Assembly (NCBI GenBank): GCA_026982315.1
Contig: JALSHI010000049.1
Location: 1 to 54,067, forward strand
Source of the DNA: Lysobacterales bacterium
GTDB lineage: Bacteria; Pseudomonadota; Gammaproteobacteria; Xanthomonadales; Marinicellaceae
Direction of reading: 5' to 3'
Length of the DNA stretch: 54,067 nucleotides
Of this stretch, positions 1 to 54,067 are shown piece after piece (positions within the stretch are counted from its first letter, which is position 1; the number at the start of each line of letters is the position of its first letter). The notes below the pieces were generated by a model. That model was not told the DNA's origin. It worked only from the letters and a program-made list of their open reading frames with translations, and searched no databases. The translations under genes and the position numbers were made by a program.

Positions 1-405
1 GAGGCGGGTCTTGTCCAACGTCGGGCGCGAGTAGTCTTTGGGTAGCACACCTTTGAGGCTAGGATTCTCCTGCTCGATGGCTGTCATCGCATCGTCGATC
101 ACCTCCCCTATGGTAGGCTGGGGCGCCTGGGCCTGAATCTGTTCCCAGCGGGCCTCCGGCGGCACCCAGAAGATGTTGTCAGCGAGGTATTCGTCGCGGT
201 CTTCCGGGTCGGTGTATTCCGTCTCCGCCGTGGCGACCAGCTCGTCGTACTTGTGCTGGAAGGCATCGGAGATGTACTTGAGGAAGATCAGCCCCAGCAC
301 CACATGCTTGTATTCGGAAGCGTCCATGTGGCCGCGCATCTTGTCGGCCATCTCCCATAATTTGTTTTCAAAACCCAGATTGGCGCCGTTGTTGGTTGTG
401 CCCAT
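1..405 (-). CDS. hsdM: Type I restriction-modification DNA methyltransferase subunit HsdM (N-terminal part, runs off window)
   Basis: Reading from an ATG at 403-405 towards the window edge gives 135 uninterrupted codons with no stop, so the gene continues to the left. The first ~60 residues hold the typical HsdM N-terminal helical domain, with the motifs [20 protein letters not shown] and [12 protein letters not shown] that are nearly universal in this family. In the family, HsdM binds S-adenosylmethionine and methylates adenine within the HsdRMS complex; the catalytic NPPF domain is outside the window and is not seen. The gene points away from ssrA, and 152 bp separate its start from the ssrA 3' end, a place where genomic islands often sit. 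The family call is firm; whether the system is complete is unknown. Confidence 0.9.
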
Positions 406-528
406 TGCTTATTCTGTGTGGTATGAAAGACCGTATCTTCGCATAAATGATACTTTTCTGTCACGGTAGGCAGAGGTTTATCGACTAGCGGAGTGATGGC
501 TGGAAGTGGCTGTTGTTTGCCGCCAAAT

Positions 529-551
529 AAAAACCCGCCAGGCGGCGGGTT
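529..551 (-). terminator. Rho-independent terminator of ssrA
   Basis: On the minus strand a GC-rich stem (CCCGCC/GGCGGG at 534-539 and 544-549, flanked by AA/TT) is followed by a run of five T residues. It starts six bases after the tmRNA CCA end, so it should end the tmRNA precursor. Confidence 0.8.
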
Positions 552-557
552 GGGGTT

Positions 558-911
558 TGGTGGAGGTGGGGGGAGTCGAACCCCCGTCCGTTGGTTCTCT
601 GCTTGAGGCTCTACATGCTTAGTTTTGCCTTTTGGTCTTACCGCCGCCACGCCGGCAAACGGGCTGGGCGGCGGCCAGTTCAGTAAGGTTTAACCGCTGT
701 GGTCTGAACACCCACAGGCGGCGAGCTTGCTGCTTGTGACTCCCGGCTCCAGTGCCGCAAGCTGCCTGGAGCGGGAGCTAGCCAATTAAGCGGCTAGAGC
801 GTAGTTGTCGTCGTTTGCAACTATATTTAATGAACCGGTTTAACGAGGTAGATTCAACCTCGGCATGCACCTTCAAGCTTCGTAACCAACGTCGAAACCA
901 AGTACACCCCC
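558..911 (-). ncRNA. ssrA: Transfer-messenger RNA (tmRNA)
   Basis: The tRNA-like ends are clear. The minus-strand 5' end GGGGGTG (911 downwards) pairs with CACCTCC just before an encoded CCA at 558-560, and the T-arm GGGGTTCGACTCCCC is intact. The resume ORF reads GCA AAC GAC GAC AAC TAC GCT CTA GCC GCT TAA (about 816-784), giving the tag ANDDNYALAA, the tag known from Pseudomonas-type gammaproteobacteria. The length of 354 nt is normal for a one-piece tmRNA. It rescues stalled ribosomes together with SmpB and marks the product for proteolysis. A terminator follows at once and a promoter lies at 967-995, so the precursor would carry a 5' leader of about 50 nt for RNase P. Confidence 0.97.
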
Positions 912-966
912 AATTCTGTACAGCGGCCATGTGGCCGGCTTTGAAGAAATCGGTTTGGGATTGCGC

Positions 967-995
967 ACTATATCGGACAAGTGATGGCAGAGCAA
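967..995 (-). promoter_or_regulatory. Sigma70-like promoter for ssrA
   Basis: Minus-strand TTGCTC (990-995), a 17-bp spacer and TATAGT (967-972) lie about 55 bp upstream of the mature tmRNA 5' end. Spacing and -10 match are good and the -35 is moderate. The rest of 912-1174 holds the leader of the divergent ugd gene, and I see nothing else in it. Confidence 0.5.
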
Positions 996-1174
996 GTTCC
1001 CCGTTATAAAAATGCTCTGACGACTGGCTTGCAGAAGCTAAAACAGGCGGCTTTTGCACGGGCTTTTTCGGGTTTGGGTTTCTTATTGACTGCCCAGCGG
1101 CTAAAATTAAGCGTTTGAGCGGCCTTGAGGACATAAATCGGCGTGAAAAAAGGACAAATACATGGAGCAAGACG

Positions 1175-2497
1175 GTGAAAGTCGGTGTGATTGGTACCGG
1201 CTATGTGGGGCTGGTGACCGGCGCGTGCCTGGCCGAGGTCGGCAATCGGGTGATGTGCCATGACACGGACAGCGCCAAGATTCAACGCTTGCAAGCCGGA
1301 GATATTCCCATTTACGAGCCGGGCTTGGAGCGCATCGTGGCGCGGAACAACCAGGCTGCGCGCCTGCGATTTACCACCGATTTACACAATGTGGTCAATC
1401 AGGCCGAAGTGATTTTTATCGCCGTGGGCACGCCATCGGACGAAGACGGCTCGGCGGATTTATCCCATGTGCTGACTGTGGCAAAAAACATTGGCCAGGC
1501 GCTGGAAAAACCCACTGTGGTGGTGAACAAGTCCACGGTGCCAGTGGGCACGGCCGAGCGCGTGCGCGAGACCATTCAGCGCGAACTGGACGCCCGCGGC
1601 GTAACGGTGGATTTTGATGTGGCCAGCAACCCGGAATTTCTCAAGGAAGGCGCGGCGGTGCAGGATTTTATGTATCCTGACCGCATTATTATCGGCGCCA
1701 AGCGCGAGAACACCCGGGAGACCCTGCGCGAACTGTACCAGCCCTTCAACCGCACCCGGGACAAGGTGCTTTTGATGGATACCGCGTCCGCGGAGCTGAC
1801 CAAGTATGCCTCCAATGCCATTCTCGCCACCAAAATCAGCTTTATGAATGAAATGGCCAATCTGGCCGAGGCGCTGGGGGCGGATATTGAAAAAGTCCGC
1901 ACGGGCATGGGTGCGGACCCCCGCATTGGTTATCATTTCATTTATCCGGGCGCCGGTTATGGCGGTTCCTGTTTTCCCAAGGATGTGCGCGCGCTGATCC
2001 ACATGGCGCAGGAAAACGGACACCCCGCAGCGCTGCTCAAGGCGGTCGAAGCGGTTAATAACCGCCAGAAAAGCCGCCTGTTCGAGAAAATACAAACCCA
2101 TTTTAACGGTCATGTGGCCGGCAAAACCATCGCCATATGGGGGCTAACGTTCAAACCCAATACCGATGACATTCGCGAAGCGCCCAGCCTAGTGCTGATT
2201 AAGCAACTGCTGGATGCCGGGGCGCGCGTGCAAGCCTACGACCCCAAAGGCATGGCGGCGGTGGCCGATTATTTTGGCCCCACCGAAAACCTGAGCCTGT
2301 GCGAGGACGAATACGCCGCTGCCACGGATGCCGACGCGCTGGCGCTGGTAACCGAGTGGAAACGCTTCTGGTCGGTGGACTTCCAGACCCTGAAAAACCA
2401 CCTGCGCCAACCGGTTTTATTTGACGGACGCAATATCTGGAACCCCTATCAGGCCCGTGAAGCGGGGCTGATCTACTATGGCATTGGCCGACCCTAA
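1175..2497 (+). CDS. ugd: UDP-glucose 6-dehydrogenase
   Basis: Oxidises UDP-glucose to UDP-glucuronate with two NAD+ in the cytoplasm, the entry step to glucuronate, galacturonate and aminoarabinose donors. From the GTG at 1175 the protein has 440 residues, the usual size. The Rossmann motif GTGYVG is at 7-12 and the catalytic cysteine is Cys266 in GAGYGGSCFPKD; the C-terminal UDP-binding domain (GLTFKPNTDDIREAPS) is intact. The GTG has a GGAG Shine-Dalgarno sequence 7 bases upstream. An ATG at 1115 would add 20 unrelated residues before the conserved VKVGVIG start and is less likely. It is first in a plus-strand cluster with GT2, LABN and ArnT-like genes, so its product probably feeds a sugar for lipid A or another envelope glycan. 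Confidence 0.93.
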   Translation: MKVGVIGTGYVGLVTGACLAEVGNRVMCHDTDSAKIQRLQAGDIPIYEPGLERIVARNNQAARLRFTTDLHNVVNQAEVIFIAVGTPSDEDGSADLSHVLTVAKNIGQALEKPTVVVNKSTVPVGTAERVRETIQRELDARGVTVDFDVASNPEFLKEGAAVQDFMYPDRIIIGAKRENTRETLRELYQPFNRTRDKVLLMDTASAELTKYASNAILATKISFMNEMANLAEALGADIEKVRTGMGADPRIGYHFIYPGAGYGGSCFPKDVRALIHMAQENGHPAALLKAVEAVNNRQKSRLFEKIQTHFNGHVAGKTIAIWGLTFKPNTDDIREAPSLVLIKQLLDAGARVQAYDPKGMAAVADYFGPTENLSLCEDEYAAATDADALALVTEWKRFWSVDFQTLKNHLRQPVLFDGRNIWNPYQAREAGLIYYGIGRP

Positions 2498-2513
2498 CTG
2501 ACAGGACTGATTT

Positions 2514-3290
2514 ATGCCGAAAACAGCAACCCCCAGCCCGCGCCTTTCGGTGGTGGTGCCCGTGTTTAACGAGGAAGACAACATCCGCCCGCTGATTGAG
2601 GAAATCACCGCGGCCTTGGATGGCAACGACGCCATTGCACCCTATGAGATTATTTATGTCAACGATGGCAGCACCGACAACAGCCTGGACGCGCTGAAGG
2701 CCATGCAGCAGCAGGTGCCGCATCTGCGCGTGCTCAACCATGCCCGCAGTTGCGGCCAGAGCACCGCCATTCACACCGGGGTCAAGGCCGCACAGGCGCC
2801 ATGGATCGCCACACTGGATGGCGACGGCCAGAATGTGCCTGCGGACATCCCCGCCCTGTTCGCCAAGGCCATTGGCGCCGCGCCGGCGGACAATCTGCAC
2901 ATGGTGGCCGGCTGGCGGACCCGGCGAAAGGACACCTGGAGCAAGCGCATTTCCTCAAAAATCGCCAATGCCGTGCGTTCCCGGATGCTGAAGGACGACA
3001 CGCCGGATACGGGTTGTGGGCTGAAAGTCTTTCGCCGCGATACCTTTCTACAGATGCCCTATTTTGACCACATGCACCGTTATTTGCCGGCCTTGGTCAA
3101 GCGCGCTGGCGGACGATCCATATCGGTGCCGGTGCGCCATCGTCCGCGTGAACGCGGTGTAAGCAAGTATGGCTTTCACAACCGTTTGTGGGTGGGCATT
3201 GTGGATCTGTTCGGGGTCAACTGGCTGTTGCGCCGCGCCAAACGGCCTCAAGTGCAGGAAATCAGCCCGGAAAACGGAGACAAAACATGA
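2514..3290 (+). CDS. Family 2 glycosyltransferase (dolichyl/undecaprenyl-phosphate sugar synthase type)
   Basis: A 258-residue GT-A glycosyltransferase. The nucleotide-sugar motifs are in order: VVVPVFNEEDN (13-23), VNDGSTD (49-55) and the metal-binding DGDGQ (102-106). The family moves a sugar from a nucleotide donor to a polyprenyl phosphate on the cytoplasmic face of the inner membrane. Unlike ArnC it has no C-terminal pair of membrane helices; it ends in a short hydrophobic patch (VDLFGVNWLL) and a polar tail. It starts 16 bp after ugd and its stop overlaps the next start (ATGA). With ugd upstream and LABN and ArnT-like genes downstream, it most likely makes the lipid-linked sugar used by the ArnT-like enzyme. 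Hexuronic acid or aminoarabinose are possible sugars; the absence of arnA, arnB and arnD here argues against aminoarabinose being made at this locus. Confidence 0.85.
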   Translation: MPKTATPSPRLSVVVPVFNEEDNIRPLIEEITAALDGNDAIAPYEIIYVNDGSTDNSLDALKAMQQQVPHLRVLNHARSCGQSTAIHTGVKAAQAPWIATLDGDGQNVPADIPALFAKAIGAAPADNLHMVAGWRTRRKDTWSKRISSKIANAVRSRMLKDDTPDTGCGLKVFRRDTFLQMPYFDHMHRYLPALVKRAGGRSISVPVRHRPRERGVSKYGFHNRLWVGIVDLFGVNWLLRRAKRPQVQEISPENGDKT

Positions 3291-3649
3291 GCACACAGGA
3301 AAAAATCTGGGTGGCCATCGGGCTGGTGGGGCAAGCCATGTTTTCCATGCGTTTTGTCTTGCAATGGCTGGCCAGTGAAAAGCAAAAGAAAAGCGTGATC
3401 CCTATTACTTTCTGGTACTTTAGCATCGCCGGCAGCCTGATTTTATTGTCTTATGCCATTTACCGGCGCGATCCGGTATTTATTCTGGGGCAATCCTTCG
3501 GCATGTTCGTGTACCTGCGTAACCTGTATTTTATTCTCTGGCACAAGGACAAGCCGGCGCTGGAAACCCAGGCCCGACCGCCGGAATGCCCGCCGTGTCC
3601 GCCATGCCCGCAATGCGGCGCGGAAATCCCCCGAAACCCACCGCAATAA
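3287..3649 (+). CDS. LABN-domain (lipid A biosynthesis N-terminal domain) membrane protein
   Basis: A protein of 120 residues with three predicted membrane helices (about 6-24, 40-58, 66-84) and the LABN signatures MRFVLQWLASEK and RRDPVFILGQSFGMFVYLRN. The ATG at 3287 overlaps the stop of the GT2 gene. The C-terminal tail carries an unusual proline/cysteine cluster (PPECPPCPPCPQCG) that could bind a metal or form disulfides; it is not part of the LABN domain. Stand-alone LABN proteins are found beside polyprenyl-phosphate glycosyltransferases and ArnT-like enzymes in lipid A decorating loci. I recall a LABN-type member in the Bordetella lgm glucosamine locus. Their exact role (flippase helper or anchor) is not settled. 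Confidence 0.85.
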   Translation: MSTQEKIWVAIGLVGQAMFSMRFVLQWLASEKQKKSVIPITFWYFSIAGSLILLSYAIYRRDPVFILGQSFGMFVYLRNLYFILWHKDKPALETQARPPECPPCPPCPQCGAEIPRNPPQ

Positions 3650-3651
3650 TC

Positions 3652-5409
3652 ATGCCGAACGCTCACCAACACAAGCTGGCTGAAAACAGAAATTGGCAAC
3701 GGGCTTTCTGGTGGCTGTTTGGCCTGACCGCGCTGGCCATTGCCGCCGGCATGGGCTGGCGTGACCCTTGGCCGCCGGATGAACCCCGTTTTGCCCTGAT
3801 GGCCCGGGACATGGTGGAAACCGGCCAGTGGTTTTTCCCTTTTCGCGGGGGGGAAATTTATCCTGACAAGCCGCCGCTGGTGATGTGGGCCATGGCCTTC
3901 TTTTACTGGCTGACGGGCAATCTGAAACTGGCCTTTTTGCTGCCCTCGGCGCTGGCTTCATTGGGTACCTTGTGGCTGACTTTCGATCTGGGCAAGCGAT
4001 TATGGAATGCGCGCACCGGATTCTGGGCCGCTTTTCTTCTGGCGGTCACCTTGCAGTTTGTGCTGCAGGCCAAAAGCGGTCAGTTGGATGCGCCAGTGGC
4101 TTTTTTCGTCATGCTGGGTTTTTATGGCCTGATGCGGCATATGCTTGTTGGTCCTCAATGGCGCTGGTATTATCTGGCCTGGTTTTTTATGGGGCTGGGC
4201 ATTATCACCAAAGGAGTCGGTTTTTTGCCGGCGCTGGTGTTGCTGGTGACGCCGTTTTTCCGGCCAGACTGGCTCAGCAAACAGCCGGGACGCTGGTGGC
4301 AATGGGCCGCCGGCCCGTTTTTTCTGCTGCTGGCGGTGAGCTTGTGGCTAATCCCCATGCTGGGGCTGGTGCAGCACAGCCACAACCCTGACTGGCTGGC
4401 TTACCGTGACAATATCCTGTTCAAACAAACCGTTGACCGCTATGCCCGTTCCTGGGGACATATCCAGCCATGGTGGTATTTTCTGGTGTCGGTCATTCCC
4501 GTGTTCTGGCTGCCCCAGTCCTTGCTGGCGCTGGCTTCGGCTGATGGCTGGAAACAGGCTTTCAGCATGCGGGAAAAACGCATTATTTACCCGCTGTTAT
4601 GGGTCGGGTTGGTGATCCTTTTCTTTTCCCTGTCCAAGGGCAAGCGAGCCGAATACCTGCTACCGGCGCTGCCGGCCCTGGCCCTGGCCCTGGCGCCTTG
4701 TGTGGACACAGCACTGCAAAAACGCTGGGCACGCTGGAGTTTGTGGGAAATCCCGCTGACGGTTTCCTTATTTTTGGCCGCTGTCGGCGTTGCCGGTTTG
4801 TTGTCAGTGGAAAAAATTCAGCAAGTCGTGGCCGAATACCCGGTTACACCAGACTTGTGGTGGTGGCTGCTGGTCACCGGCGTGGCTGGTGTTGTGGTCA
4901 CGGTTATTCTGCGCCACAAGCCTCTGCTGAGTTGGGCCGGGTTCACCTTCACCCTATGGTTTAGCCTGGGCTTCGGCGGCTGGCCCATTGTCGACAAGGC
5001 CATGAGTACTGCACCCATGATGCACGCCTTACAGCAGGTGGTGCCACCCCAAGCCGAGCTGGGCATTGTCCGCTTTCGGGAGAAACTGCTGCTGCACGCA
5101 CCTTGGCCTGTCACGCATTTTGGCTATCACACCCCCACGGAAATCCAGCAGCAGGCCGCCATTAACTGGCTATATGGCGCTCCAGCCAATCGGCCACGTT
5201 ATGTATTGGTTAACAGCCATTATCTGAAAGCCCTGGACGCGCCCTGCTTTCTGGCCGCCAACGCCATACCCTATCCCCATTGGGCGGCAAAAAAATGGTG
5301 GCTGTTCGACCGCAATGGCATTGCTCCGGCCTGCGCGCCAGACACACAGAAACTGCCAGCCTTTTCACGTCAAGATCTGACTGCCGCCAAAAACAAAACG
5401 CCATTATGA
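3652..5409 (+). CDS. ArnT-like lipid A glycosyltransferase (GT83, PMT_2 family)
   Basis: A 585-residue polytopic membrane enzyme. The N-terminal periplasmic loop after helix 1 has the GT-C signature DPWPPDEPRFALMARDM with the acidic pair expected for metal and donor binding, and EIYPDKPPLVMW follows. About 11-12 hydrophobic helices extend to residue ~460, with a small soluble C-terminal domain after that. Family members transfer a sugar from undecaprenyl phosphate to a lipid A phosphate in the periplasm. Start ATG 3652 lies 2 bp after the LABN stop; an upstream in-frame ATG would overlap the LABN gene deeply and is unlikely. Its stop overlaps the response regulator start, so sugar transfer and signalling genes appear co-transcribed. 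The sugar is not known. Confidence 0.85.
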   Translation: MPNAHQHKLAENRNWQRAFWWLFGLTALAIAAGMGWRDPWPPDEPRFALMARDMVETGQWFFPFRGGEIYPDKPPLVMWAMAFFYWLTGNLKLAFLLPSALASLGTLWLTFDLGKRLWNARTGFWAAFLLAVTLQFVLQAKSGQLDAPVAFFVMLGFYGLMRHMLVGPQWRWYYLAWFFMGLGIITKGVGFLPALVLLVTPFFRPDWLSKQPGRWWQWAAGPFFLLLAVSLWLIPMLGLVQHSHNPDWLAYRDNILFKQTVDRYARSWGHIQPWWYFLVSVIPVFWLPQSLLALASADGWKQAFSMREKRIIYPLLWVGLVILFFSLSKGKRAEYLLPALPALALALAPCVDTALQKRWARWSLWEIPLTVSLFLAAVGVAGLLSVEKIQQVVAEYPVTPDLWWWLLVTGVAGVVVTVILRHKPLLSWAGFTFTLWFSLGFGGWPIVDKAMSTAPMMHALQQVVPPQAELGIVRFREKLLLHAPWPVTHFGYHTPTEIQQQAAINWLYGAPANRPRYVLVNSHYLKALDAPCFLAANAIPYPHWAAKKWWLFDRNGIAPACAPDTQKLPAFSRQDLTAAKNKTPL

Positions 5410-6110
5410 AGCTGCTTATCATCGAAGATGAAAAAGAAGTGCTGCAGGATCTGAAAAACCGTTTTCTGCGCCTGGACTACGTCGTCGATGTTGCTGACAA
5501 TGCACAGGATGGGCGCTGGCTGTGGCAGGAATACCGGCATGATGCGGTGTTACTGGATGTGGGCTTGCCCGGAGAATCCGGGCTGACTCTGCTCAAAGAA
5601 CGGCGCGCAAGCGGCGACACCACACCGGTGATTATCCTCACTGCCCGCAATGCCTGGCATGAACGTGTGGCCGGTTTGAATGCCGGTGCTGATGATTATC
5701 TGGGCAAACCTTTCTATTTCGAGGAATTACTAGCCCGGGTGCAAGCCCTGCTGCGCCGTCGGCACAGCGAGCCGGATACATCACTGGGCCGTTTGCAGGT
5801 GGGAGCGCTGACCCTGGATACCGACCGGCGGGAAGTCTGCCAGGGAAACACCTGTCATCGGTTGACGGCCACCGAATTCCGCTTGTTGAAACTATTGATG
5901 AGCGCCCCGGGAAAGGTTTTCAGCAAACAAACCATTCTGACGCATATCGCCGATCAGCATTATGATCGCGACCCCAATGTCATCGAGGTTTATGTGCGGC
6001 GATTGCGAAAGTTACTGGGCCCGGAGTGGATTGAAACCCTGCGCGGACAGGGCTATCGCTTTAGGGCGCTCGCCCCAGACGATCAACACCCTGACACTTC
6101 GGCAAAGTGA
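5406..6110 (+). CDS. OmpR/PmrA-family response regulator
   Basis: A 234-residue two-domain regulator. The receiver domain has Glu7-Asp8, phospho-acceptor Asp51 in VLLDVGLPG and the switch lysine in DDYLGKPF. The winged helix DNA-binding domain begins near residue 125 (RLTATEFRLLKLLM and the YDRDPNVIEVYVRRLRKLL recognition segment). The ATG at 5406 overlaps the stop of the ArnT-like gene by four bases and is the only start that gives a normal receiver domain. The order regulator-kinase inside a lipid A modification cluster recalls pmrAB and qseBC. The likely target site is the tandem repeat at 7538-7557 in front of the efflux genes. Confidence 0.92.
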   Translation: MKLLIIEDEKEVLQDLKNRFLRLDYVVDVADNAQDGRWLWQEYRHDAVLLDVGLPGESGLTLLKERRASGDTTPVIILTARNAWHERVAGLNAGADDYLGKPFYFEELLARVQALLRRRHSEPDTSLGRLQVGALTLDTDRREVCQGNTCHRLTATEFRLLKLLMSAPGKVFSKQTILTHIADQHYDRDPNVIEVYVRRLRKLLGPEWIETLRGQGYRFRALAPDDQHPDTSAK

Positions 6111-7525
6111 GCGCTTTATCACACACAAACAGCAACACCGATGGCGATGGACATCGCCGGCCATTTTCCCTGCAAAAGCGCCTGCGCTGGGGGTTGTGGG
6201 GCGTGTTGCTGCTGGTATTCGCCATTTTGTGGCTGGCCGCCAGCATCACCATTCACAAGCTTGTGGAGCATTATCTGGTAACGCGTTTGCAACACGACGC
6301 GGACATGCTGGCCACCCAACTGTACCAGCGCGACGGTCAATGGTATTTGCACAAACAGGCCATCGGCCCCATTTACCAGCAACCGCATAGCGGCCACTAT
6401 TTTGTGATCGAAGTGGACAGGCAGCGCATCAGTTCCCCATCGCTGGCGGGTTTTCCCCTGTGGACGCCAGCGCGCCCGCAAAACAATCCTTACGAAACCC
6501 TGGCCCCGGCCATGCTGGAAAAGCGGCCATTCCCTGAGCCAGCATCGCAGTTGGAGCCGGTACTGGTTTATGTCAAACAGACCACCATCAATGGCCACCC
6601 GGTGCGCATTTATGTGGCCGAAGATCACACACCCATTCAGCGTTATCTGTACTGGTTTGACGCCATTTTTGCCCTGCTGGCGCTGGCGACGCTGGCAGGC
6701 ACCGCCTGGTTGACCCGCCGCCTGGTGCAACGTGGTTTTGATACCCTCTCCCCGCTGGAGAAGCAATTAAACCAGCATGCCAGCGGGCGCGGCGCGTTTG
6801 AGCTACCAGAAGAAATGCCCACTGAAATCATGCCGTTGGCATACGCCCTGGAAAACAGCCTGCGATCGCAAAACGCGCAACTACAGCGCTACCGGCATGC
6901 CAACGCCGATTTGGCCCATGCGCTAAAAACACCCTTGCACATTATTTTTCAGCAGTTGGACCAGCCGGCTTTGAAAGCACATCCGCAGATACGAAAACCC
7001 TTGCAGCAGCAGGCCGAACGCCTGCACGCCTTGGTGGAACGGCAGCTAAGAAGCGCCCGCCTGGCTGAAAACACCTGGCAGTCAAACGCCTTTTCCCTGC
7101 ATGAACACCTGCCGGAATTACTGGATGCCATGGGCCAGTTGTATCCAGACATTCAGCTTGCAGCGCCAGCGCCGCCGCCCTCGGCACTCTGGCCCATGGA
7201 AAAGGAAGACGCCTTCGAATTACTGGGCACTGTCCTTGACAATGCCTGCAAATGGGCGCGATCGCAAGTGATGATCCAGTGGCGGAAGGATGGCGATAGC
7301 GTGTGTCTGTATATCGACGATGACGGTCCTGGTGTGCCTGAAACGCAACGCAACGCACTCATCAAACGCGGTCACCGACTGGATGAAAACGCGCCCGGAC
7401 AAGGGCTGGGGCTGGCTATTGCCGAGGAAATTGTGCGCCGTTATCACGGCCGCCTGTTGTTTTCAGAAAGCCCCTCCGGCGGCCTGCAGGTCGGTATCGA
7501 GTTGCCCCTGAACCACCACCCTTAG
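6107..7525 (+). CDS. Two-component sensor histidine kinase (PmrB/QseC-like)
   Basis: A 472-residue kinase starting at a GTG that overlaps the regulator stop (GTGA). Domain order: N-terminal cytoplasmic stub, membrane helix about 28-50, periplasmic sensor of about 130 residues, second helix about 183-205, linker, HisKA with His271 in DLAHALKTPL, then HATPase with DNACKWA (N box), DDGPGVP (G1) and GQGLGLAIAEEI (G2). All catalytic elements are present. The periplasmic domain is long and has many histidines and prolines, with no obvious ExxE iron motif as in PmrB, so the stimulus cannot be read from sequence. Metal or membrane damage is a reasonable guess from the neighbouring genes. Confidence 0.9.
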   Translation: MSALSHTNSNTDGDGHRRPFSLQKRLRWGLWGVLLLVFAILWLAASITIHKLVEHYLVTRLQHDADMLATQLYQRDGQWYLHKQAIGPIYQQPHSGHYFVIEVDRQRISSPSLAGFPLWTPARPQNNPYETLAPAMLEKRPFPEPASQLEPVLVYVKQTTINGHPVRIYVAEDHTPIQRYLYWFDAIFALLALATLAGTAWLTRRLVQRGFDTLSPLEKQLNQHASGRGAFELPEEMPTEIMPLAYALENSLRSQNAQLQRYRHANADLAHALKTPLHIIFQQLDQPALKAHPQIRKPLQQQAERLHALVERQLRSARLAENTWQSNAFSLHEHLPELLDAMGQLYPDIQLAAPAPPPSALWPMEKEDAFELLGTVLDNACKWARSQVMIQWRKDGDSVCLYIDDDGPGVPETQRNALIKRGHRLDENAPGQGLGLAIAEEIVRRYHGRLLFSESPSGGLQVGIELPLNHHP

Positions 7526-7537
7526 CCCTTCAAGCGG

Positions 7538-7571
7538 TTTTCAGCTAATTTTCAGCTCTTCAGGCTAGGAT
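7538..7571 (+). promoter_or_regulatory. Tandem response-regulator box and -10 element before the efflux operon
   Basis: TTTTCAGCT occurs twice, at 7538-7546 and 7549-7557, exactly 11 bp apart, which is the helical spacing used by OmpR-family dimers. A -10-like TAGGAT (7566-7571) begins 9 bp after the second copy, so the repeats take the place of a -35 element, as in class II PmrA/PhoP/QseB promoters. It lies in the 84-bp gap between the kinase gene and the TolC-like gene. Regulation by the adjacent regulator is inferred. Confidence 0.6.
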
Positions 7572-7609
7572 GGCGGCGTTTTATGCCATAAACTTGGAGA
7601 AAACGCTGC

Positions 7610-8860
7610 ATGCATTCCCGATTTCTTGTCTTCACTGCCTTGGGGCTGGCTCTGTTTTTATCCGCGCCCACCCAGGCCGCCGATTCCGATCCGGTGTTAC
7701 AGCGCTGGAGCGCCACCATACTGAACACCCTGCCGGAACGGCAACAAGGCCAAGCCCTGCTCATCCAGGAAAAAAGCGCCCGGCGCGCCAGTCACGCCTG
7801 GCTGGGCATGTCATCTCTCAACCTGGAACAGGAGAAAACCCGGACATCGGCTGATTTTCCGGTCGAAAACAACACGGTTTCCATTGATTTTCCCCTTAAG
7901 ATTTTCCACCAGAAAAAAGTCTTCGACCAGTTGACACAGGCTTATCAGAAACAGGTCAGCACCCACCTGCCCTACCGGCAATGGCAAGCCCGCGGTATTG
8001 CCCGCGCGCTGATGAATCAGATCGAAAATAAACAAATTCATACCCAGGCGGCCAAGCGTCGCTTGCAACAAGCCGAGCAACTACACCGGCTTGTACAGGC
8101 ACAAGTTCAGGCTGGCGAAAGCAGCGCTCTGGATGCGGCTCTGGCAGCTCAGCGACTCAGTCAAAGTCAGGCCCAGTGGCAAGCCGCCTGGCAAGCCTTG
8201 CTGGCCCAATGGCAACAGGCCGCCACCTGGGGCATTCAGCCGCCAGAAGGTGAACAGGCCCTGCTGCAACCACTCAGCCCCCTGACCAGCAAAACCGCAG
8301 AAGTGCCGGAGCAACCGCATATCCGCGATAACTGGCTGTCGCATCATCCTTTGCTGCTATGGCTACAGACCCAGACCCAGACCGATGTCAACGAGGCCCG
8401 CAGCGACTGGTGGGAAAGCCGCAACTCAACCAGTATCGGCTTGGGCGCGATTCGCGAAAGCGCTTTTGACACCCCCGAATACACCTTGATGACCATATCT
8501 GTGAGCGTGCCGCTTGGCCGTTCACCGGGTGAACATGTGGCCAAGGCCCGTTGGCAAGCGGCTGAAAACAATCAAACCATCACAGTGCAGCGAACACGGT
8601 TGAATCTGAAGCAGCAGTGGCAACAAGCCCGCGCCGACTGGGAAAAAGCCCGGCAACTGCTACAGCCGGCAAATACCCAGTGGCAAGCCGCAAAAAAAGC
8701 CTTGGCGCTCACTGAACAATCGTGGCAACAAGGAGAATCCAGTCTGCGCGATCTACTTCTGGCCCAGCAGGCAGCGCTGGAAGCCCGCCTGGAAGCCGAC
8801 TTGGCCTGGCAGCGGCTGGCGGCAGCCAGCCGCAATCTGAAACAAGCATCAGGAGAATAG
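7610..8860 (+). CDS. TolC-like outer membrane efflux protein
   Basis: A 416-residue protein with a signal peptide (cut expected after APTQA, about residue 23). It is rich in Gln/Ala/Leu heptad-like helices around 125-205 and 310-400, as in the alpha-helical barrel of outer membrane efflux proteins (OEP family, CzcC-like). It forms the outer channel of a tripartite pump. The Shine-Dalgarno GGAG is 11 bases from ATG 7610. The next gene follows 3 bp after the stop, so it is the first gene of the efflux set. Compared with CzcC/CusC it is slightly short, and I see no lipoprotein cysteine after the signal peptide. Confidence 0.82.
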   Translation: MHSRFLVFTALGLALFLSAPTQAADSDPVLQRWSATILNTLPERQQGQALLIQEKSARRASHAWLGMSSLNLEQEKTRTSADFPVENNTVSIDFPLKIFHQKKVFDQLTQAYQKQVSTHLPYRQWQARGIARALMNQIENKQIHTQAAKRRLQQAEQLHRLVQAQVQAGESSALDAALAAQRLSQSQAQWQAAWQALLAQWQQAATWGIQPPEGEQALLQPLSPLTSKTAEVPEQPHIRDNWLSHHPLLLWLQTQTQTDVNEARSDWWESRNSTSIGLGAIRESAFDTPEYTLMTISVSVPLGRSPGEHVAKARWQAAENNQTITVQRTRLNLKQQWQQARADWEKARQLLQPANTQWQAAKKALALTEQSWQQGESSLRDLLLAQQAALEARLEADLAWQRLAAASRNLKQASGE

Positions 8861-8863
8861 TCC

Positions 8864-10015
8864 ATGTCCCCCACTTTTTCGTTTTTCCTTTCCGCGATCC
8901 GTTGGCTGCTTCCACTGACTTTGGCCATGGCGCCTGCCAGCCGCGCCAACGACCAGTCTGCCGTTGACGGTTTAACGCTGAATGACTCGCAAATCGCCGC
9001 TTTGGGCTTGCGTTTGGCGCCGTTGCAACCCATTGAACGCGTGGCGGGTTATGCCTGGCCGGCCATGGTGGATATTCCTCTGGCGCATCGCGATATGCTG
9101 AGTGCGCCTGTCACCGGCCGCATCAGCGAGGTGCTGGTGGTGCACGGCGAAGTCAGCAAGAGCCAGCCAATATTGTCCATGCAAAGCGCCGAGCTGGTTC
9201 AGCGGCAGAAGGACTATCTGGACACCCTGGTGCGCTTGAATGAGGCCCGTGCCGCCTTTCAGCGCGCCCAGCGTTTGCGGACCGCTGGCAGCGCATCCGA
9301 GAAACAGTACCTGGCGGCCAAAACCCGTTTCGACACCCTGAAACACCAAAAAGCCGCCCAGCGGCAAGAACTGGCTTACATTGGTTTAGGCCCGGAGCAG
9401 GTTACAGCACTGGAAACCACCGGCGCGCTGGTCTCCACCCTGGTTTTACGCGCGCCCAAGGACGGCTTGCTGTTTGAGCTGCAAGTGGAACGCAATCAGC
9501 GCGTGAGCGCACAACAGCCGCTGGCCCACATTGGTGAAATCAGCGAAGTGGTGGTGGATGTGGACATGCCGCTGGACGCTCTGGATGGCATTCAGACCGG
9601 CACTGTGGCCCAGATTGACGGCACGCCCTGGCAAGGCCGTGTGGCGTTTATTGGCCAGCAAGCCGATCCGGCCACCCAGCGGGTGACTGTGCATGTGCGC
9701 TTCGACAACCCCGAACGGCAGTTATTGCCGGGGCGCTTCGTGCGCGTGCGCTTTATACGCGACGATCTGCCAAGCCAACGTGTCTACCGCATCCCCACCC
9801 GCGCGCTGGTGTCCGGTGAAAACGGAGAAACCATCGCCTTTGTCAAAACTGGCGCGCAATTTCTTCCACAACCGATAGAGGTCATTGAGCGGGATGACAA
9901 AAACGCCATTGTCATGTTTGCGCCAGAAGTTCCACCAACGGCCCAGGTGGTTGCCTTTGGCGCCATTTTTCTGAAAGGCATGCTGGCCGGTGAGGAAGGA
10001 GGCGAAGCAGAATGA
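8864..10015 (+). CDS. RND efflux periplasmic adaptor (membrane fusion protein, CzcB/CusB type)
   Basis: A 383-residue adaptor with an N-terminal signal peptide (hydrophobic 11-24, cut after ASRAN region). It has a lipoyl/barrel-sandwich half-motif (APVTGRISEVLVVHGEVSKSQ, split by a short coiled coil about 105-165), then a beta-barrel segment (VDVDMPLDALDGIQTG) and a membrane-proximal domain. It links the inner membrane pump to the outer membrane channel and in metal pumps may deliver the ion. The start has a GGAG that overlaps the upstream stop. Its own stop overlaps the pump start (ATGA). Confidence 0.86.
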   Translation: MSPTFSFFLSAIRWLLPLTLAMAPASRANDQSAVDGLTLNDSQIAALGLRLAPLQPIERVAGYAWPAMVDIPLAHRDMLSAPVTGRISEVLVVHGEVSKSQPILSMQSAELVQRQKDYLDTLVRLNEARAAFQRAQRLRTAGSASEKQYLAAKTRFDTLKHQKAAQRQELAYIGLGPEQVTALETTGALVSTLVLRAPKDGLLFELQVERNQRVSAQQPLAHIGEISEVVVDVDMPLDALDGIQTGTVAQIDGTPWQGRVAFIGQQADPATQRVTVHVRFDNPERQLLPGRFVRVRFIRDDLPSQRVYRIPTRALVSGENGETIAFVKTGAQFLPQPIEVIERDDKNAIVMFAPEVPPTAQVVAFGAIFLKGMLAGEEGGEAE

Positions 10016-13000
10016 TTCAGCGCCTGATCCGATTTTTTCTGTCCCAGCGCCTGCTGGTGCTGATGCTGACTGCCGCCGTTCTCGGCGGCGGCTGGCTGGC
10101 GCTGCAAAAAACACCCATCGACGCATTCCCGGATGTGTCACCGGTGCAGGTCAAACTGATTTTCAAAGCCCCGGGCATGACGCCAGCGGAAGTCGAAGAC
10201 CGGGTCATCGCCCCGCTGGAAATGGAATTGCTGGGCATTCCCAACGAAACCCTGATGCGCTCTCTGGGTAAATACGGCATTGCCGATATCACCCTGGAGT
10301 TTGCCGAAGGCACCGATATTTACTGGGCGCGGCAACAAGTAAGTGAGCGTCTGACCAGTGCGGAATTGCCCACTGGCGTCAGTGGCGGCATGGCCCCCAT
10401 CTCCACCCCGCTGGGAGATATGTTCATGTTCACCATTGAAGGCCAGGATTTGAGCCTGATGGAAAAACGCGATCTGCTGGACTGGGTGATTCGCCCCGCG
10501 CTTCGGGCCGTGCCCGGCGTGGCTGATGTCAATAGTCTGGGCGGCTATGTCCGGGTCTATGCGGTTAAACCCGACATGGCGCGCATGAACGCCCACCAGG
10601 TCAGTTTCGATCAGTTGAAATCCGCGCTGGAAAACAACAATCGCAACGATGGCGCCGGGCGCCTGACTCAGGGAGAGGAAGTGTTGCTGGTACGCACCCA
10701 GGGCAACTTCACGTCACTGGAAGACATTGAAAACACAGTGGTCCGCGCTGATGGCGAAACGCCGTTGCTGGTGCGGGATGTGGCCACTGTCAGCATCGAT
10801 CACCTGACCCGCTATGGCGGTGTCACCAAAGATGGCCAAGAAGAAGCCGTGCAAGGTCTGGTGATTGGCCTCAGGGGCGCCAATGCCCGCGACGTGGTGG
10901 CCGGGGTCAAGGAAAAACTGGCGGCATTGAAAAACGGCCTGCCGGGAGACACGCATATCAATGTGTTTTATGACCGCTCGGACTTGATTAACAAGGCCAC
11001 CTGGACAGTCAGCAAGGCGCTGATTGAAGCCATTGTCCTGGTCATCGGCCTGTTGCTGGTTTTTCTGGGCAATCTGCGCGCCGCGGTCACCGTGGCGGTG
11101 ATTTTACCACTGGCTATTCTGGCCACTTTCATCCTCATGCGCGGCTACGGCCTGAGCGCCAACCTCATGTCACTGGGCGGACTGGTCATTGCCCTGGGCA
11201 TGCTGGTGGACGCCGCCGTGGTGGTGGTGGAAAATATCGTCACCCACATGGAAAAAAACCGGGTGCGCCTGCCACGCCTGCATATTATTTATCGCGCCAC
11301 CAGCGAAGTGGCCGTGCCTGTCATCTCCGGTATTGGCATCATTATCATTGTTTTTCTGCCCTTATTGACCCTGGAAGGACTGGAAGGCAAGCTGTTCAGT
11401 CCGGTGGCCATGACCATTGTATTTGCCCTGAGCGCCGCCGTGGTATTGTCCCTGACGGTGATTCCCGTATTAACTTCATTTTTATTGCGACAGGTCAGCC
11501 ACGAAGAGCCCTGGCTGATTCGCAAAATACAAGCCTTTTATCAGCCCTTGCTGAACAAGGCGCTGGCGCACCCCAAAACGGTTTTGGCGGCCGCCGCTGG
11601 CGGTTTATTGCTGGCCCTGGGTGTTTTTGCACTGGTGGGAAAAAGTTTCATGCCGCAAATGGACGAAGGCACATTGGTGCTGCAAATTGAAAAAGCCCCT
11701 TCCATCAGCCTGGAGGCTTCCATGGAACTGGATAAACGCATTCAGGCCAAAATTCTGCAGGAAGTGCCGGAAGTCACCAGCCTGATCGCCCGTGTGGGCT
11801 CGGATGAACTGGGGTTGGACCCCATGGGGCTCAATGATACAGACACCTTTTTGGTGTTGAAGCCCAAATCCGAATGGCGCGTGGATAGCAAGGAAGCCTT
11901 GCAAAAAGCCATTGAGGATGTGCTATTGACCTATTTTCCGGGCGTCAACTATGCCTTCACCCAGCCCATTCAAATGCGGGTTGACGAAATGCTCACAGGC
12001 GTGCGTGGTGATTTGGCGGTCAAGGTCTTTGGCGATGACCCCGAAACCCTCAATGACACCGCCAAACAGGTGGTGGCCGTGCTCAAAACCATTCCCGGCG
12101 CAGACAATGTCTACACGCCTGTCAATGAAGGCTCCCGCTATCTGAAACTCACGGTTGACCGCATCAAGGCCGGCCGTCTGGGCTTGAATGTCGAGATGCT
12201 GGAAGACCTGCTCCGGGCGCAGCTGGAAGGCCTGCCTGTGGGAACCATTTATCAGGATATCCGCCGCATTCCCCTGCTCATTAAAGCGCCGGAAACTGTT
12301 TCCAGCTCCGAGATGGACTTCCTCAATCTGGAAATCCCCCTGGAAGATGGCAAAAGCGTTACCCTGCGCCAGGTGGTCAACGTGCAACACGTGGACGGGC
12401 CGGTTTCGGTTAAACGGGAAATGGGCAAGCGTTATTCTGTGGTCATTGCTTATATCAACGGCCGGGATCTGGTCAGTTTTGTGGATGAAGCCAAAGAAAA
12501 AACCGCACAAATGCAACTGCCCACCGGCTATTATCTGGAATGGGGCGGCACCTTCGAAAACCAACAGCGCGCCGCCGCTCGTTTGAGCATTGTGGTGCCC
12601 ATCGCCTTGCTGATAACCTTTCTGATTCTGTTTGCCACTTTCAAATCGGTGGCCGAAAGCCTGTTGATTATGCTCAATGTGCCGCTGGCCATGATTGGTG
12701 GCATTATTGCCTTGTGGCTGACCGGGGAATATCTGTCTGTGCCGGCTTCGGTGGGCTTTATTGCCTTGCTGGGCATCGCCGTGCTCAATGGTGTGGTGAT
12801 GGTGAGCTACTTTAACCAGCTTCGCCGCCAGGGTTTACCCCTGGATGAGGTGGTCACCATCGGTGCCCAGCGCCGTTTGCGGCCGGTGTTGATGACCGCC
12901 AGTATCGCCATGCTGGGCTTGGTTCCCCTGGCGCTGGCCACCGGCCCCGGTTCGGAAATTCAGCGCCCGCTGGCCATCGTGGTCATTGGCGGCCTGATAA

Positions 13001-13095
13001 CAGCCACCGCGTTAACACTGGTGGTTCTGCCCATTGTGTACCGTTACATCAGCCGCTTCAAGCAACAACGCCGATTGCTCAAGGAACAAACATGA
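10012..13095 (+). CDS. Heavy-metal-type RND efflux permease (CzcA/CusA family)
   Basis: A 1027-residue proton-driven inner membrane pump with the RND layout: helix 1 (about 14-30), large periplasmic loop, helices 2-6 (about 335-480), helix 7, second loop and helices 8-12 (about 860-1015). The helix 4 motif is ALGMLVDAAVVVVEN with Asp400 and Glu407. This matches the CusA-type pattern (A-x-G-x-x-V-D) rather than the DFG-x3-D pattern of CzcA. In contrast, the second periplasmic loop (VGSDELGLDPMG, then NDTDTFLVLKP) is more like divalent-metal pumps, and the CusA methionine triad is not evident. The metal is therefore uncertain. It is translationally coupled to the adaptor upstream and the DUF3240-like gene downstream. 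Confidence 0.9.
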   Translation: MIQRLIRFFLSQRLLVLMLTAAVLGGGWLALQKTPIDAFPDVSPVQVKLIFKAPGMTPAEVEDRVIAPLEMELLGIPNETLMRSLGKYGIADITLEFAEGTDIYWARQQVSERLTSAELPTGVSGGMAPISTPLGDMFMFTIEGQDLSLMEKRDLLDWVIRPALRAVPGVADVNSLGGYVRVYAVKPDMARMNAHQVSFDQLKSALENNNRNDGAGRLTQGEEVLLVRTQGNFTSLEDIENTVVRADGETPLLVRDVATVSIDHLTRYGGVTKDGQEEAVQGLVIGLRGANARDVVAGVKEKLAALKNGLPGDTHINVFYDRSDLINKATWTVSKALIEAIVLVIGLLLVFLGNLRAAVTVAVILPLAILATFILMRGYGLSANLMSLGGLVIALGMLVDAAVVVVENIVTHMEKNRVRLPRLHIIYRATSEVAVPVISGIGIIIIVFLPLLTLEGLEGKLFSPVAMTIVFALSAAVVLSLTVIPVLTSFLLRQVSHEEPWLIRKIQAFYQPLLNKALAHPKTVLAAAAGGLLLALGVFALVGKSFMPQMDEGTLVLQIEKAPSISLEASMELDKRIQAKILQEVPEVTSLIARVGSDELGLDPMGLNDTDTFLVLKPKSEWRVDSKEALQKAIEDVLLTYFPGVNYAFTQPIQMRVDEMLTGVRGDLAVKVFGDDPETLNDTAKQVVAVLKTIPGADNVYTPVNEGSRYLKLTVDRIKAGRLGLNVEMLEDLLRAQLEGLPVGTIYQDIRRIPLLIKAPETVSSSEMDFLNLEIPLEDGKSVTLRQVVNVQHVDGPVSVKREMGKRYSVVIAYINGRDLVSFVDEAKEKTAQMQLPTGYYLEWGGTFENQQRAAARLSIVVPIALLITFLILFATFKSVAESLLIMLNVPLAMIGGIIALWLTGEYLSVPASVGFIALLGIAVLNGVVMVSYFNQLRRQGLPLDEVVTIGAQRRLRPVLMTASIAMLGLVPLALATGPGSEIQRPLAIVVIGGLITATALTLVVLPIVYRYISRFKQQRRLLKEQT

Positions 13096-13412
13096 ACAAC
13101 ACCCATCAACTCGTCCAGTTATTTCTGCCTTACCACCAGGGCACACCACTGGTGGATGTATTGCTGGCGCAAGAGAATACGCCGTTTTTTACCGTCATGG
13201 AGGCCTTCGGTTACGGACAACCGGAGGAGAAACTGAACCCGGCAGAGCAAGTGGAAGGCGCCCAGCGCAAAATGCGCTTTGATATCGAGTTGCGCGCTGA
13301 TGAGGTCAAACCCTTGTTAAGGCATATCCGTCAGGCATTGCCAACGGCCAATATCTTTTACCGCATTGTGCCCATTATCGACCATGCGCCCTTGTCACGG
13401 GCTGAACTGTGA
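13092..13412 (+). CDS. DUF3240-like small protein linked to metal RND pump
   Basis: A 106-residue cytoplasmic protein without a signal peptide or membrane helix. Size, position straight after a CzcA/CusA-type pump and sequence style (QLVQLFLPYHQGTPLVDVLL at the start, a middle segment with QRKMRFDIELRADEV) fit DUF3240, which I recall as a PII/CutA-like fold often found beside heavy-metal RND genes. Its function is not established; metal sensing or pump modulation is plausible. Its ATG overlaps the pump stop (ATGA). It ends only 3 bp before the stop of the convergent adenine deaminase gene, with no clear terminator between. Confidence 0.6.
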   Translation: MNNTHQLVQLFLPYHQGTPLVDVLLAQENTPFFTVMEAFGYGQPEEKLNPAEQVEGAQRKMRFDIELRADEVKPLLRHIRQALPTANIFYRIVPIIDHAPLSRAEL

Positions 13413-13415
13413 AGT

Positions 13416-14477
13416 TCAAGCGCTGTGCCGATTGACCGCAAGGCCGTGTTCAGCCACAAAAGCATCCAGCTCCGCGCGCAGGGCCGCCTTGCGGGTGTCA
13501 TCGGCAAAACTGGAAGCAATGGCGTTGTACTGCATGCCAACAAGGTCGTGAATGTCCAGGCCACAGTGTTCCACCACGCCGCGCATGTTATCAACCAGGT
13601 AGCCGCCAAAAAACGCCGGATCATCCGAATGGATGCTGACATTCAGGCCCGCTGACAGCATTTCTGGCAAGCAGTGGTCTTCCAGACGCGGGAATACACC
13701 CAAAGCCACATTGGAAAACGGGCAGACAGTCAGTGGAATGCGGCGCTCGCGCAAGATGGCCGTCAACACCGGGTCTTCCAGACAACGGATGCCGTGGTCG
13801 ATGCGCTGCACCTGGATATCCTCCACGGCCTGGCGAATATAATCAGGATCGCCTTCCTCCCCGGCATGGGCAATGGCGCGGATGCCCATGTCCCGGGCCC
13901 GGGCAAACACATCCTTGAACAGCGCGGGCGGATAGCCCACTTCCACAGCGGCCAGGCCCACCGCCAGTATCCGATCCCGATAAGGCGCCAGCAGGCGCAA
14001 ATCCTCTTCGGCTTTTTCCACGCCCAGATGGCGGATAAAACAGGGTAACATGCCGCCGGTGATGCCGAAGTTGCGGCGGGCGTCGGCAAAGGCGCCGCCG
14101 ATGCCATCCAGCACCATTTCGGCAGGAAAGCCATAGTCCACATAGGTGCGAATATCGCAATGCACCTCTGTGTGACGAATATTGTCCCGGTGGCATTTTT
14201 GCAGGTAGGCCATGGTAATGGCATAAAGGTCTTCGGCGGATTTCACCACCTGGGTTCCCTGAATAAACAGATCAACAAATTCAGCCAGGTCCTTGAAATG
14301 ATAGGCCGCCTTCAGGGCATCGACATCGGGCCATGGCAGGCGCAGGCCGTTTTTTTCGGCCAGGGCGAACATTTGCTCGGGCTCCAGCGAACCTTCCACA
14401 TGCATGTGGAGCTCGACTTTGGGCATGAGCGCAATCAGGTCTTCAGTACGGGCAGATTCAGAATGTGTTTGAGGCAT
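13416..14477 (-). CDS. Adenine deaminase (adenosine/AMP deaminase superfamily)
   Basis: A 353-residue zinc hydrolase. The metal motif LHMHVEG has His24 and His26; HAGEEG carries the catalytic Glu; SDDPAFFGGYL near the C-terminus is the form seen in adenine deaminases (Aah1-type) rather than the TDDP of adenosine deaminases. It would convert adenine to hypoxanthine and ammonia in purine salvage. The start ATG has an AAGGA Shine-Dalgarno 6 bases upstream. It stands alone on the minus strand between the efflux genes and the secreted protease. Adenosine as substrate cannot be excluded. Confidence 0.85.
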   Translation of the reverse strand: MPQTHSESARTEDLIALMPKVELHMHVEGSLEPEQMFALAEKNGLRLPWPDVDALKAAYHFKDLAEFVDLFIQGTQVVKSAEDLYAITMAYLQKCHRDNIRHTEVHCDIRTYVDYGFPAEMVLDGIGGAFADARRNFGITGGMLPCFIRHLGVEKAEEDLRLLAPYRDRILAVGLAAVEVGYPPALFKDVFARARDMGIRAIAHAGEEGDPDYIRQAVEDIQVQRIDHGIRCLEDPVLTAILRERRIPLTVCPFSNVALGVFPRLEDHCLPEMLSAGLNVSIHSDDPAFFGGYLVDNMRGVVEHCGLDIHDLVGMQYNAIASSFADDTRKAALRAELDAFVAEHGLAVNRHSA

Positions 14478-14579
14478 GGCAATTCCTTCGTTGTTATCGC
14501 GGCATGTGATGCCGGCTTGTTCTAGAATTGCGCGAAGATTATCCTCTTATCGAATGGATTTGTCAAAATCCGGGGCGTT

Positions 14580-15869
14580 TTATTCAAAGCCATGCAGAAA
14601 AATCAGGTCAGGACCCAACGGCAGCAGACAAGAGGCGCTGGCCGCGGCATTCACCAGCACATTGGCGCTGCAGGGAGAAAAATTCGTATAGGAAGCGGTC
14701 ACAGAGGGCGACATAATGTAGGTGTTGATTGGCTCATTCGGGCAACTGCCATTGGCGTCACCGTCGTGGTCGGCGCCGAAATTGTGCCCCATTTCATGGG
14801 CCACAATGATGGTTTCGTAACTGTTGCCGACGATTTCATCAATCCCGGTGCCCCAGCGCCCGGCGCATAGCACACCCAACCAGGCCCGGCCCTTGATGTT
14901 TCCATCCAAATTGCGGCTGGTAAACAAGTGCGCCAGCCCCGGGTTGTTAAGGTTACCCGCACCCACCCAGTCGCGGAATTGTTCCAGCAAAACGCCCGAA
15001 TCGGTGGCGGTCATCCCGGCATTATCGGTCAGCATAACTAACTGACTCACTACCACCGCCACGCCAATCTGGTTGTTGTAAATCCCATCCACGTTGTTCA
15101 TCAGATTCAAAATGCTGTTGGTGGTGTTGGCGCCCCACCAGTTTTGATAAAAGGTATCGGCCACAATGGCCACATTCAGCTGCTGGGTGGCCACTGAGGG
15201 CAAAACGGTATTTTTGACAGCCGAGTGAAGATCAGACAGCAGGCCCTGATACCCTGGCGAAAAGTCATGGTTGCCATCCACGCCACAGGCCAGCGACTGC
15301 TGGCTGATAACATCAGCCAGACGATAGGCCACGGTACTCGATTGCGGCCAGCCCCGCGCCGCAAAGGTTTTTTCCAAAGGGGTTCCAGACACCGGTTTAA
15401 TCAGGTAAAAATCGCGACCATCCCACCACATGCCATGCAACTGGGTTTCTCCTGTGCGCGGATCGCGCCACAGTGAAAACCGTATCCAGCGTTCAGGGTG
15501 TGCCTTGTCATGGCCTTTCCACAGACTGATATCTTCAGCAAGCGTCTTTTTTTGCGCTGGCGGCAATTGGGCCAACAGCTGGCGGTTGGGGCTGACCTGC
15601 CAACGCCAGGACTGGCCAAAAGCTGTGAACACCACGGTTTGCTGCCCATCGTCACTGCCATTTTTATGCGACATAGTCAATTGCCGGATTTGTGCCACAA
15701 AAGGCGGCGACAGCCGTTCAAAAGCCGCAATGGTTTCGGCTTGCGCCTGCAACAACCCCAGCAGAAACAGGCTGCCCAGCCAGAAGCCACGCCAGCGTAC
15801 AACCCGGTGAACACCGTTGGCAGCTCGCGTGGAGAAAGTCGATGGTACTTTTTTACACAGCCTGATCAT
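14580..15869 (-). CDS. Secreted reprolysin-like zinc metalloprotease with C-terminal DLIFxHGFE motif
   Basis: A 429-residue exported protease. A basic N-terminus is followed by a hydrophobic segment (WLGSLFLLGLLQAQA, about 29-43), a late but plausible signal peptide. The metzincin zinc motif HEMGHNFGADHD lies at 358-369 (ligands His358, His362, His368; general base Glu359), as in M12B-type peptidases. The segment before it (about 190-350) fits the catalytic domain. The protein ends in a cysteine, six residues and then DLIFLHGFE, the same C-terminus as the nuclease at 38547 and the carboxypeptidase at 46156. ATG 15869 has an AAAGG upstream; an in-frame GTG at 15918-15920 lacks a good Shine-Dalgarno. 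Confidence 0.82.
   Translation of the reverse strand: MIRLCKKVPSTFSTRAANGVHRVVRWRGFWLGSLFLLGLLQAQAETIAAFERLSPPFVAQIRQLTMSHKNGSDDGQQTVVFTAFGQSWRWQVSPNRQLLAQLPPAQKKTLAEDISLWKGHDKAHPERWIRFSLWRDPRTGETQLHGMWWDGRDFYLIKPVSGTPLEKTFAARGWPQSSTVAYRLADVISQQSLACGVDGNHDFSPGYQGLLSDLHSAVKNTVLPSVATQQLNVAIVADTFYQNWWGANTTNSILNLMNNVDGIYNNQIGVAVVVSQLVMLTDNAGMTATDSGVLLEQFRDWVGAGNLNNPGLAHLFTSRNLDGNIKGRAWLGVLCAGRWGTGIDEIVGNSYETIIVAHEMGHNFGADHDGDANGSCPNEPINTYIMSPSVTASYTNFSPCSANVLVNAAASASCLLPLGPDLIFLHGFE
14583..14612 (-). other. C-terminal motif PDLIFLHGFE (copy 1 of 3)
   Basis: The last ten codons of the M12-like protease encode PDLIFLHGFE followed directly by TAA. The nearest upstream cysteine is seven residues before the Asp of DLIF. 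The same nonapeptide pattern D-L-I-F-x-H-G-F-E ends two unrelated secreted enzymes in this window. A sorting or processing role is inferred. Confidence 0.7.
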
Positions 15870-16080
15870 AAAAGCGCCTTTATCGCACTGATGACATTCG
15901 GGAAAGCAAATTATGCCCACAAAACAACGAAAAAAGCTGTGAAGCGCACCCCAAATTGCCCATTGTTTTCATTTGTCCAGCGTTCAATACCCGATTTGAA
16001 CATGCCAAACCTGCACAAAAAGACTCTCCCGGCACCAACAAGCTGGCATACAATAACACTCCCTGTCCACAAGTCGCATT

Positions 16081-17844
16081 ATGACCACTCACCAGCCCCG
16101 CATTTCACAACTGACCCATATTCCCGGCAAGGACGAAGCGCTGGAAGTGTCCATTGCACGCTTGCAGAAGCAGCTACAGCAACTGGGGTTTAACGTGGTG
16201 GAAAAGTCCTGGCTTAACCCGGTCAGCAATGTCTGGTCAGTACACATTGCCGATATGGATTGTCCCTTGTGTTTTACCAATGGCAAGGGCGCCAGCCGCA
16301 AGGCTGCTCTGGCCAGCGCCCTGGGCGAATATTTTGAACGGCTGGCCTGCAATTATTTTTTTGCCGATTACTGGCTGGGGCCGGATATCGCCAGTCAAGC
16401 CTTCGTACATTATCCCGATGAAAAGTGGTTCGCCTTACCGCAAGGAGCAGACACCCTCTGGCCTGTGGATCTGTTAACCCCCGAGCTGAAAACGCTGTAT
16501 GACCCGGATAACAACCTGCGTCTGGCGGATCTGGTGGATACCAACAGCGGCGATCCGGCTCGTGGCGTCTGCGCCCTGCCCTACCAACGGCAAAAAGACG
16601 GGAAGGTCGTTTATTTTCCCGTTAATCTGATTGGCAACTTGTATGTCAGCAATGGCATGGCCGCTGGCAATACGCCTAACGAAGCACGCGTGCAGGCTCT
16701 GTCGGAAATTTTTGAGCGCTGGGTCAAGTTCAAGGTGATTGCCGAGGCCACAGCCTTGCCGCTGGTGCCAGAGGCGGTGATCGCCCGTTACCCGCACATC
16801 GCCCGTGGCATTGCCGACTTGCGTGCCGCCGGATTTGGCATTCAGGTGCGCGATGCTTCTTTGGGCGGACACTATCCGGTGATGTGCGTGACCCTGCTCA
16901 ACCCCCGGGACCAGGGCGTTTTTGCCAGTTTTGGCGCACATCCGCGTTTTGCCGTGGCGCTGGAACGGGCGCTCACCGAATTACTGCAAGGCCGGGCGCT
17001 GGAACAACTCTCGGGCTTTCCTGAACCGGGGTTCGACCAGCATGACATTGCCGAATGGCAAAACCTGGAAACCCACTTCATTGATTCCAGCGGCGTGGTG
17101 CACTGGAACTTTCTGCGAGAAGACGCCGATTATGCTTTCGTCGACTGGAATTTTGAGGGCGATACGCATGCGGAATACCTGCATTTACTGGAAAAACTGC
17201 ACGCAGAAGGCCACGACGTTTATGTTGCTGACTACGACCATCTGGGCGTGTACGCCTGCCGCATTCTGGTGCCTGGCGTCTCGGAAATCTATCCGATGGA
17301 TGACCTTGTCTGGGATAACAATAACGCCGGTATCCAATGGCGCGCGCCGATTATGAATCTGCCGTCTCTTGACCGGGAACAACGCCTGAACCTGTTTGAA
17401 ACACTGGACAGCGCCGGTCACAATGACATGCTGCCGGTGGCCATGTTACTGGGCGTCGCCCCGGACTCGGGAACATTTTTTGCGGATTTGCGCCTGGGCG
17501 AGCTCAAACTGCTGTTGGCCTTGTCTCTTGCTCATCAAGATGCCATTCTGGCTGGTTGTCACTGGGTGCGTCATTTCGGCCAGCTATCTCCGCATCGAAC
17601 CGCCATCTATCGCGCCGTGGAACACCTGGCGCAATTGCCCGAAAAACACCGCTGGGAGCGCTCTCTGACACAGTTATTCCCGGCCGATATTCTGCACAAA
17701 GCTCAACACATGCTGGCCGGACAGCAACTGTTCAAGGATTTCCCCGGCGCCCCTGAACCGTTAAAGACATTCAAGCAGCACCAGCAACTGCTGCATGCCT
17801 ATGCCAAACTGCAAAAAGCCAAGGCCGCCAAAGCCGGCCTTTAA
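16081..17844 (+). CDS. ycaO: YcaO, ribosomal protein S12 methylthiotransferase accessory factor
   Basis: A 587-residue protein that matches the E. coli YcaO length almost exactly. It has the YcaO ATP-binding core (GKGASRKAALASALGEYFER, about 76-95, and a second Glu-rich ATP/Mg segment EARVQALSEIFERWVK near 200-215). A C-terminal tetratricopeptide-like helical region ends in a Lys/Ala-rich tail. YcaO proteins use ATP to activate amide backbones; the stand-alone E. coli form has been linked to RimO-dependent beta-methylthiolation of S12. There is no azoline precursor peptide, dehydrogenase or RimO gene nearby, so the housekeeping role is the better call. It is divergent from the protease gene, with a 211-bp shared intergenic region. 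Confidence 0.92.
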   Translation: MTTHQPRISQLTHIPGKDEALEVSIARLQKQLQQLGFNVVEKSWLNPVSNVWSVHIADMDCPLCFTNGKGASRKAALASALGEYFERLACNYFFADYWLGPDIASQAFVHYPDEKWFALPQGADTLWPVDLLTPELKTLYDPDNNLRLADLVDTNSGDPARGVCALPYQRQKDGKVVYFPVNLIGNLYVSNGMAAGNTPNEARVQALSEIFERWVKFKVIAEATALPLVPEAVIARYPHIARGIADLRAAGFGIQVRDASLGGHYPVMCVTLLNPRDQGVFASFGAHPRFAVALERALTELLQGRALEQLSGFPEPGFDQHDIAEWQNLETHFIDSSGVVHWNFLREDADYAFVDWNFEGDTHAEYLHLLEKLHAEGHDVYVADYDHLGVYACRILVPGVSEIYPMDDLVWDNNNAGIQWRAPIMNLPSLDREQRLNLFETLDSAGHNDMLPVAMLLGVAPDSGTFFADLRLGELKLLLALSLAHQDAILAGCHWVRHFGQLSPHRTAIYRAVEHLAQLPEKHRWERSLTQLFPADILHKAQHMLAGQQLFKDFPGAPEPLKTFKQHQQLLHAYAKLQKAKAAKAGL

Positions 17845-17851
17845 GACGGGT

Positions 17852-18005
17852 CTAGTCCAAGCGCTGTATGCTTTTCAGGGTTTCTTCCCGCAGGGTTTGA
17901 ATGGCCGCTTGCACAGCCTGCACCGCAGCTTCGCTGGTTGATCACAAGCCCACGACTGTCAAAGCCACAAAATTTCGCCTGCGCCACCCCGTCGGCGGAG
18001 ATCAT
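17852..18005 (-). pseudogene. Broken small ORF (frame disrupted)
   Basis: On the minus strand two consecutive reading frames each look protein-like but do not join. Codons from an ATG at 18005 give MISADGVAQAKFCGFDSRGL and a few more residues. The next frame, from about 17940 to the TAG at 17852, gives TSEAAVQAVQAAIQTLREET and continues to KSIQRLD. A one-base shift near 17938-17945 would fuse them into a ~50-residue C-terminal fragment. No Shine-Dalgarno is seen before the ATG, so the true N-terminus is probably lost as well. I do not recognise the family. It could also be a chance coding-like stretch. Confidence 0.35.
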
Positions 18006-18083
18006 ACACCATAGTTTTTTTGCCACTTCTGAGGAAAAATCAGAGAAAACAGTCCCGGAACAACGAGCAGCCAAACAACACCA

Positions 18084-18533
18084 TCACACTGATGGTTTTT
18101 TTCGGATATACAAGGTTTTTATCACTCGCGCCACCGGCTCTCCCTGCCGATTGACAATATCCACGGGAAAGTCCCGTAACACTTTTTGCCCCCCTGCGGC
18201 GGCTTGAATAATATCGCTTATCTGGGCCTCAGACAGATGAAAATCCGCTGTCACCGTGCCATTGTCCAACCGCAAAAAATCAATTTGCCCGGCCTTGTCC
18301 AGCACCCGCAAGTCCGGTGGTACATTGTGTATCACCATGAGCATATAAAAAGGGTCGGCCATGGAAAACAAACTGCCGCCATAGTGCGTGCCCACATAAT
18401 TGCGGTTATACCAACGGCGCGCCAGTTGCACCTGGACATGCCGCCAGTCATCCGAGATATGAGTCACGCGGATGCCCGCGCCGAGATAGGGTGGCCACAA
18501 ATTAAACAGCCAACGCATATAACGGGGATTCAT
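18084..18533 (-). CDS. DUF4442 hotdog-fold protein (thioesterase-like)
   Basis: A 149-residue cytoplasmic protein of the hotdog fold. The segment NYVGTHYGGSLFSMADPFYM (about 45-64) is the core helix typical of DUF4442/YiiD-type thioesterase relatives, with the beta strands VHVQLARRW-like before it and VARVIKTLYIRKK at the end. Members are thought to bind or hydrolyse acyl-CoA, but the substrate is unknown. It is monocistronic on the minus strand, about 100 bp downstream of the CBS gene and separated by a gap without a clear terminator. Confidence 0.75.
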   Translation of the reverse strand: MNPRYMRWLFNLWPPYLGAGIRVTHISDDWRHVQVQLARRWYNRNYVGTHYGGSLFSMADPFYMLMVIHNVPPDLRVLDKAGQIDFLRLDNGTVTADFHLSEAQISDIIQAAAGGQKVLRDFPVDIVNRQGEPVARVIKTLYIRKKPSV

Positions 18534-18632
18534 GGGATTGTGTTCACTCAGATTAAGCGGAAGCCATTATCACTGCACAAGGACAACCGTGGCAACCTGG
18601 AAAGGCTGCCCGAGGCAACATGCCGCCGCCGC

Positions 18633-19064
18633 TCACGAAATAATATATTGTTCCAGCTGGCTGATGGTCTGCTCCTGGCTGGCAATAATGTGCTTGACCA
18701 AATCCCCAATGGACACCAGTCCCACCAGTTGATCGCCTTTCAGCACAGGCAAATGCCGGATTTTGTGGTCTGTCATCAGATTCATGCATGCTTCCACCGT
18801 GGTCTCCGGCGATACCGTTACCAGATCAGTGACCATGATATCGCGCACCGGCGTATGCACCGAATCCTTGCCTTTGAGAATCACCTTGCGGGCATAATCC
18901 CGCTCGGAAAAAAAGCCCACCAGTTTGCCGTTATCGTCCACCACGCATAAAGCGCCTATGCCTTTGTCGGCCAATTGTTCCAAGGCGTGATAAACTGAGT
19001 CTCCAGGCTTGACTGACCATACCTGGCCGCCCTTTTCCAGCAGAATTTCCTGAATGGTACCCAT
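18633..19064 (-). CDS. Tandem CBS-domain protein
   Basis: A 143-residue protein made almost entirely of two CBS motifs (about 8-65 and 75-132), with GIGALCVVDDNGKLVGFFSE in the first and KIRHLPVLKGDQLVGLVSIG in the second. Such stand-alone CBS pairs bind adenosyl ligands (AMP, ATP, SAM or NAD(H)) and act as energy or redox sensors; the partner is not visible here. A strong Shine-Dalgarno (AAGGGAGG) lies 5 bases before the ATG. It follows the suf operon on the same strand after a 96-bp gap that may hold its own promoter. Confidence 0.88.
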   Translation of the reverse strand: MGTIQEILLEKGGQVWSVKPGDSVYHALEQLADKGIGALCVVDDNGKLVGFFSERDYARKVILKGKDSVHTPVRDIMVTDLVTVSPETTVEACMNLMTDHKIRHLPVLKGDQLVGLVSIGDLVKHIIASQEQTISQLEQYIIS

Positions 19065-19160
19065 AATGCCTCCCTTGTGTTGGCCCTTTCAAGGATAGCA
19101 CCCTGCCGGCAAAACGTCCAGACGACAATACAGCGCAAAAATGCACAATTTCACAGCGGG

Positions 19161-19607
19161 TTATTTTTCGGTGGTGGCAAACTCGCGGCCTTCCAGGGCG
19201 GCATTCATGGCATGCCAGCACAGCGTGGCGGATTTGATGCGGGTGGGAAATTTCTTGACGCCAGCCATGGCGTTGACCGGCCCCAGCGCCGGGATTTCTG
19301 TCGCTGGGTTGTCCTTGTCCATGAGCTGGCAAAATTGCTGAAAATGTTCTTTGGCTTCGTCCACCGATTTGCCGGTGAGAAAATCACACATCAGCGAAGC
19401 CGACGCTGTGGAAATGGCACAGCTTTCGCCATCAAAGTGTATGGAATCAATACGGTCACCCTCCACTGTGAGAAAAACCAGCACCTGGTCACCGCAAATG
19501 GCATTCAGACCCTCAGCCATGTGCGTGTAATGCGCTGGCCGGCCATAATGACGCGGGTTGCGGTTATGGTCCAGCACCGTTTTTTTGTACATGTCCGACA
19601 GGCTCAT
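19161..19607 (-). CDS. sufU: SUF system U-type (NifU-like) Fe-S scaffold protein
   Basis: A 148-residue IscU-fold protein with the three scaffold cysteines Cys38 (in NAICGD), Cys63 (in GESCAIS) and Cys130 (in SATLCWHAM). The insert between the second and third cysteines is typical of SufU rather than IscU. In Firmicutes SufU carries zinc and accepts sulfur from SufS. Here it is the last gene of the suf operon and overlaps sufS by four bases. It probably replaces SufE as the sulfur acceptor, since no sufE or sufA is seen in this operon. Confidence 0.88.
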   Translation of the reverse strand: MSLSDMYKKTVLDHNRNPRHYGRPAHYTHMAEGLNAICGDQVLVFLTVEGDRIDSIHFDGESCAISTASASLMCDFLTGKSVDEAKEHFQQFCQLMDKDNPATEIPALGPVNAMAGVKKFPTRIKSATLCWHAMNAALEGREFATTEK

Positions 19608-20806
19608 GCAAACATTTCCCGTGCTTTCTGAATGCTTTCTGCCAGATAGTCAATTTCTTCTTCGGTATTATAAAAGGCGAACGATGCCCGCGCAGTGCCC
19701 GGTACCTTGAAAAACTGCAAAGCCGGCATGGTGCAGTGGTGGCCGGTGCGGATGGCAATGCCGTAATGGTCCAGCACCGTACCCAAATCGTGGGGATGAA
19801 CCCCATCCAGCACAAAGGAAATCACTGCGGTTTTTTCAGCCGCGGTGCCGATAATACGCAAGCCTTCGATGGCCTGCATTTTTTCCGTGGCATAGGCCAG
19901 TAGCTCGGCGTCCCGCCGCTGGATGGCGTCGATACCGGTGTGCATAATGAACTCGGCGGCCGCGCCCAGACCAATGCCGCCGGCGATATTCGGCGTGCCG
20001 GCTTCGAATTTGGCCGGAACATGGTTGAAAACGGTTTTTTCAAAGGTGACCTTGGCGATCATCTCGCCGCCCCCCTGCCAGGGAGGCATGGCTTCCAGAT
20101 GGTGCATTTTCCCATATAGCACGCCAATGCCGGTTGGCCCATACATTTTGTGCCCGGACACGGTGTAAAAGTCGCAATCCAGATCCTGCACATCCACAGC
20201 CATATGCGGCACGGCCTGAGAGCCATCCACCAAAACCGGCACGCCTCGCGCATGGGCTGTGGCGATAATCTCCTTGACCGGATTGATGGTACCCAAAGAG
20301 TTGGATACATGCACCACAGCCAGCATCCGGGTACGCTCGGTAATCAGCTCATCCAGGCTTTGCAGACATAACTCGCCCCGCTGATTCATGGGAATGACCT
20401 TCAAAACCGCGCCGGTTTGCTGACACAAAAGTTGCCAGGGCACGATATTGGAGTGATGCTCCATGTGGGAAATCAGAATTTCATCCCCGGCCTGCACGCG
20501 TTCACGGGCAAAGGTGTTGGCCACCAGATTGATGCTTTCGGTACTGCCCCGGGTAAAAACCACCTGGCGGGCTGACGGCGCGTTGAGCAAACGGGCCATG
20601 GATGCCCGCGCGTTTTCGAAACGCTCGGTGGCGACTTCACTTAAATGATGAACACCCCGGTGAATGTTGGCATTGAACCGGGTGTAATACGCTTGCACCG
20701 CATCCAGCACCGTTTGTGGACGCTGAGCGGTGGCGGCATTGTCCAGATAGACCAGAGGCTTGCCATGCACGGTAACATTCAGGCCGGGAAATTGTTCTCT
20801 TAACAT
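19604..20806 (-). CDS. sufS: Cysteine desulfurase SufS
   Basis: A 400-residue type II PLP-dependent cysteine desulfurase. The PLP lysine is Lys220 in VSGHKMYGPTG and the persulfide cysteine is Cys358 in RTGHHCTMP, on the short loop typical of SufS/CsdA. The N-terminal YLDNAATAQRP is the family hallmark. It makes the enzyme-bound persulfide that feeds Fe-S cluster assembly on SufBCD. Its start lies within the last bases of sufD (7-bp overlap). Confidence 0.95.
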   Translation of the reverse strand: MLREQFPGLNVTVHGKPLVYLDNAATAQRPQTVLDAVQAYYTRFNANIHRGVHHLSEVATERFENARASMARLLNAPSARQVVFTRGSTESINLVANTFARERVQAGDEILISHMEHHSNIVPWQLLCQQTGAVLKVIPMNQRGELCLQSLDELITERTRMLAVVHVSNSLGTINPVKEIIATAHARGVPVLVDGSQAVPHMAVDVQDLDCDFYTVSGHKMYGPTGIGVLYGKMHHLEAMPPWQGGGEMIAKVTFEKTVFNHVPAKFEAGTPNIAGGIGLGAAAEFIMHTGIDAIQRRDAELLAYATEKMQAIEGLRIIGTAAEKTAVISFVLDGVHPHDLGTVLDHYGIAIRTGHHCTMPALQFFKVPGTARASFAFYNTEEEIDYLAESIQKAREMFA

Positions 20807-22074
20807 GCTTGCAGACTCTCGTAAAACTGCTGTCTCCAGGGCGCATCGTCCAGATTGACAGCTTCGCTGAGGAAAGAGGTGATTAACATATCGCGCGCCT
20901 GTTCAAGCGGTATGCCTCGACTACGGAGGTAAAACAACGCTTGTTCATCCAGGGTGCCAATGGTTGAGCCGTGAGCGGCTTCAACCTCATCGGCATAAAT
21001 TTCCAGTGCCGGCTTGCTGTAAATTCGCGCGCGTTCGGAAAGCAACAGATTTTTCAGGGATTGCTCCACCTGGCAGTCATCACTGCCGGGATACACCACA
21101 CCGGTGCAATTAACCACCGAAACGGCCTTGTCATCGGCCAAAGCCCGCATATAGACCCGGGTGTTGGCTGCTGGCTTGTTGAGCAGAGACTGGGAGATAC
21201 TGCACAAATGGGCATTGCCGTCGGCGCGATGAATCACGCCTGCGCTGTGGCGCGTATTCGCCGCCAGAGGCAGGACATCCTGCTGGTGCCGCGAAAGGTG
21301 CCCGGATTGATTGAAGGTCAAACTATGCTGTTGGGCATTGTCCTGTAACCAGGTCTGCGTGTGCGTCAGAAGCGCGCTGCGCCCGGCCAACTGGTGACGA
21401 TTACCCACATTCAGACAGGCATTCTGCCCGCACCACTGGCGGTTCACCACGTTGATAATGCCGCCTGGCCGCGCACACTGACGCATTTCCAGGGTGCCGC
21501 CGGCTTCCACTTCAATAATATTGTTGATATGCAGGCACACGTCCTCATGCTGCACATAAACCACTTGCAAGGGCCGTTTGACCCGCGTGTTTTCGGCCAC
21601 ATGTAACCAGAAGCCCGTTTTGAATGCCGCCTGGTTTACCATGACATGTGCATAGGCGCGGGCCTGTATCTGGCTGCCCGGACGCGTGCCGCGGCCTTCG
21701 CCCGGCTCCACATAGGCAAAAGGTTTCCACAGTTTTTGCGGGGCTTCAGCCACAGGTTTCAGGCGCACTCCTGAAGGCAGGGAACCGTGGACTTCAATCC
21801 CATAATCCGAAACCACGATGACGCAGCGGGCTTGCTCGTCTTCATCCAGTTGCAACTCCCAGTCATCAGTCAGCCGGTTTTCCAGCACCTCTTCCAGCCG
21901 GTGGATATCCGTGTACTTCCACAGCTCCACTTTTTTGTCCGGCAGGCCGGTGGCCTCAAACCGTTCCAGTTGCTCACTGCGATAGGCTGTCAGCCATTCT
22001 GGTTCATGGCCGGTGGAGTCCCGCACCGCCTGATGGGCCTGTTGCCACCAGAAAGTTTGCAATTTGTCGCTCAT
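20800..22074 (-). CDS. sufD: Fe-S assembly scaffold protein SufD
   Basis: A 424-residue SufB/SufD family protein with a helical N-terminus, a beta-helix core (about 150-350) and the conserved C-terminal segment [20 protein letters not shown] followed by LRSRGI and [14 protein letters not shown]. SufD pairs with SufB and SufC to form the scaffold complex. The gene overlaps sufC (four bases) and sufS, which fixes its place in the operon. Confidence 0.95.
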
Positions 22075-22880
22075 GATGCGCTCTCATCCAGCCAGCCATA
22101 GCCGGTTTTCTCCAGCTCCTGAGCCAACTCGGGACCACCGGAACGCACAATGCGGCCATCGGCCAACACATGCACCACATCAGGCCGAATGTAATCCAGC
22201 AAGCGCTGGTAATGCGTAATCACGATAAATGAACGGTCGTCAGACCGCATTTTGTTTACGCCTTCGGCCACCGCCTTGAGAGCGTCAATGTCCAGGCCCG
22301 AGTCAGTTTCATCCAGAATGGCCAGTTTGGGCTCCAGAACGCTCATCTGGAAAATCTCGTTGCGTTTTTTCTCGCCGCCGGAAAAACCTTCATTGACAGG
22401 CCGGCGGAGTAAATCCTCGGGCATGTCCAGGTCTTTCATTTTTTCTTTCACCAATTGCAAAAACTGGGCGGCATCCAGCTCCGGTTCGCCCCGGTATTTC
22501 CGCTGGGCGTTCAATGCGGTCCGCAGAAAGTACATATTGTTGACACCGGGGATTTCCACCGGATACTGAAAAGCCAGAAACAGACCTTCGCCTGCACGTT
22601 CTTCCGGGCTCAACTGCAACAAGTCCCTGCCACGAAAAAGGACTTCGCCGTGCGTGACCTCGACTTTCGGATGCCCTGCCAGGGCATTTCCCAGAGTGCT
22701 TTTTCCAGCCCCGTTGGGCCCCATAATGGCATGCACTTCTCCGGGTTGAACAACCAGGTTCAGTCCTTTGAGGATTTCCTTGTCCTGAACCCGGGCATGC
22801 AAATCGCTGATAGTCAGCAAGGCGTTATCTGCACTTTCGCCGGGCACCGGCGTGTCATGTTGTTGATGCTTGTCTGTCAT
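22071..22880 (-). CDS. sufC: Fe-S assembly ATPase SufC
   Basis: A 269-residue ABC-type ATPase with Walker [10 protein letters not shown], the signature region [13 protein letters not shown] and Walker [15 protein letters not shown]. It powers the conformational change of the SufBCD scaffold. An N-terminal extension of about 20 polar residues ([18 protein letters not shown]) precedes the usual start ([11 protein letters not shown]) and is not seen in E. coli SufC. An internal start is possible, but ATG 22880 is the only nearby one. A 91-bp gap without recognisable features separates it from sufB. Confidence 0.95.
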
Positions 22881-22971
22881 GGTTTGTTCCTGTTCGGATC
22901 TGGCCTTGTGTTCCGGGACTTACCATTACATGTGCTGCAAGTCAGGGCAAAGGCGTATGGTTGTCAATGTA

Positions 22972-24462
22972 TCAACCCACGGCACCTTCAAGGGAGATAT
23001 CCAGCAAGGCCTTGGCCTCCACGGCAAACTCCATGGGCAGTTCACGGAAAACTTCTTTGCAAAAGCCATCCACAATCATGGACACGGCGTCTTCTTCGGA
23101 AATACCGCGCTGCTGGCAATAGAACAATTGCTCCTCGGAAATTTTGGTGGTGGTGGCTTCATGCTCGATTTGAGCCGTGGGGTTGGTGGATTCAATATAG
23201 GGAAAGGTGTGTGCGCCGCACTGTTTGCCAATCAGCAAGGAGTCGCACTGGGTATGGTTGCGGGCACCGGTGGCCCGGCGCGACATACGCACCAGTCCAC
23301 GATAGGTATTCTGGCTTTTACCAGCTGAAATGCCTTTGGACACAATCGTGCTTTTGGTGTTTTTGCCCAGGTGAATCATCTTGGTGCCGGTATCCGCCTG
23401 CTGGTAATTATTGGTTAAGGCCACGGAATAGAACTCGCCCACAGACTCGTCCCCCCGCAAGATGCAGGACGGATATTTCCAGGTAATGGCCGAGCCGGTT
23501 TCCACCTGTGTCCAGGAAATTTTGGAACGAAAGCCGTTGCAGGCGCCCCGTTTGGTGACAAAATTAAAGATGCCTCCCTGGCCTTTTTCGTCGCCCGGAT
23601 ACCAGTTCTGAACCGTGGAGTACTTGATTTTCGCATAGTCCTTGGCAATCAGTTCCACCACCGCAGCATGCAACTGGTTTTCATCCCGCATGGGTGCCGT
23701 ACAACCTTCCAGATAACTGACCTGCGAGCCTTCTTCGGCAATAACCAGGGTGCGCTCGAACTGGCCGGTGTTAAAAGCATTGATGCGGAAGTAGGTGGAT
23801 AGCTCCATGGGGCAGGAAACCCCTTTGGGAATATAAACAAAAGAGCCGTCACTAAAGACAGCCGCATTCAACGCGGCATAAAAGTTATCCGCCGCCGGCA
23901 CCACAGTGCCCAGGTGTTCCCGTACCAGTTCCGGATGGTTTTGCACGGCCTCGGAAAAAGAGCAGAAAATCACGCCGACCTTTTCCAACTGTTCCTTGAA
24001 TGTCGTGGCCACTGATACCGAGTCAAAAACCACATCCACAGCCACGCCCGCCAGACGTTCCCGCTCATGCAACGGCACGCCGAGTTTATCATAGGTTTCA
24101 ATCAGCTTGGGATCGACCTCATCCAGACTTTTTGGCGCATTGACACTGGATTTGGGCGCAGAAAAATAAGAGATGGCCTGAAAATCAATGGGCGGAATGT
24201 CCAGCTTGGCCCAGTTGGGGTGCTCCATTTTCAGCCATTTCCGGTAAGCGTCCAGGCGCCATTGAAGCAGCCATTCCGGCTCCTTCTTCTTGGCCGAAAT
24301 GGCCCGTATGACATCCTCGTTCAGCCCTGGTGGCAAACTGTCGGATTCAATATCTGTGTAAAACCCTTCCTTGTAACCGGACTGCACGCGCTTTTGCACG
24401 GCAGCATCCTGACGCGCCAGCTTGTCGGATGAAGGACTTTCCATGGTGGTTTCTTTGTTCAT
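22972..24462 (-). CDS. sufB: Fe-S assembly scaffold protein SufB
   Basis: A 496-residue SufB with the conserved [14 protein letters not shown] and [19 protein letters not shown] segments and the C-terminal [20 protein letters not shown], including the cysteine expected in the cluster/sulfur path. SufB is the core on which the nascent cluster forms. The start could also be the ATG seven codons in (24444); neither has a strong Shine-Dalgarno. It follows the regulator gene by 41 bp and is probably co-transcribed with it. Confidence 0.95.
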
Positions 24463-24503
24463 TATCTATTCTTAGTGGGTTTATCTGGCTGTTTTTCAAG
24501 GGC

Positions 24504-24944
24504 CTATTTGATGACCAGCGACACCGCCGGAGAAGGCTGGGTATTCGCCAGTTGTTGCAAGCTGGCCAATGAAATATTCACCAACGTCTGGCGAACAGAT
24601 TCGTTAATATGCCGCCAGGCATTGCGCTGATGGCAATCGCTTTGCCACTCGCACTGGCTGTCTGCACGCGCACACTCTGTCAATGCCGCGCCACCTTCAA
24701 TGGCCTTCAATACATCATAGACAGAAATGCTTTCCGGCGCCCGCGCCAGCTGGTAACCGCCGCGAGGACCACGCGATGACACCAGCAGGCCCGCCCGGGT
24801 CAGTAGTTTTAAGACCTTGGCGCAGGTGGGTGTTTCCAGCCGCAACTGTGTCGCCACCTCCTCCGCCGAACACACCCGGTCATATTGCGTCAACGCCAGC
24901 AAAATTGCTGTGGCATAGTCCGTTAATCGCGACACTTTCAGCAT
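24504..24944 (-). CDS. Rrf2-family regulator of the SUF operon
   Basis: A 146-residue Rrf2/IscR-type winged helix regulator. The N-terminal MLKVSRLTDYATAILLAL and the EEVATQLRLETPTCAKVLKL recognition helix are typical, and a cysteine cluster (CARADSQCEWQSDC, about 91-104) can bind an Fe-S cluster. The family subgroup linked to proteobacterial suf operons fits well. As first gene of the operon it probably represses itself and sufBCDSU when its cluster is intact, through the palindrome at 24956-24982. Confidence 0.92.
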   Translation of the reverse strand: MLKVSRLTDYATAILLALTQYDRVCSAEEVATQLRLETPTCAKVLKLLTRAGLLVSSRGPRGGYQLARAPESISVYDVLKAIEGGAALTECARADSQCEWQSDCHQRNAWRHINESVRQTLVNISLASLQQLANTQPSPAVSLVIK

Positions 24945-24951
24945 GACCGGG

Positions 24952-24982
24952 ATTATACCAAAAATACAGCACCATTTTGGTA
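24952..24982 (-). promoter_or_regulatory. Promoter and palindromic operator of the suf operon
   Basis: The minus strand carries a perfect inverted repeat TACCAAAA-N11-TTTTGGTA (24956-24982) directly overlapping a consensus -10 TATAAT (24952-24957). The ATG of the Rrf2 gene is only 7 bp further on, so the leader is very short. The -35 position falls inside the repeat and is poor, as expected for a promoter controlled by a bound repressor. Autoregulation by the Rrf2 protein is inferred. Confidence 0.7.
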
Positions 24983-25011
24983 CTGTTTATGGCTTTAAAG
25001 GCGCAACGGAG

Positions 25012-25431
25012 TTATTTTTGTTGCAAATGGCGAAACCCGTAAATGGTCAGATTCAACCAGCCAAGGATGAGCAAACTGCCACCAACGGGAATCACAATAG
25101 ACAACGACGTCTTGCCCATAAACAGGAGAAGGTAAATGCCGCCACAAAACAGCAAAATACCCAGTGAAAAACTGATGCCCGCCGATTTGAGCCAGAAATC
25201 CGACTGTTTCAGTTGCGTTGCCAGCCATAAAATAACAATGGCGTGCAAAAACTGGAACATCAGCGCATTGCTGAACAGGCCGTAGGCCGGAGTCCCCGGC
25301 GTAAAGCCAAAGACATGGCTGCCAAGGGCCGCCAGGATGACTGCAGACAACCCGTAAACCGCCGCCAGGGTCATTAACACCGGCGGTAACAACAGACGCT
25401 CGTATAAATGTGTTCGAACAGAGTGGGTCAT
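25012..25431 (-). CDS. DUF423 small membrane protein (YgdD-like)
   Basis: A 139-residue integral membrane protein with four predicted helices. The family hallmarks are the N-terminal GLSAVILAALGSH, the FQFLHAIVILWLA segment and the GGSLLILGWLNL end. Function of DUF423/YgdD is unknown. Its ATG overlaps the stop of the DUF4340 gene by four bases, so here it is the last gene of the Gld-like ABC operon, which is not its usual position in enterobacteria. Confidence 0.82.
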   Translation of the reverse strand: MTHSVRTHLYERLLLPPVLMTLAAVYGLSAVILAALGSHVFGFTPGTPAYGLFSNALMFQFLHAIVILWLATQLKQSDFWLKSAGISFSLGILLFCGGIYLLLFMGKTSLSIVIPVGGSLLILGWLNLTIYGFRHLQQK

Positions 25432-26582
25432 GGCTCTTCTCCTTGGGTGGAATGGTGATTGGCTGTTGCGCTGGATACAAACGGCTGATCCTTGGTAGGT
25501 ATTTTTTCTTCTTCCGGTTTTTCTGTAACCATCGGATCTGGATTAATGCGCCCCAGCGTGAGCGACCACACGCTGTTTGCAGGAAAACGGTATAGCCAGG
25601 GCCGCCAAAAATGATTCAGAACCCGTATGCGGCGATCACTGTCTCTTGTTGATCCCGCAACAGAGTCCGCACTGGGCCGGGCGTGCAAAGCCGTCCACCA
25701 GCTTCCATCCTGCTGAAAATGTTCCAGCGAGTAAGTCACGCCGTCAGTGGTATGAATTTCAGTGACCCACCGAGGTTGCAAAGGCCCCGCCGGTCGCGTC
25801 CTGACATCATCAAACCGAAGAAGCTTCAATGTCTGTAAAAGCCCGCCTTTCCATTCGCCGGGCCGGTTTCGCGCGTCAGCGTCACCGACTTCGTTCTCAC
25901 CTGCCGCTACTTCAACCACGGATTGCCGCGGAACCTCCTCCAGCAGTGATTTACCCGCCGCAGAACCCTGGGTGCTGCCGATCAGGCGTATTGACTGAAT
26001 ATGCCCGGGTTTCAACTCCAGCACAGTTCTGTCTATCCATTGCATGGGGTCCAGCGGTGCATATACCTGCTTGTTCACCAGATAAGCCTGGTGCTCGCCT
26101 GCCTGGCGTACGAAACCACCTGGCCCATGTCGTGACGTCTTGCCTATGACAAAATCCTCCAACAGTTCATCACCGGCCATGAGAATCACGTGAGTGCCTT
26201 GCTGCTCATCCAGCCCCAGTTGAGGCAACAAGGCTGGTTGTGCGGTCTTGTTTTCCACAATTTTCATCTCCCGCAAGGGCAAAATAAAATCCACCACAGC
26301 CTGTAAATTCGCCGGATAGCTGTCTTTTTCCAGCACCGTCCACCGCTTGTTTGCTTTGACCAGGGTGAGTTTCCCCTGCGCCGACCACAGAACCACCTTG
26401 TCCAGCGCACTGGTGCGCTGGCGCAAATTCGGCAAAAACCAACGATTTTCCAGATTGGACTGATGTGCGTCCCACTCAGTGGCAAACAAAACCAACAACG
26501 CCAACCCAATACTGACAGCCGCCAGTACAAGTTGTCGCCGGTGCACGGCTTTGCCTGAAAAAATCGCCCGTAGTCGCATCAT
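25428..26582 (-). CDS. DUF4340 domain protein of a Gld-like ABC operon
   Basis: A 384-residue membrane-anchored protein with one N-terminal helix (about 20-36) and an extracytoplasmic domain. LTLVKANKRWTVLEKDSYPA and the FVIGKTSRHGPGGFVRQAGE segment are characteristic of DUF4340, which is usually encoded next to GldG-like auxiliary ABC components. The start ATG 26582 overlaps the GldG-like stop (ATGA). The C-terminus is a low-complexity Pro/Glu-rich tail. Molecular role unknown. Confidence 0.78.
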   Translation of the reverse strand: MMRLRAIFSGKAVHRRQLVLAAVSIGLALLVLFATEWDAHQSNLENRWFLPNLRQRTSALDKVVLWSAQGKLTLVKANKRWTVLEKDSYPANLQAVVDFILPLREMKIVENKTAQPALLPQLGLDEQQGTHVILMAGDELLEDFVIGKTSRHGPGGFVRQAGEHQAYLVNKQVYAPLDPMQWIDRTVLELKPGHIQSIRLIGSTQGSAAGKSLLEEVPRQSVVEVAAGENEVGDADARNRPGEWKGGLLQTLKLLRFDDVRTRPAGPLQPRWVTEIHTTDGVTYSLEHFQQDGSWWTALHARPSADSVAGSTRDSDRRIRVLNHFWRPWLYRFPANSVWSLTLGRINPDPMVTEKPEEEKIPTKDQPFVSSATANHHSTQGEEP

Positions 26583-28459
26583 GACGAAAACCGCGTCTTT
26601 TTCAATCGCCGACGGCGCCATCGCCAGCTGATAATACCTACCACCCCCAGCAGTACCGGCACCAGCGTCAGGTTCAGTATCAGAACCATACGCCCCAAAG
26701 CGGCCACATCCTGATTAAAATTTCGCCGCACCGCACGCAATTTCTCCCGGATATCCAGTTTCACCTGCCGAAACCGTTGTAATTCCCGTTGTTGCTCTGG
26801 TGTCATAATCAACTTGTCTTCCGGCGCCTTGCCTTGTTGCCACTTGTTCAGTTCCCTCTCGGTTTCCCGTAATTGCTGAATCAGGTGTTGTTCGGTTTGC
26901 CGGAATTTTTTCTCGGATTGCTCCCGCAACGTGGCGACTGTCGTAAATGGACGATCAATATGGTGGCGGGACGGTATGCCAATCAGATCCGCATCACTGC
27001 TGAGGTGATCGACCAGACGGCGGAAAAATGCACCATTGTCGGCAAATGCCCGGTACACCACCTGACCGGTATCCATCGACCTTTGGGTCCAGGCATGATT
27101 GAGCAGCCAATCGACATCTGCCACCAGAACGGTGCCGCCAGGCACCGCAGTGGCACCTGATGGTGGCCGTCGCGCTCCGCTCTCCCGTCCAGCCACAACA
27201 GGCGGGGTCAGGCGGATGGCCAGCGGGTGATTGGCTAACGGCTGCCGGGCATCTGCTGATAAGGGCTGTTCCCCGTGGGTCTGAGAGTCACGCCACTGTG
27301 AAAATTTAACGGGACGGAAACGGGCATTGTCATGCCAGAGAACACGGCGCTGGGATGCTTGGGCAGTATCCCAGCGCTGATCAAAAAAACCTGCGGCCAC
27401 CAGGTGAATGCGCTGCAAATCCGCTGTGAGAATATCCTGACGATCAATGGCTTGACCACGCAGCACCATCAATACCGGAGAGATCGTCTCACTGTTTTTC
27501 GCTTTGCCACGATCCCGTCCATTCGCAGGCAGGCGAGTATCCACCAGAACCTGGGTCGCATCAAAATCAACTCCCAGAATATTGGCCAAACCGCTCAAAT
27601 CCGAGCGCGGCGGCACACCCAGCGGTGTAGGAGTGACCAGTAGCGGATCAACAAAAACCGCCAGCTTGCCACCATGAGCCACATAATCCCGAATAGCGGC
27701 CACTGACTGTGCATCCAGAGAAGGCGGGTGTATCAGCAACACCAAATCCACCTCTGCAGACAGCGGCTTCAAAGGCAGGGACAGTGTCTGCATGTGTACA
27801 TTGGACGGCAGGCTGTGAAACGCAATGCCCATGCCATAGGGGTTTTCACGATCCTGCAAAACAGCGTCCGGCACTTGACTGAGCAAGGCCACCTGGCGTG
27901 GCGCATGACTGTTCAACAACCGCTCAACCATCCGCGCTAGCTGATATTCCAAAAAAGGTTCCTGCTCCGGTTTGAGCAGAGGCAAAGTCTCCAAACCATC
28001 AAGCTCATTGGTTCCGCTGATGCCAAAAAAAAGCGGCTGACTTGTTTCGGTGCCAGGCATGGGTTTCAAGCCATGGGAAAAAGCCAAATCTTCTTCCCGG
28101 GAAAATGGGGCTGGTTGTACCTGGTGGATTTGCAACCGACCATGACTAAACAACCGCATTTCTTCCAGCAATTTGCCAACCCGCTCCCGATAGGCACGCA
28201 AAGTCGGATAACGTTTGGTAATTTCCGGAGAAAAGAAAATCCGTAACTGAATCGGGGCCTGAATCTCATTGAGAATATTTCGGGTACCCGGGCTCAGCGT
28301 AAACAACTGATCCTCAGTGACATCCCAACGCAACTGGTTCAATAGCGGCGAGTGACTGACAAACCAGGCGAACAACACATAAATCACCATCAGCCATAGC
28401 AGGCTTGCCAGCGCCGAAGGCGGCTGATAGAACTTTACAGGGCGTGAGTTTTTTTCCAT
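26579..28459 (-). CDS. GldG-like auxiliary ABC transporter protein
   Basis: A 626-residue protein with a membrane helix near each end (about 18-38 and 594-614). The extracytoplasmic part starts with LRWDVTEDQLFTLSPGTRNI and contains LRIFFSPEI, the hallmarks of the GldG/ABC_transp_aux family. Before the last helix is a long charged helical stretch (about 495-590) that looks like a coiled coil. In Bacteroidetes GldG works with GldA and GldF in gliding. In proteobacteria the same trio occurs without gliding genes and has no settled function. It overlaps the permease gene by 25 bp. Confidence 0.82.
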   Translation of the reverse strand: MEKNSRPVKFYQPPSALASLLWLMVIYVLFAWFVSHSPLLNQLRWDVTEDQLFTLSPGTRNILNEIQAPIQLRIFFSPEITKRYPTLRAYRERVGKLLEEMRLFSHGRLQIHQVQPAPFSREEDLAFSHGLKPMPGTETSQPLFFGISGTNELDGLETLPLLKPEQEPFLEYQLARMVERLLNSHAPRQVALLSQVPDAVLQDRENPYGMGIAFHSLPSNVHMQTLSLPLKPLSAEVDLVLLIHPPSLDAQSVAAIRDYVAHGGKLAVFVDPLLVTPTPLGVPPRSDLSGLANILGVDFDATQVLVDTRLPANGRDRGKAKNSETISPVLMVLRGQAIDRQDILTADLQRIHLVAAGFFDQRWDTAQASQRRVLWHDNARFRPVKFSQWRDSQTHGEQPLSADARQPLANHPLAIRLTPPVVAGRESGARRPPSGATAVPGGTVLVADVDWLLNHAWTQRSMDTGQVVYRAFADNGAFFRRLVDHLSSDADLIGIPSRHHIDRPFTTVATLREQSEKKFRQTEQHLIQQLRETERELNKWQQGKAPEDKLIMTPEQQRELQRFRQVKLDIREKLRAVRRNFNQDVAALGRMVLILNLTLVPVLLGVVGIISWRWRRRRLKKTRFSS

Positions 28460-29181
28460 TCCAGCATCAATCCGGTGGCCACCAGGAAAATCGCTATAGT
28501 GCCCACAAAATACAGCCCATCAGCAACATTCACTATGCCATCGGCCAGGCGCCTGAAGTGGGACAAAAAACTCACAGCAGAAGCCAGTTCAGTGAAAAAA
28601 CGCGCAAATCCAGATGTAGAGCTCTCCAGTTCAGCCGCAGTCATCCCCGGCCACAACAGCAGAAAAAGCAGAAACACCGTAACCACAAAGGCCACCACCT
28701 GGTTGCGCGTAGAGGCCGACACCAGGGAACCTGCTGCCAGCATGGCACCAGCCATCAACCAACTGGCCAGATAAGCGGCCAGAACCTTGCCATTGTCCGG
28801 CTCCCCCAGATAGTTAATGGTCAGCCACAAGGGGAATGTCAGCGCCAGCGCCAGCGCCACAAAAGCCCAGGCAGCCAAAAACTTGCCTATCACAATGGTC
28901 GCCGGGGGCACCGGTAAAGTCAACAATAGCTCAATATTACCGGTTTGCCGTTCCTCAGCCCACAGACGCATACTGACCGCCGGCAAAAAAAACATAAAAA
29001 GCCAGGGAAGCAGGGAAAAGAACGGCCCCAAATCAGCCTGCCCACGGCCGAATAAATCACCCAGCGTAAATGTCATCAATGCCGTCATAAAGACAAAAAT
29101 GATTAAAAACACCCAAGCAATGGGTGTGGAAAAATAGGCGCTCAATTCACGGCGAACAATGCCGCCGATAACTGTACTCAT
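28435..29181 (-). CDS. ABC-2 type permease (GldF-like)
   Basis: A 248-residue membrane protein with six predicted helices and no large soluble domain. SAYFSTPIAWVFLIIFVFMT and WAEERQTGNIELLLTLPV are typical of ABC-2 permeases of the GldF/Nos type. It pairs with the ATPase encoded just upstream (four-base overlap) and the GldG-like protein downstream. Substrate unknown. Confidence 0.85.
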   Translation of the reverse strand: MSTVIGGIVRRELSAYFSTPIAWVFLIIFVFMTALMTFTLGDLFGRGQADLGPFFSLLPWLFMFFLPAVSMRLWAEERQTGNIELLLTLPVPPATIVIGKFLAAWAFVALALALTFPLWLTINYLGEPDNGKVLAAYLASWLMAGAMLAAGSLVSASTRNQVVAFVVTVFLLFLLLWPGMTAAELESSTSGFARFFTELASAVSFLSHFRRLADGIVNVADGLYFVGTIAIFLVATGLMLEWKKTHAL

Positions 29182-30158
29182 CGCAAAGCACCCAGATTAA
29201 CCCGGGAAGTCTCGTCCACAACCTGGTTCACATCTGTGGACTGTGAGCCGGTGAGATTGCGGAACACTTCATCAAGGCGGCCGGCTTCCATGCGCAACCG
29301 GCGAACAACCACATCATGCTGGCGTAAAAAGTGGCTGATTTCGTCAAAAATATACAGCCCCTGGGTGGGGATGACCGTGATTTGCTTGCGACGGGCATGA
29401 TATTCCACATCCAGTACACACGGCAGCGATTTTAGCTGATCCAGCACGGTAAAAGGGATATCCGCCTCGAAACTGACCGCCCGATGATAACGCGAGTACA
29501 TTTCAAGCTGATGCGGCGTCCCCCGGGCCACCAACTGGCCATTGGCAATAATAATCACCCGGTCACAAACTGCATTCACTTCTTCCAGTATATGGGTGGA
29601 AAGAATGATGGTTTTGTGCTGGGCCATATTGGTGATCAATTCACGCACCTGCTGCTTCTGGTTGGGGTCAAGGCCATCGGTGGGCTCGTCCAGGATGAGC
29701 ACTTGCGGGTCATGAATCACCGCTTGCGCCAAACCCACACGCCGTTTAAAACCCTTGGACAAGGTCTCGATACGCTGGGTTGCGACTTTTTCCAGATCCA
29801 GCAACCACACCACACGCTCCAGCCCTGCTTGCAAAGCGCTTCCTCGCAAGCCGCGCATCTGGCCAATAAACCGGAGAAAATCCCAGACCCGCATTTCGCC
29901 GTAACCGGGCGCACCTTCAGGCAAGTAGCCCACACACCGTTTAACGGCCAACGGCTGGGCCTGGACATTCAGGCCACAGACTTCGATTTCCCCGGTGTCT
30001 GGGGGCAAGTAACCGGTTATCATTTTCATGGTGGTGGTTTTTCCAGCCCCATTGGGGCCCAAAAAACCCAGCACCTCGCCGGTTTGGGCCACAAAGGTCA
30101 AATCCCGAACCACCGTGTGGTCATGAAAACGTTTACTGATCCGGTAACAGGAAATCAT
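29178..30158 (-). CDS. ABC transporter ATP-binding protein (GldA-like)
   Basis: A 326-residue ATPase with Walker A GPNGAGKTT, signature LSKGFKRRVGLAQAV and Walker B VLILDEPTDGLD. After the nucleotide-binding domain comes the extra C-terminal domain of about 90 residues seen in GldA/CcmA-like exporters. ATG 30158 matches the family start (MISCYRISKRF). A longer reading from 30233 adds 25 unrelated residues. It heads a five-gene overlapping operon: ATPase, permease, GldG-like, DUF4340, DUF423. Confidence 0.9.
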   Translation of the reverse strand: MISCYRISKRFHDHTVVRDLTFVAQTGEVLGFLGPNGAGKTTTMKMITGYLPPDTGEIEVCGLNVQAQPLAVKRCVGYLPEGAPGYGEMRVWDFLRFIGQMRGLRGSALQAGLERVVWLLDLEKVATQRIETLSKGFKRRVGLAQAVIHDPQVLILDEPTDGLDPNQKQQVRELITNMAQHKTIILSTHILEEVNAVCDRVIIIANGQLVARGTPHQLEMYSRYHRAVSFEADIPFTVLDQLKSLPCVLDVEYHARRKQITVIPTQGLYIFDEISHFLRQHDVVVRRLRMEAGRLDEVFRNLTGSQSTDVNQVVDETSRVNLGALR

Positions 30159-30402
30159 CGCCTGTTTTATATCTCCATTTCTGCAATAGACCGGCACAAC
30201 CCGAGGCTTCACCCCAAGCGGGTTCCGTGACAAAGTCCGGCCAAAAACGCATAAAAATCCCTTCTGGCCGACTGGCGCTGTAAGGACGAACCTTGTAAAA
30301 TCCCACCACTTGCAATGTCATCGCTCACCATCAGACTGTCTTAGCCAGTCCATTCCCGCTTTCATGCCGCATGGGAGTTTCTGTCAAGCAACTGTATAAA
30401 CT

Positions 30403-31458
30403 ATGACAAAAATGCTGGAACAATTGCCAGAAGGGCTGCTTGACCTGCCTGCCCATCAACTTCATACCCGTATTGACGATCATACCCTGATTCATCTGGA
30501 CGGCAAAATCCAGCGGCCGGTTTTTGTGTCCATTTTACAGCATGGGGATGAGCACACTGGCTGGGACGCATTGCGTGACTATCTGAAAAACCATTTGCAG
30601 CATGGACTAACCCGAAGCCTGATTATTCTATTCGGCAACATCCAGGCTGCGGCCCTCAACCGGCGTAAATTACCGGGTCAACCGGACTTTAACCGCCGCT
30701 GGCCCGGCAAACGCATTCCCGATGATGCCATTGCCCGCCGGCTTCGCGTCATCACTGATAAAATGCGGCAAGCCAATCTGTTCGCCAGTGTGGACATTCA
30801 CAACAATTCCGGCCGTAACCCACACTATTCCGGCATCAATCGCCTGGAAAAGCCGTTTTTGAATTTGGCCTCACTGTTTTCCAGCCGCATGATTCATTTC
30901 ACCAGTCCCGACGGCATTCAGTCCAGCGCCTTTAGCCGGTTTTGTCCGGCCATTACCGTGGAAAGCGGGCTTTCCGGCACCGCCGACGGGCGGGAGCAAA
31001 CCCATACTTTTCTGGAGCTATTGCTCACCCAAACCAATCTTGAGAAAGTTCCCGGCATTTTGGAACACCCGGAAATCTACCGGGTGTTCGCCAGCGTCAA
31101 GGTTCGGCCGGATGTGCCTTTCCGCATTGGTACAGGGCCGTCAACAGATAGCGATGAGTTCGTCATTAAAAAAGACCTGGACTTCCTGAACTTCCAACGC
31201 GTTGAAGGCGGGCAAGTCTTTGGCTGGACAAAAGGCCCCATGCCGTTGCTGGTCGAAGACCAGGAAGGTTGTGATATAACCTGCGGCTGGTTTGCCATTG
31301 AACAAGATCGTGTCCTGCTGAAACACCCGGCTGTACCGGCCATGATTACCCAAAAACCTCAGGCCATTATGGATGACAGTCTCTGCTACCTGATGCAGCC
31401 TGTACAGCCACCGGCCATGACCCGAACTGTCAAAAACACCACAGAGGAATCCGCATGA
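30403..31458 (+). CDS. Succinylglutamate desuccinylase/aspartoacylase-family hydrolase (M14-like)
   Basis: A 351-residue zinc-dependent hydrolase with the fold-typical ligands in LQHGDEHTGWDAL (His/Glu, about 47-59) and SVDIHNNSG (His, about 128). The family deacylates N-acyl amino acids or trims small peptides. Substrate here cannot be read from sequence. No Shine-Dalgarno precedes ATG 30403, and TATAAAC lies directly before it, so the message may be nearly leaderless or start at the ATG 9 bp on. The stop overlaps the SDR start (ATGA). Confidence 0.8.
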   Translation: MTKMLEQLPEGLLDLPAHQLHTRIDDHTLIHLDGKIQRPVFVSILQHGDEHTGWDALRDYLKNHLQHGLTRSLIILFGNIQAAALNRRKLPGQPDFNRRWPGKRIPDDAIARRLRVITDKMRQANLFASVDIHNNSGRNPHYSGINRLEKPFLNLASLFSSRMIHFTSPDGIQSSAFSRFCPAITVESGLSGTADGREQTHTFLELLLTQTNLEKVPGILEHPEIYRVFASVKVRPDVPFRIGTGPSTDSDEFVIKKDLDFLNFQRVEGGQVFGWTKGPMPLLVEDQEGCDITCGWFAIEQDRVLLKHPAVPAMITQKPQAIMDDSLCYLMQPVQPPAMTRTVKNTTEESA

Positions 31459-32222
31459 AACTAAGCGAAAGCAAAGCCCTGATTACCGGTGGCGCCTCCG
31501 GCCTGGGATTGGCCTGCGCCCGGGCAATTATCGCCGCCGGTGGAGAAGTCACCTTACTGGATATCAACCCGGAATCCGGCGCCGCGGCTATCGCCGAACT
31601 GGGCAATCGTGCCCGCTTTCAGGTCGCCGACGTCAGTGACGAAGCCGCGGTAGCCGATGCCGTGGATGCCGCAGTCAAGGCGCATGGGCAACTCAATGTG
31701 GTCATCAACTGTGCGGGCATACTTTCCCCTGGTCGCGTTTTGGGTCGCGAAGCCCCCATGCCACTGGAGCACTTCAGCCGGGCTGTCAATATCAACCTCA
31801 TTGGCAGTTTTAATGTCGCCAAGGCGGCCGCCTGGGCCATGCAGAACAACCCTGCCGACGAAGACGGCCAACGGGGCGTCATTATCCACACCGCTTCCAT
31901 CGCCGCTTTTGAAGGGCAAATTGGACAAAGCGCCTATGCCGCTTCCAAAGCCGGTATTGTCGGCATGACCCTGCCCATGGCCCGCGAACTGGCCCGTTTC
32001 GGCATTCGCGTCATGACCATTGCCCCCGGGGTTTTCCTGACACCCATGGTGGCCGGCCTGCCGGATGAGATTCAACAAGCCTTGGGGGCTTCCGTGCCCT
32101 TTCCTTCCCGTCTGGGGAAACCGGCGGAGTTTGCCGATACCGCCGCGCATATCATTGAAAACACTTACCTCAATGGCAGTGTGATTCGCTTAGATGGCGC
32201 CACCCGTTTAGCGCCAAAGTAG
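31455..32222 (+). CDS. SDR dehydrogenase, 3-hydroxyacyl-CoA dehydrogenase type-2 (HSD10-like)
   Basis: A 255-residue classical short-chain dehydrogenase. TGGASGLG (11-18) binds NAD(H), NCAG follows strand 4, and the catalytic set Ser/Tyr/Lys includes YAASKAG. The region IHTASIAAFEGQIGQSAYAA and the end VFLTPMVAGLPDEIQ resemble HSD17B10-type 3-hydroxyacyl-CoA dehydrogenases, which act in beta-oxidation of branched or short acyl-CoAs. It is translationally coupled to the upstream hydrolase, an unusual pairing. A strong terminator follows. Confidence 0.87.
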   Translation: MKLSESKALITGGASGLGLACARAIIAAGGEVTLLDINPESGAAAIAELGNRARFQVADVSDEAAVADAVDAAVKAHGQLNVVINCAGILSPGRVLGREAPMPLEHFSRAVNINLIGSFNVAKAAAWAMQNNPADEDGQRGVIIHTASIAAFEGQIGQSAYAASKAGIVGMTLPMARELARFGIRVMTIAPGVFLTPMVAGLPDEIQQALGASVPFPSRLGKPAEFADTAAHIIENTYLNGSVIRLDGATRLAPK

Positions 32223-32242
32223 TATTCAGCCAAAATCCAGCA

Positions 32243-32282
32243 GCACAAAAAAACCCGGTGAGCACACCGGGTTTTTTTGTGC
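32243..32282. terminator. Bidirectional terminator between the SDR gene and rpmA
   Basis: A perfect 18-bp inverted repeat (GCACAAAAAAACCCGGTG, loop AGCA, reverse complement) with A/T runs on both sides of a GC core. It serves the convergent SDR and rplU-rpmA transcripts. Confidence 0.92.
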
Positions 32283-32301
32283 TTGGTGTTAGGCAACCAG
32301 T

Positions 32302-32562
32302 CTAGGCGGTTTCCTCTACCACCACAAACTTGCGCTTTTTAGGGCCACGCTGAACAAATTTCACTGTGCCGTTACGGAGCGCAAACAGCGTGTGGTCTCG
32401 TCCCATACCAACGCCTTCACCGGCATGAAAACGCGTGCCGCGCTGGCGAACGATGATATTGCCTGCCAGAACAGATTCACCACCGTAGCGCTTCACACCC
32501 AAATACTTTGGATTGGAATCCCGTCCATTCCGGGTACTACCTGCTGCTTTCTTGTGAGCCAT
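32302..32562 (-). CDS. rpmA: 50S ribosomal protein L27
   Basis: An 86-residue L27, starting [16 protein letters not shown] with no N-terminal extension to be cleaved as in Firmicutes, and with the [17 protein letters not shown] core. The N-terminal tail reaches the peptidyl transferase centre. It lies 14 bp after rplU, the usual order. Confidence 0.98.
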
Positions 32563-32576
32563 TGCGATTTACCTCT

Positions 32577-32888
32577 TTATGCGCTGATTTTGGTGATTTT
32601 CAGCTCAGTATAATTCTGGCGATGCCCCATTTGCTTGCGATGGTGCTTGCGCCGTCTGAACTTGATGATGCGAATTTTCTTGCCACGCCCATTGCTGAGC
32701 ACTTCGGCTTCCACTGAACCGCCTTCAACAACCGGCTGGCCAATTTTGATGGTTTCGCCATCAGAAACCATCAGCACCTTCTCCAGGTTGATCTTTTCGC
32801 CCGGCGCTACGCCAAGGCTTTCCACGCGAATCACATCGCCTTCGGCCACTCGATACTGCTTGCCGCCTGTTTCCACAACTGCGTGCAT
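32577..32888 (-). CDS. rplU: 50S ribosomal protein L21
   Basis: A 103-residue L21 (the E. coli length) from ATG 32888, with the start [18 protein letters not shown] and the C-terminal [20 protein letters not shown] lies 7 bases before this ATG; an ATG four codons upstream would use up that Shine-Dalgarno. It binds 23S rRNA. Promoter at 32986-33014. Confidence 0.98.
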
Positions 32889-32985
32889 AAAACACTCCAC
32901 ATATTAACTTGTTGAACCCGGTTGCTCCCGGGCATTTCCGGCGGGTTTCCACCTGCGCGCAACGCCTCGGGACTAAAGAGCGGGG

Positions 32986-33014
32986 ATTTTACACGCTCAC
33001 GCCAAAGCGGTCAA
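32986..33014 (-). promoter_or_regulatory. Promoter of rplU-rpmA
   Basis: Minus-strand TTGACC (33009-33014), a 17-bp spacer and TAAAAT (32986-32991) form a near-consensus sigma70 promoter about 98 bp before rplU. The leader contains a GC-rich hairpin (CCCGG...CCGGG, about 32920-32940) that may affect expression. Confidence 0.75.
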
Positions 33015-33066
33015 CCACCATTGACCGATATCTTCACATAGCACGCCATACCCGTCGTCCGGCAAC

Positions 33067-33927
33067 TTAAACACCCCGGCTGAAAGTGTCGCAATCTTCC
33101 ATGCGGCCAGACTGCATCCCGCGCTTGAGCCAGTAAGCCCGCTGCTGGCTGGTGCCATGAGTGAACGCTTCTTCATTCACTCGCCGACCAGCACGCCGCT
33201 GCAAGCGATCATCGCCGATGGAAGCGGCCGCCTGCAAACCTTCCTCCACATCACCTGGTTCCATCCAGTGATATTTCTGGTTGGAATGGTGCGCCCACAC
33301 ACCCGCTAAACAGTCAGCTTGCAATTCCAGCATGACTGAATATTTGTTGACCTCGGCCCGGCTACGGGCGTTTGCCTGCATTTGCCGCATTTTTCGCTCG
33401 GCTCCAGTGAGATTTTGCACATGATGGCCAATTTCATGGCCAATCACGTAAGCGCGGGCAAAATCACCCGGTGCCCCCAGTTGCTTGAGCTGATTAAAAA
33501 AGCCCAGGGACAAATATACCTTTTGATCGCCGGGGCAATAAAACGGGCCGGTAGCCGCCGAGTTTACGCCACACCGGGATTGCACCATATTGTCAAACAA
33601 CACCAGGGTCGGCTTGTGATATCGCGCGCCGCGCTTGGCAAACTCCTGAGCCCAGACATCTTCTGTCGAACCAAGGATATAAGCCACGAATTCGGCCATT
33701 TCCTGTTCAGCCGCCGAGCGCTGCGCCACCGGCGCTGTATTGCCACCACCGGTTAATGCGCCACTGCCACCCAACTGCTGCAACAAAGCCAGCGGATTCT
33801 TGCCGGTGAGCACGGAAAAAACCAGTACGGCAACAATCATCCACCCACTCATTTTGAATCCGCCAACGGCCCGGCGGCCGCGACGGTCTTCAATATTGTC
33901 GCTTCGACGTCCACTTCTCCAACGCAT
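33067..33927 (-). CDS. ypfJ: YpfJ-family neutral zinc metallopeptidase
   Basis: A 286-residue protein of the YpfJ/DUF2342-like neutral zinc peptidase family. It starts MRWRSGRRSDNIEDRRG, the family hallmark, then has one membrane helix (GWMIVAVLVFSVLTG, about 29-43), a Gly-rich linker and a domain with the zinc motif HEIGHHVQ (about 166-173) and LELQADCLAGVWAHH. Probably anchored in the inner membrane facing the periplasm. ATG 33927 gives the conserved start; a longer frame from 34059 adds 44 unconvincing residues across the uvrA promoter. Divergent from uvrA. Substrate unknown. Confidence 0.9.
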   Translation of the reverse strand: MRWRSGRRSDNIEDRRGRRAVGGFKMSGWMIVAVLVFSVLTGKNPLALLQQLGGSGALTGGGNTAPVAQRSAAEQEMAEFVAYILGSTEDVWAQEFAKRGARYHKPTLVLFDNMVQSRCGVNSAATGPFYCPGDQKVYLSLGFFNQLKQLGAPGDFARAYVIGHEIGHHVQNLTGAERKMRQMQANARSRAEVNKYSVMLELQADCLAGVWAHHSNQKYHWMEPGDVEEGLQAAASIGDDRLQRRAGRRVNEEAFTHGTSQQRAYWLKRGMQSGRMEDCDTFSRGV

Positions 33928-33952
33928 GAAACATTTCCCGCTTAAAAAGGCG

Positions 33953-33980
33953 AGTATACCACTGCGGTCTTGAGCGCCAA
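33953..33980 (-). promoter_or_regulatory. Promoter of ypfJ
   Basis: Minus-strand TTGGCG (33975-33980), a 16-bp spacer and TATACT (33953-33958) preceded by TGG (extended -10 style) lie about 26 bp before the ypfJ start. Confidence 0.5.
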
Positions 33981-34026
33981 CCCGGCTGCAACCATTCTTG
34001 ACATTGACAAAACCGCCGGTTTTTGC

Positions 34027-34043
34027 CTGTTGTGCAGTACAAT
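34027..34043 (+). promoter_or_regulatory. Possible LexA (SOS) box over a -10 element before uvrA
   Basis: CTGT-N8-ACAA (34027-34042) differs by one base from the gammaproteobacterial core CTGT-N8-ACAG, and it overlaps a good -10 hexamer TACAAT (34038-34043) 28 bp before the uvrA start. uvrA is SOS-controlled in many gammaproteobacteria. The central bases are not the usual alternating TA, so this is only a candidate. Confidence 0.35.
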
Positions 34044-34070
34044 AGAATGTTTGCATCATTCCGGCTTCTC

Positions 34071-36953
<2,883 letters not shown>

Positions 36954-37046
36954 CACACTTAAAGACAAACAAAAAATAGCACAGGCTGGCAAGAACAGAG
37001 GCCAGATTTTAGGGCTCAGTTTTGACACAGGCAGGTGCGCGGGGGT

Positions 37047-37076
37047 AAAAAAAAGGCGCGTCATGCCTGACGCGCC
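37047..37076 (-). terminator. Strong stem with U-run on the minus strand, downstream of uvrA
   Basis: A perfect 9-bp stem GGCGCGTCA/TGACGCGCC (37055-37063 and 37068-37076) has eight consecutive A on its left, i.e. eight T after the stem on the minus strand. This is an excellent intrinsic terminator for a minus-strand transcript, but the nearest annotated gene upstream on that strand is the cupin gene at 41 kb. It therefore implies an unannotated minus-strand transcript across 37.08-37.3 kb, or the stem has another role, since a plus-strand TTGACA-N18-TAAAAA promoter-like pair (37022-37051) abuts it. Confidence 0.6.
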
Positions 37077-37082
37077 TGAATA

Positions 37083-37223
37083 CTACGTGATGGGAAAGGC
37101 GCCCTTGCGGCCTCCTTTTCCATCAAGTTCCGGCCAGGAAGAGGGAGGAGAAACCTCGCCGGAGACGTAGGTTGTGGCTTTGAGGGCAATCATCCCTTTT
37201 GCAACCACAGTGCCAAAATCCAT
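37083..37223 (-). CDS. Possible 46-residue small protein antisense to the structured element
   Basis: The minus strand has an ATG at 37223 and 46 codons to a TAG at 37083, only six bases before the strong stem-plus-T8 terminator. The peptide begins MDFGTVVAKGMIALKATTYV, is rich in Gly, Lys, Pro and Ser at its end, and has no cysteine, signal peptide or membrane helix. No Shine-Dalgarno is visible before the ATG; an internal ATG (residue 11) also lacks one. Codon choice is normal for the window. It competes with the structured-RNA reading of the same bases, and at most one is likely to be the selected product. I do not recognise the protein. Confidence 0.3.
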   Translation of the reverse strand: MDFGTVVAKGMIALKATTYVSGEVSPPSSWPELDGKGGRKGAFPIT

Positions 37224-37228
37224 TGGCA
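37083..37228 (+). ncRNA. Candidate structured RNA (three-way junction plus hairpins), function unknown
   Basis: Five helices can be drawn without conflict except at one base. Outer stem CTACGT (37083-37088) with ACGTAG (37165-37170). Inside it are an 11-bp stem, 37089-37099 with 37114-37124, and a 6-bp stem TCCGGC (37129-37134) with GCCGGA (37158-37163), the latter closing a purine loop containing AGGGAGGAG. Then comes GTTG(T) (37171-37175) with (G)CAAC (37201-37205) around an inner AGGG/CCCT stem, and TGCCAA (37211-37216) with TTGGCA (37223-37228). Three pairs are G-U only if the plus strand is read (37094/37119, 37175/37201, 37182/37198), which favours a plus-strand RNA. No known riboswitch core is recognised. 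An ncRNA or a leader of the genes that follow are both possible. Confidence 0.45.
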
Positions 37229-37451
37229 GGGAACAATGAAAAAAACAATCCGGACTACCCTGTCTGCAGTGCGCCGGTTTTTGGCAATTAGCAGATTTTA
37301 TCTCAAACCCGCTTTCTTCCTGAAAGTCACCGTTAAGACAAAACCGCCAAGAAAAAGTTCACTCCGTGCCAAATCCCGCAACTGCCAACCGGCCAATCCT
37401 TTCGGGATGCGTATAATAGCCCAGAAATTCGTTTTCTCAAGCGAATTGTAT

Positions 37452-37466
37452 TTATGCTTGGCATAA
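37452..37466 (+). promoter_or_regulatory. LysR-type palindrome before the GcvA-like regulator
   Basis: TTATGC-TTG-GCATAA is a perfect 6-bp-arm palindrome that fits the T-N11-A rule for LysR-type regulators. It lies 51 bp upstream of the regulator start and downstream of a TATAAT (about 37412), so it may be an autoregulatory site. Confidence 0.45.
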
Positions 37467-37517
37467 AATATGCTAATGCGAAACACGGTTTTTGCCGATA
37501 CTTGCGAGAAGGTACCC

Positions 37518-38456
37518 ATGAGAAAATACCAACACATCCCACCCCTGCGCTCACTCAAGGCGCTGGAAGCCTCGGCCCGGCACATGAGCTTTACCAAAGC
37601 CGCCGAGGAACTGTTTGTGACCCAGGCGGCCATCAGCCACCAAATCAAAGCCCTGGAAGAACGATTGGGAACACGCCTTTTTGAGCGCCATAACCGTTTC
37701 CTGTCGCTCACTCGCGAGGGAAAAATTTACTTACAGCAAGTCCAGGATGTTCTGGAAAAGCTGGAGCGGGCGTCTCGCACCATGGCCCAACGCCACCATC
37801 ATGGCGCCATCACCATATCGGTCTTACCGTCCTTGGCCACCAAATGGCTGGCCAAGCGCTTGTGGAAATTCCAGCAAAAACACCCCGACATTGACATCCG
37901 CTTATCGGCCTATGACTGGCCGGTGGACTTTAAAACCGAAGAAGTAGACATCGCCATTCGCTATGGCAAGGGCCAGTGGCCGGGGCTGTTCAGCGAATGT
38001 TTATTAAAAGAGGACGTCTTTCCGGTGTGCTCACCCCAGTGGCTGGCCAAGACACCAACCGGCGATAAAAAAAGTCTCCTGACCCATGGGGCCTTGTTAC
38101 ATGACGACTACAGCAGCGAAGATTGGGATATGTGGCTGAAAGCCGCCGGATGCGAGCACGTCAACACCCAACGCGGCACCCGCTTCAGTCACACCATGAT
38201 GATGCTGGAAGCCGCTGAGAACGGACAAGGCATGGCTTTGGGCCGCACCCCGCTGGTCATTGACGATATCCGTCGGGGTTTGTTGGTTGCACCCTTTAGT
38301 ACCCGCATCGCCAGTGATATGGCATATTATTTTGTCTGCCCGGAAGGCAATCAGACACTGCCAAAAATCCAGCGCGTGCGCACATGGTTGAAAAATGAAG
38401 CCGCCGAAACCGAGAAGCTGGCGCAAACCTTGTTAGCACCCCACAAGGCAACCTAA
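37518..38456 (+). CDS. LysR-family transcriptional regulator, GcvA-like
   Basis: A 312-residue regulator from ATG 37518 (AAGG Shine-Dalgarno 5 bases upstream). The start RKYQHIPPLRSLKALEASAR and the helix-turn-helix MSFTKAAEELFVTQAAISHQ are of the GcvA/AmpR branch, followed by a linker helix and a substrate-binding domain with the GcvA-type segment YDWPVDFKTEEVDIAIRYG. Targets cannot be read; GcvA itself controls glycine cleavage genes, none of which is here. An in-frame ATG at 37470 would fall over the palindrome and is unlikely. Confidence 0.88.
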   Translation: MRKYQHIPPLRSLKALEASARHMSFTKAAEELFVTQAAISHQIKALEERLGTRLFERHNRFLSLTREGKIYLQQVQDVLEKLERASRTMAQRHHHGAITISVLPSLATKWLAKRLWKFQQKHPDIDIRLSAYDWPVDFKTEEVDIAIRYGKGQWPGLFSECLLKEDVFPVCSPQWLAKTPTGDKKSLLTHGALLHDDYSSEDWDMWLKAAGCEHVNTQRGTRFSHTMMMLEAAENGQGMALGRTPLVIDDIRRGLLVAPFSTRIASDMAYYFVCPEGNQTLPKIQRVRTWLKNEAAETEKLAQTLLAPHKAT

Positions 38457-38546
38457 AAAGCCTTTATATTTGCCTACTTTTTTGCATGCCCAGCGCATCA
38501 TGCATAATTTTTCAGATAAAATTGCCAAAAAATCTCCGGAGCCCTT

Positions 38547-40736
38547 ATGAAACCTATCCGTCTGACCCTGTGCGGGCTATTGTTTTTTGCCCACCAGTCC
38601 CATGCCTCAGTGGGCGATCTGCTCATCACCGAAATTGTCAACACGCCTGACAATGCCGAATTTGTCGAAATCTACAACAATGGCGCAACCACGGTTTCTC
38701 TGGATAACGTCTATCTGACCGACGCCACCTATGCCAATGGTGGCAACTATTACTATAAAATCGTTACCGGCAGCAATTATGGTGGCGGCGGATTTTCCGA
38801 TTTTCATGCCCGTTTTCCTGCTGGCGCCAGTATTGCTCCGGGAGAATACCAAACCATCGCCCTGGCGGGTTCTACCGCTTTTGCCGCGGCTTACGGCCTC
38901 GACCCCACCTATGAACTGTACGAGGACGACACCACAGCAGACGCCATCCCTGATATGCGCGAAGCCCTGCCAGGCTCTATTAACGGTCAGGGCGCGCTGT
39001 CTGGCGGCACCAACAATGGCGAAGTACTGGTGCTGTATTACTGGGATGGCGCCAGCGATCTGGTGCAGGATATCGATTACGCCCTCTGGGGCGACAAGGT
39101 AGAAGCCATCGACAAAACCGGCGTCAGCATCGATGGTCCCGATGCCGACACCACCCCCAGCACCTATCTGGCGGATACCGCCATCGCCAGCCAGGCCGTG
39201 ATTTCCCCCAGCGACCCGCCAGCCGGCTTTAGTTGGCAACGCAGCAACTTTGCCGAAGGCGCGGAAAGCAATACCGGCGGTAATGGCTATGCCGGGCATG
39301 ATGAAACATCTGAAGACCTCAACAACACCTGGACCACAGACATCCCCAGCCCCAACGCCGCCTTGGGCACTGGCGTTCCTTTTCTGGTCATCAACGAGCT
39401 GGATGCCGTGGGCTCGGCCGACTTTATCGAGTTATTTGACGGCGGCAACGGCAACACCCCATTAAACGGGCTAAGCCTGGTTCTCTATGATGGCAACAGC
39501 GACAGCGTGTACACCATTATTAACCTGAATGGCTACAGCACGGACGCCAGCGGCTATTTGCTCATAGGTGATGCCTCACTCACCCCCGATATTATCCTGC
39601 CTGCGGGCTCCATTCAGGACGGCGCGGATGCCGCCACACTCTACAACCGCCCGGCTGGCAGTTTCAGCGTCGGCGACCCGGTGTTGACCAGCGACCTCAT
39701 TGACGCTCTGGTGTATGACTCCGGCCAGCCTGATGACAGCGGCCTGTTGACTTTGCTAAACCCTGGCCAACCACAGGTCAATGAAAACGCCAACGGCAAT
39801 GCTGTCAGTGAATCTCTGGCGCGCTGCGCCAATGGCAGCGGCGGCCAACTCAACACCTCCAGCTTTACCGCCGCCACCCCCACGCCGGGCGTGTCAAACT
39901 CCACCTGCCCACTGGGAAATTACTACGCCAACGTGGACGCCAGCAATGCCACTGTTTTGCGCGCCACGCTGCACGAAACCATTGATGACCACACCCGCTA
40001 CCCCTATTCCTCCAGCAGCACCGACACCTGGGACATTCTGGGCGAGGCCGACCGCGATCCTGCCGACCCCAGCAAAGTCTGGATGGTTTACAAAAACAAC
40101 AGCTACACTTGGGCCGGTGGCGGCGCCCAGCCTTATAACCGCGAGCATAGCTGGCCCAAATCCTATGGTTTTGGCGGCGATTCCAATGGTTATCCCTATA
40201 CTGACGCCCATCACTTGATGCTATCGGATGTAGGCTACAACTCGGACCGAGGTAACAAATACTTTGATAATTGCTCGGCCGCCTGCACCGAACGCAGCAC
40301 TGTCGCCAACCACGGCGAAGGCGGCGGCAGCGGCAGTTATCCGGGCAATTCCAACTGGTTCGACAGTGACTCCTGGGAAGTCTGGAATTTTCGTAAAGGC
40401 GATATCGCCCGCGCCATGTTCTATATAGACATCCGCTATGAAGGCGGCGTGCATGGCATCACCGGCTACCCCGAACCCAATTTACAGCTTACGGATAATC
40501 CAGCGTTGATACAACCGGTCAGCAATGGCGATGCCTACATGGGACTACTCAGCGTACTGCTACAATGGCATCAGCAGGATCCGGTGGACAATATCGAACG
40601 TACCCGCAATGACGTGGTATACAGCTTTCAGGGTAACCGCAATCCGTTTATTGACCACCCCGAGTGGGTGCAGTGCATTTATCAAAACATCTGCCCAGAT
40701 GGCAACGATCTAATCTTTGCCCATGGCTTTGAATAG
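38547..40736 (+). CDS. Secreted endonuclease I-family nuclease with two lamin-tail domains and C-terminal DLIFxHGFE motif
   Basis: A 729-residue exported protein. Signal peptide (cut after HASA, about 20). Lamin-tail domain 1 (about 22-130, starting DLLITEIVNTPDNAEFVEIY); lamin-tail domain 2 (about 275-385, VINELDAVGSADFIELFDGG); endonuclease I domain (about 455-700) with the catalytic YNREHSWPKS and DAHHLMLSD. Endonuclease I proteins cut DNA and RNA outside the cell or in the periplasm. Lamin-tail domains are common in bacterial secreted nucleases and may help surface attachment. The protein ends in a Cys, four residues and then DLIFAHGFE, the tag shared with two other secreted enzymes here. 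A GGAG precedes the ATG. Confidence 0.88.
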   Translation: MKPIRLTLCGLLFFAHQSHASVGDLLITEIVNTPDNAEFVEIYNNGATTVSLDNVYLTDATYANGGNYYYKIVTGSNYGGGGFSDFHARFPAGASIAPGEYQTIALAGSTAFAAAYGLDPTYELYEDDTTADAIPDMREALPGSINGQGALSGGTNNGEVLVLYYWDGASDLVQDIDYALWGDKVEAIDKTGVSIDGPDADTTPSTYLADTAIASQAVISPSDPPAGFSWQRSNFAEGAESNTGGNGYAGHDETSEDLNNTWTTDIPSPNAALGTGVPFLVINELDAVGSADFIELFDGGNGNTPLNGLSLVLYDGNSDSVYTIINLNGYSTDASGYLLIGDASLTPDIILPAGSIQDGADAATLYNRPAGSFSVGDPVLTSDLIDALVYDSGQPDDSGLLTLLNPGQPQVNENANGNAVSESLARCANGSGGQLNTSSFTAATPTPGVSNSTCPLGNYYANVDASNATVLRATLHETIDDHTRYPYSSSSTDTWDILGEADRDPADPSKVWMVYKNNSYTWAGGGAQPYNREHSWPKSYGFGGDSNGYPYTDAHHLMLSDVGYNSDRGNKYFDNCSAACTERSTVANHGEGGGSGSYPGNSNWFDSDSWEVWNFRKGDIARAMFYIDIRYEGGVHGITGYPEPNLQLTDNPALIQPVSNGDAYMGLLSVLLQWHQQDPVDNIERTRNDVVYSFQGNRNPFIDHPEWVQCIYQNICPDGNDLIFAHGFE
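40704..40733 (+). other. C-terminal motif NDLIFAHGFE (copy 2 of 3)
   Basis: The last ten codons of the secreted nuclease encode NDLIFAHGFE, followed by TAG. Upstream is ICPDG, giving a cysteine five residues before the Asp of DLIF. The same ending occurs in the M12-like protease and the M14 carboxypeptidase. Confidence 0.7.
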
Positions 40737-40804
40737 CCTGCCTCTACACACATGACATATCCGGTATGGTGATGCGGGCCTGTGCCTGCATCGCCTGGCC
40801 GGGC

Positions 40805-41287
40805 TTAAATTTTTCTTCCGGCTGTGGGATGGTCGATCGCCGAAATATCCACCAAATCCCAACTCATGCCCTGATTGCGATAAATGCGCTTGCCCCGATC
40901 CGGATAGTCGGCCACATCATGGGTCAGCCGCTGCCCGGCCACCAGGCAACGCAAAGGCTCCCGGCCCGTGTTAATCAACGTATGCGCCGGGCCACCAGCG
41001 GCATACCCGAGAAAATCACCGGCCTTGACCGGAAAGGATTCGCCGCCAATGCGCGCCGTGGCGGTCCCTGAAAGCACATAGACGCACTCATCTTCAAAAT
41101 AATGGCGGTGACATTCGGTGCTTTCGGCGCCAGGCGGCACCTCAATCAGATGAAAACCCAAACCGGTCAAGCCGCACACATCCCCAAGGGACTTGTTCAC
41201 CCGACGCGCATTGGGGTTGAGGAAATGGGTTTTCTCCAGCCCTTCCATGGCGGCAATTTCTTCGGCTGTCAGTAAACATTTTTGCAT
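40805..41287 (-). CDS. Cupin-domain protein
   Basis: A 160-residue single cupin. Motif 1 lies around AESTECHRHYFEDECVYVLSG (about 54-74, metal ligands His/His/Glu) and motif 2 around PVKAGDFLGYAAGGPAHTLIN (His ligand). Ending DLVDISAIDHP resembles sugar- or amine-related cupins, but the substrate or ligand is unknown. A GGAGGA Shine-Dalgarno precedes the ATG. Monocistronic, convergent with the nuclease gene 68 bp away. Confidence 0.8.
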   Translation of the reverse strand: MQKCLLTAEEIAAMEGLEKTHFLNPNARRVNKSLGDVCGLTGLGFHLIEVPPGAESTECHRHYFEDECVYVLSGTATARIGGESFPVKAGDFLGYAAGGPAHTLINTGREPLRCLVAGQRLTHDVADYPDRGKRIYRNQGMSWDLVDISAIDHPTAGRKI

Positions 41288-41335
41288 GGGCGTTCCTCCG
41301 TCTGGTCAAGTCTTTCGTGGATGCGATTCGGATTT

Positions 41336-42274
41336 CTATTGTCCGGTGCTCAGCCAGTGACTCCGCGGAATCACATCGTCTGGCAAACGGCTCACCGGCG
41401 ACTGATTCCAGCACTGAATACCACGCGCCTGGCAAATACGGGAAAACAACCGCATGGCTGGCAAAATGTGGCTGGCATAGGCTTGATCCAGGCGGCTTTC
41501 AAGTCGGGTGCGGGGGGTTTCATTAAAGCGTGGCTGTTGCGCATTGCCAATATCAAAACCCACCAGATGGATATGACCGGCTGCGGCATAAACCGCCAAT
41601 TGACAGGCGGCATACATGACCGTGCGGGCATCCACAAAGCCGCGGGTCAAATCAAGGCTGAAAGCCGCTTGTGGCTTTTGCGGGTCATCCAGCACAAATG
41701 CCGGCCCCAGTTGCCTCCACTGCTGCCGCGGGCGGCCATAGGGCCGCAAGGCATTGTCCAGCACATACCATGGCCTGCTGGCCAAAAAATCCCTGTTGCG
41801 CAGGCAGACTGCCCGCAGCACCGCCGGAGTAAAAAAACAGGGCGTATTCGCTGGAATTAATTCCAGCCACTGCCCTCTGTCCCGCACAAAGCGATAGTCC
41901 ACAATCACCACCGCAGCCGGCTGGATGCCATGACTTTTTATCAGCGACAACGCGCCATTGAGCAACACCGCTCGCCCCTGTGACAAGCGATGCAGATTTT
42001 GCTGGCGCATGGATGGACCGGTACCCACCAAAAAGCAGGGTTTGTCATCCTGCCAGGCATTTTTCCAGGTGCCCATATCCGCCGACATGCCAATGGAGCG
42101 CCCTTGATACCAGCCGCACCACCGGCCGGTTTCCGCCTGTCGTTGCAGGCGCAATTCCGGCCATACTTCCAGCATGTGCCACATGCGCTTGGGCGTGATG
42201 AGTTTTCGCCCCAAAGTGGCGATTGAGCGCCGGTAGCCTGTGCGCGTGCGGGCAAACATGTCAGGCAAATACAT
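41336..42274 (-). CDS. MptE/DUF115-like protein (possible glycan or LPS biosynthesis)
   Basis: A 312-residue soluble protein. PCFLVGTGPSMRQQNLHRL (about 88-106) is the glycine-rich nucleotide-binding start of the DUF115/6-hydroxymethylpterin pyrophosphokinase MptE-like group. The later IHLVGFDIGNAQQPRFNET resembles the same group and distant sialyltransferase-like LPS enzymes. Pterin synthesis is unlikely in this setting; a glycan-related transferase is more likely. The start may be ATG 42274 (14-bp overlap with cysM) or ATG 42259 (no overlap). It appears co-transcribed with cysM. Confidence 0.5.
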   Translation of the reverse strand: MYLPDMFARTRTGYRRSIATLGRKLITPKRMWHMLEVWPELRLQRQAETGRWCGWYQGRSIGMSADMGTWKNAWQDDKPCFLVGTGPSMRQQNLHRLSQGRAVLLNGALSLIKSHGIQPAAVVIVDYRFVRDRGQWLELIPANTPCFFTPAVLRAVCLRNRDFLASRPWYVLDNALRPYGRPRQQWRQLGPAFVLDDPQKPQAAFSLDLTRGFVDARTVMYAACQLAVYAAAGHIHLVGFDIGNAQQPRFNETPRTRLESRLDQAYASHILPAMRLFSRICQARGIQCWNQSPVSRLPDDVIPRSHWLSTGQ

Positions 42275-43154
42275 CCGTGCTCAGATAACGATCACCGCGG
42301 TCACAAATAATGGTGACAATCACAGCGTCATGCACTTCCTGCTCAATCTGCAAGGCCGCCCACAAGGCGCCGCCACTTGAAGGCCCGGCCAAAATGCCTT
42401 CCTGCCGGGCCAGCGCACGCGTGGTGGCCCGGGCATCCGCCTCATTCACATCGATAATCCGATCCACTCGTTCAGGGTTGAAAATCTTGGGCAAATAAGC
42501 CGGCGGCCAGCGGCGGATACCGGGTATTCTGGATTCGCCGTCGGGCTGAACGCCGATAATTTCCACCTGCGGGTTCTGGCGTTTCAGGTAACACGAAGTG
42601 CCCATAATGGTTCCGGTGGTGCCCATGGCGCTGACAAAATGGGTCACCCGGCCTTCCGTGTCCCGCCAGATTTCACGGCCTGTAGACTCGTAGTGCGCCA
42701 AAGGATTATCTGCATTGGAAAACTGGTTAAGCTGAATGCCTTCGCCTGCGTCCTGCATTTTTTGTGCCAGATCCCGCGCCGCTTCCATGCCGCCGGCCTC
42801 ATCCACCAAAATAATTTCCGCCCCGTAGGCGCGCATGGCATTACGCCGCTCCACTGAGGCATTCTCCGGCATCACCAGTTTGACCTGATAGCCCTTGAGC
42901 GCGCCGATCATGGCCAGGGCGATACCGGTGTTGCCACTGGTGGCTTCAATCAGCGTATCTCCGGGTTTTATCATGCCCCGCTCCTCACCATGATTGACCA
43001 TGGATAAAGCCGGACGATCTTTGACTGAGCCGGCCGGGTTATTGCCTTCCAGTTTCGCCAGAATCACATTGTTCCGGGTCGTCGGACACAATCGCTGCAA
43101 ACGAACCAGCGGCGTATTTCCGATGCATTTTTCCAGGGTTGGGCAAGTGCTCAT
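42261..43154 (-). CDS. cysM: Cysteine synthase B
   Basis: A 297-residue PLP enzyme. PLP lysine Lys45 in NPAGSVKDRP, phosphate-binding loop TSGNTGIAL, and the SRIPGIRRWP segment characteristic of CysM rather than CysK. It joins O-acetylserine with sulfide or thiosulfate to make cysteine (or S-sulfocysteine). Start ATG has a GAGAG upstream. It overlaps the MptE-like gene by 14 bp. Confidence 0.95.
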   Translation of the reverse strand: MSTCPTLEKCIGNTPLVRLQRLCPTTRNNVILAKLEGNNPAGSVKDRPALSMVNHGEERGMIKPGDTLIEATSGNTGIALAMIGALKGYQVKLVMPENASVERRNAMRAYGAEIILVDEAGGMEAARDLAQKMQDAGEGIQLNQFSNADNPLAHYESTGREIWRDTEGRVTHFVSAMGTTGTIMGTSCYLKRQNPQVEIIGVQPDGESRIPGIRRWPPAYLPKIFNPERVDRIIDVNEADARATTRALARQEGILAGPSSGGALWAALQIEQEVHDAVIVTIICDRGDRYLSTDVFA

Positions 43155-43272
43155 AATCTCTCTTTAATTTTAATGTGTTATTGAATGATTCATCGCAAAA
43201 AGTCCAAGGCTCCGTACAGAACCGGTTATGCGTCATCAGCCTTGAGCCTGGCGAAGCATAATCCAATCTTTT

Positions 43273-43860
43273 TTAGGCATTTCCGGGCTTGTCTTGCGTT
43301 TTTTGCTCGCGATGCATTCCCGCACCTTTTATTCGCTGTTGATAATGCGCGATCACTTGTCGCATAAACGCCTTGCGGGCCGCGCTGTTCTGAAGGCTGA
43401 CTTCATCAATCAGGGGCATATAGGGGAAACCGGCCCGCAACAAAGTCACAAACAAACCATCGCCGACGGCCACAGGTTCTCCGGAAATATCATGCAGCGG
43501 GGTACTGCCATGGCCACAACTGGGAGAGCGGCTTTTGAGCACGAAGCCATCCAAAGTGTGCCACAAAAGGTTCAGGCGCTGATACCAGTCTTGTAACTGT
43601 GGCGCCAGTTCCACTGCCGGGTTTTCCACCTGCCGTAATCCCAAAGCATCACCGGATTGCCACACCTGTATGGGCGGACGCGGCACCGGCAGGCCCATAC
43701 CCACTTCCGGACACACTGGCACCAGCTCACAACACGGCGTCAGTGATTGCACATTCATGCAATTTTTGTCCTTACCATCGTAACGCACCGGCTGCCCCAG
43801 CAAGCAGGCGCTCACACCAACCCGTGGCTGGTCAGTCACAGGATGTTGACTCATGTTCAT
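43273..43860 (-). CDS. DUF523 protein, TudS-like thiouracil desulfurase
   Basis: A 195-residue DUF523 protein, starting VGVSACLLGQPVRYDGKDK with Cys19, then VCPEVGMG (Cys50) and SRSPSCGHG (Cys115), the three cysteines that hold the [4Fe-4S] cluster in TudS-type desulfurases. These remove sulfur from thiouracil; the native role of many members is open. It overlaps the 3' end of the glutamate synthase-like gene by 29 bp (23 bp if ATG 43854 is used), so it is the second gene of that operon. Confidence 0.85.
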   Translation of the reverse strand: MNMSQHPVTDQPRVGVSACLLGQPVRYDGKDKNCMNVQSLTPCCELVPVCPEVGMGLPVPRPPIQVWQSGDALGLRQVENPAVELAPQLQDWYQRLNLLWHTLDGFVLKSRSPSCGHGSTPLHDISGEPVAVGDGLFVTLLRAGFPYMPLIDEVSLQNSAARKAFMRQVIAHYQQRIKGAGMHREQKTQDKPGNA

Positions 43861-45346
43861 GGTGGCGAACTGGCGGAAAGATCCGACTCAAAGGTTCAGA
43901 AATCTGATTGGAATACAGCACTCGCACATGCTCCCGGGTCAATTGGCGCGGTTCGGGGACACCACAGGAATGGGCGATGGTGCCCACACCGTGAATCATG
44001 TTGCGGGCAAAATTGGCCACGCGGACGGATTTGTCTGCCACCACCAACCCGCGCTGCAGGTCCGGATCATGTGTGGTTACGCCTGTGGGGCACGTATTCT
44101 TATGGCACCGCATGGCCTGAATACACCCCAGGGAGAACATAAACCCCCGGGCATTATTGATAAAATCTGCACCAACGGCCAAGGCCCAGGCCACATCACC
44201 AGGCAGAATCAGTTTGCCCGACGCAATAATCCGCACGCGCTCGGTCAACCCATGCTGATCGCGAATATCGACCAGCACAGGCAGGGCCTCGCGAATGGAC
44301 ACCCCGACATCATCCATCAATGGCATGGGCGCGGCACCAGAACCACCCTCGCCGCCATCCAGAGTAATAAAGTCCGGGGCGGATTCCAGCCCGCGCTGAT
44401 GCACCTGCTCGAACAAATCATGCAACCAGTCTGAGGTGCCCATGACCATCTTGAAACCCACCGGCACACCACTGATTGTCCGCACCCGGTGGATAAAATC
44501 CAGCAATTGCCCGGGGTTGCCAATTTCCGGATGACGATTGGGGCTGATAGAGTCCTGATATGGCGGAATACCCCGGATGCGAGCGATTTCTTCTGTTACC
44601 TTGTCTGCTGGCAAGATACCGCCCTTGCCGGGCTTGGCCCCCTGAGCCAGCTTGATTTCTATCATTTTGACTTGCGGCGTTCGGGCAATATCCCGCAAGC
44701 GGTCTTCATCCAGTTGCCCATCGGCGGTGCGTACGCCATATTTGGCCGTACCGATCTGAAACACCAGATCACAGCCCCCTTCCAGGTGGTAGGGAGAAAG
44801 ACCGCCCTCGCCGGTGTTCAGCCAGACGCCAGCCCGGGCCGCGCCACGAGAAAGCGCGCGCACCGCCGAGGCTGACAACGCGCCAAAACTCATGCCGGAA
44901 ACGTTAAAAAAACTGGGCGCCGCATAGGGCTTGCGCGCATACGGGCCAATAATCATGGGCGGTGACTCCACCATATCCTTGCGCATCACCGGAAAGGCCG
45001 CATTCAAAAAAGTAACCGTCCCCCGGCGGTTAATGTCCTTGGTGCTGCCAAAAGCCACCGTACTGCCTGTGTTTTTGGCGCTGCGATAGGCCCAATTTCG
45101 CTGTTCGCGGTTAAAAGGCAACTCCTCCCTGTCCATGGCGAAAAAATATTGCCGGAAGAATGTTCCCAGGTGTTCGAACCAATAGCGAAAGCGGCCAATC
45201 ACCGGGTAATTGCGACGAATGGCGTGAGTTTTCTGGGTCTTGTCCACCACATAGAGCACCGCCACGGCCAGTATGGTCATGCCCAGCGCAAGTACAAACA
45301 GGTATGTCAGCCACTGCAATACCTGCATCAACCACGCATTGTTCAT
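43832..45346 (-). CDS. FMN-binding glutamate synthase family protein
   Basis: A 504-residue protein with an N-terminal membrane helix (about 12-32) and a glutamate synthase-type FMN barrel (about 90-470). Motifs SFFNVSGMSFGALS, LNTGEGGLSPYHLEGG, KPGKGGILPADKV and the DFITLDGGEGGSGAAP loop are intact, and the HKNTCPTGVTTHDP segment holds a cysteine. It lacks the glutamine amidotransferase and the NADPH-binding subunit, so it is one of the stand-alone GltS-like oxidoreductases of unknown substrate. ATG 45346 is chosen over a TTG at 45404-45406 used in a longer reading. Divergent from sodB. Confidence 0.88.
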   Translation of the reverse strand: MNNAWLMQVLQWLTYLFVLALGMTILAVAVLYVVDKTQKTHAIRRNYPVIGRFRYWFEHLGTFFRQYFFAMDREELPFNREQRNWAYRSAKNTGSTVAFGSTKDINRRGTVTFLNAAFPVMRKDMVESPPMIIGPYARKPYAAPSFFNVSGMSFGALSASAVRALSRGAARAGVWLNTGEGGLSPYHLEGGCDLVFQIGTAKYGVRTADGQLDEDRLRDIARTPQVKMIEIKLAQGAKPGKGGILPADKVTEEIARIRGIPPYQDSISPNRHPEIGNPGQLLDFIHRVRTISGVPVGFKMVMGTSDWLHDLFEQVHQRGLESAPDFITLDGGEGGSGAAPMPLMDDVGVSIREALPVLVDIRDQHGLTERVRIIASGKLILPGDVAWALAVGADFINNARGFMFSLGCIQAMRCHKNTCPTGVTTHDPDLQRGLVVADKSVRVANFARNMIHGVGTIAHSCGVPEPRQLTREHVRVLYSNQISEPLSRIFPPVRHHEHESTSCD

Positions 45347-45409
45347 TGCCTTCTTTTCCTCTGCTGATGGCGATATCAGACCGTCGGCAAACCATTGCGC
45401 TTGCAAAGG

Positions 45410-45438
45410 TTCCCTTACTGCCTGGTTAGGGCTAGAAT
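45410..45438 (+). promoter_or_regulatory. Promoter of sodB
   Basis: TTCCCT (45410-45415), a 17-bp spacer and TAGAAT (45433-45438) lie 35 bp before sodB; the -35 match is poor. No Fur box is obvious. Confidence 0.4.
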
Positions 45439-45472
45439 AATAGATTGGTCATCATAACAAAAGGAGAGCACC

Positions 45473-46069
45473 ATGGCTTTTGAATTACCTCCATTACCCT
45501 ACGACTACGATGCGCTGGAACCGCATATCTCTGAAGAAACACTGCGTTACCATCACGACAAGCACCACGCGGCCTATGTCAACAATCTGAACAACCTTGT
45601 CAAAGGCACGCCCCTGGAACAGATGAGCCTGGAAGAAATCATCAAAGTCTCCGGCGGCCCCGTATTCAACAATGCCGCCCAAATCTGGAATCACACTTTT
45701 TACTTCAATTGCCTTTCTCCCAACGGCGGCGGCGTACCCGGCGGTGCTCTGCTGGAGGCCATCGACGCCAAATGGGGCACATTCGAAAACTTTAAAAAGG
45801 CTTTTGCCGCCAACAGCATCAGTTTATTTGGTTCCGGCTGGGGCTGGCTGGTGGCCGACAAATCCGGCTGCCTGGAACTGATTCAGACCAGCAATGCCGA
45901 TACTGCCTTGCTGTCAGGCAAAACGCCACTGTTGACCTGTGATGTCTGGGAGCATGCCTACTATATCGACACCCGCAATGACCGCGCCAAGTACCTGGAT
46001 GCCTTCTGGCACGTGGTGAACTGGTCTTTCGTCATCCAGCAATTCGTCAAAGCCACCGAAGGCGAATAA
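45473..46069 (+). CDS. sodB: Iron superoxide dismutase
   Basis: A 198-residue cytoplasmic Fe/Mn superoxide dismutase. The metal ligands His27, the His in QIWNHTFYF, Asp in DVWEHAYYID and the following His are all present. The active-site glutamine in FNNAAQIWNH sits in the FeSOD position. It disproportionates superoxide to peroxide and oxygen. AAGGAG is 7 bases before the ATG. Monocistronic with a strong terminator. Confidence 0.97.
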   Translation: MAFELPPLPYDYDALEPHISEETLRYHHDKHHAAYVNNLNNLVKGTPLEQMSLEEIIKVSGGPVFNNAAQIWNHTFYFNCLSPNGGGVPGGALLEAIDAKWGTFENFKKAFAANSISLFGSGWGWLVADKSGCLELIQTSNADTALLSGKTPLLTCDVWEHAYYIDTRNDRAKYLDAFWHVVNWSFVIQQFVKATEGE

Positions 46070-46083
46070 ACGTCATTGGACCA

Positions 46084-46120
46084 GCACAAAAAAGGCCGGA
46101 GCTTCCGGCCTTTTTTGTGC
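46084..46120. terminator. Bidirectional terminator after sodB
   Basis: A 17-bp inverted repeat (GCACAAAAAAGGCCGGA and its complement) with a short loop, A/T runs on both arms. It serves sodB and the convergent carboxypeptidase gene, 36 bp before that gene's stop. Confidence 0.9.
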
Positions 46121-46155
46121 GCGCTTATCGGTATGCCTACATGTATCAACAGCGG

Positions 46156-48594
46156 CTATTCAAAGCCGTGCTTGAAAATCAGATCATTACTGCCGCCATG
46201 ACAAACAGCCCCCCAGCCAGTGATGCGCACATCATCCAGCGACCAGCCCGGACGGGTTACGCTGCTATCGGTTTGCAAGCGAAAGCGAATACGCACATCT
46301 GGCTGACCCGCATAAGCGGCCAGGTCAATAACCTGGTTCTGCCAGGCGGATTGATTATCACATTGATACAGCGTTTGCCAAGTGACGCCACCATCAGCAG
46401 AGGCCTCAATATAGCCGAAATCATAACCGGATTCCGTATCGCACTGATGCATAAAACTGAGTTTCGGATCTGTGGCCCCGCTTAAATCCAGCAGCCCGGA
46501 CGTCAAGCTGATATTCAGATTATTGGCATAATTTCCAGTTGGGCTGTCTGTCCAGGCATGACTGGGACTCCCGCCGGTTTGAGCCACAATGGCCCAGGGA
46601 TTATCGGCTTGCCAATTGCCTGCTCCGCTCTCCACATCATCGAAAAACACATCGCAATACGGCTCCAGTTGAACATCCTGCACCACGTTCTGCCCAGCCG
46701 TGGTGGTCAGGCTCAGGCTGGCGCTGGCGTAACCGCTAGCCGACACCTGCAAGGTCGCTGTGCCCGGCACGGCCTGTATCTGATACTGACCACTGGCATC
46801 CGTGGTGCCAGTGGCCACGCCATATTGCACATTGGCCAGATTGATAGGCACACCACTGACCGCGTCACTCACCTGACCGGACAAATTAACCGCATCCGCC
46901 GGTTCCAGTACGGTCAGCAAGGCGCCATAAGGCACACCGGTAGCGCCACTGGCATCGGTCACGGTAACATACACCTGATAAGTGCCCGTGGCCAAGCCCG
47001 TGGTGTCAATCTGACCGGAAAAGGCTTCAGTGACGCTGTTAAAGGCGCCATCCACAGCGGACAATGACACAGGCGAGGCGCCCGGCTCCCACGGCGCCTG
47101 GTTCAAAAACAGGTTGACAGCCTGAATATTCTGGGCCGTTTGTGTGCCGTTGTTGCTGTTATTGAAATGCGTATCGGAAGCCGTACCAGTGAGCGTCACA
47201 ACATCTCCGGCCAGCACCAGGCTGGAAGACAAGGCCAGGTTCTCCACATCCGGGCCACTGCCAGTCATGTAAGGCGTACGCGCGGATTTGGCCGCATATA
47301 CCAATGCCGGTATATTATCCGGCACAATGGCGTTCTCAAAAGTTCCACAGTCCTGAAAGAAAGCGGTACCCAGCTCAAAAGTGTAGGCCGCCACGCCCAG
47401 TTCCCCATAGGCAAAATCATCCGAAGCGCCTGCCGCCGGGTACAGGTCACTGGACTGTTCCGGTTTATAGCCATTGAACCAGGCCAGCTTGCGTCCCAGC
47501 GCTTCCAGTTCCGGCTCATTGGGCGCGTTGCTCACGGCATCGAATCCGTATGGCCACAACACCAGCTCGGAAAAACTGTGAATGTCCAGATAAACACCGG
47601 TGGTATCCGGCGGCGCCGGATCATTCAGACCCGGGCCGCGCTGGTCGGGGAAAATGCTGCGCACATAGGTTTCGATGGCGTCGGTTTCCGGTTCTGAGGC
47701 GGCAAAAGCCCCTCGGAAAGTATCATTGCACGGGTCGGTGGACGCACCGGAGCCGCCCCATTGAAAACTGAAATTTCGGTTCATGTCCGCACCGCGACTG
47801 GAGCTGGTGGCACCGCAATAATTCTGATTGGTGTTTTTCCGCCAAAACACGCCCGGCTCGGCCTGTTTGCGGCCATCGGGGTTGCCCTGTAACAGCAAAT
47901 GAATTTCGTGGTGATCCAGCAGCCAGCGGATATCTCCATTGGTTTCATATTCACCCAACAGATATTCGGCAAAACGGGTGAGCAGTTCCGCTGGCGCCAT
48001 TTCCCGCGCATGGATGGAGCCCATGGCGTAAAAAACGGGTTTTGACCCCCCAATGGCCTGGTTGGTGAGCTTGATCACGCGCAGATCATAACCGCCACTG
48101 CCATTGATTTTATCCCAGCTATCCCCAATATCTACCGATTGCGCCAGTGCAGGATAAGTAGTAACCAGATTGTCAATGGTCGCGAAGGTTTCTTCGACTG
48201 TGCGGTAACAAGCCAACCCCGGCACGCTTTTGCCATCAAGCCGGTAAATTTTGGGCGTGTTGACCAGGCGAGAAGTTTTGACAGGATCAATGGCCACTTT
48301 CAGTCCAAGGTCGAGTATCTTCTGCCAGTCCTCGCGGCTTTTAATGGCCATTTCGGCAAAATGTTGCTGGCGGTTGACAGACCATGGTTCATTGATTTCA
48401 GCCAGTTCGCGCACTACCGCAATGTCATCAAAATACACTCGAACCACCCACGGCGGCGGGCTATCGGGCAGATGGCGAGCAGGTGGGTCCGGCATGGCAT
48501 GGGTCAAAACCGGAAACAGGATTAACAGAAAAATACCACAGAGACACCGGCGACAAATTTTCATGCGCCATACCACGGGAAAACAACAGGACAC
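46156..48594 (-). CDS. Secreted M14 zinc carboxypeptidase with C-terminal DLIFxHGFE motif
   Basis: An 812-residue exported enzyme. Signal peptide with hydrophobic core CLCGIFLLILFPVLTHA. An N-terminal pro-region (about 45-130); an M14 domain (about 135-450) with GSIHAREMAPAELL (zinc His/Glu), YLDIHSFSELVLWPYGF (zinc His) and AYTFELGTAFF (catalytic Glu). Then a beta-rich linker; a carboxypeptidase regulatory-like domain (about 580-650, TDASGQYQIQAVPGTATL); and a C-terminal MAM/jelly-roll-like domain (about 660-795, DFGYIEASADGGVTW). It ends in a Cys, five residues and then DLIFKHGFE. The GTG at 48594 has AGAGG 8 bases upstream; ATG 48564 lacks a clear site but also gives a good signal peptide. 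Confidence 0.85.
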   Translation of the reverse strand: MSCCFPVVWRMKICRRCLCGIFLLILFPVLTHAMPDPPARHLPDSPPPWVVRVYFDDIAVVRELAEINEPWSVNRQQHFAEMAIKSREDWQKILDLGLKVAIDPVKTSRLVNTPKIYRLDGKSVPGLACYRTVEETFATIDNLVTTYPALAQSVDIGDSWDKINGSGGYDLRVIKLTNQAIGGSKPVFYAMGSIHAREMAPAELLTRFAEYLLGEYETNGDIRWLLDHHEIHLLLQGNPDGRKQAEPGVFWRKNTNQNYCGATSSSRGADMNRNFSFQWGGSGASTDPCNDTFRGAFAASEPETDAIETYVRSIFPDQRGPGLNDPAPPDTTGVYLDIHSFSELVLWPYGFDAVSNAPNEPELEALGRKLAWFNGYKPEQSSDLYPAAGASDDFAYGELGVAAYTFELGTAFFQDCGTFENAIVPDNIPALVYAAKSARTPYMTGSGPDVENLALSSSLVLAGDVVTLTGTASDTHFNNSNNGTQTAQNIQAVNLFLNQAPWEPGASPVSLSAVDGAFNSVTEAFSGQIDTTGLATGTYQVYVTVTDASGATGVPYGALLTVLEPADAVNLSGQVSDAVSGVPINLANVQYGVATGTTDASGQYQIQAVPGTATLQVSASGYASASLSLTTTAGQNVVQDVQLEPYCDVFFDDVESGAGNWQADNPWAIVAQTGGSPSHAWTDSPTGNYANNLNISLTSGLLDLSGATDPKLSFMHQCDTESGYDFGYIEASADGGVTWQTLYQCDNQSAWQNQVIDLAAYAGQPDVRIRFRLQTDSSVTRPGWSLDDVRITGWGAVCHGGSNDLIFKHGFE
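46159..46188 (-). other. C-terminal motif NDLIFKHGFE (copy 3 of 3)
   Basis: The last ten codons of the M14 carboxypeptidase encode NDLIFKHGFE before TAG. A cysteine lies six residues before the Asp of DLIF. The same ending is seen in the M12-like protease and in the endonuclease. Confidence 0.7.
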
Positions 48595-48763
48595 AGGACC
48601 ACCTCTTTCTCTTTATTTTTCGCAAGCCGATTCTAGCGAAAAAGTCAAGAGAAAGGTGTCAACAAACATTTCAGTATGCGTTTTTGTGAAGTACGGCGAG
48701 AAAAATCAGGCATGCCGCAAAAACCGTGCACACTGGCTTCGCTCGGGAGCTATCCAGTACGAT

Positions 48764-49006
48764 TCATGATTGGCCGTCGGTATCAGCGCCCACAAATTCA
48801 GCCACATCCGCCGGCTCAAAGGGAAACCCCAGTTCCCGCTTGTGATGGGCATCTCTGATAACAGGCACCTGCACACCATAACGACTTACAAGGGAGTCAC
48901 TGGCGTCAATATCCACCTCGGTAAATTCCACTTTTAGTGTACGCAGTATATTGGCCGCATATTCACACAAAGGACACTCGTTTCTGCTATACAATATCCA
49001 GCGCAT
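48764..49006 (-). CDS. Glutaredoxin/thioredoxin-fold small protein (DUF836-like)
   Basis: An 80-residue protein starting MRWILYSRNECPLCEYA with a CPLC redox motif at about 11-14, then VQVPVIRDAHH with the cis-proline of the thioredoxin fold. This matches the small glutaredoxin-like family (DUF836, YruB type) that has no fixed partner. ATG 49006 has AGGA 5 bases upstream. A longer reading from 49114 would reach into the sdaA gene on the other strand and is rejected. Confidence 0.82.
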   Translation of the reverse strand: MRWILYSRNECPLCEYAANILRTLKVEFTEVDIDASDSLVSRYGVQVPVIRDAHHKRELGFPFEPADVAEFVGADTDGQS

Positions 49007-49076
49007 CACAATCCTGGGTTGAGTGACAAGGAGACAACAATCCGGGGTGAGAAAAATCATAACACACGGGGACATC

Positions 49077-50456
49077 ATGGCTGTTAGCGTCTTTGATTTA
49101 TTCAAAATCGGCATTGGACCATCCAGCTCTCACACTGTCGGCCCCATGCGAGCCGCCAATCTTTTTGTCAAGCAGCTGGAACAACGCAGCCTGCTGGGCA
49201 ACACTGAACGGTTACAAGCCGAACTGTTTGGCTCCCTTGGCCATACCGGCCGGGGACATGGCACCGACAAAGCCGTGATGCTGGGATTTTCCGGCCATAT
49301 GCCGGACACCATTGACCCTGACATTATTCCCCAGTTAATTGCCACCATACAGAACACGGGTCTGCTGCGTTATGAGAACGGCCATCAGATTCCCTTTCAC
49401 CCCAAAAATGACCTGATCTTTCACAAGCGAAAGAAATTGCCATTACATGCCAATGGTATGCGCTTTAGCGCTTTTGATGCTGATGGCCAGTGCCTGTTTA
49501 CCAGAGACTATTACTCCGTAGGTGGTGGTTTTATCCTGTCCCATGGCAAACTGGCCGAAGGCAAGATCATCGAAGACAACTCCCACGTGCCTTTTCCTTT
49601 CACCACCGGCAAACAGCTCCTGGAACATTGCCAGCAACACAGCAAGAGCATTGCCGAAATTGTGTTCACCAACGAAACAACCTGGCGGGATGAAAAAACC
49701 ATCCGTCAGCAACTGGACACCATCTGGCAAGCCATGCAGCAATGCGTGGAGCGCGGGCTGAAGACACAGGGCGTGCTCCCTGGCGGGCTGAAAGTGCCCC
49801 GGCGGGCCAATGAGCTGTTCAACGACTTGCGCAGCAAACCACAACAGGCCCTGCGCGACCCGCTGACCATTCTGGACTGGGTGAATGCCTATGCACTGGC
49901 CGTCAGTGAAGAAAACGCCGCTGGCGGGCGTGTGGTGACCGCGCCCACCAATGGCGCAGCCGGTATTATCCCGGCCGTTCTGCATTACTACCAGCATTTT
50001 TGTGAAAAACCCACACAACAAGGCATTCATGATTTTTTACTGACCGCCGCGGCCATTGGATTTCTGTACAAGGAAAATGCCAGCATATCCGGTGCTGAAG
50101 TGGGTTGTCAGGGAGAAGTGGGCGTGGCCTGTTCCATGGCCGCCGCCGGCCTCACCGCCGCCTGTGGCGGCAGCCCGGAACAGGTGGAAAACGCCGCGGA
50201 AATCGCCATGGAGCATAATCTTGGCCTCACCTGCGATCCCATTGGCGGCCTGGTGCAAATCCCCTGCATCGAACGCAATGCCATGGGCGCTGTCAAGGCC
50301 ATCAATGCCTGGCGCATGGCTTGCCGCGGCGATGGCACCCACTGGGTTTCCCTGGACAAGGTCATCCACACCATGCGGGAAACCGGCCGCGACATGCAAA
50401 GCAAATATAAAGAAACATCCCGGGGCGGACTTGCCGTCAACATCATTGAGTGCTAA
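49077..50456 (+). CDS. sdaA: L-serine ammonia-lyase (iron-sulfur type)
   Basis: A 459-residue one-chain L-serine dehydratase. The N-terminal beta domain starts [19 protein letters not shown]; the alpha domain holds [20 protein letters not shown] and [19 protein letters not shown], whose cysteines bind the [4Fe-4S] cluster. It turns L-serine to pyruvate and ammonia. ATG 49077 has GGGGA upstream and gives the conserved start; an in-frame ATG at 49023 adds 18 residues and lies over the divergent gene's leader. No strong terminator follows. Confidence 0.95.
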
Positions 50457-50493
50457 GACAAAAAAACAGCTTGAAAAACAAAACCCTGGTAAT

Positions 50494-50516
50494 ATATTAG
50501 GAGATTCTAATATAAT
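50494..50516 (+). promoter_or_regulatory. AT-rich palindrome over a -10 element before the second RND operon
   Basis: ATATTAG-N6-CTAATAT (50494-50513) is a perfect 7-bp-arm inverted repeat that overlaps the -10 hexamer TATAAT (50511-50516), 73 bp before the adaptor gene. An alternative promoter is TTGAAA (50471-50476)-N16-TATATT. This layout suits a TetR- or MarR-type repressor; no regulator gene is present in the window. Confidence 0.5.
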
Positions 50517-50588
50517 TAGCCGCAGCTAAATGGGTGAATTGTAATCGCCCACTGCACATACCCACAAACCGCATTCAAGAGGCATGGC

Positions 50589-51653
50589 ATGAAACACGCT
50601 CAAGCAAACCGGCTTTTCACTTTGGGACTTTTTCTTATGGTCGTTTCCATGTTCGCCACGGCCAGCAATGAACCCGCCCGTGATACTGCTAACACAGATC
50701 ACAACAGTCCTCCCCAGTGGGTTCCTGCACGTCTTGCCGACATCCCGCTGAGGCGTATCCTTAATGGAGAGATCGAAGCGGTCAACAAAGCCACCATTTC
50801 CGCCCAGACTTCCGGCCGCGTATCTGCCATTCACTATGACGTGGATGACTTCGTGCCCAAAGGTGCCATTGTCGTAGAACTCACCAACACGGAACAAAAG
50901 GCCGCGTTGCGCCAGGCGGAAGCCAATCTGAAAGCCGTCAAGGCACAATATGAACAAGCGGCATCCGATTACACCCGCATCAAGGATCTGTATGCCAAAA
51001 AACTGGTTTCCAAGAGTGATCTGGACAAAGCTGTCAGCGCCCATAATGCCCTCAAGGCCAAAATGGAGGCCGCCAAAGCCGCCGTGGAAGCGGCGCGCAA
51101 ACAGTTTGAATACACTGTCATTCGTGCCCCTTACGATGGCATCGTCACCAACCGCTATGTGGAAGTGGGCGAAACAGTCCATCCAGGCAAACCGATTATG
51201 TCCGGCCTGTCTCTGGACAAGCTGCGGGTGGTTACCCAGATTCCTGAAAGCATTATTTTCCAGGTCAAAAAACACGCCATGGCGGAAGTGTTACTGCCCA
51301 ATGGCGAGAAGGTCAAAGCCAAGAAAATCACCATTTTCCCCTATGCCGACCCAGCCACCCGAACCTTCAAGGCGCGCATTGATATCGAACTTGAAAATGC
51401 CGCGCTTTATCCGGGCATGAGCGCCAAGGTGGCATTTCATCTGGGCACCAAGAAAGCCGTGGTAGTGCCTGCCAAGGCCGTTATCCGCCGCAGCGAGCTC
51501 AGTCTGGTATTCGTCAAAGATAATGATAATATCCTCTTGCGACAAGTGCGGGTGGGCGACCACATCAAAGACCAGGTAGAAATCATCTCCGGGCTGACGC
51601 CCGGGGAGCTGGTGGCGCTTGACCCATGGTCCATTGAAGCGCAGCGGAGATAA
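50589..51653 (+). CDS. RND efflux periplasmic adaptor (membrane fusion protein)
   Basis: A 354-residue adaptor with an N-terminal signal segment (RLFTLGLFLMVVSMFATA, about 8-25). It has a lipoyl half-motif (KATISAQTSGRVSAIHYDVD), a coiled-coil hairpin (about 100-170), the second lipoyl half (YTVIRAPYDGIVTNRYVEVG), and a beta-barrel and membrane-proximal domain. It belongs to the HlyD/AcrA-like group for drug or solvent pumps rather than the metal type. Its pump gene starts 5 bp after its stop. AAGAGG lies 7-8 bases before the ATG. Confidence 0.87.
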   Translation: MKHAQANRLFTLGLFLMVVSMFATASNEPARDTANTDHNSPPQWVPARLADIPLRRILNGEIEAVNKATISAQTSGRVSAIHYDVDDFVPKGAIVVELTNTEQKAALRQAEANLKAVKAQYEQAASDYTRIKDLYAKKLVSKSDLDKAVSAHNALKAKMEAAKAAVEAARKQFEYTVIRAPYDGIVTNRYVEVGETVHPGKPIMSGLSLDKLRVVTQIPESIIFQVKKHAMAEVLLPNGEKVKAKKITIFPYADPATRTFKARIDIELENAALYPGMSAKVAFHLGTKKAVVVPAKAVIRRSELSLVFVKDNDNILLRQVRVGDHIKDQVEIISGLTPGELVALDPWSIEAQRR

Positions 51654-51658
51654 TCACC

Positions 51659-54067
51659 ATGTCAGCTAAAAGCACCAAGCTCTCTATTGCTGGCCTGCTG
51701 GCCGCCAAATTCCAGGACAACCCCATTACCGGTCTCATTGCCCTGGTGGCACTGTTGCTGGGCGCCTTCGCGATTATGGTCACACCACGGGAAGAAGAGC
51801 CGCAAATTGATGTCACTTTTGCCAATGTGTATGTGGGCTTGCCTGGCGCCAGCGCCAAAGAGGTGGAAAACCTGATTAGTTTTCCGGCAGAGCAGGTCAT
51901 CGACTCCATTGATGGCATCAAACACGTCTATAGCATGTCCCGCCCCGGCATGGCGGTCATCACCGCAGAATTCGAAGTCGGCATCCCGCGGGAAACCGCC
52001 ATTGTGCGCTTGTATAATGAAATTCATTCCAACGCCGACTGGCTGCCACCTTCTTTGGGCGCCACCCCGCCCCTGGTGCGCCCAATGGGCATCGATGACG
52101 TGCCCATTGTCACCGTCACATTCTGGACAGACAACCCCGACAAGGGACAATTCGAACTGGAACAGGTCTCCCATGCGCTGGAGGCCGAAATCAAGCGCAT
52201 TCCCAACACCCGTATTGTGGAGACCATCGGCGGGCCGGACCATGTGGTTCACGTGCTGCTCGAACCTGAAAAAATGGCCGCCTACAATATTGATTTCGAC
52301 ACCGTGGAAAAGGCCCTGCAAATCACCAATGTGGTGACTCATTCAGGCGACCGCATCGATAACAACCGCAACATTCCGGTGCAAACCGGGCTACTGCTGG
52401 CTTCGGCCAAAGACGTTCGTAACCTGGTCATCTCCACGCATAATGGCCACGCGGTTTACCTGCAGGATATCGCCACTGTTGTGGACGATGCCGACACCCC
52501 GCAATCCTATGTCTGGTTTACAGGCGGGCCTGCATGGCAGGGAAAAGCCAAACCCGATTACGCCCCGGCGGTGACCCTCGCCATTGGCAAAAAGCCTGGC
52601 AGCAATGCTGTAGAAATCGCCAACCAGGTGATTGCCGTGGGGCAAAAGCTGAAAAACACCTATATTCCGGATGACATCCACTTCGAAATCACCCGAAATT
52701 ACGGCAAAACCGCCAATGACAAGGCCGAAAAACTGATTCACAAGCTGATTTTCGCCACATTGTCGGTGGTGTTTCTCATTCTTATCACCCTTGGGTGGCG
52801 CGAGGCCATTGTGGTCGGCCTGGCGGTGACCATCACGCTGGCGCTGACCCTTTTTGCTTCCTGGGCCTATGGGTTCACCCTGAACCGGGTGTCACTGTTC
52901 GCACTGATTTTCTCCATTGGCATTCTGGTGGATGACGCGGTGGTGATTGTGGAAAACATCCACCGCCACATGATGCTGGAAAAAGGTAAAAAACTGTTTG
53001 AAATCATTCCGCACGCCGTAGACGAAGTCGGCGGCCCCACCATACTGGCGACTTTTACCGTCATCGCCGCCTTGATGCCCATGGCCTTTGTCTCAGGGCT
53101 GATGGGGCCTTATATGAGCCCCATTCCCATCAATGCCAGCATGGGTATGCTCATCTCCTTGCTGGTGGCGCTGATGGTCACCCCGTGGCTCTTTCGCAAA
53201 GTGATTGGTGATGACTGCCACCATGACGTCACGACTACAGGCGGCACACCAACCACTGCCAAAGAAAGCCGATTTATTCAGTTTTTTCATCACTTTATGC
53301 AGCGTTTTCTGGGCGGGCGCGCAGGGCGCAAGGCGCGTTATACGCTGATACTTGGTATTGTGGGTTTGTTGTTCGCCAGCTTTATGCTGATTCCCACCAA
53401 ACGCGTGATTCTCAAAATGCTGCCCTTTGATAACAAATCCGAATTTCAGGTGGTGGTGGATTTGCCAGAAGGCGCTACAGTGGAGCAAACCAGTGCGTTG
53501 CTGGAAGAAATCACGGCTTATCTGAAAACGGTTCCGGAAATCAAGCATGTGGCCGGTTATGCCGGCACTGCCTCTCCCATTAACTTTAATGGCCTGGTGC
53601 GGCAGTATTTTCTGCGCCAGCAACCCCACATGGGTGACGTCCAGGTCACACTCAAGGACAAACATGAGCGCAAGCGTCAAAGCCATGAAATCGCGCTAGA
53701 GGTCCGCCCGCACGTGTATGAAATCGGCAAAAAATACAATGCTTCGGTAAAAGTGGTGGAAGTTCCTCCCGGACCACCGGTGTTGTCCCCTATCCTGGCG
53801 GAAATCTACGGACCGGATGATGAAACCTTGTGGCATTACGCCAAGGCTGTGGAAAATATATTCGCATCCACTGATGGCATAGTGGACATTGACTCCTCCG
53901 TGGAAGCGGACAGCCCGCGCGATGTGCTCGTGGTGGATCGCCCCAAAGCCGCCGAGCTTGGGGTGCCGCAAGCCACTGTGGCCAAGGCCATGCTGACCGC
54001 CTTGTCGGGATACGATGCCACCTATTTGCATGACCCAAACAACAAGTATGCCGTGCCTATCCGGCTG
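51659..54067 (+). CDS. RND efflux permease (HAE type), incomplete at window end
   Basis: 803 codons without a stop reach the window edge; the family length is about 1020-1070, so the last helices are missing. Layout: helix 1 (about 24-42), first periplasmic loop, helices 2-6 (about 360-500), a long cytoplasmic link (about 515-560, His/Thr-rich), helix 7 (about 560-580) and the second loop. The proton-relay motif in helix 4 is GILVDDAVVIVEN with Asp425-Asp426, the pair used by hydrophobe-amphiphile pumps (AcrB type). This differs from the pump at 10012, which has a single Asp in that motif. Substrate unknown. No TolC-like gene is seen within the window for this set. Confidence 0.88.
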   Translation, partial: MSAKSTKLSIAGLLAAKFQDNPITGLIALVALLLGAFAIMVTPREEEPQIDVTFANVYVGLPGASAKEVENLISFPAEQVIDSIDGIKHVYSMSRPGMAVITAEFEVGIPRETAIVRLYNEIHSNADWLPPSLGATPPLVRPMGIDDVPIVTVTFWTDNPDKGQFELEQVSHALEAEIKRIPNTRIVETIGGPDHVVHVLLEPEKMAAYNIDFDTVEKALQITNVVTHSGDRIDNNRNIPVQTGLLLASAKDVRNLVISTHNGHAVYLQDIATVVDDADTPQSYVWFTGGPAWQGKAKPDYAPAVTLAIGKKPGSNAVEIANQVIAVGQKLKNTYIPDDIHFEITRNYGKTANDKAEKLIHKLIFATLSVVFLILITLGWREAIVVGLAVTITLALTLFASWAYGFTLNRVSLFALIFSIGILVDDAVVIVENIHRHMMLEKGKKLFEIIPHAVDEVGGPTILATFTVIAALMPMAFVSGLMGPYMSPIPINASMGMLISLLVALMVTPWLFRKVIGDDCHHDVTTTGGTPTTAKESRFIQFFHHFMQRFLGGRAGRKARYTLILGIVGLLFASFMLIPTKRVILKMLPFDNKSEFQVVVDLPEGATVEQTSALLEEITAYLKTVPEIKHVAGYAGTASPINFNGLVRQYFLRQQPHMGDVQVTLKDKHERKRQSHEIALEVRPHVYEIGKKYNASVKVVEVPPGPPVLSPILAEIYGPDDETLWHYAKAVENIFASTDGIVDIDSSVEADSPRDVLVVDRPKAAELGVPQATVAKAMLTALSGYDATYLHDPNNKYAVPIRL

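Follow-up and report, generated by a model that had tools for sequence, protein, structure and literature searches.

In both E. coli and Yersinia, the sRNA gene gcvB and gcvA are divergent; the sequence of gcvB differs from genus to genus, and in E. coli the gcvA product activates gcvB, as given in an excerpt of PMC1557403. GcvB has a conserved GU-rich region termed R1 (excerpt of PMC3536696). The Xanthomonas sRNA sX13, which comes from the same bacterial order as the DNA studied here, is structured and uses C-rich loops against mRNAs that carry G-rich motifs close to their start codons, repressing them; an excerpt of PMC3771888 gives it three loops with CCCC or CCCCC and discusses its gene as lying at polA. 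Rhizobial sRNAs with CCUCCUCCC motifs, such as NfeR1 (excerpt of PMC10746234), belong to another class of bacteria, and the RNA described below is likened to them by a shared CU-rich motif of the anti-Shine-Dalgarno type only.

The window analyzed here is the whole stretch of 54,067 nucleotides of contig JALSHI010000049.1, from a Lysobacterales bacterium of the family Marinicellaceae. Between its uvrA gene and a gene for a LysR-type protein, which is GcvA (NCBIfam PRK11139, 370.9 bits versus a cut-off of 288), lie 564 bp (36954-37517) that hold no convincing gene and mechanical ORFs only. The largest of these ORFs, 76 aa at 37236-37466 (+), is not kept in the congener G001, where a stop was read by eye after 19 codons, in agreement with the preliminary description of this stretch as lacking a confirmed gene. 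The evidence supports a structured non-coding RNA outside Rfam at this place, divergent from gcvA and convergent with uvrA (Table 1). The RNA is larger than the helices first noticed, reaching to the terminator at 37047 and, judging by a promoter motif, to about 37326. It would form an RNA family new to Rfam but of a familiar type, sitting where enteric bacteria have gcvB. The interpretation that we favor, and hold to be somewhat probable, is that 37326-37047 (-) is the gene of a trans-acting sRNA with a sigma-E-type promoter, whose CU loop blocks Shine-Dalgarno regions under envelope stress; we infer its transcription, its control by sigma-E and its pairing with Shine-Dalgarno sequences.

Table 1 Features of the uvrA-gcvA region in the window
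Feature	Position	Strand	Basis or remark
uvrA	34023..36953	+	convergent with the sRNA; first in-frame start listed, true start may be downstream
Predicted sRNA gene, ~280 nt	37047..37326	-	5' end inferred from sigma-E-type promoter motif, 3' end from terminator
Intrinsic terminator AGGCGCGTCA-GGCA-TGACGCGCCT + U8	37047..37077	-	terminator scan; 10-bp stem, four-base loop
Three-way junction closed by CTACGT/ACGTAG, holding H3 and H4	37083..37170	-	fold prediction
Hairpin H4, second arm of the junction	37089..37124	-	fold
Hairpin H3, presenting the CU loop	37129..37163	-	compensatory changes, 5/7 pairs
CU-rich loop UUUCUCCUCCCUCUU, predicted pairing site	37139..37153	-	invariant in three g1 genomes, nearly so across genera
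Hairpin H2 (TGTGGTT...AGCCACA), variable inside	37173..37209	-	fold, alignment
Hairpin H1 (TGCCAA/TTGGCA)	37211..37228	-	fold
Conserved 5' element UUUUUUUCAUUGUUCCC before H1	37229..37245	-	invariant in g1
P2, sigma-E-type motif TGAACT-N17-TCTTA (= TGAACTT-N16-TCTTA)	37333..37361	-	motif search
P1, sigma-70-like motif TTGAGA-N16-TATTAT	37413..37440	-	divergent from gcvA; block conserved in g1 and Marinicella
Candidate gcvA promoter TTGTAT-N17-TATGCT	37446..37474	+	sequence inspection
Candidate GcvA operator, dyad with ATTAG/CTAAT box	37452..37479		conserved block in g1 and Marinicella
gcvA (LysR-type regulator)	37518..38456, ATG at 37518	+	NCBIfam PRK11139

At the gathering score, Rfam gave no match in the window except a tmRNA gene at 558-911 (-) (RF00023, 223.9 bits). 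Extending the search of 36900-37600 down to E 10 yielded a best match at the sRNA of 23 bits versus 50, and the earlier remark that no known riboswitch or sRNA core was recognizable thus held in the Rfam run. Sub-threshold matches at this RNA, in the window and in a run on 14 loci (BTSR with 23-28.3 bits versus 50, suhB with 21.8-24.3 versus 41; at L009, ncS54 with 33.2 versus 43 and anti-hemB with 25.8 versus 49.5; at L010, Phe_leader with 34.1 versus 55) were rejected and are read as shared terminators and CU-rich stretches. Among titles and abstract openings, the literature on Marinicella and Marinicellaceae held no sRNA study, and that on sigmaE-dependent sRNA/Xanthomonas and on GcvA/GcvB held no description of the RNA.

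The RNA shares with GcvB its divergent encoding from gcvA, an operator-like dyad between the two genes and an intrinsic terminator. One reading is therefore a diverged GcvB, which GcvA would activate and which would repress genes for amino-acid and peptide transport; this would fit the position, the conservation of the dyad and of the sigma-70-like P1, and the variation of gcvB between genera (excerpt of PMC1557403). However, the GcvB model (RF00022) was over cut-off in 0 of 61 genomes, and none of the 20 weaker matches listed lay at a gcvA locus. That search used stricter filters, which lose some weak matches, and in the controls 4 of 14 genomes (E. coli among them) gave some match and 1 of 14 gave one over cut-off. 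Nor was a counterpart found to the conserved, single-stranded, GU-rich R1 (excerpt of PMC3536696), the conserved parts here being UUUCAUUGUUCCC and the CU-rich loop. The RNA further differs from GcvB in its sigma-E-type motif and in its presence in one genome, G024, without a close gcvA; four genomes have gcvA without the RNA. We regard a diverged GcvB of this kind as unlikely. With sX13 the RNA has in common the bacterial order and a structured form exposing a pyrimidine-rich loop, whereas a single CU loop of 13-15 nt, the three-way junction in the window, the place beside gcvA and the sigma-E-type motif ahead of it set it apart from sX13 as that RNA is described.

Strand, extent and fold

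Stable helices had been reported at 37083-37228, and folding confirmed them beyond chance. Over 37040-37260, the minus strand reached -89.8 kcal/mol (z -4.94) and the plus strand -86.1 kcal/mol (z -3.80), 0 of 200 shuffles folding as well in either case, and the minus strand gave the better fold in both stretches tested. The reported three-way junction closed by CTACGT/ACGTAG and the purine stretch with AGGGAGGAG on the plus strand were also both present.

The preliminary description had placed the RNA on the plus strand, and a structured plus-strand RNA, possibly a CsrA/RsmA sponge, can indeed draw on a fold that beats its shuffles and on the promoter-like pair TTGACA-N18-TAAAAA at 37022-37051. 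That pair, however, is not conserved in two congeners and sits in an unconserved part, and no plus-strand terminator-like site was found in the terminator scan of 36900-37600. The G-U pairs cited for the plus strand do not decide the matter: over the helices counted, the window has a single minus-strand G-U plus a single A-C cell (equal to a G-U on the plus strand), and in each congener these numbers are two and one. Over all rows, the loop hairpin has 4 G-U versus 5 A-C cells and so shows no preference for minus, whereas over all helices in ten Marinicella rows there are 7 G-U cells on the sRNA strand versus 0 A-C, a count taken on the same rows on which the structure was chosen. The purine loop with GGA, likened to CsrA/RsmA targets, is the complement of the CU-rich loop UUUCUCCUCCCUCUU, so for a minus-strand RNA this likeness would be unfounded there. 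The terminator, the promoter motifs and the conserved loop all read on the minus strand, which makes this strand most likely; a plus-strand RNA seems to us hardly credible.

The terminator scan of 36900-37600 found one site, on the minus strand, and shuffles average 1.6 such sites, so its mere presence proves little and its weight comes from the 10-bp stem and from conservation. By a script of our own, run with no shuffle control, each of the 22 loop-bearing loci has a terminator-like site on its divergent strand; the distance from the gcvA match is 333-447 nt in 21 of them and 632 nt in G002, which has an insertion. This insertion (L003/L007), of ~150 bp, falls between the sigma-E-type motif and the sRNA body, and the interior of H2 also differs in that genome.

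What follows the terminator bears on whether the RNA could act in cis, as the leader or attenuator of a gene downstream. A same-strand ORF starts 13-45 nt past the terminator at four Marinicella loci (L025, L026, L029, L030), and a copy of the loop at a second locus, treated below, ends next to a pgeF-like start. Against this, uvrA on the opposite strand follows in all three genomes of the window's genus (g1), where same-strand ORFs lie opposite uvrA, and the downstream ORFs differ between loci while the RNA is retained. Because opposite-strand uvrA follows the terminator, a leader function is unlikely in g1, and a trans-acting RNA is left; for the RNA as a whole, we rate a leader as very improbable.

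In the predicted 280-nt RNA, the CU loop is expected to be unpaired with probabilities of 0.74-0.98, giving a C/U-rich unpaired loop on a stable stem as in sX13. Across loci, the RNA is recognized by its CU-rich loop, which is closed by GG/CC and has CUCCCUCUU (CUCUCUCUU in one) at its end. Covariation in its hairpin, H3, was measured on 23 of 32 loop hairpins from both loci, 21 of them distinct, with near-duplicates left out. In the 7-bp stem, 91.8% of 147 cells pair versus 74.4% after shuffling (0 of 500 shuffles as high), five of the seven pairs changed on both sides (reached by 6 of 500 shuffles), and 18 cells changed on both sides versus 4.8 in shuffles. The covariation score was 0.399 versus 0.132 for shuffles, with slid controls at 0.001-0.128. 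Within g1, the stem pair next to the loop is C-G in the window and U-A in the congeners, and the window has one G-G mismatch. Relatives thus keep the RNA with compensatory changes, and it withstands what the preliminary description had named as counting against it: a known Rfam family, loss of conservation and uncompensated helix breaks.

The three-way junction was predicted at the same place in all three g1 genomes and, with unrelated sequences, at L009 and L010 of genus g4; at L008, also of g4, it appeared in the narrower fold but not in the wider one. Per locus the junction is weak evidence, as a junction of this kind also forms in 11-27% of the shuffles made from these six loci, and it was absent from the predicted folds of four Marinicella rows tested. 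A hairpin of other sequence stands in Marinicella at the place matching H1. The 5' element has seven of its 17 bases mostly paired in the predicted 280-nt RNA; in Marinicella, UUUCAUUGUUC is invariant in 16 rows and UUUCAUUGUUCCC in 15 of 16.

Distribution in Marinicellaceae and the order

A DNA search of 61 genomes, including that of the window, found homologs in two congeners only, G001 and G002, and the g1 alignment in sRNA orientation is conserved from the gcvA promoter region to the T-run, fading beyond. More distant copies were recognized at gcvA, which was sought in 33 genomes of the family. We examined 26 loci (L005-L030, window included; the partial or weak gcvA matches L031-L034 were excluded), and 22 of the 26 carry the RNA, that is, the CU loop and a divergent-strand terminator. 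The loop is absent at four gcvA loci of genus g4 (L011-L014). Close to the gcvA of L011, in place of the sRNA, is a stretch that looks like a tRNA gene by eye.

Scanning the GTDB collection with AGGTTTN{1,2}CCTCCCTCTTCCT returned 21 loci, 18 of them divergent to gcvA. Two more, L053 and L065, were dismissed as chance matches, having no gcvA match and no evident hairpin plus terminator by eye. The remaining one, L057, has no gcvA, and score and contig assign its copy to the Marinicella genome G024, in which no close gcvA match accompanies the RNA (best E 6.9e-14). By eye, a cold-shock-like gene lies upstream in G024, and the oxygenase-like ORF downstream is similar to the one that some Marinicella with gcvA have there. 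In Marinicella (g3), 17 of 18 genomes have this copy of the RNA, and G032 (81% complete) shows none.

A covariance model was built from ten Marinicella rows with four U (alignment A4); it was limited to these because alignment A3 mis-registers the loop stem in five-U rows. The remaining Marinicella rows scored 92.7-103.7 bits, the g1 copies 38.9, 36.8 and 29.1 (window), and the g4 copies 20.1, 18.6 and 13.6, with opposite-strand noise reaching 23.8. Over 398 genomes of the order, the model gave 22 matches at E <= 0.01, of which 20 are this RNA, all in the family; the g4 copies were not recovered in this search. The other two were rejected on reading: the match in G176 (30.8 bits) is a tRNA with a terminator, and that in G007 has no CU loop. 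At 29.1 bits, little above the noise and near the tRNA of G176, the model alone does not prove the window copy, whose case comes from position, loop letters and the alignment to congeners. The case for the g4 copies comes from position, loop letters and terminator.

A further scan took in 26 gcvA-like loci of other families in the order. At L199 and L200 (G048 and G038, one genus of another family), the gcvA ortholog is 54% identical; divergent from it stand a hairpin of terminator type whose long loop, CACCTCCCTCCCCCTTCTCTG, is CU-rich, and another hairpin whose loop, GACTCCCT, contains CU. The terminator-like hairpin was read by eye and in the fold, the terminator rule having missed it. L198 has terminator-like sites at 521 and 583 nt and no CU loop, and short CU stretches alone occur at L213, L218 and L219 too. 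The position divergent from gcvA may be older than the sequence of the RNA, a suggestion drawn from this one genus (G038, G048) outside the family. Its coincidence with the gcvB site raises the question of whether the RNA was replaced there or GcvB diverged past recognition while its neighbor stayed.

Promoter motifs and upstream elements

The pattern [TG]GAAC[TC]-N16/17-TCnnA is found in 20 of the 22 loop-bearing loci, with a spacing of 17 nt in 16 and 16 nt in four. The N17 form thus occurs at 16 of 22 loci, versus 16 of 4400 mononucleotide shuffles. Of the two exceptions, L008 has no such motif, and L010 has a loose one outside the search pattern, GGAACT-N17-TCAAT. P2 of Marinicella reads TGAACTT, then TCAAA or TCTAA 16-17 nt after TGAACT, and RpoE promoters are given as GGAACTT and TCAAA in an excerpt of PMC4890791. 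All eight genomes searched for RpoE gave a match over cut-off. In the window's genome, the rpoE leader contains AAACT-N17-TCACA; among six Marinicella rpoE leaders, one fits the search pattern and the other five have GAACT...GTCCAA by eye. The motif alone is not specific, as the strict sigma-E pattern gave 17 matches in seven genomes (six of them the sRNA) versus 9 reversed-control matches, and no known envelope-stress gene lies downstream of the matches other than the sRNA in these genomes. MicA, RybB and MicL are sigma-E-dependent sRNAs, and the present RNA, behind an RpoE-type promoter motif, is likened to them by promoter type alone.

In the alignment of 16 Marinicella regions, three conserved blocks (P1, P2 and P3) lie upstream of the RNA. 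Beside P1 stands a dyad that in Marinicella typically reads CGGATNA-N5-TTATCCG; the corresponding dyad of the window is a candidate GcvA site. P3 is found in Marinicella (L015-L030) but not in the window and consists of 11-bp direct repeats, TTCAY-N6-TTCAT, before TANAAT. Repeats of this type accompany the sRNA in all 10 Marinicella genomes that were searched and stand in nine other places, versus 0 control matches, and possibly mark the regulon of a response regulator. The other sites precede hfq-, cydA- and outer-membrane-like genes (named by eye); considered as a clue to the regulator, these neighbors name none.

Second locus and candidate partners of the loop

The sequence TTNCTCCCTCTTCC gave 28 matches in 33 genomes of the family versus 1 reversed-control match. 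By position, 19 of the matches are the sRNA, none of them in g1, whose loop differs there. The other nine, in nine Marinicella genomes, form a second locus, where CUUUACUCCCUCUUCC sits in a stem of TTGTGG- or ATGTGG-type. In L079, L080 and L082, this locus lies between rluD-like and pgeF-like genes (named by eye), and its T-run is at or next to the pgeF start. At L085, L086, L087, L090, L093, L097, L098, L107 and L111, only the loop and stem of the second locus were read. Should the loop have been copied to rluD-pgeF and kept there almost letter for letter in a different stem, a single shared partner would be implied, and the reused copy would give direct access to what the loop binds.

The loop is complementary to AAGAGGGAGGA, which suggests pairing with Shine-Dalgarno sequences, by analogy with the C-rich loops of sX13. 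Long complements of the loop in 12 genomes numbered 55 sites (12 of them the sRNA) versus 33 in the reversed control, and none of the 18 that were read was a convincing ribosome-binding site; candidates near start codons were rejected because the site lay inside another open frame or the ORF was short. This null result weakens long pairing but not a seed of 6-8 nt. As for the 5' element, GGRACAATGAAA was matched 67 times over 33 genomes, versus 20 control matches; the sRNA itself accounts for 18 of the 67, and of the other 49 sites 20 were read. The idea that this element targets starts of the form SD-AUG-Lys-Lys was dropped, with one of 20 sites read preceding an ORF of at least 100 aa.

The CU loop might instead be a decoy or sponge, to which a protein or a second RNA binds, and not an element for pairing with mRNAs. 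Its near fixation across genera, its recurrence in a different stem at the second locus and the missing extended mRNA targets in the 12-genome search would suit such a role. On the other hand, loops of such composition are used by known mRNA-pairing sRNAs, as far as excerpts of the literature describe them, and no candidate partner was identified; we see this as an improbable alternative. In the reading we prefer, a trans-acting sRNA, transcription would start from the sigma-E-type P2, perhaps also from the sigma-70-like P1 next to the GcvA operator, and would end at the intrinsic terminator. The structure would hold the one nearly invariant CU-rich loop open, and this loop would pair with purine-rich Shine-Dalgarno regions of target mRNAs and block their translation, perhaps during envelope stress.

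More tentatively, and with doubts prevailing, the site divergent from gcvA can be pictured as an old, portable sRNA site, occupied by GcvB in enterics and by an unrelated or deeply diverged envelope-stress sRNA with a CU loop in Marinicellaceae, with the CU hairpin as a reusable module copied to the rluD-pgeF transcript. What our analysis contributes is an RNA family that Rfam lacks, whose loop and promoter can be put to the test. The window's genome encodes Hfq, and hfq was present in all four genomes searched.
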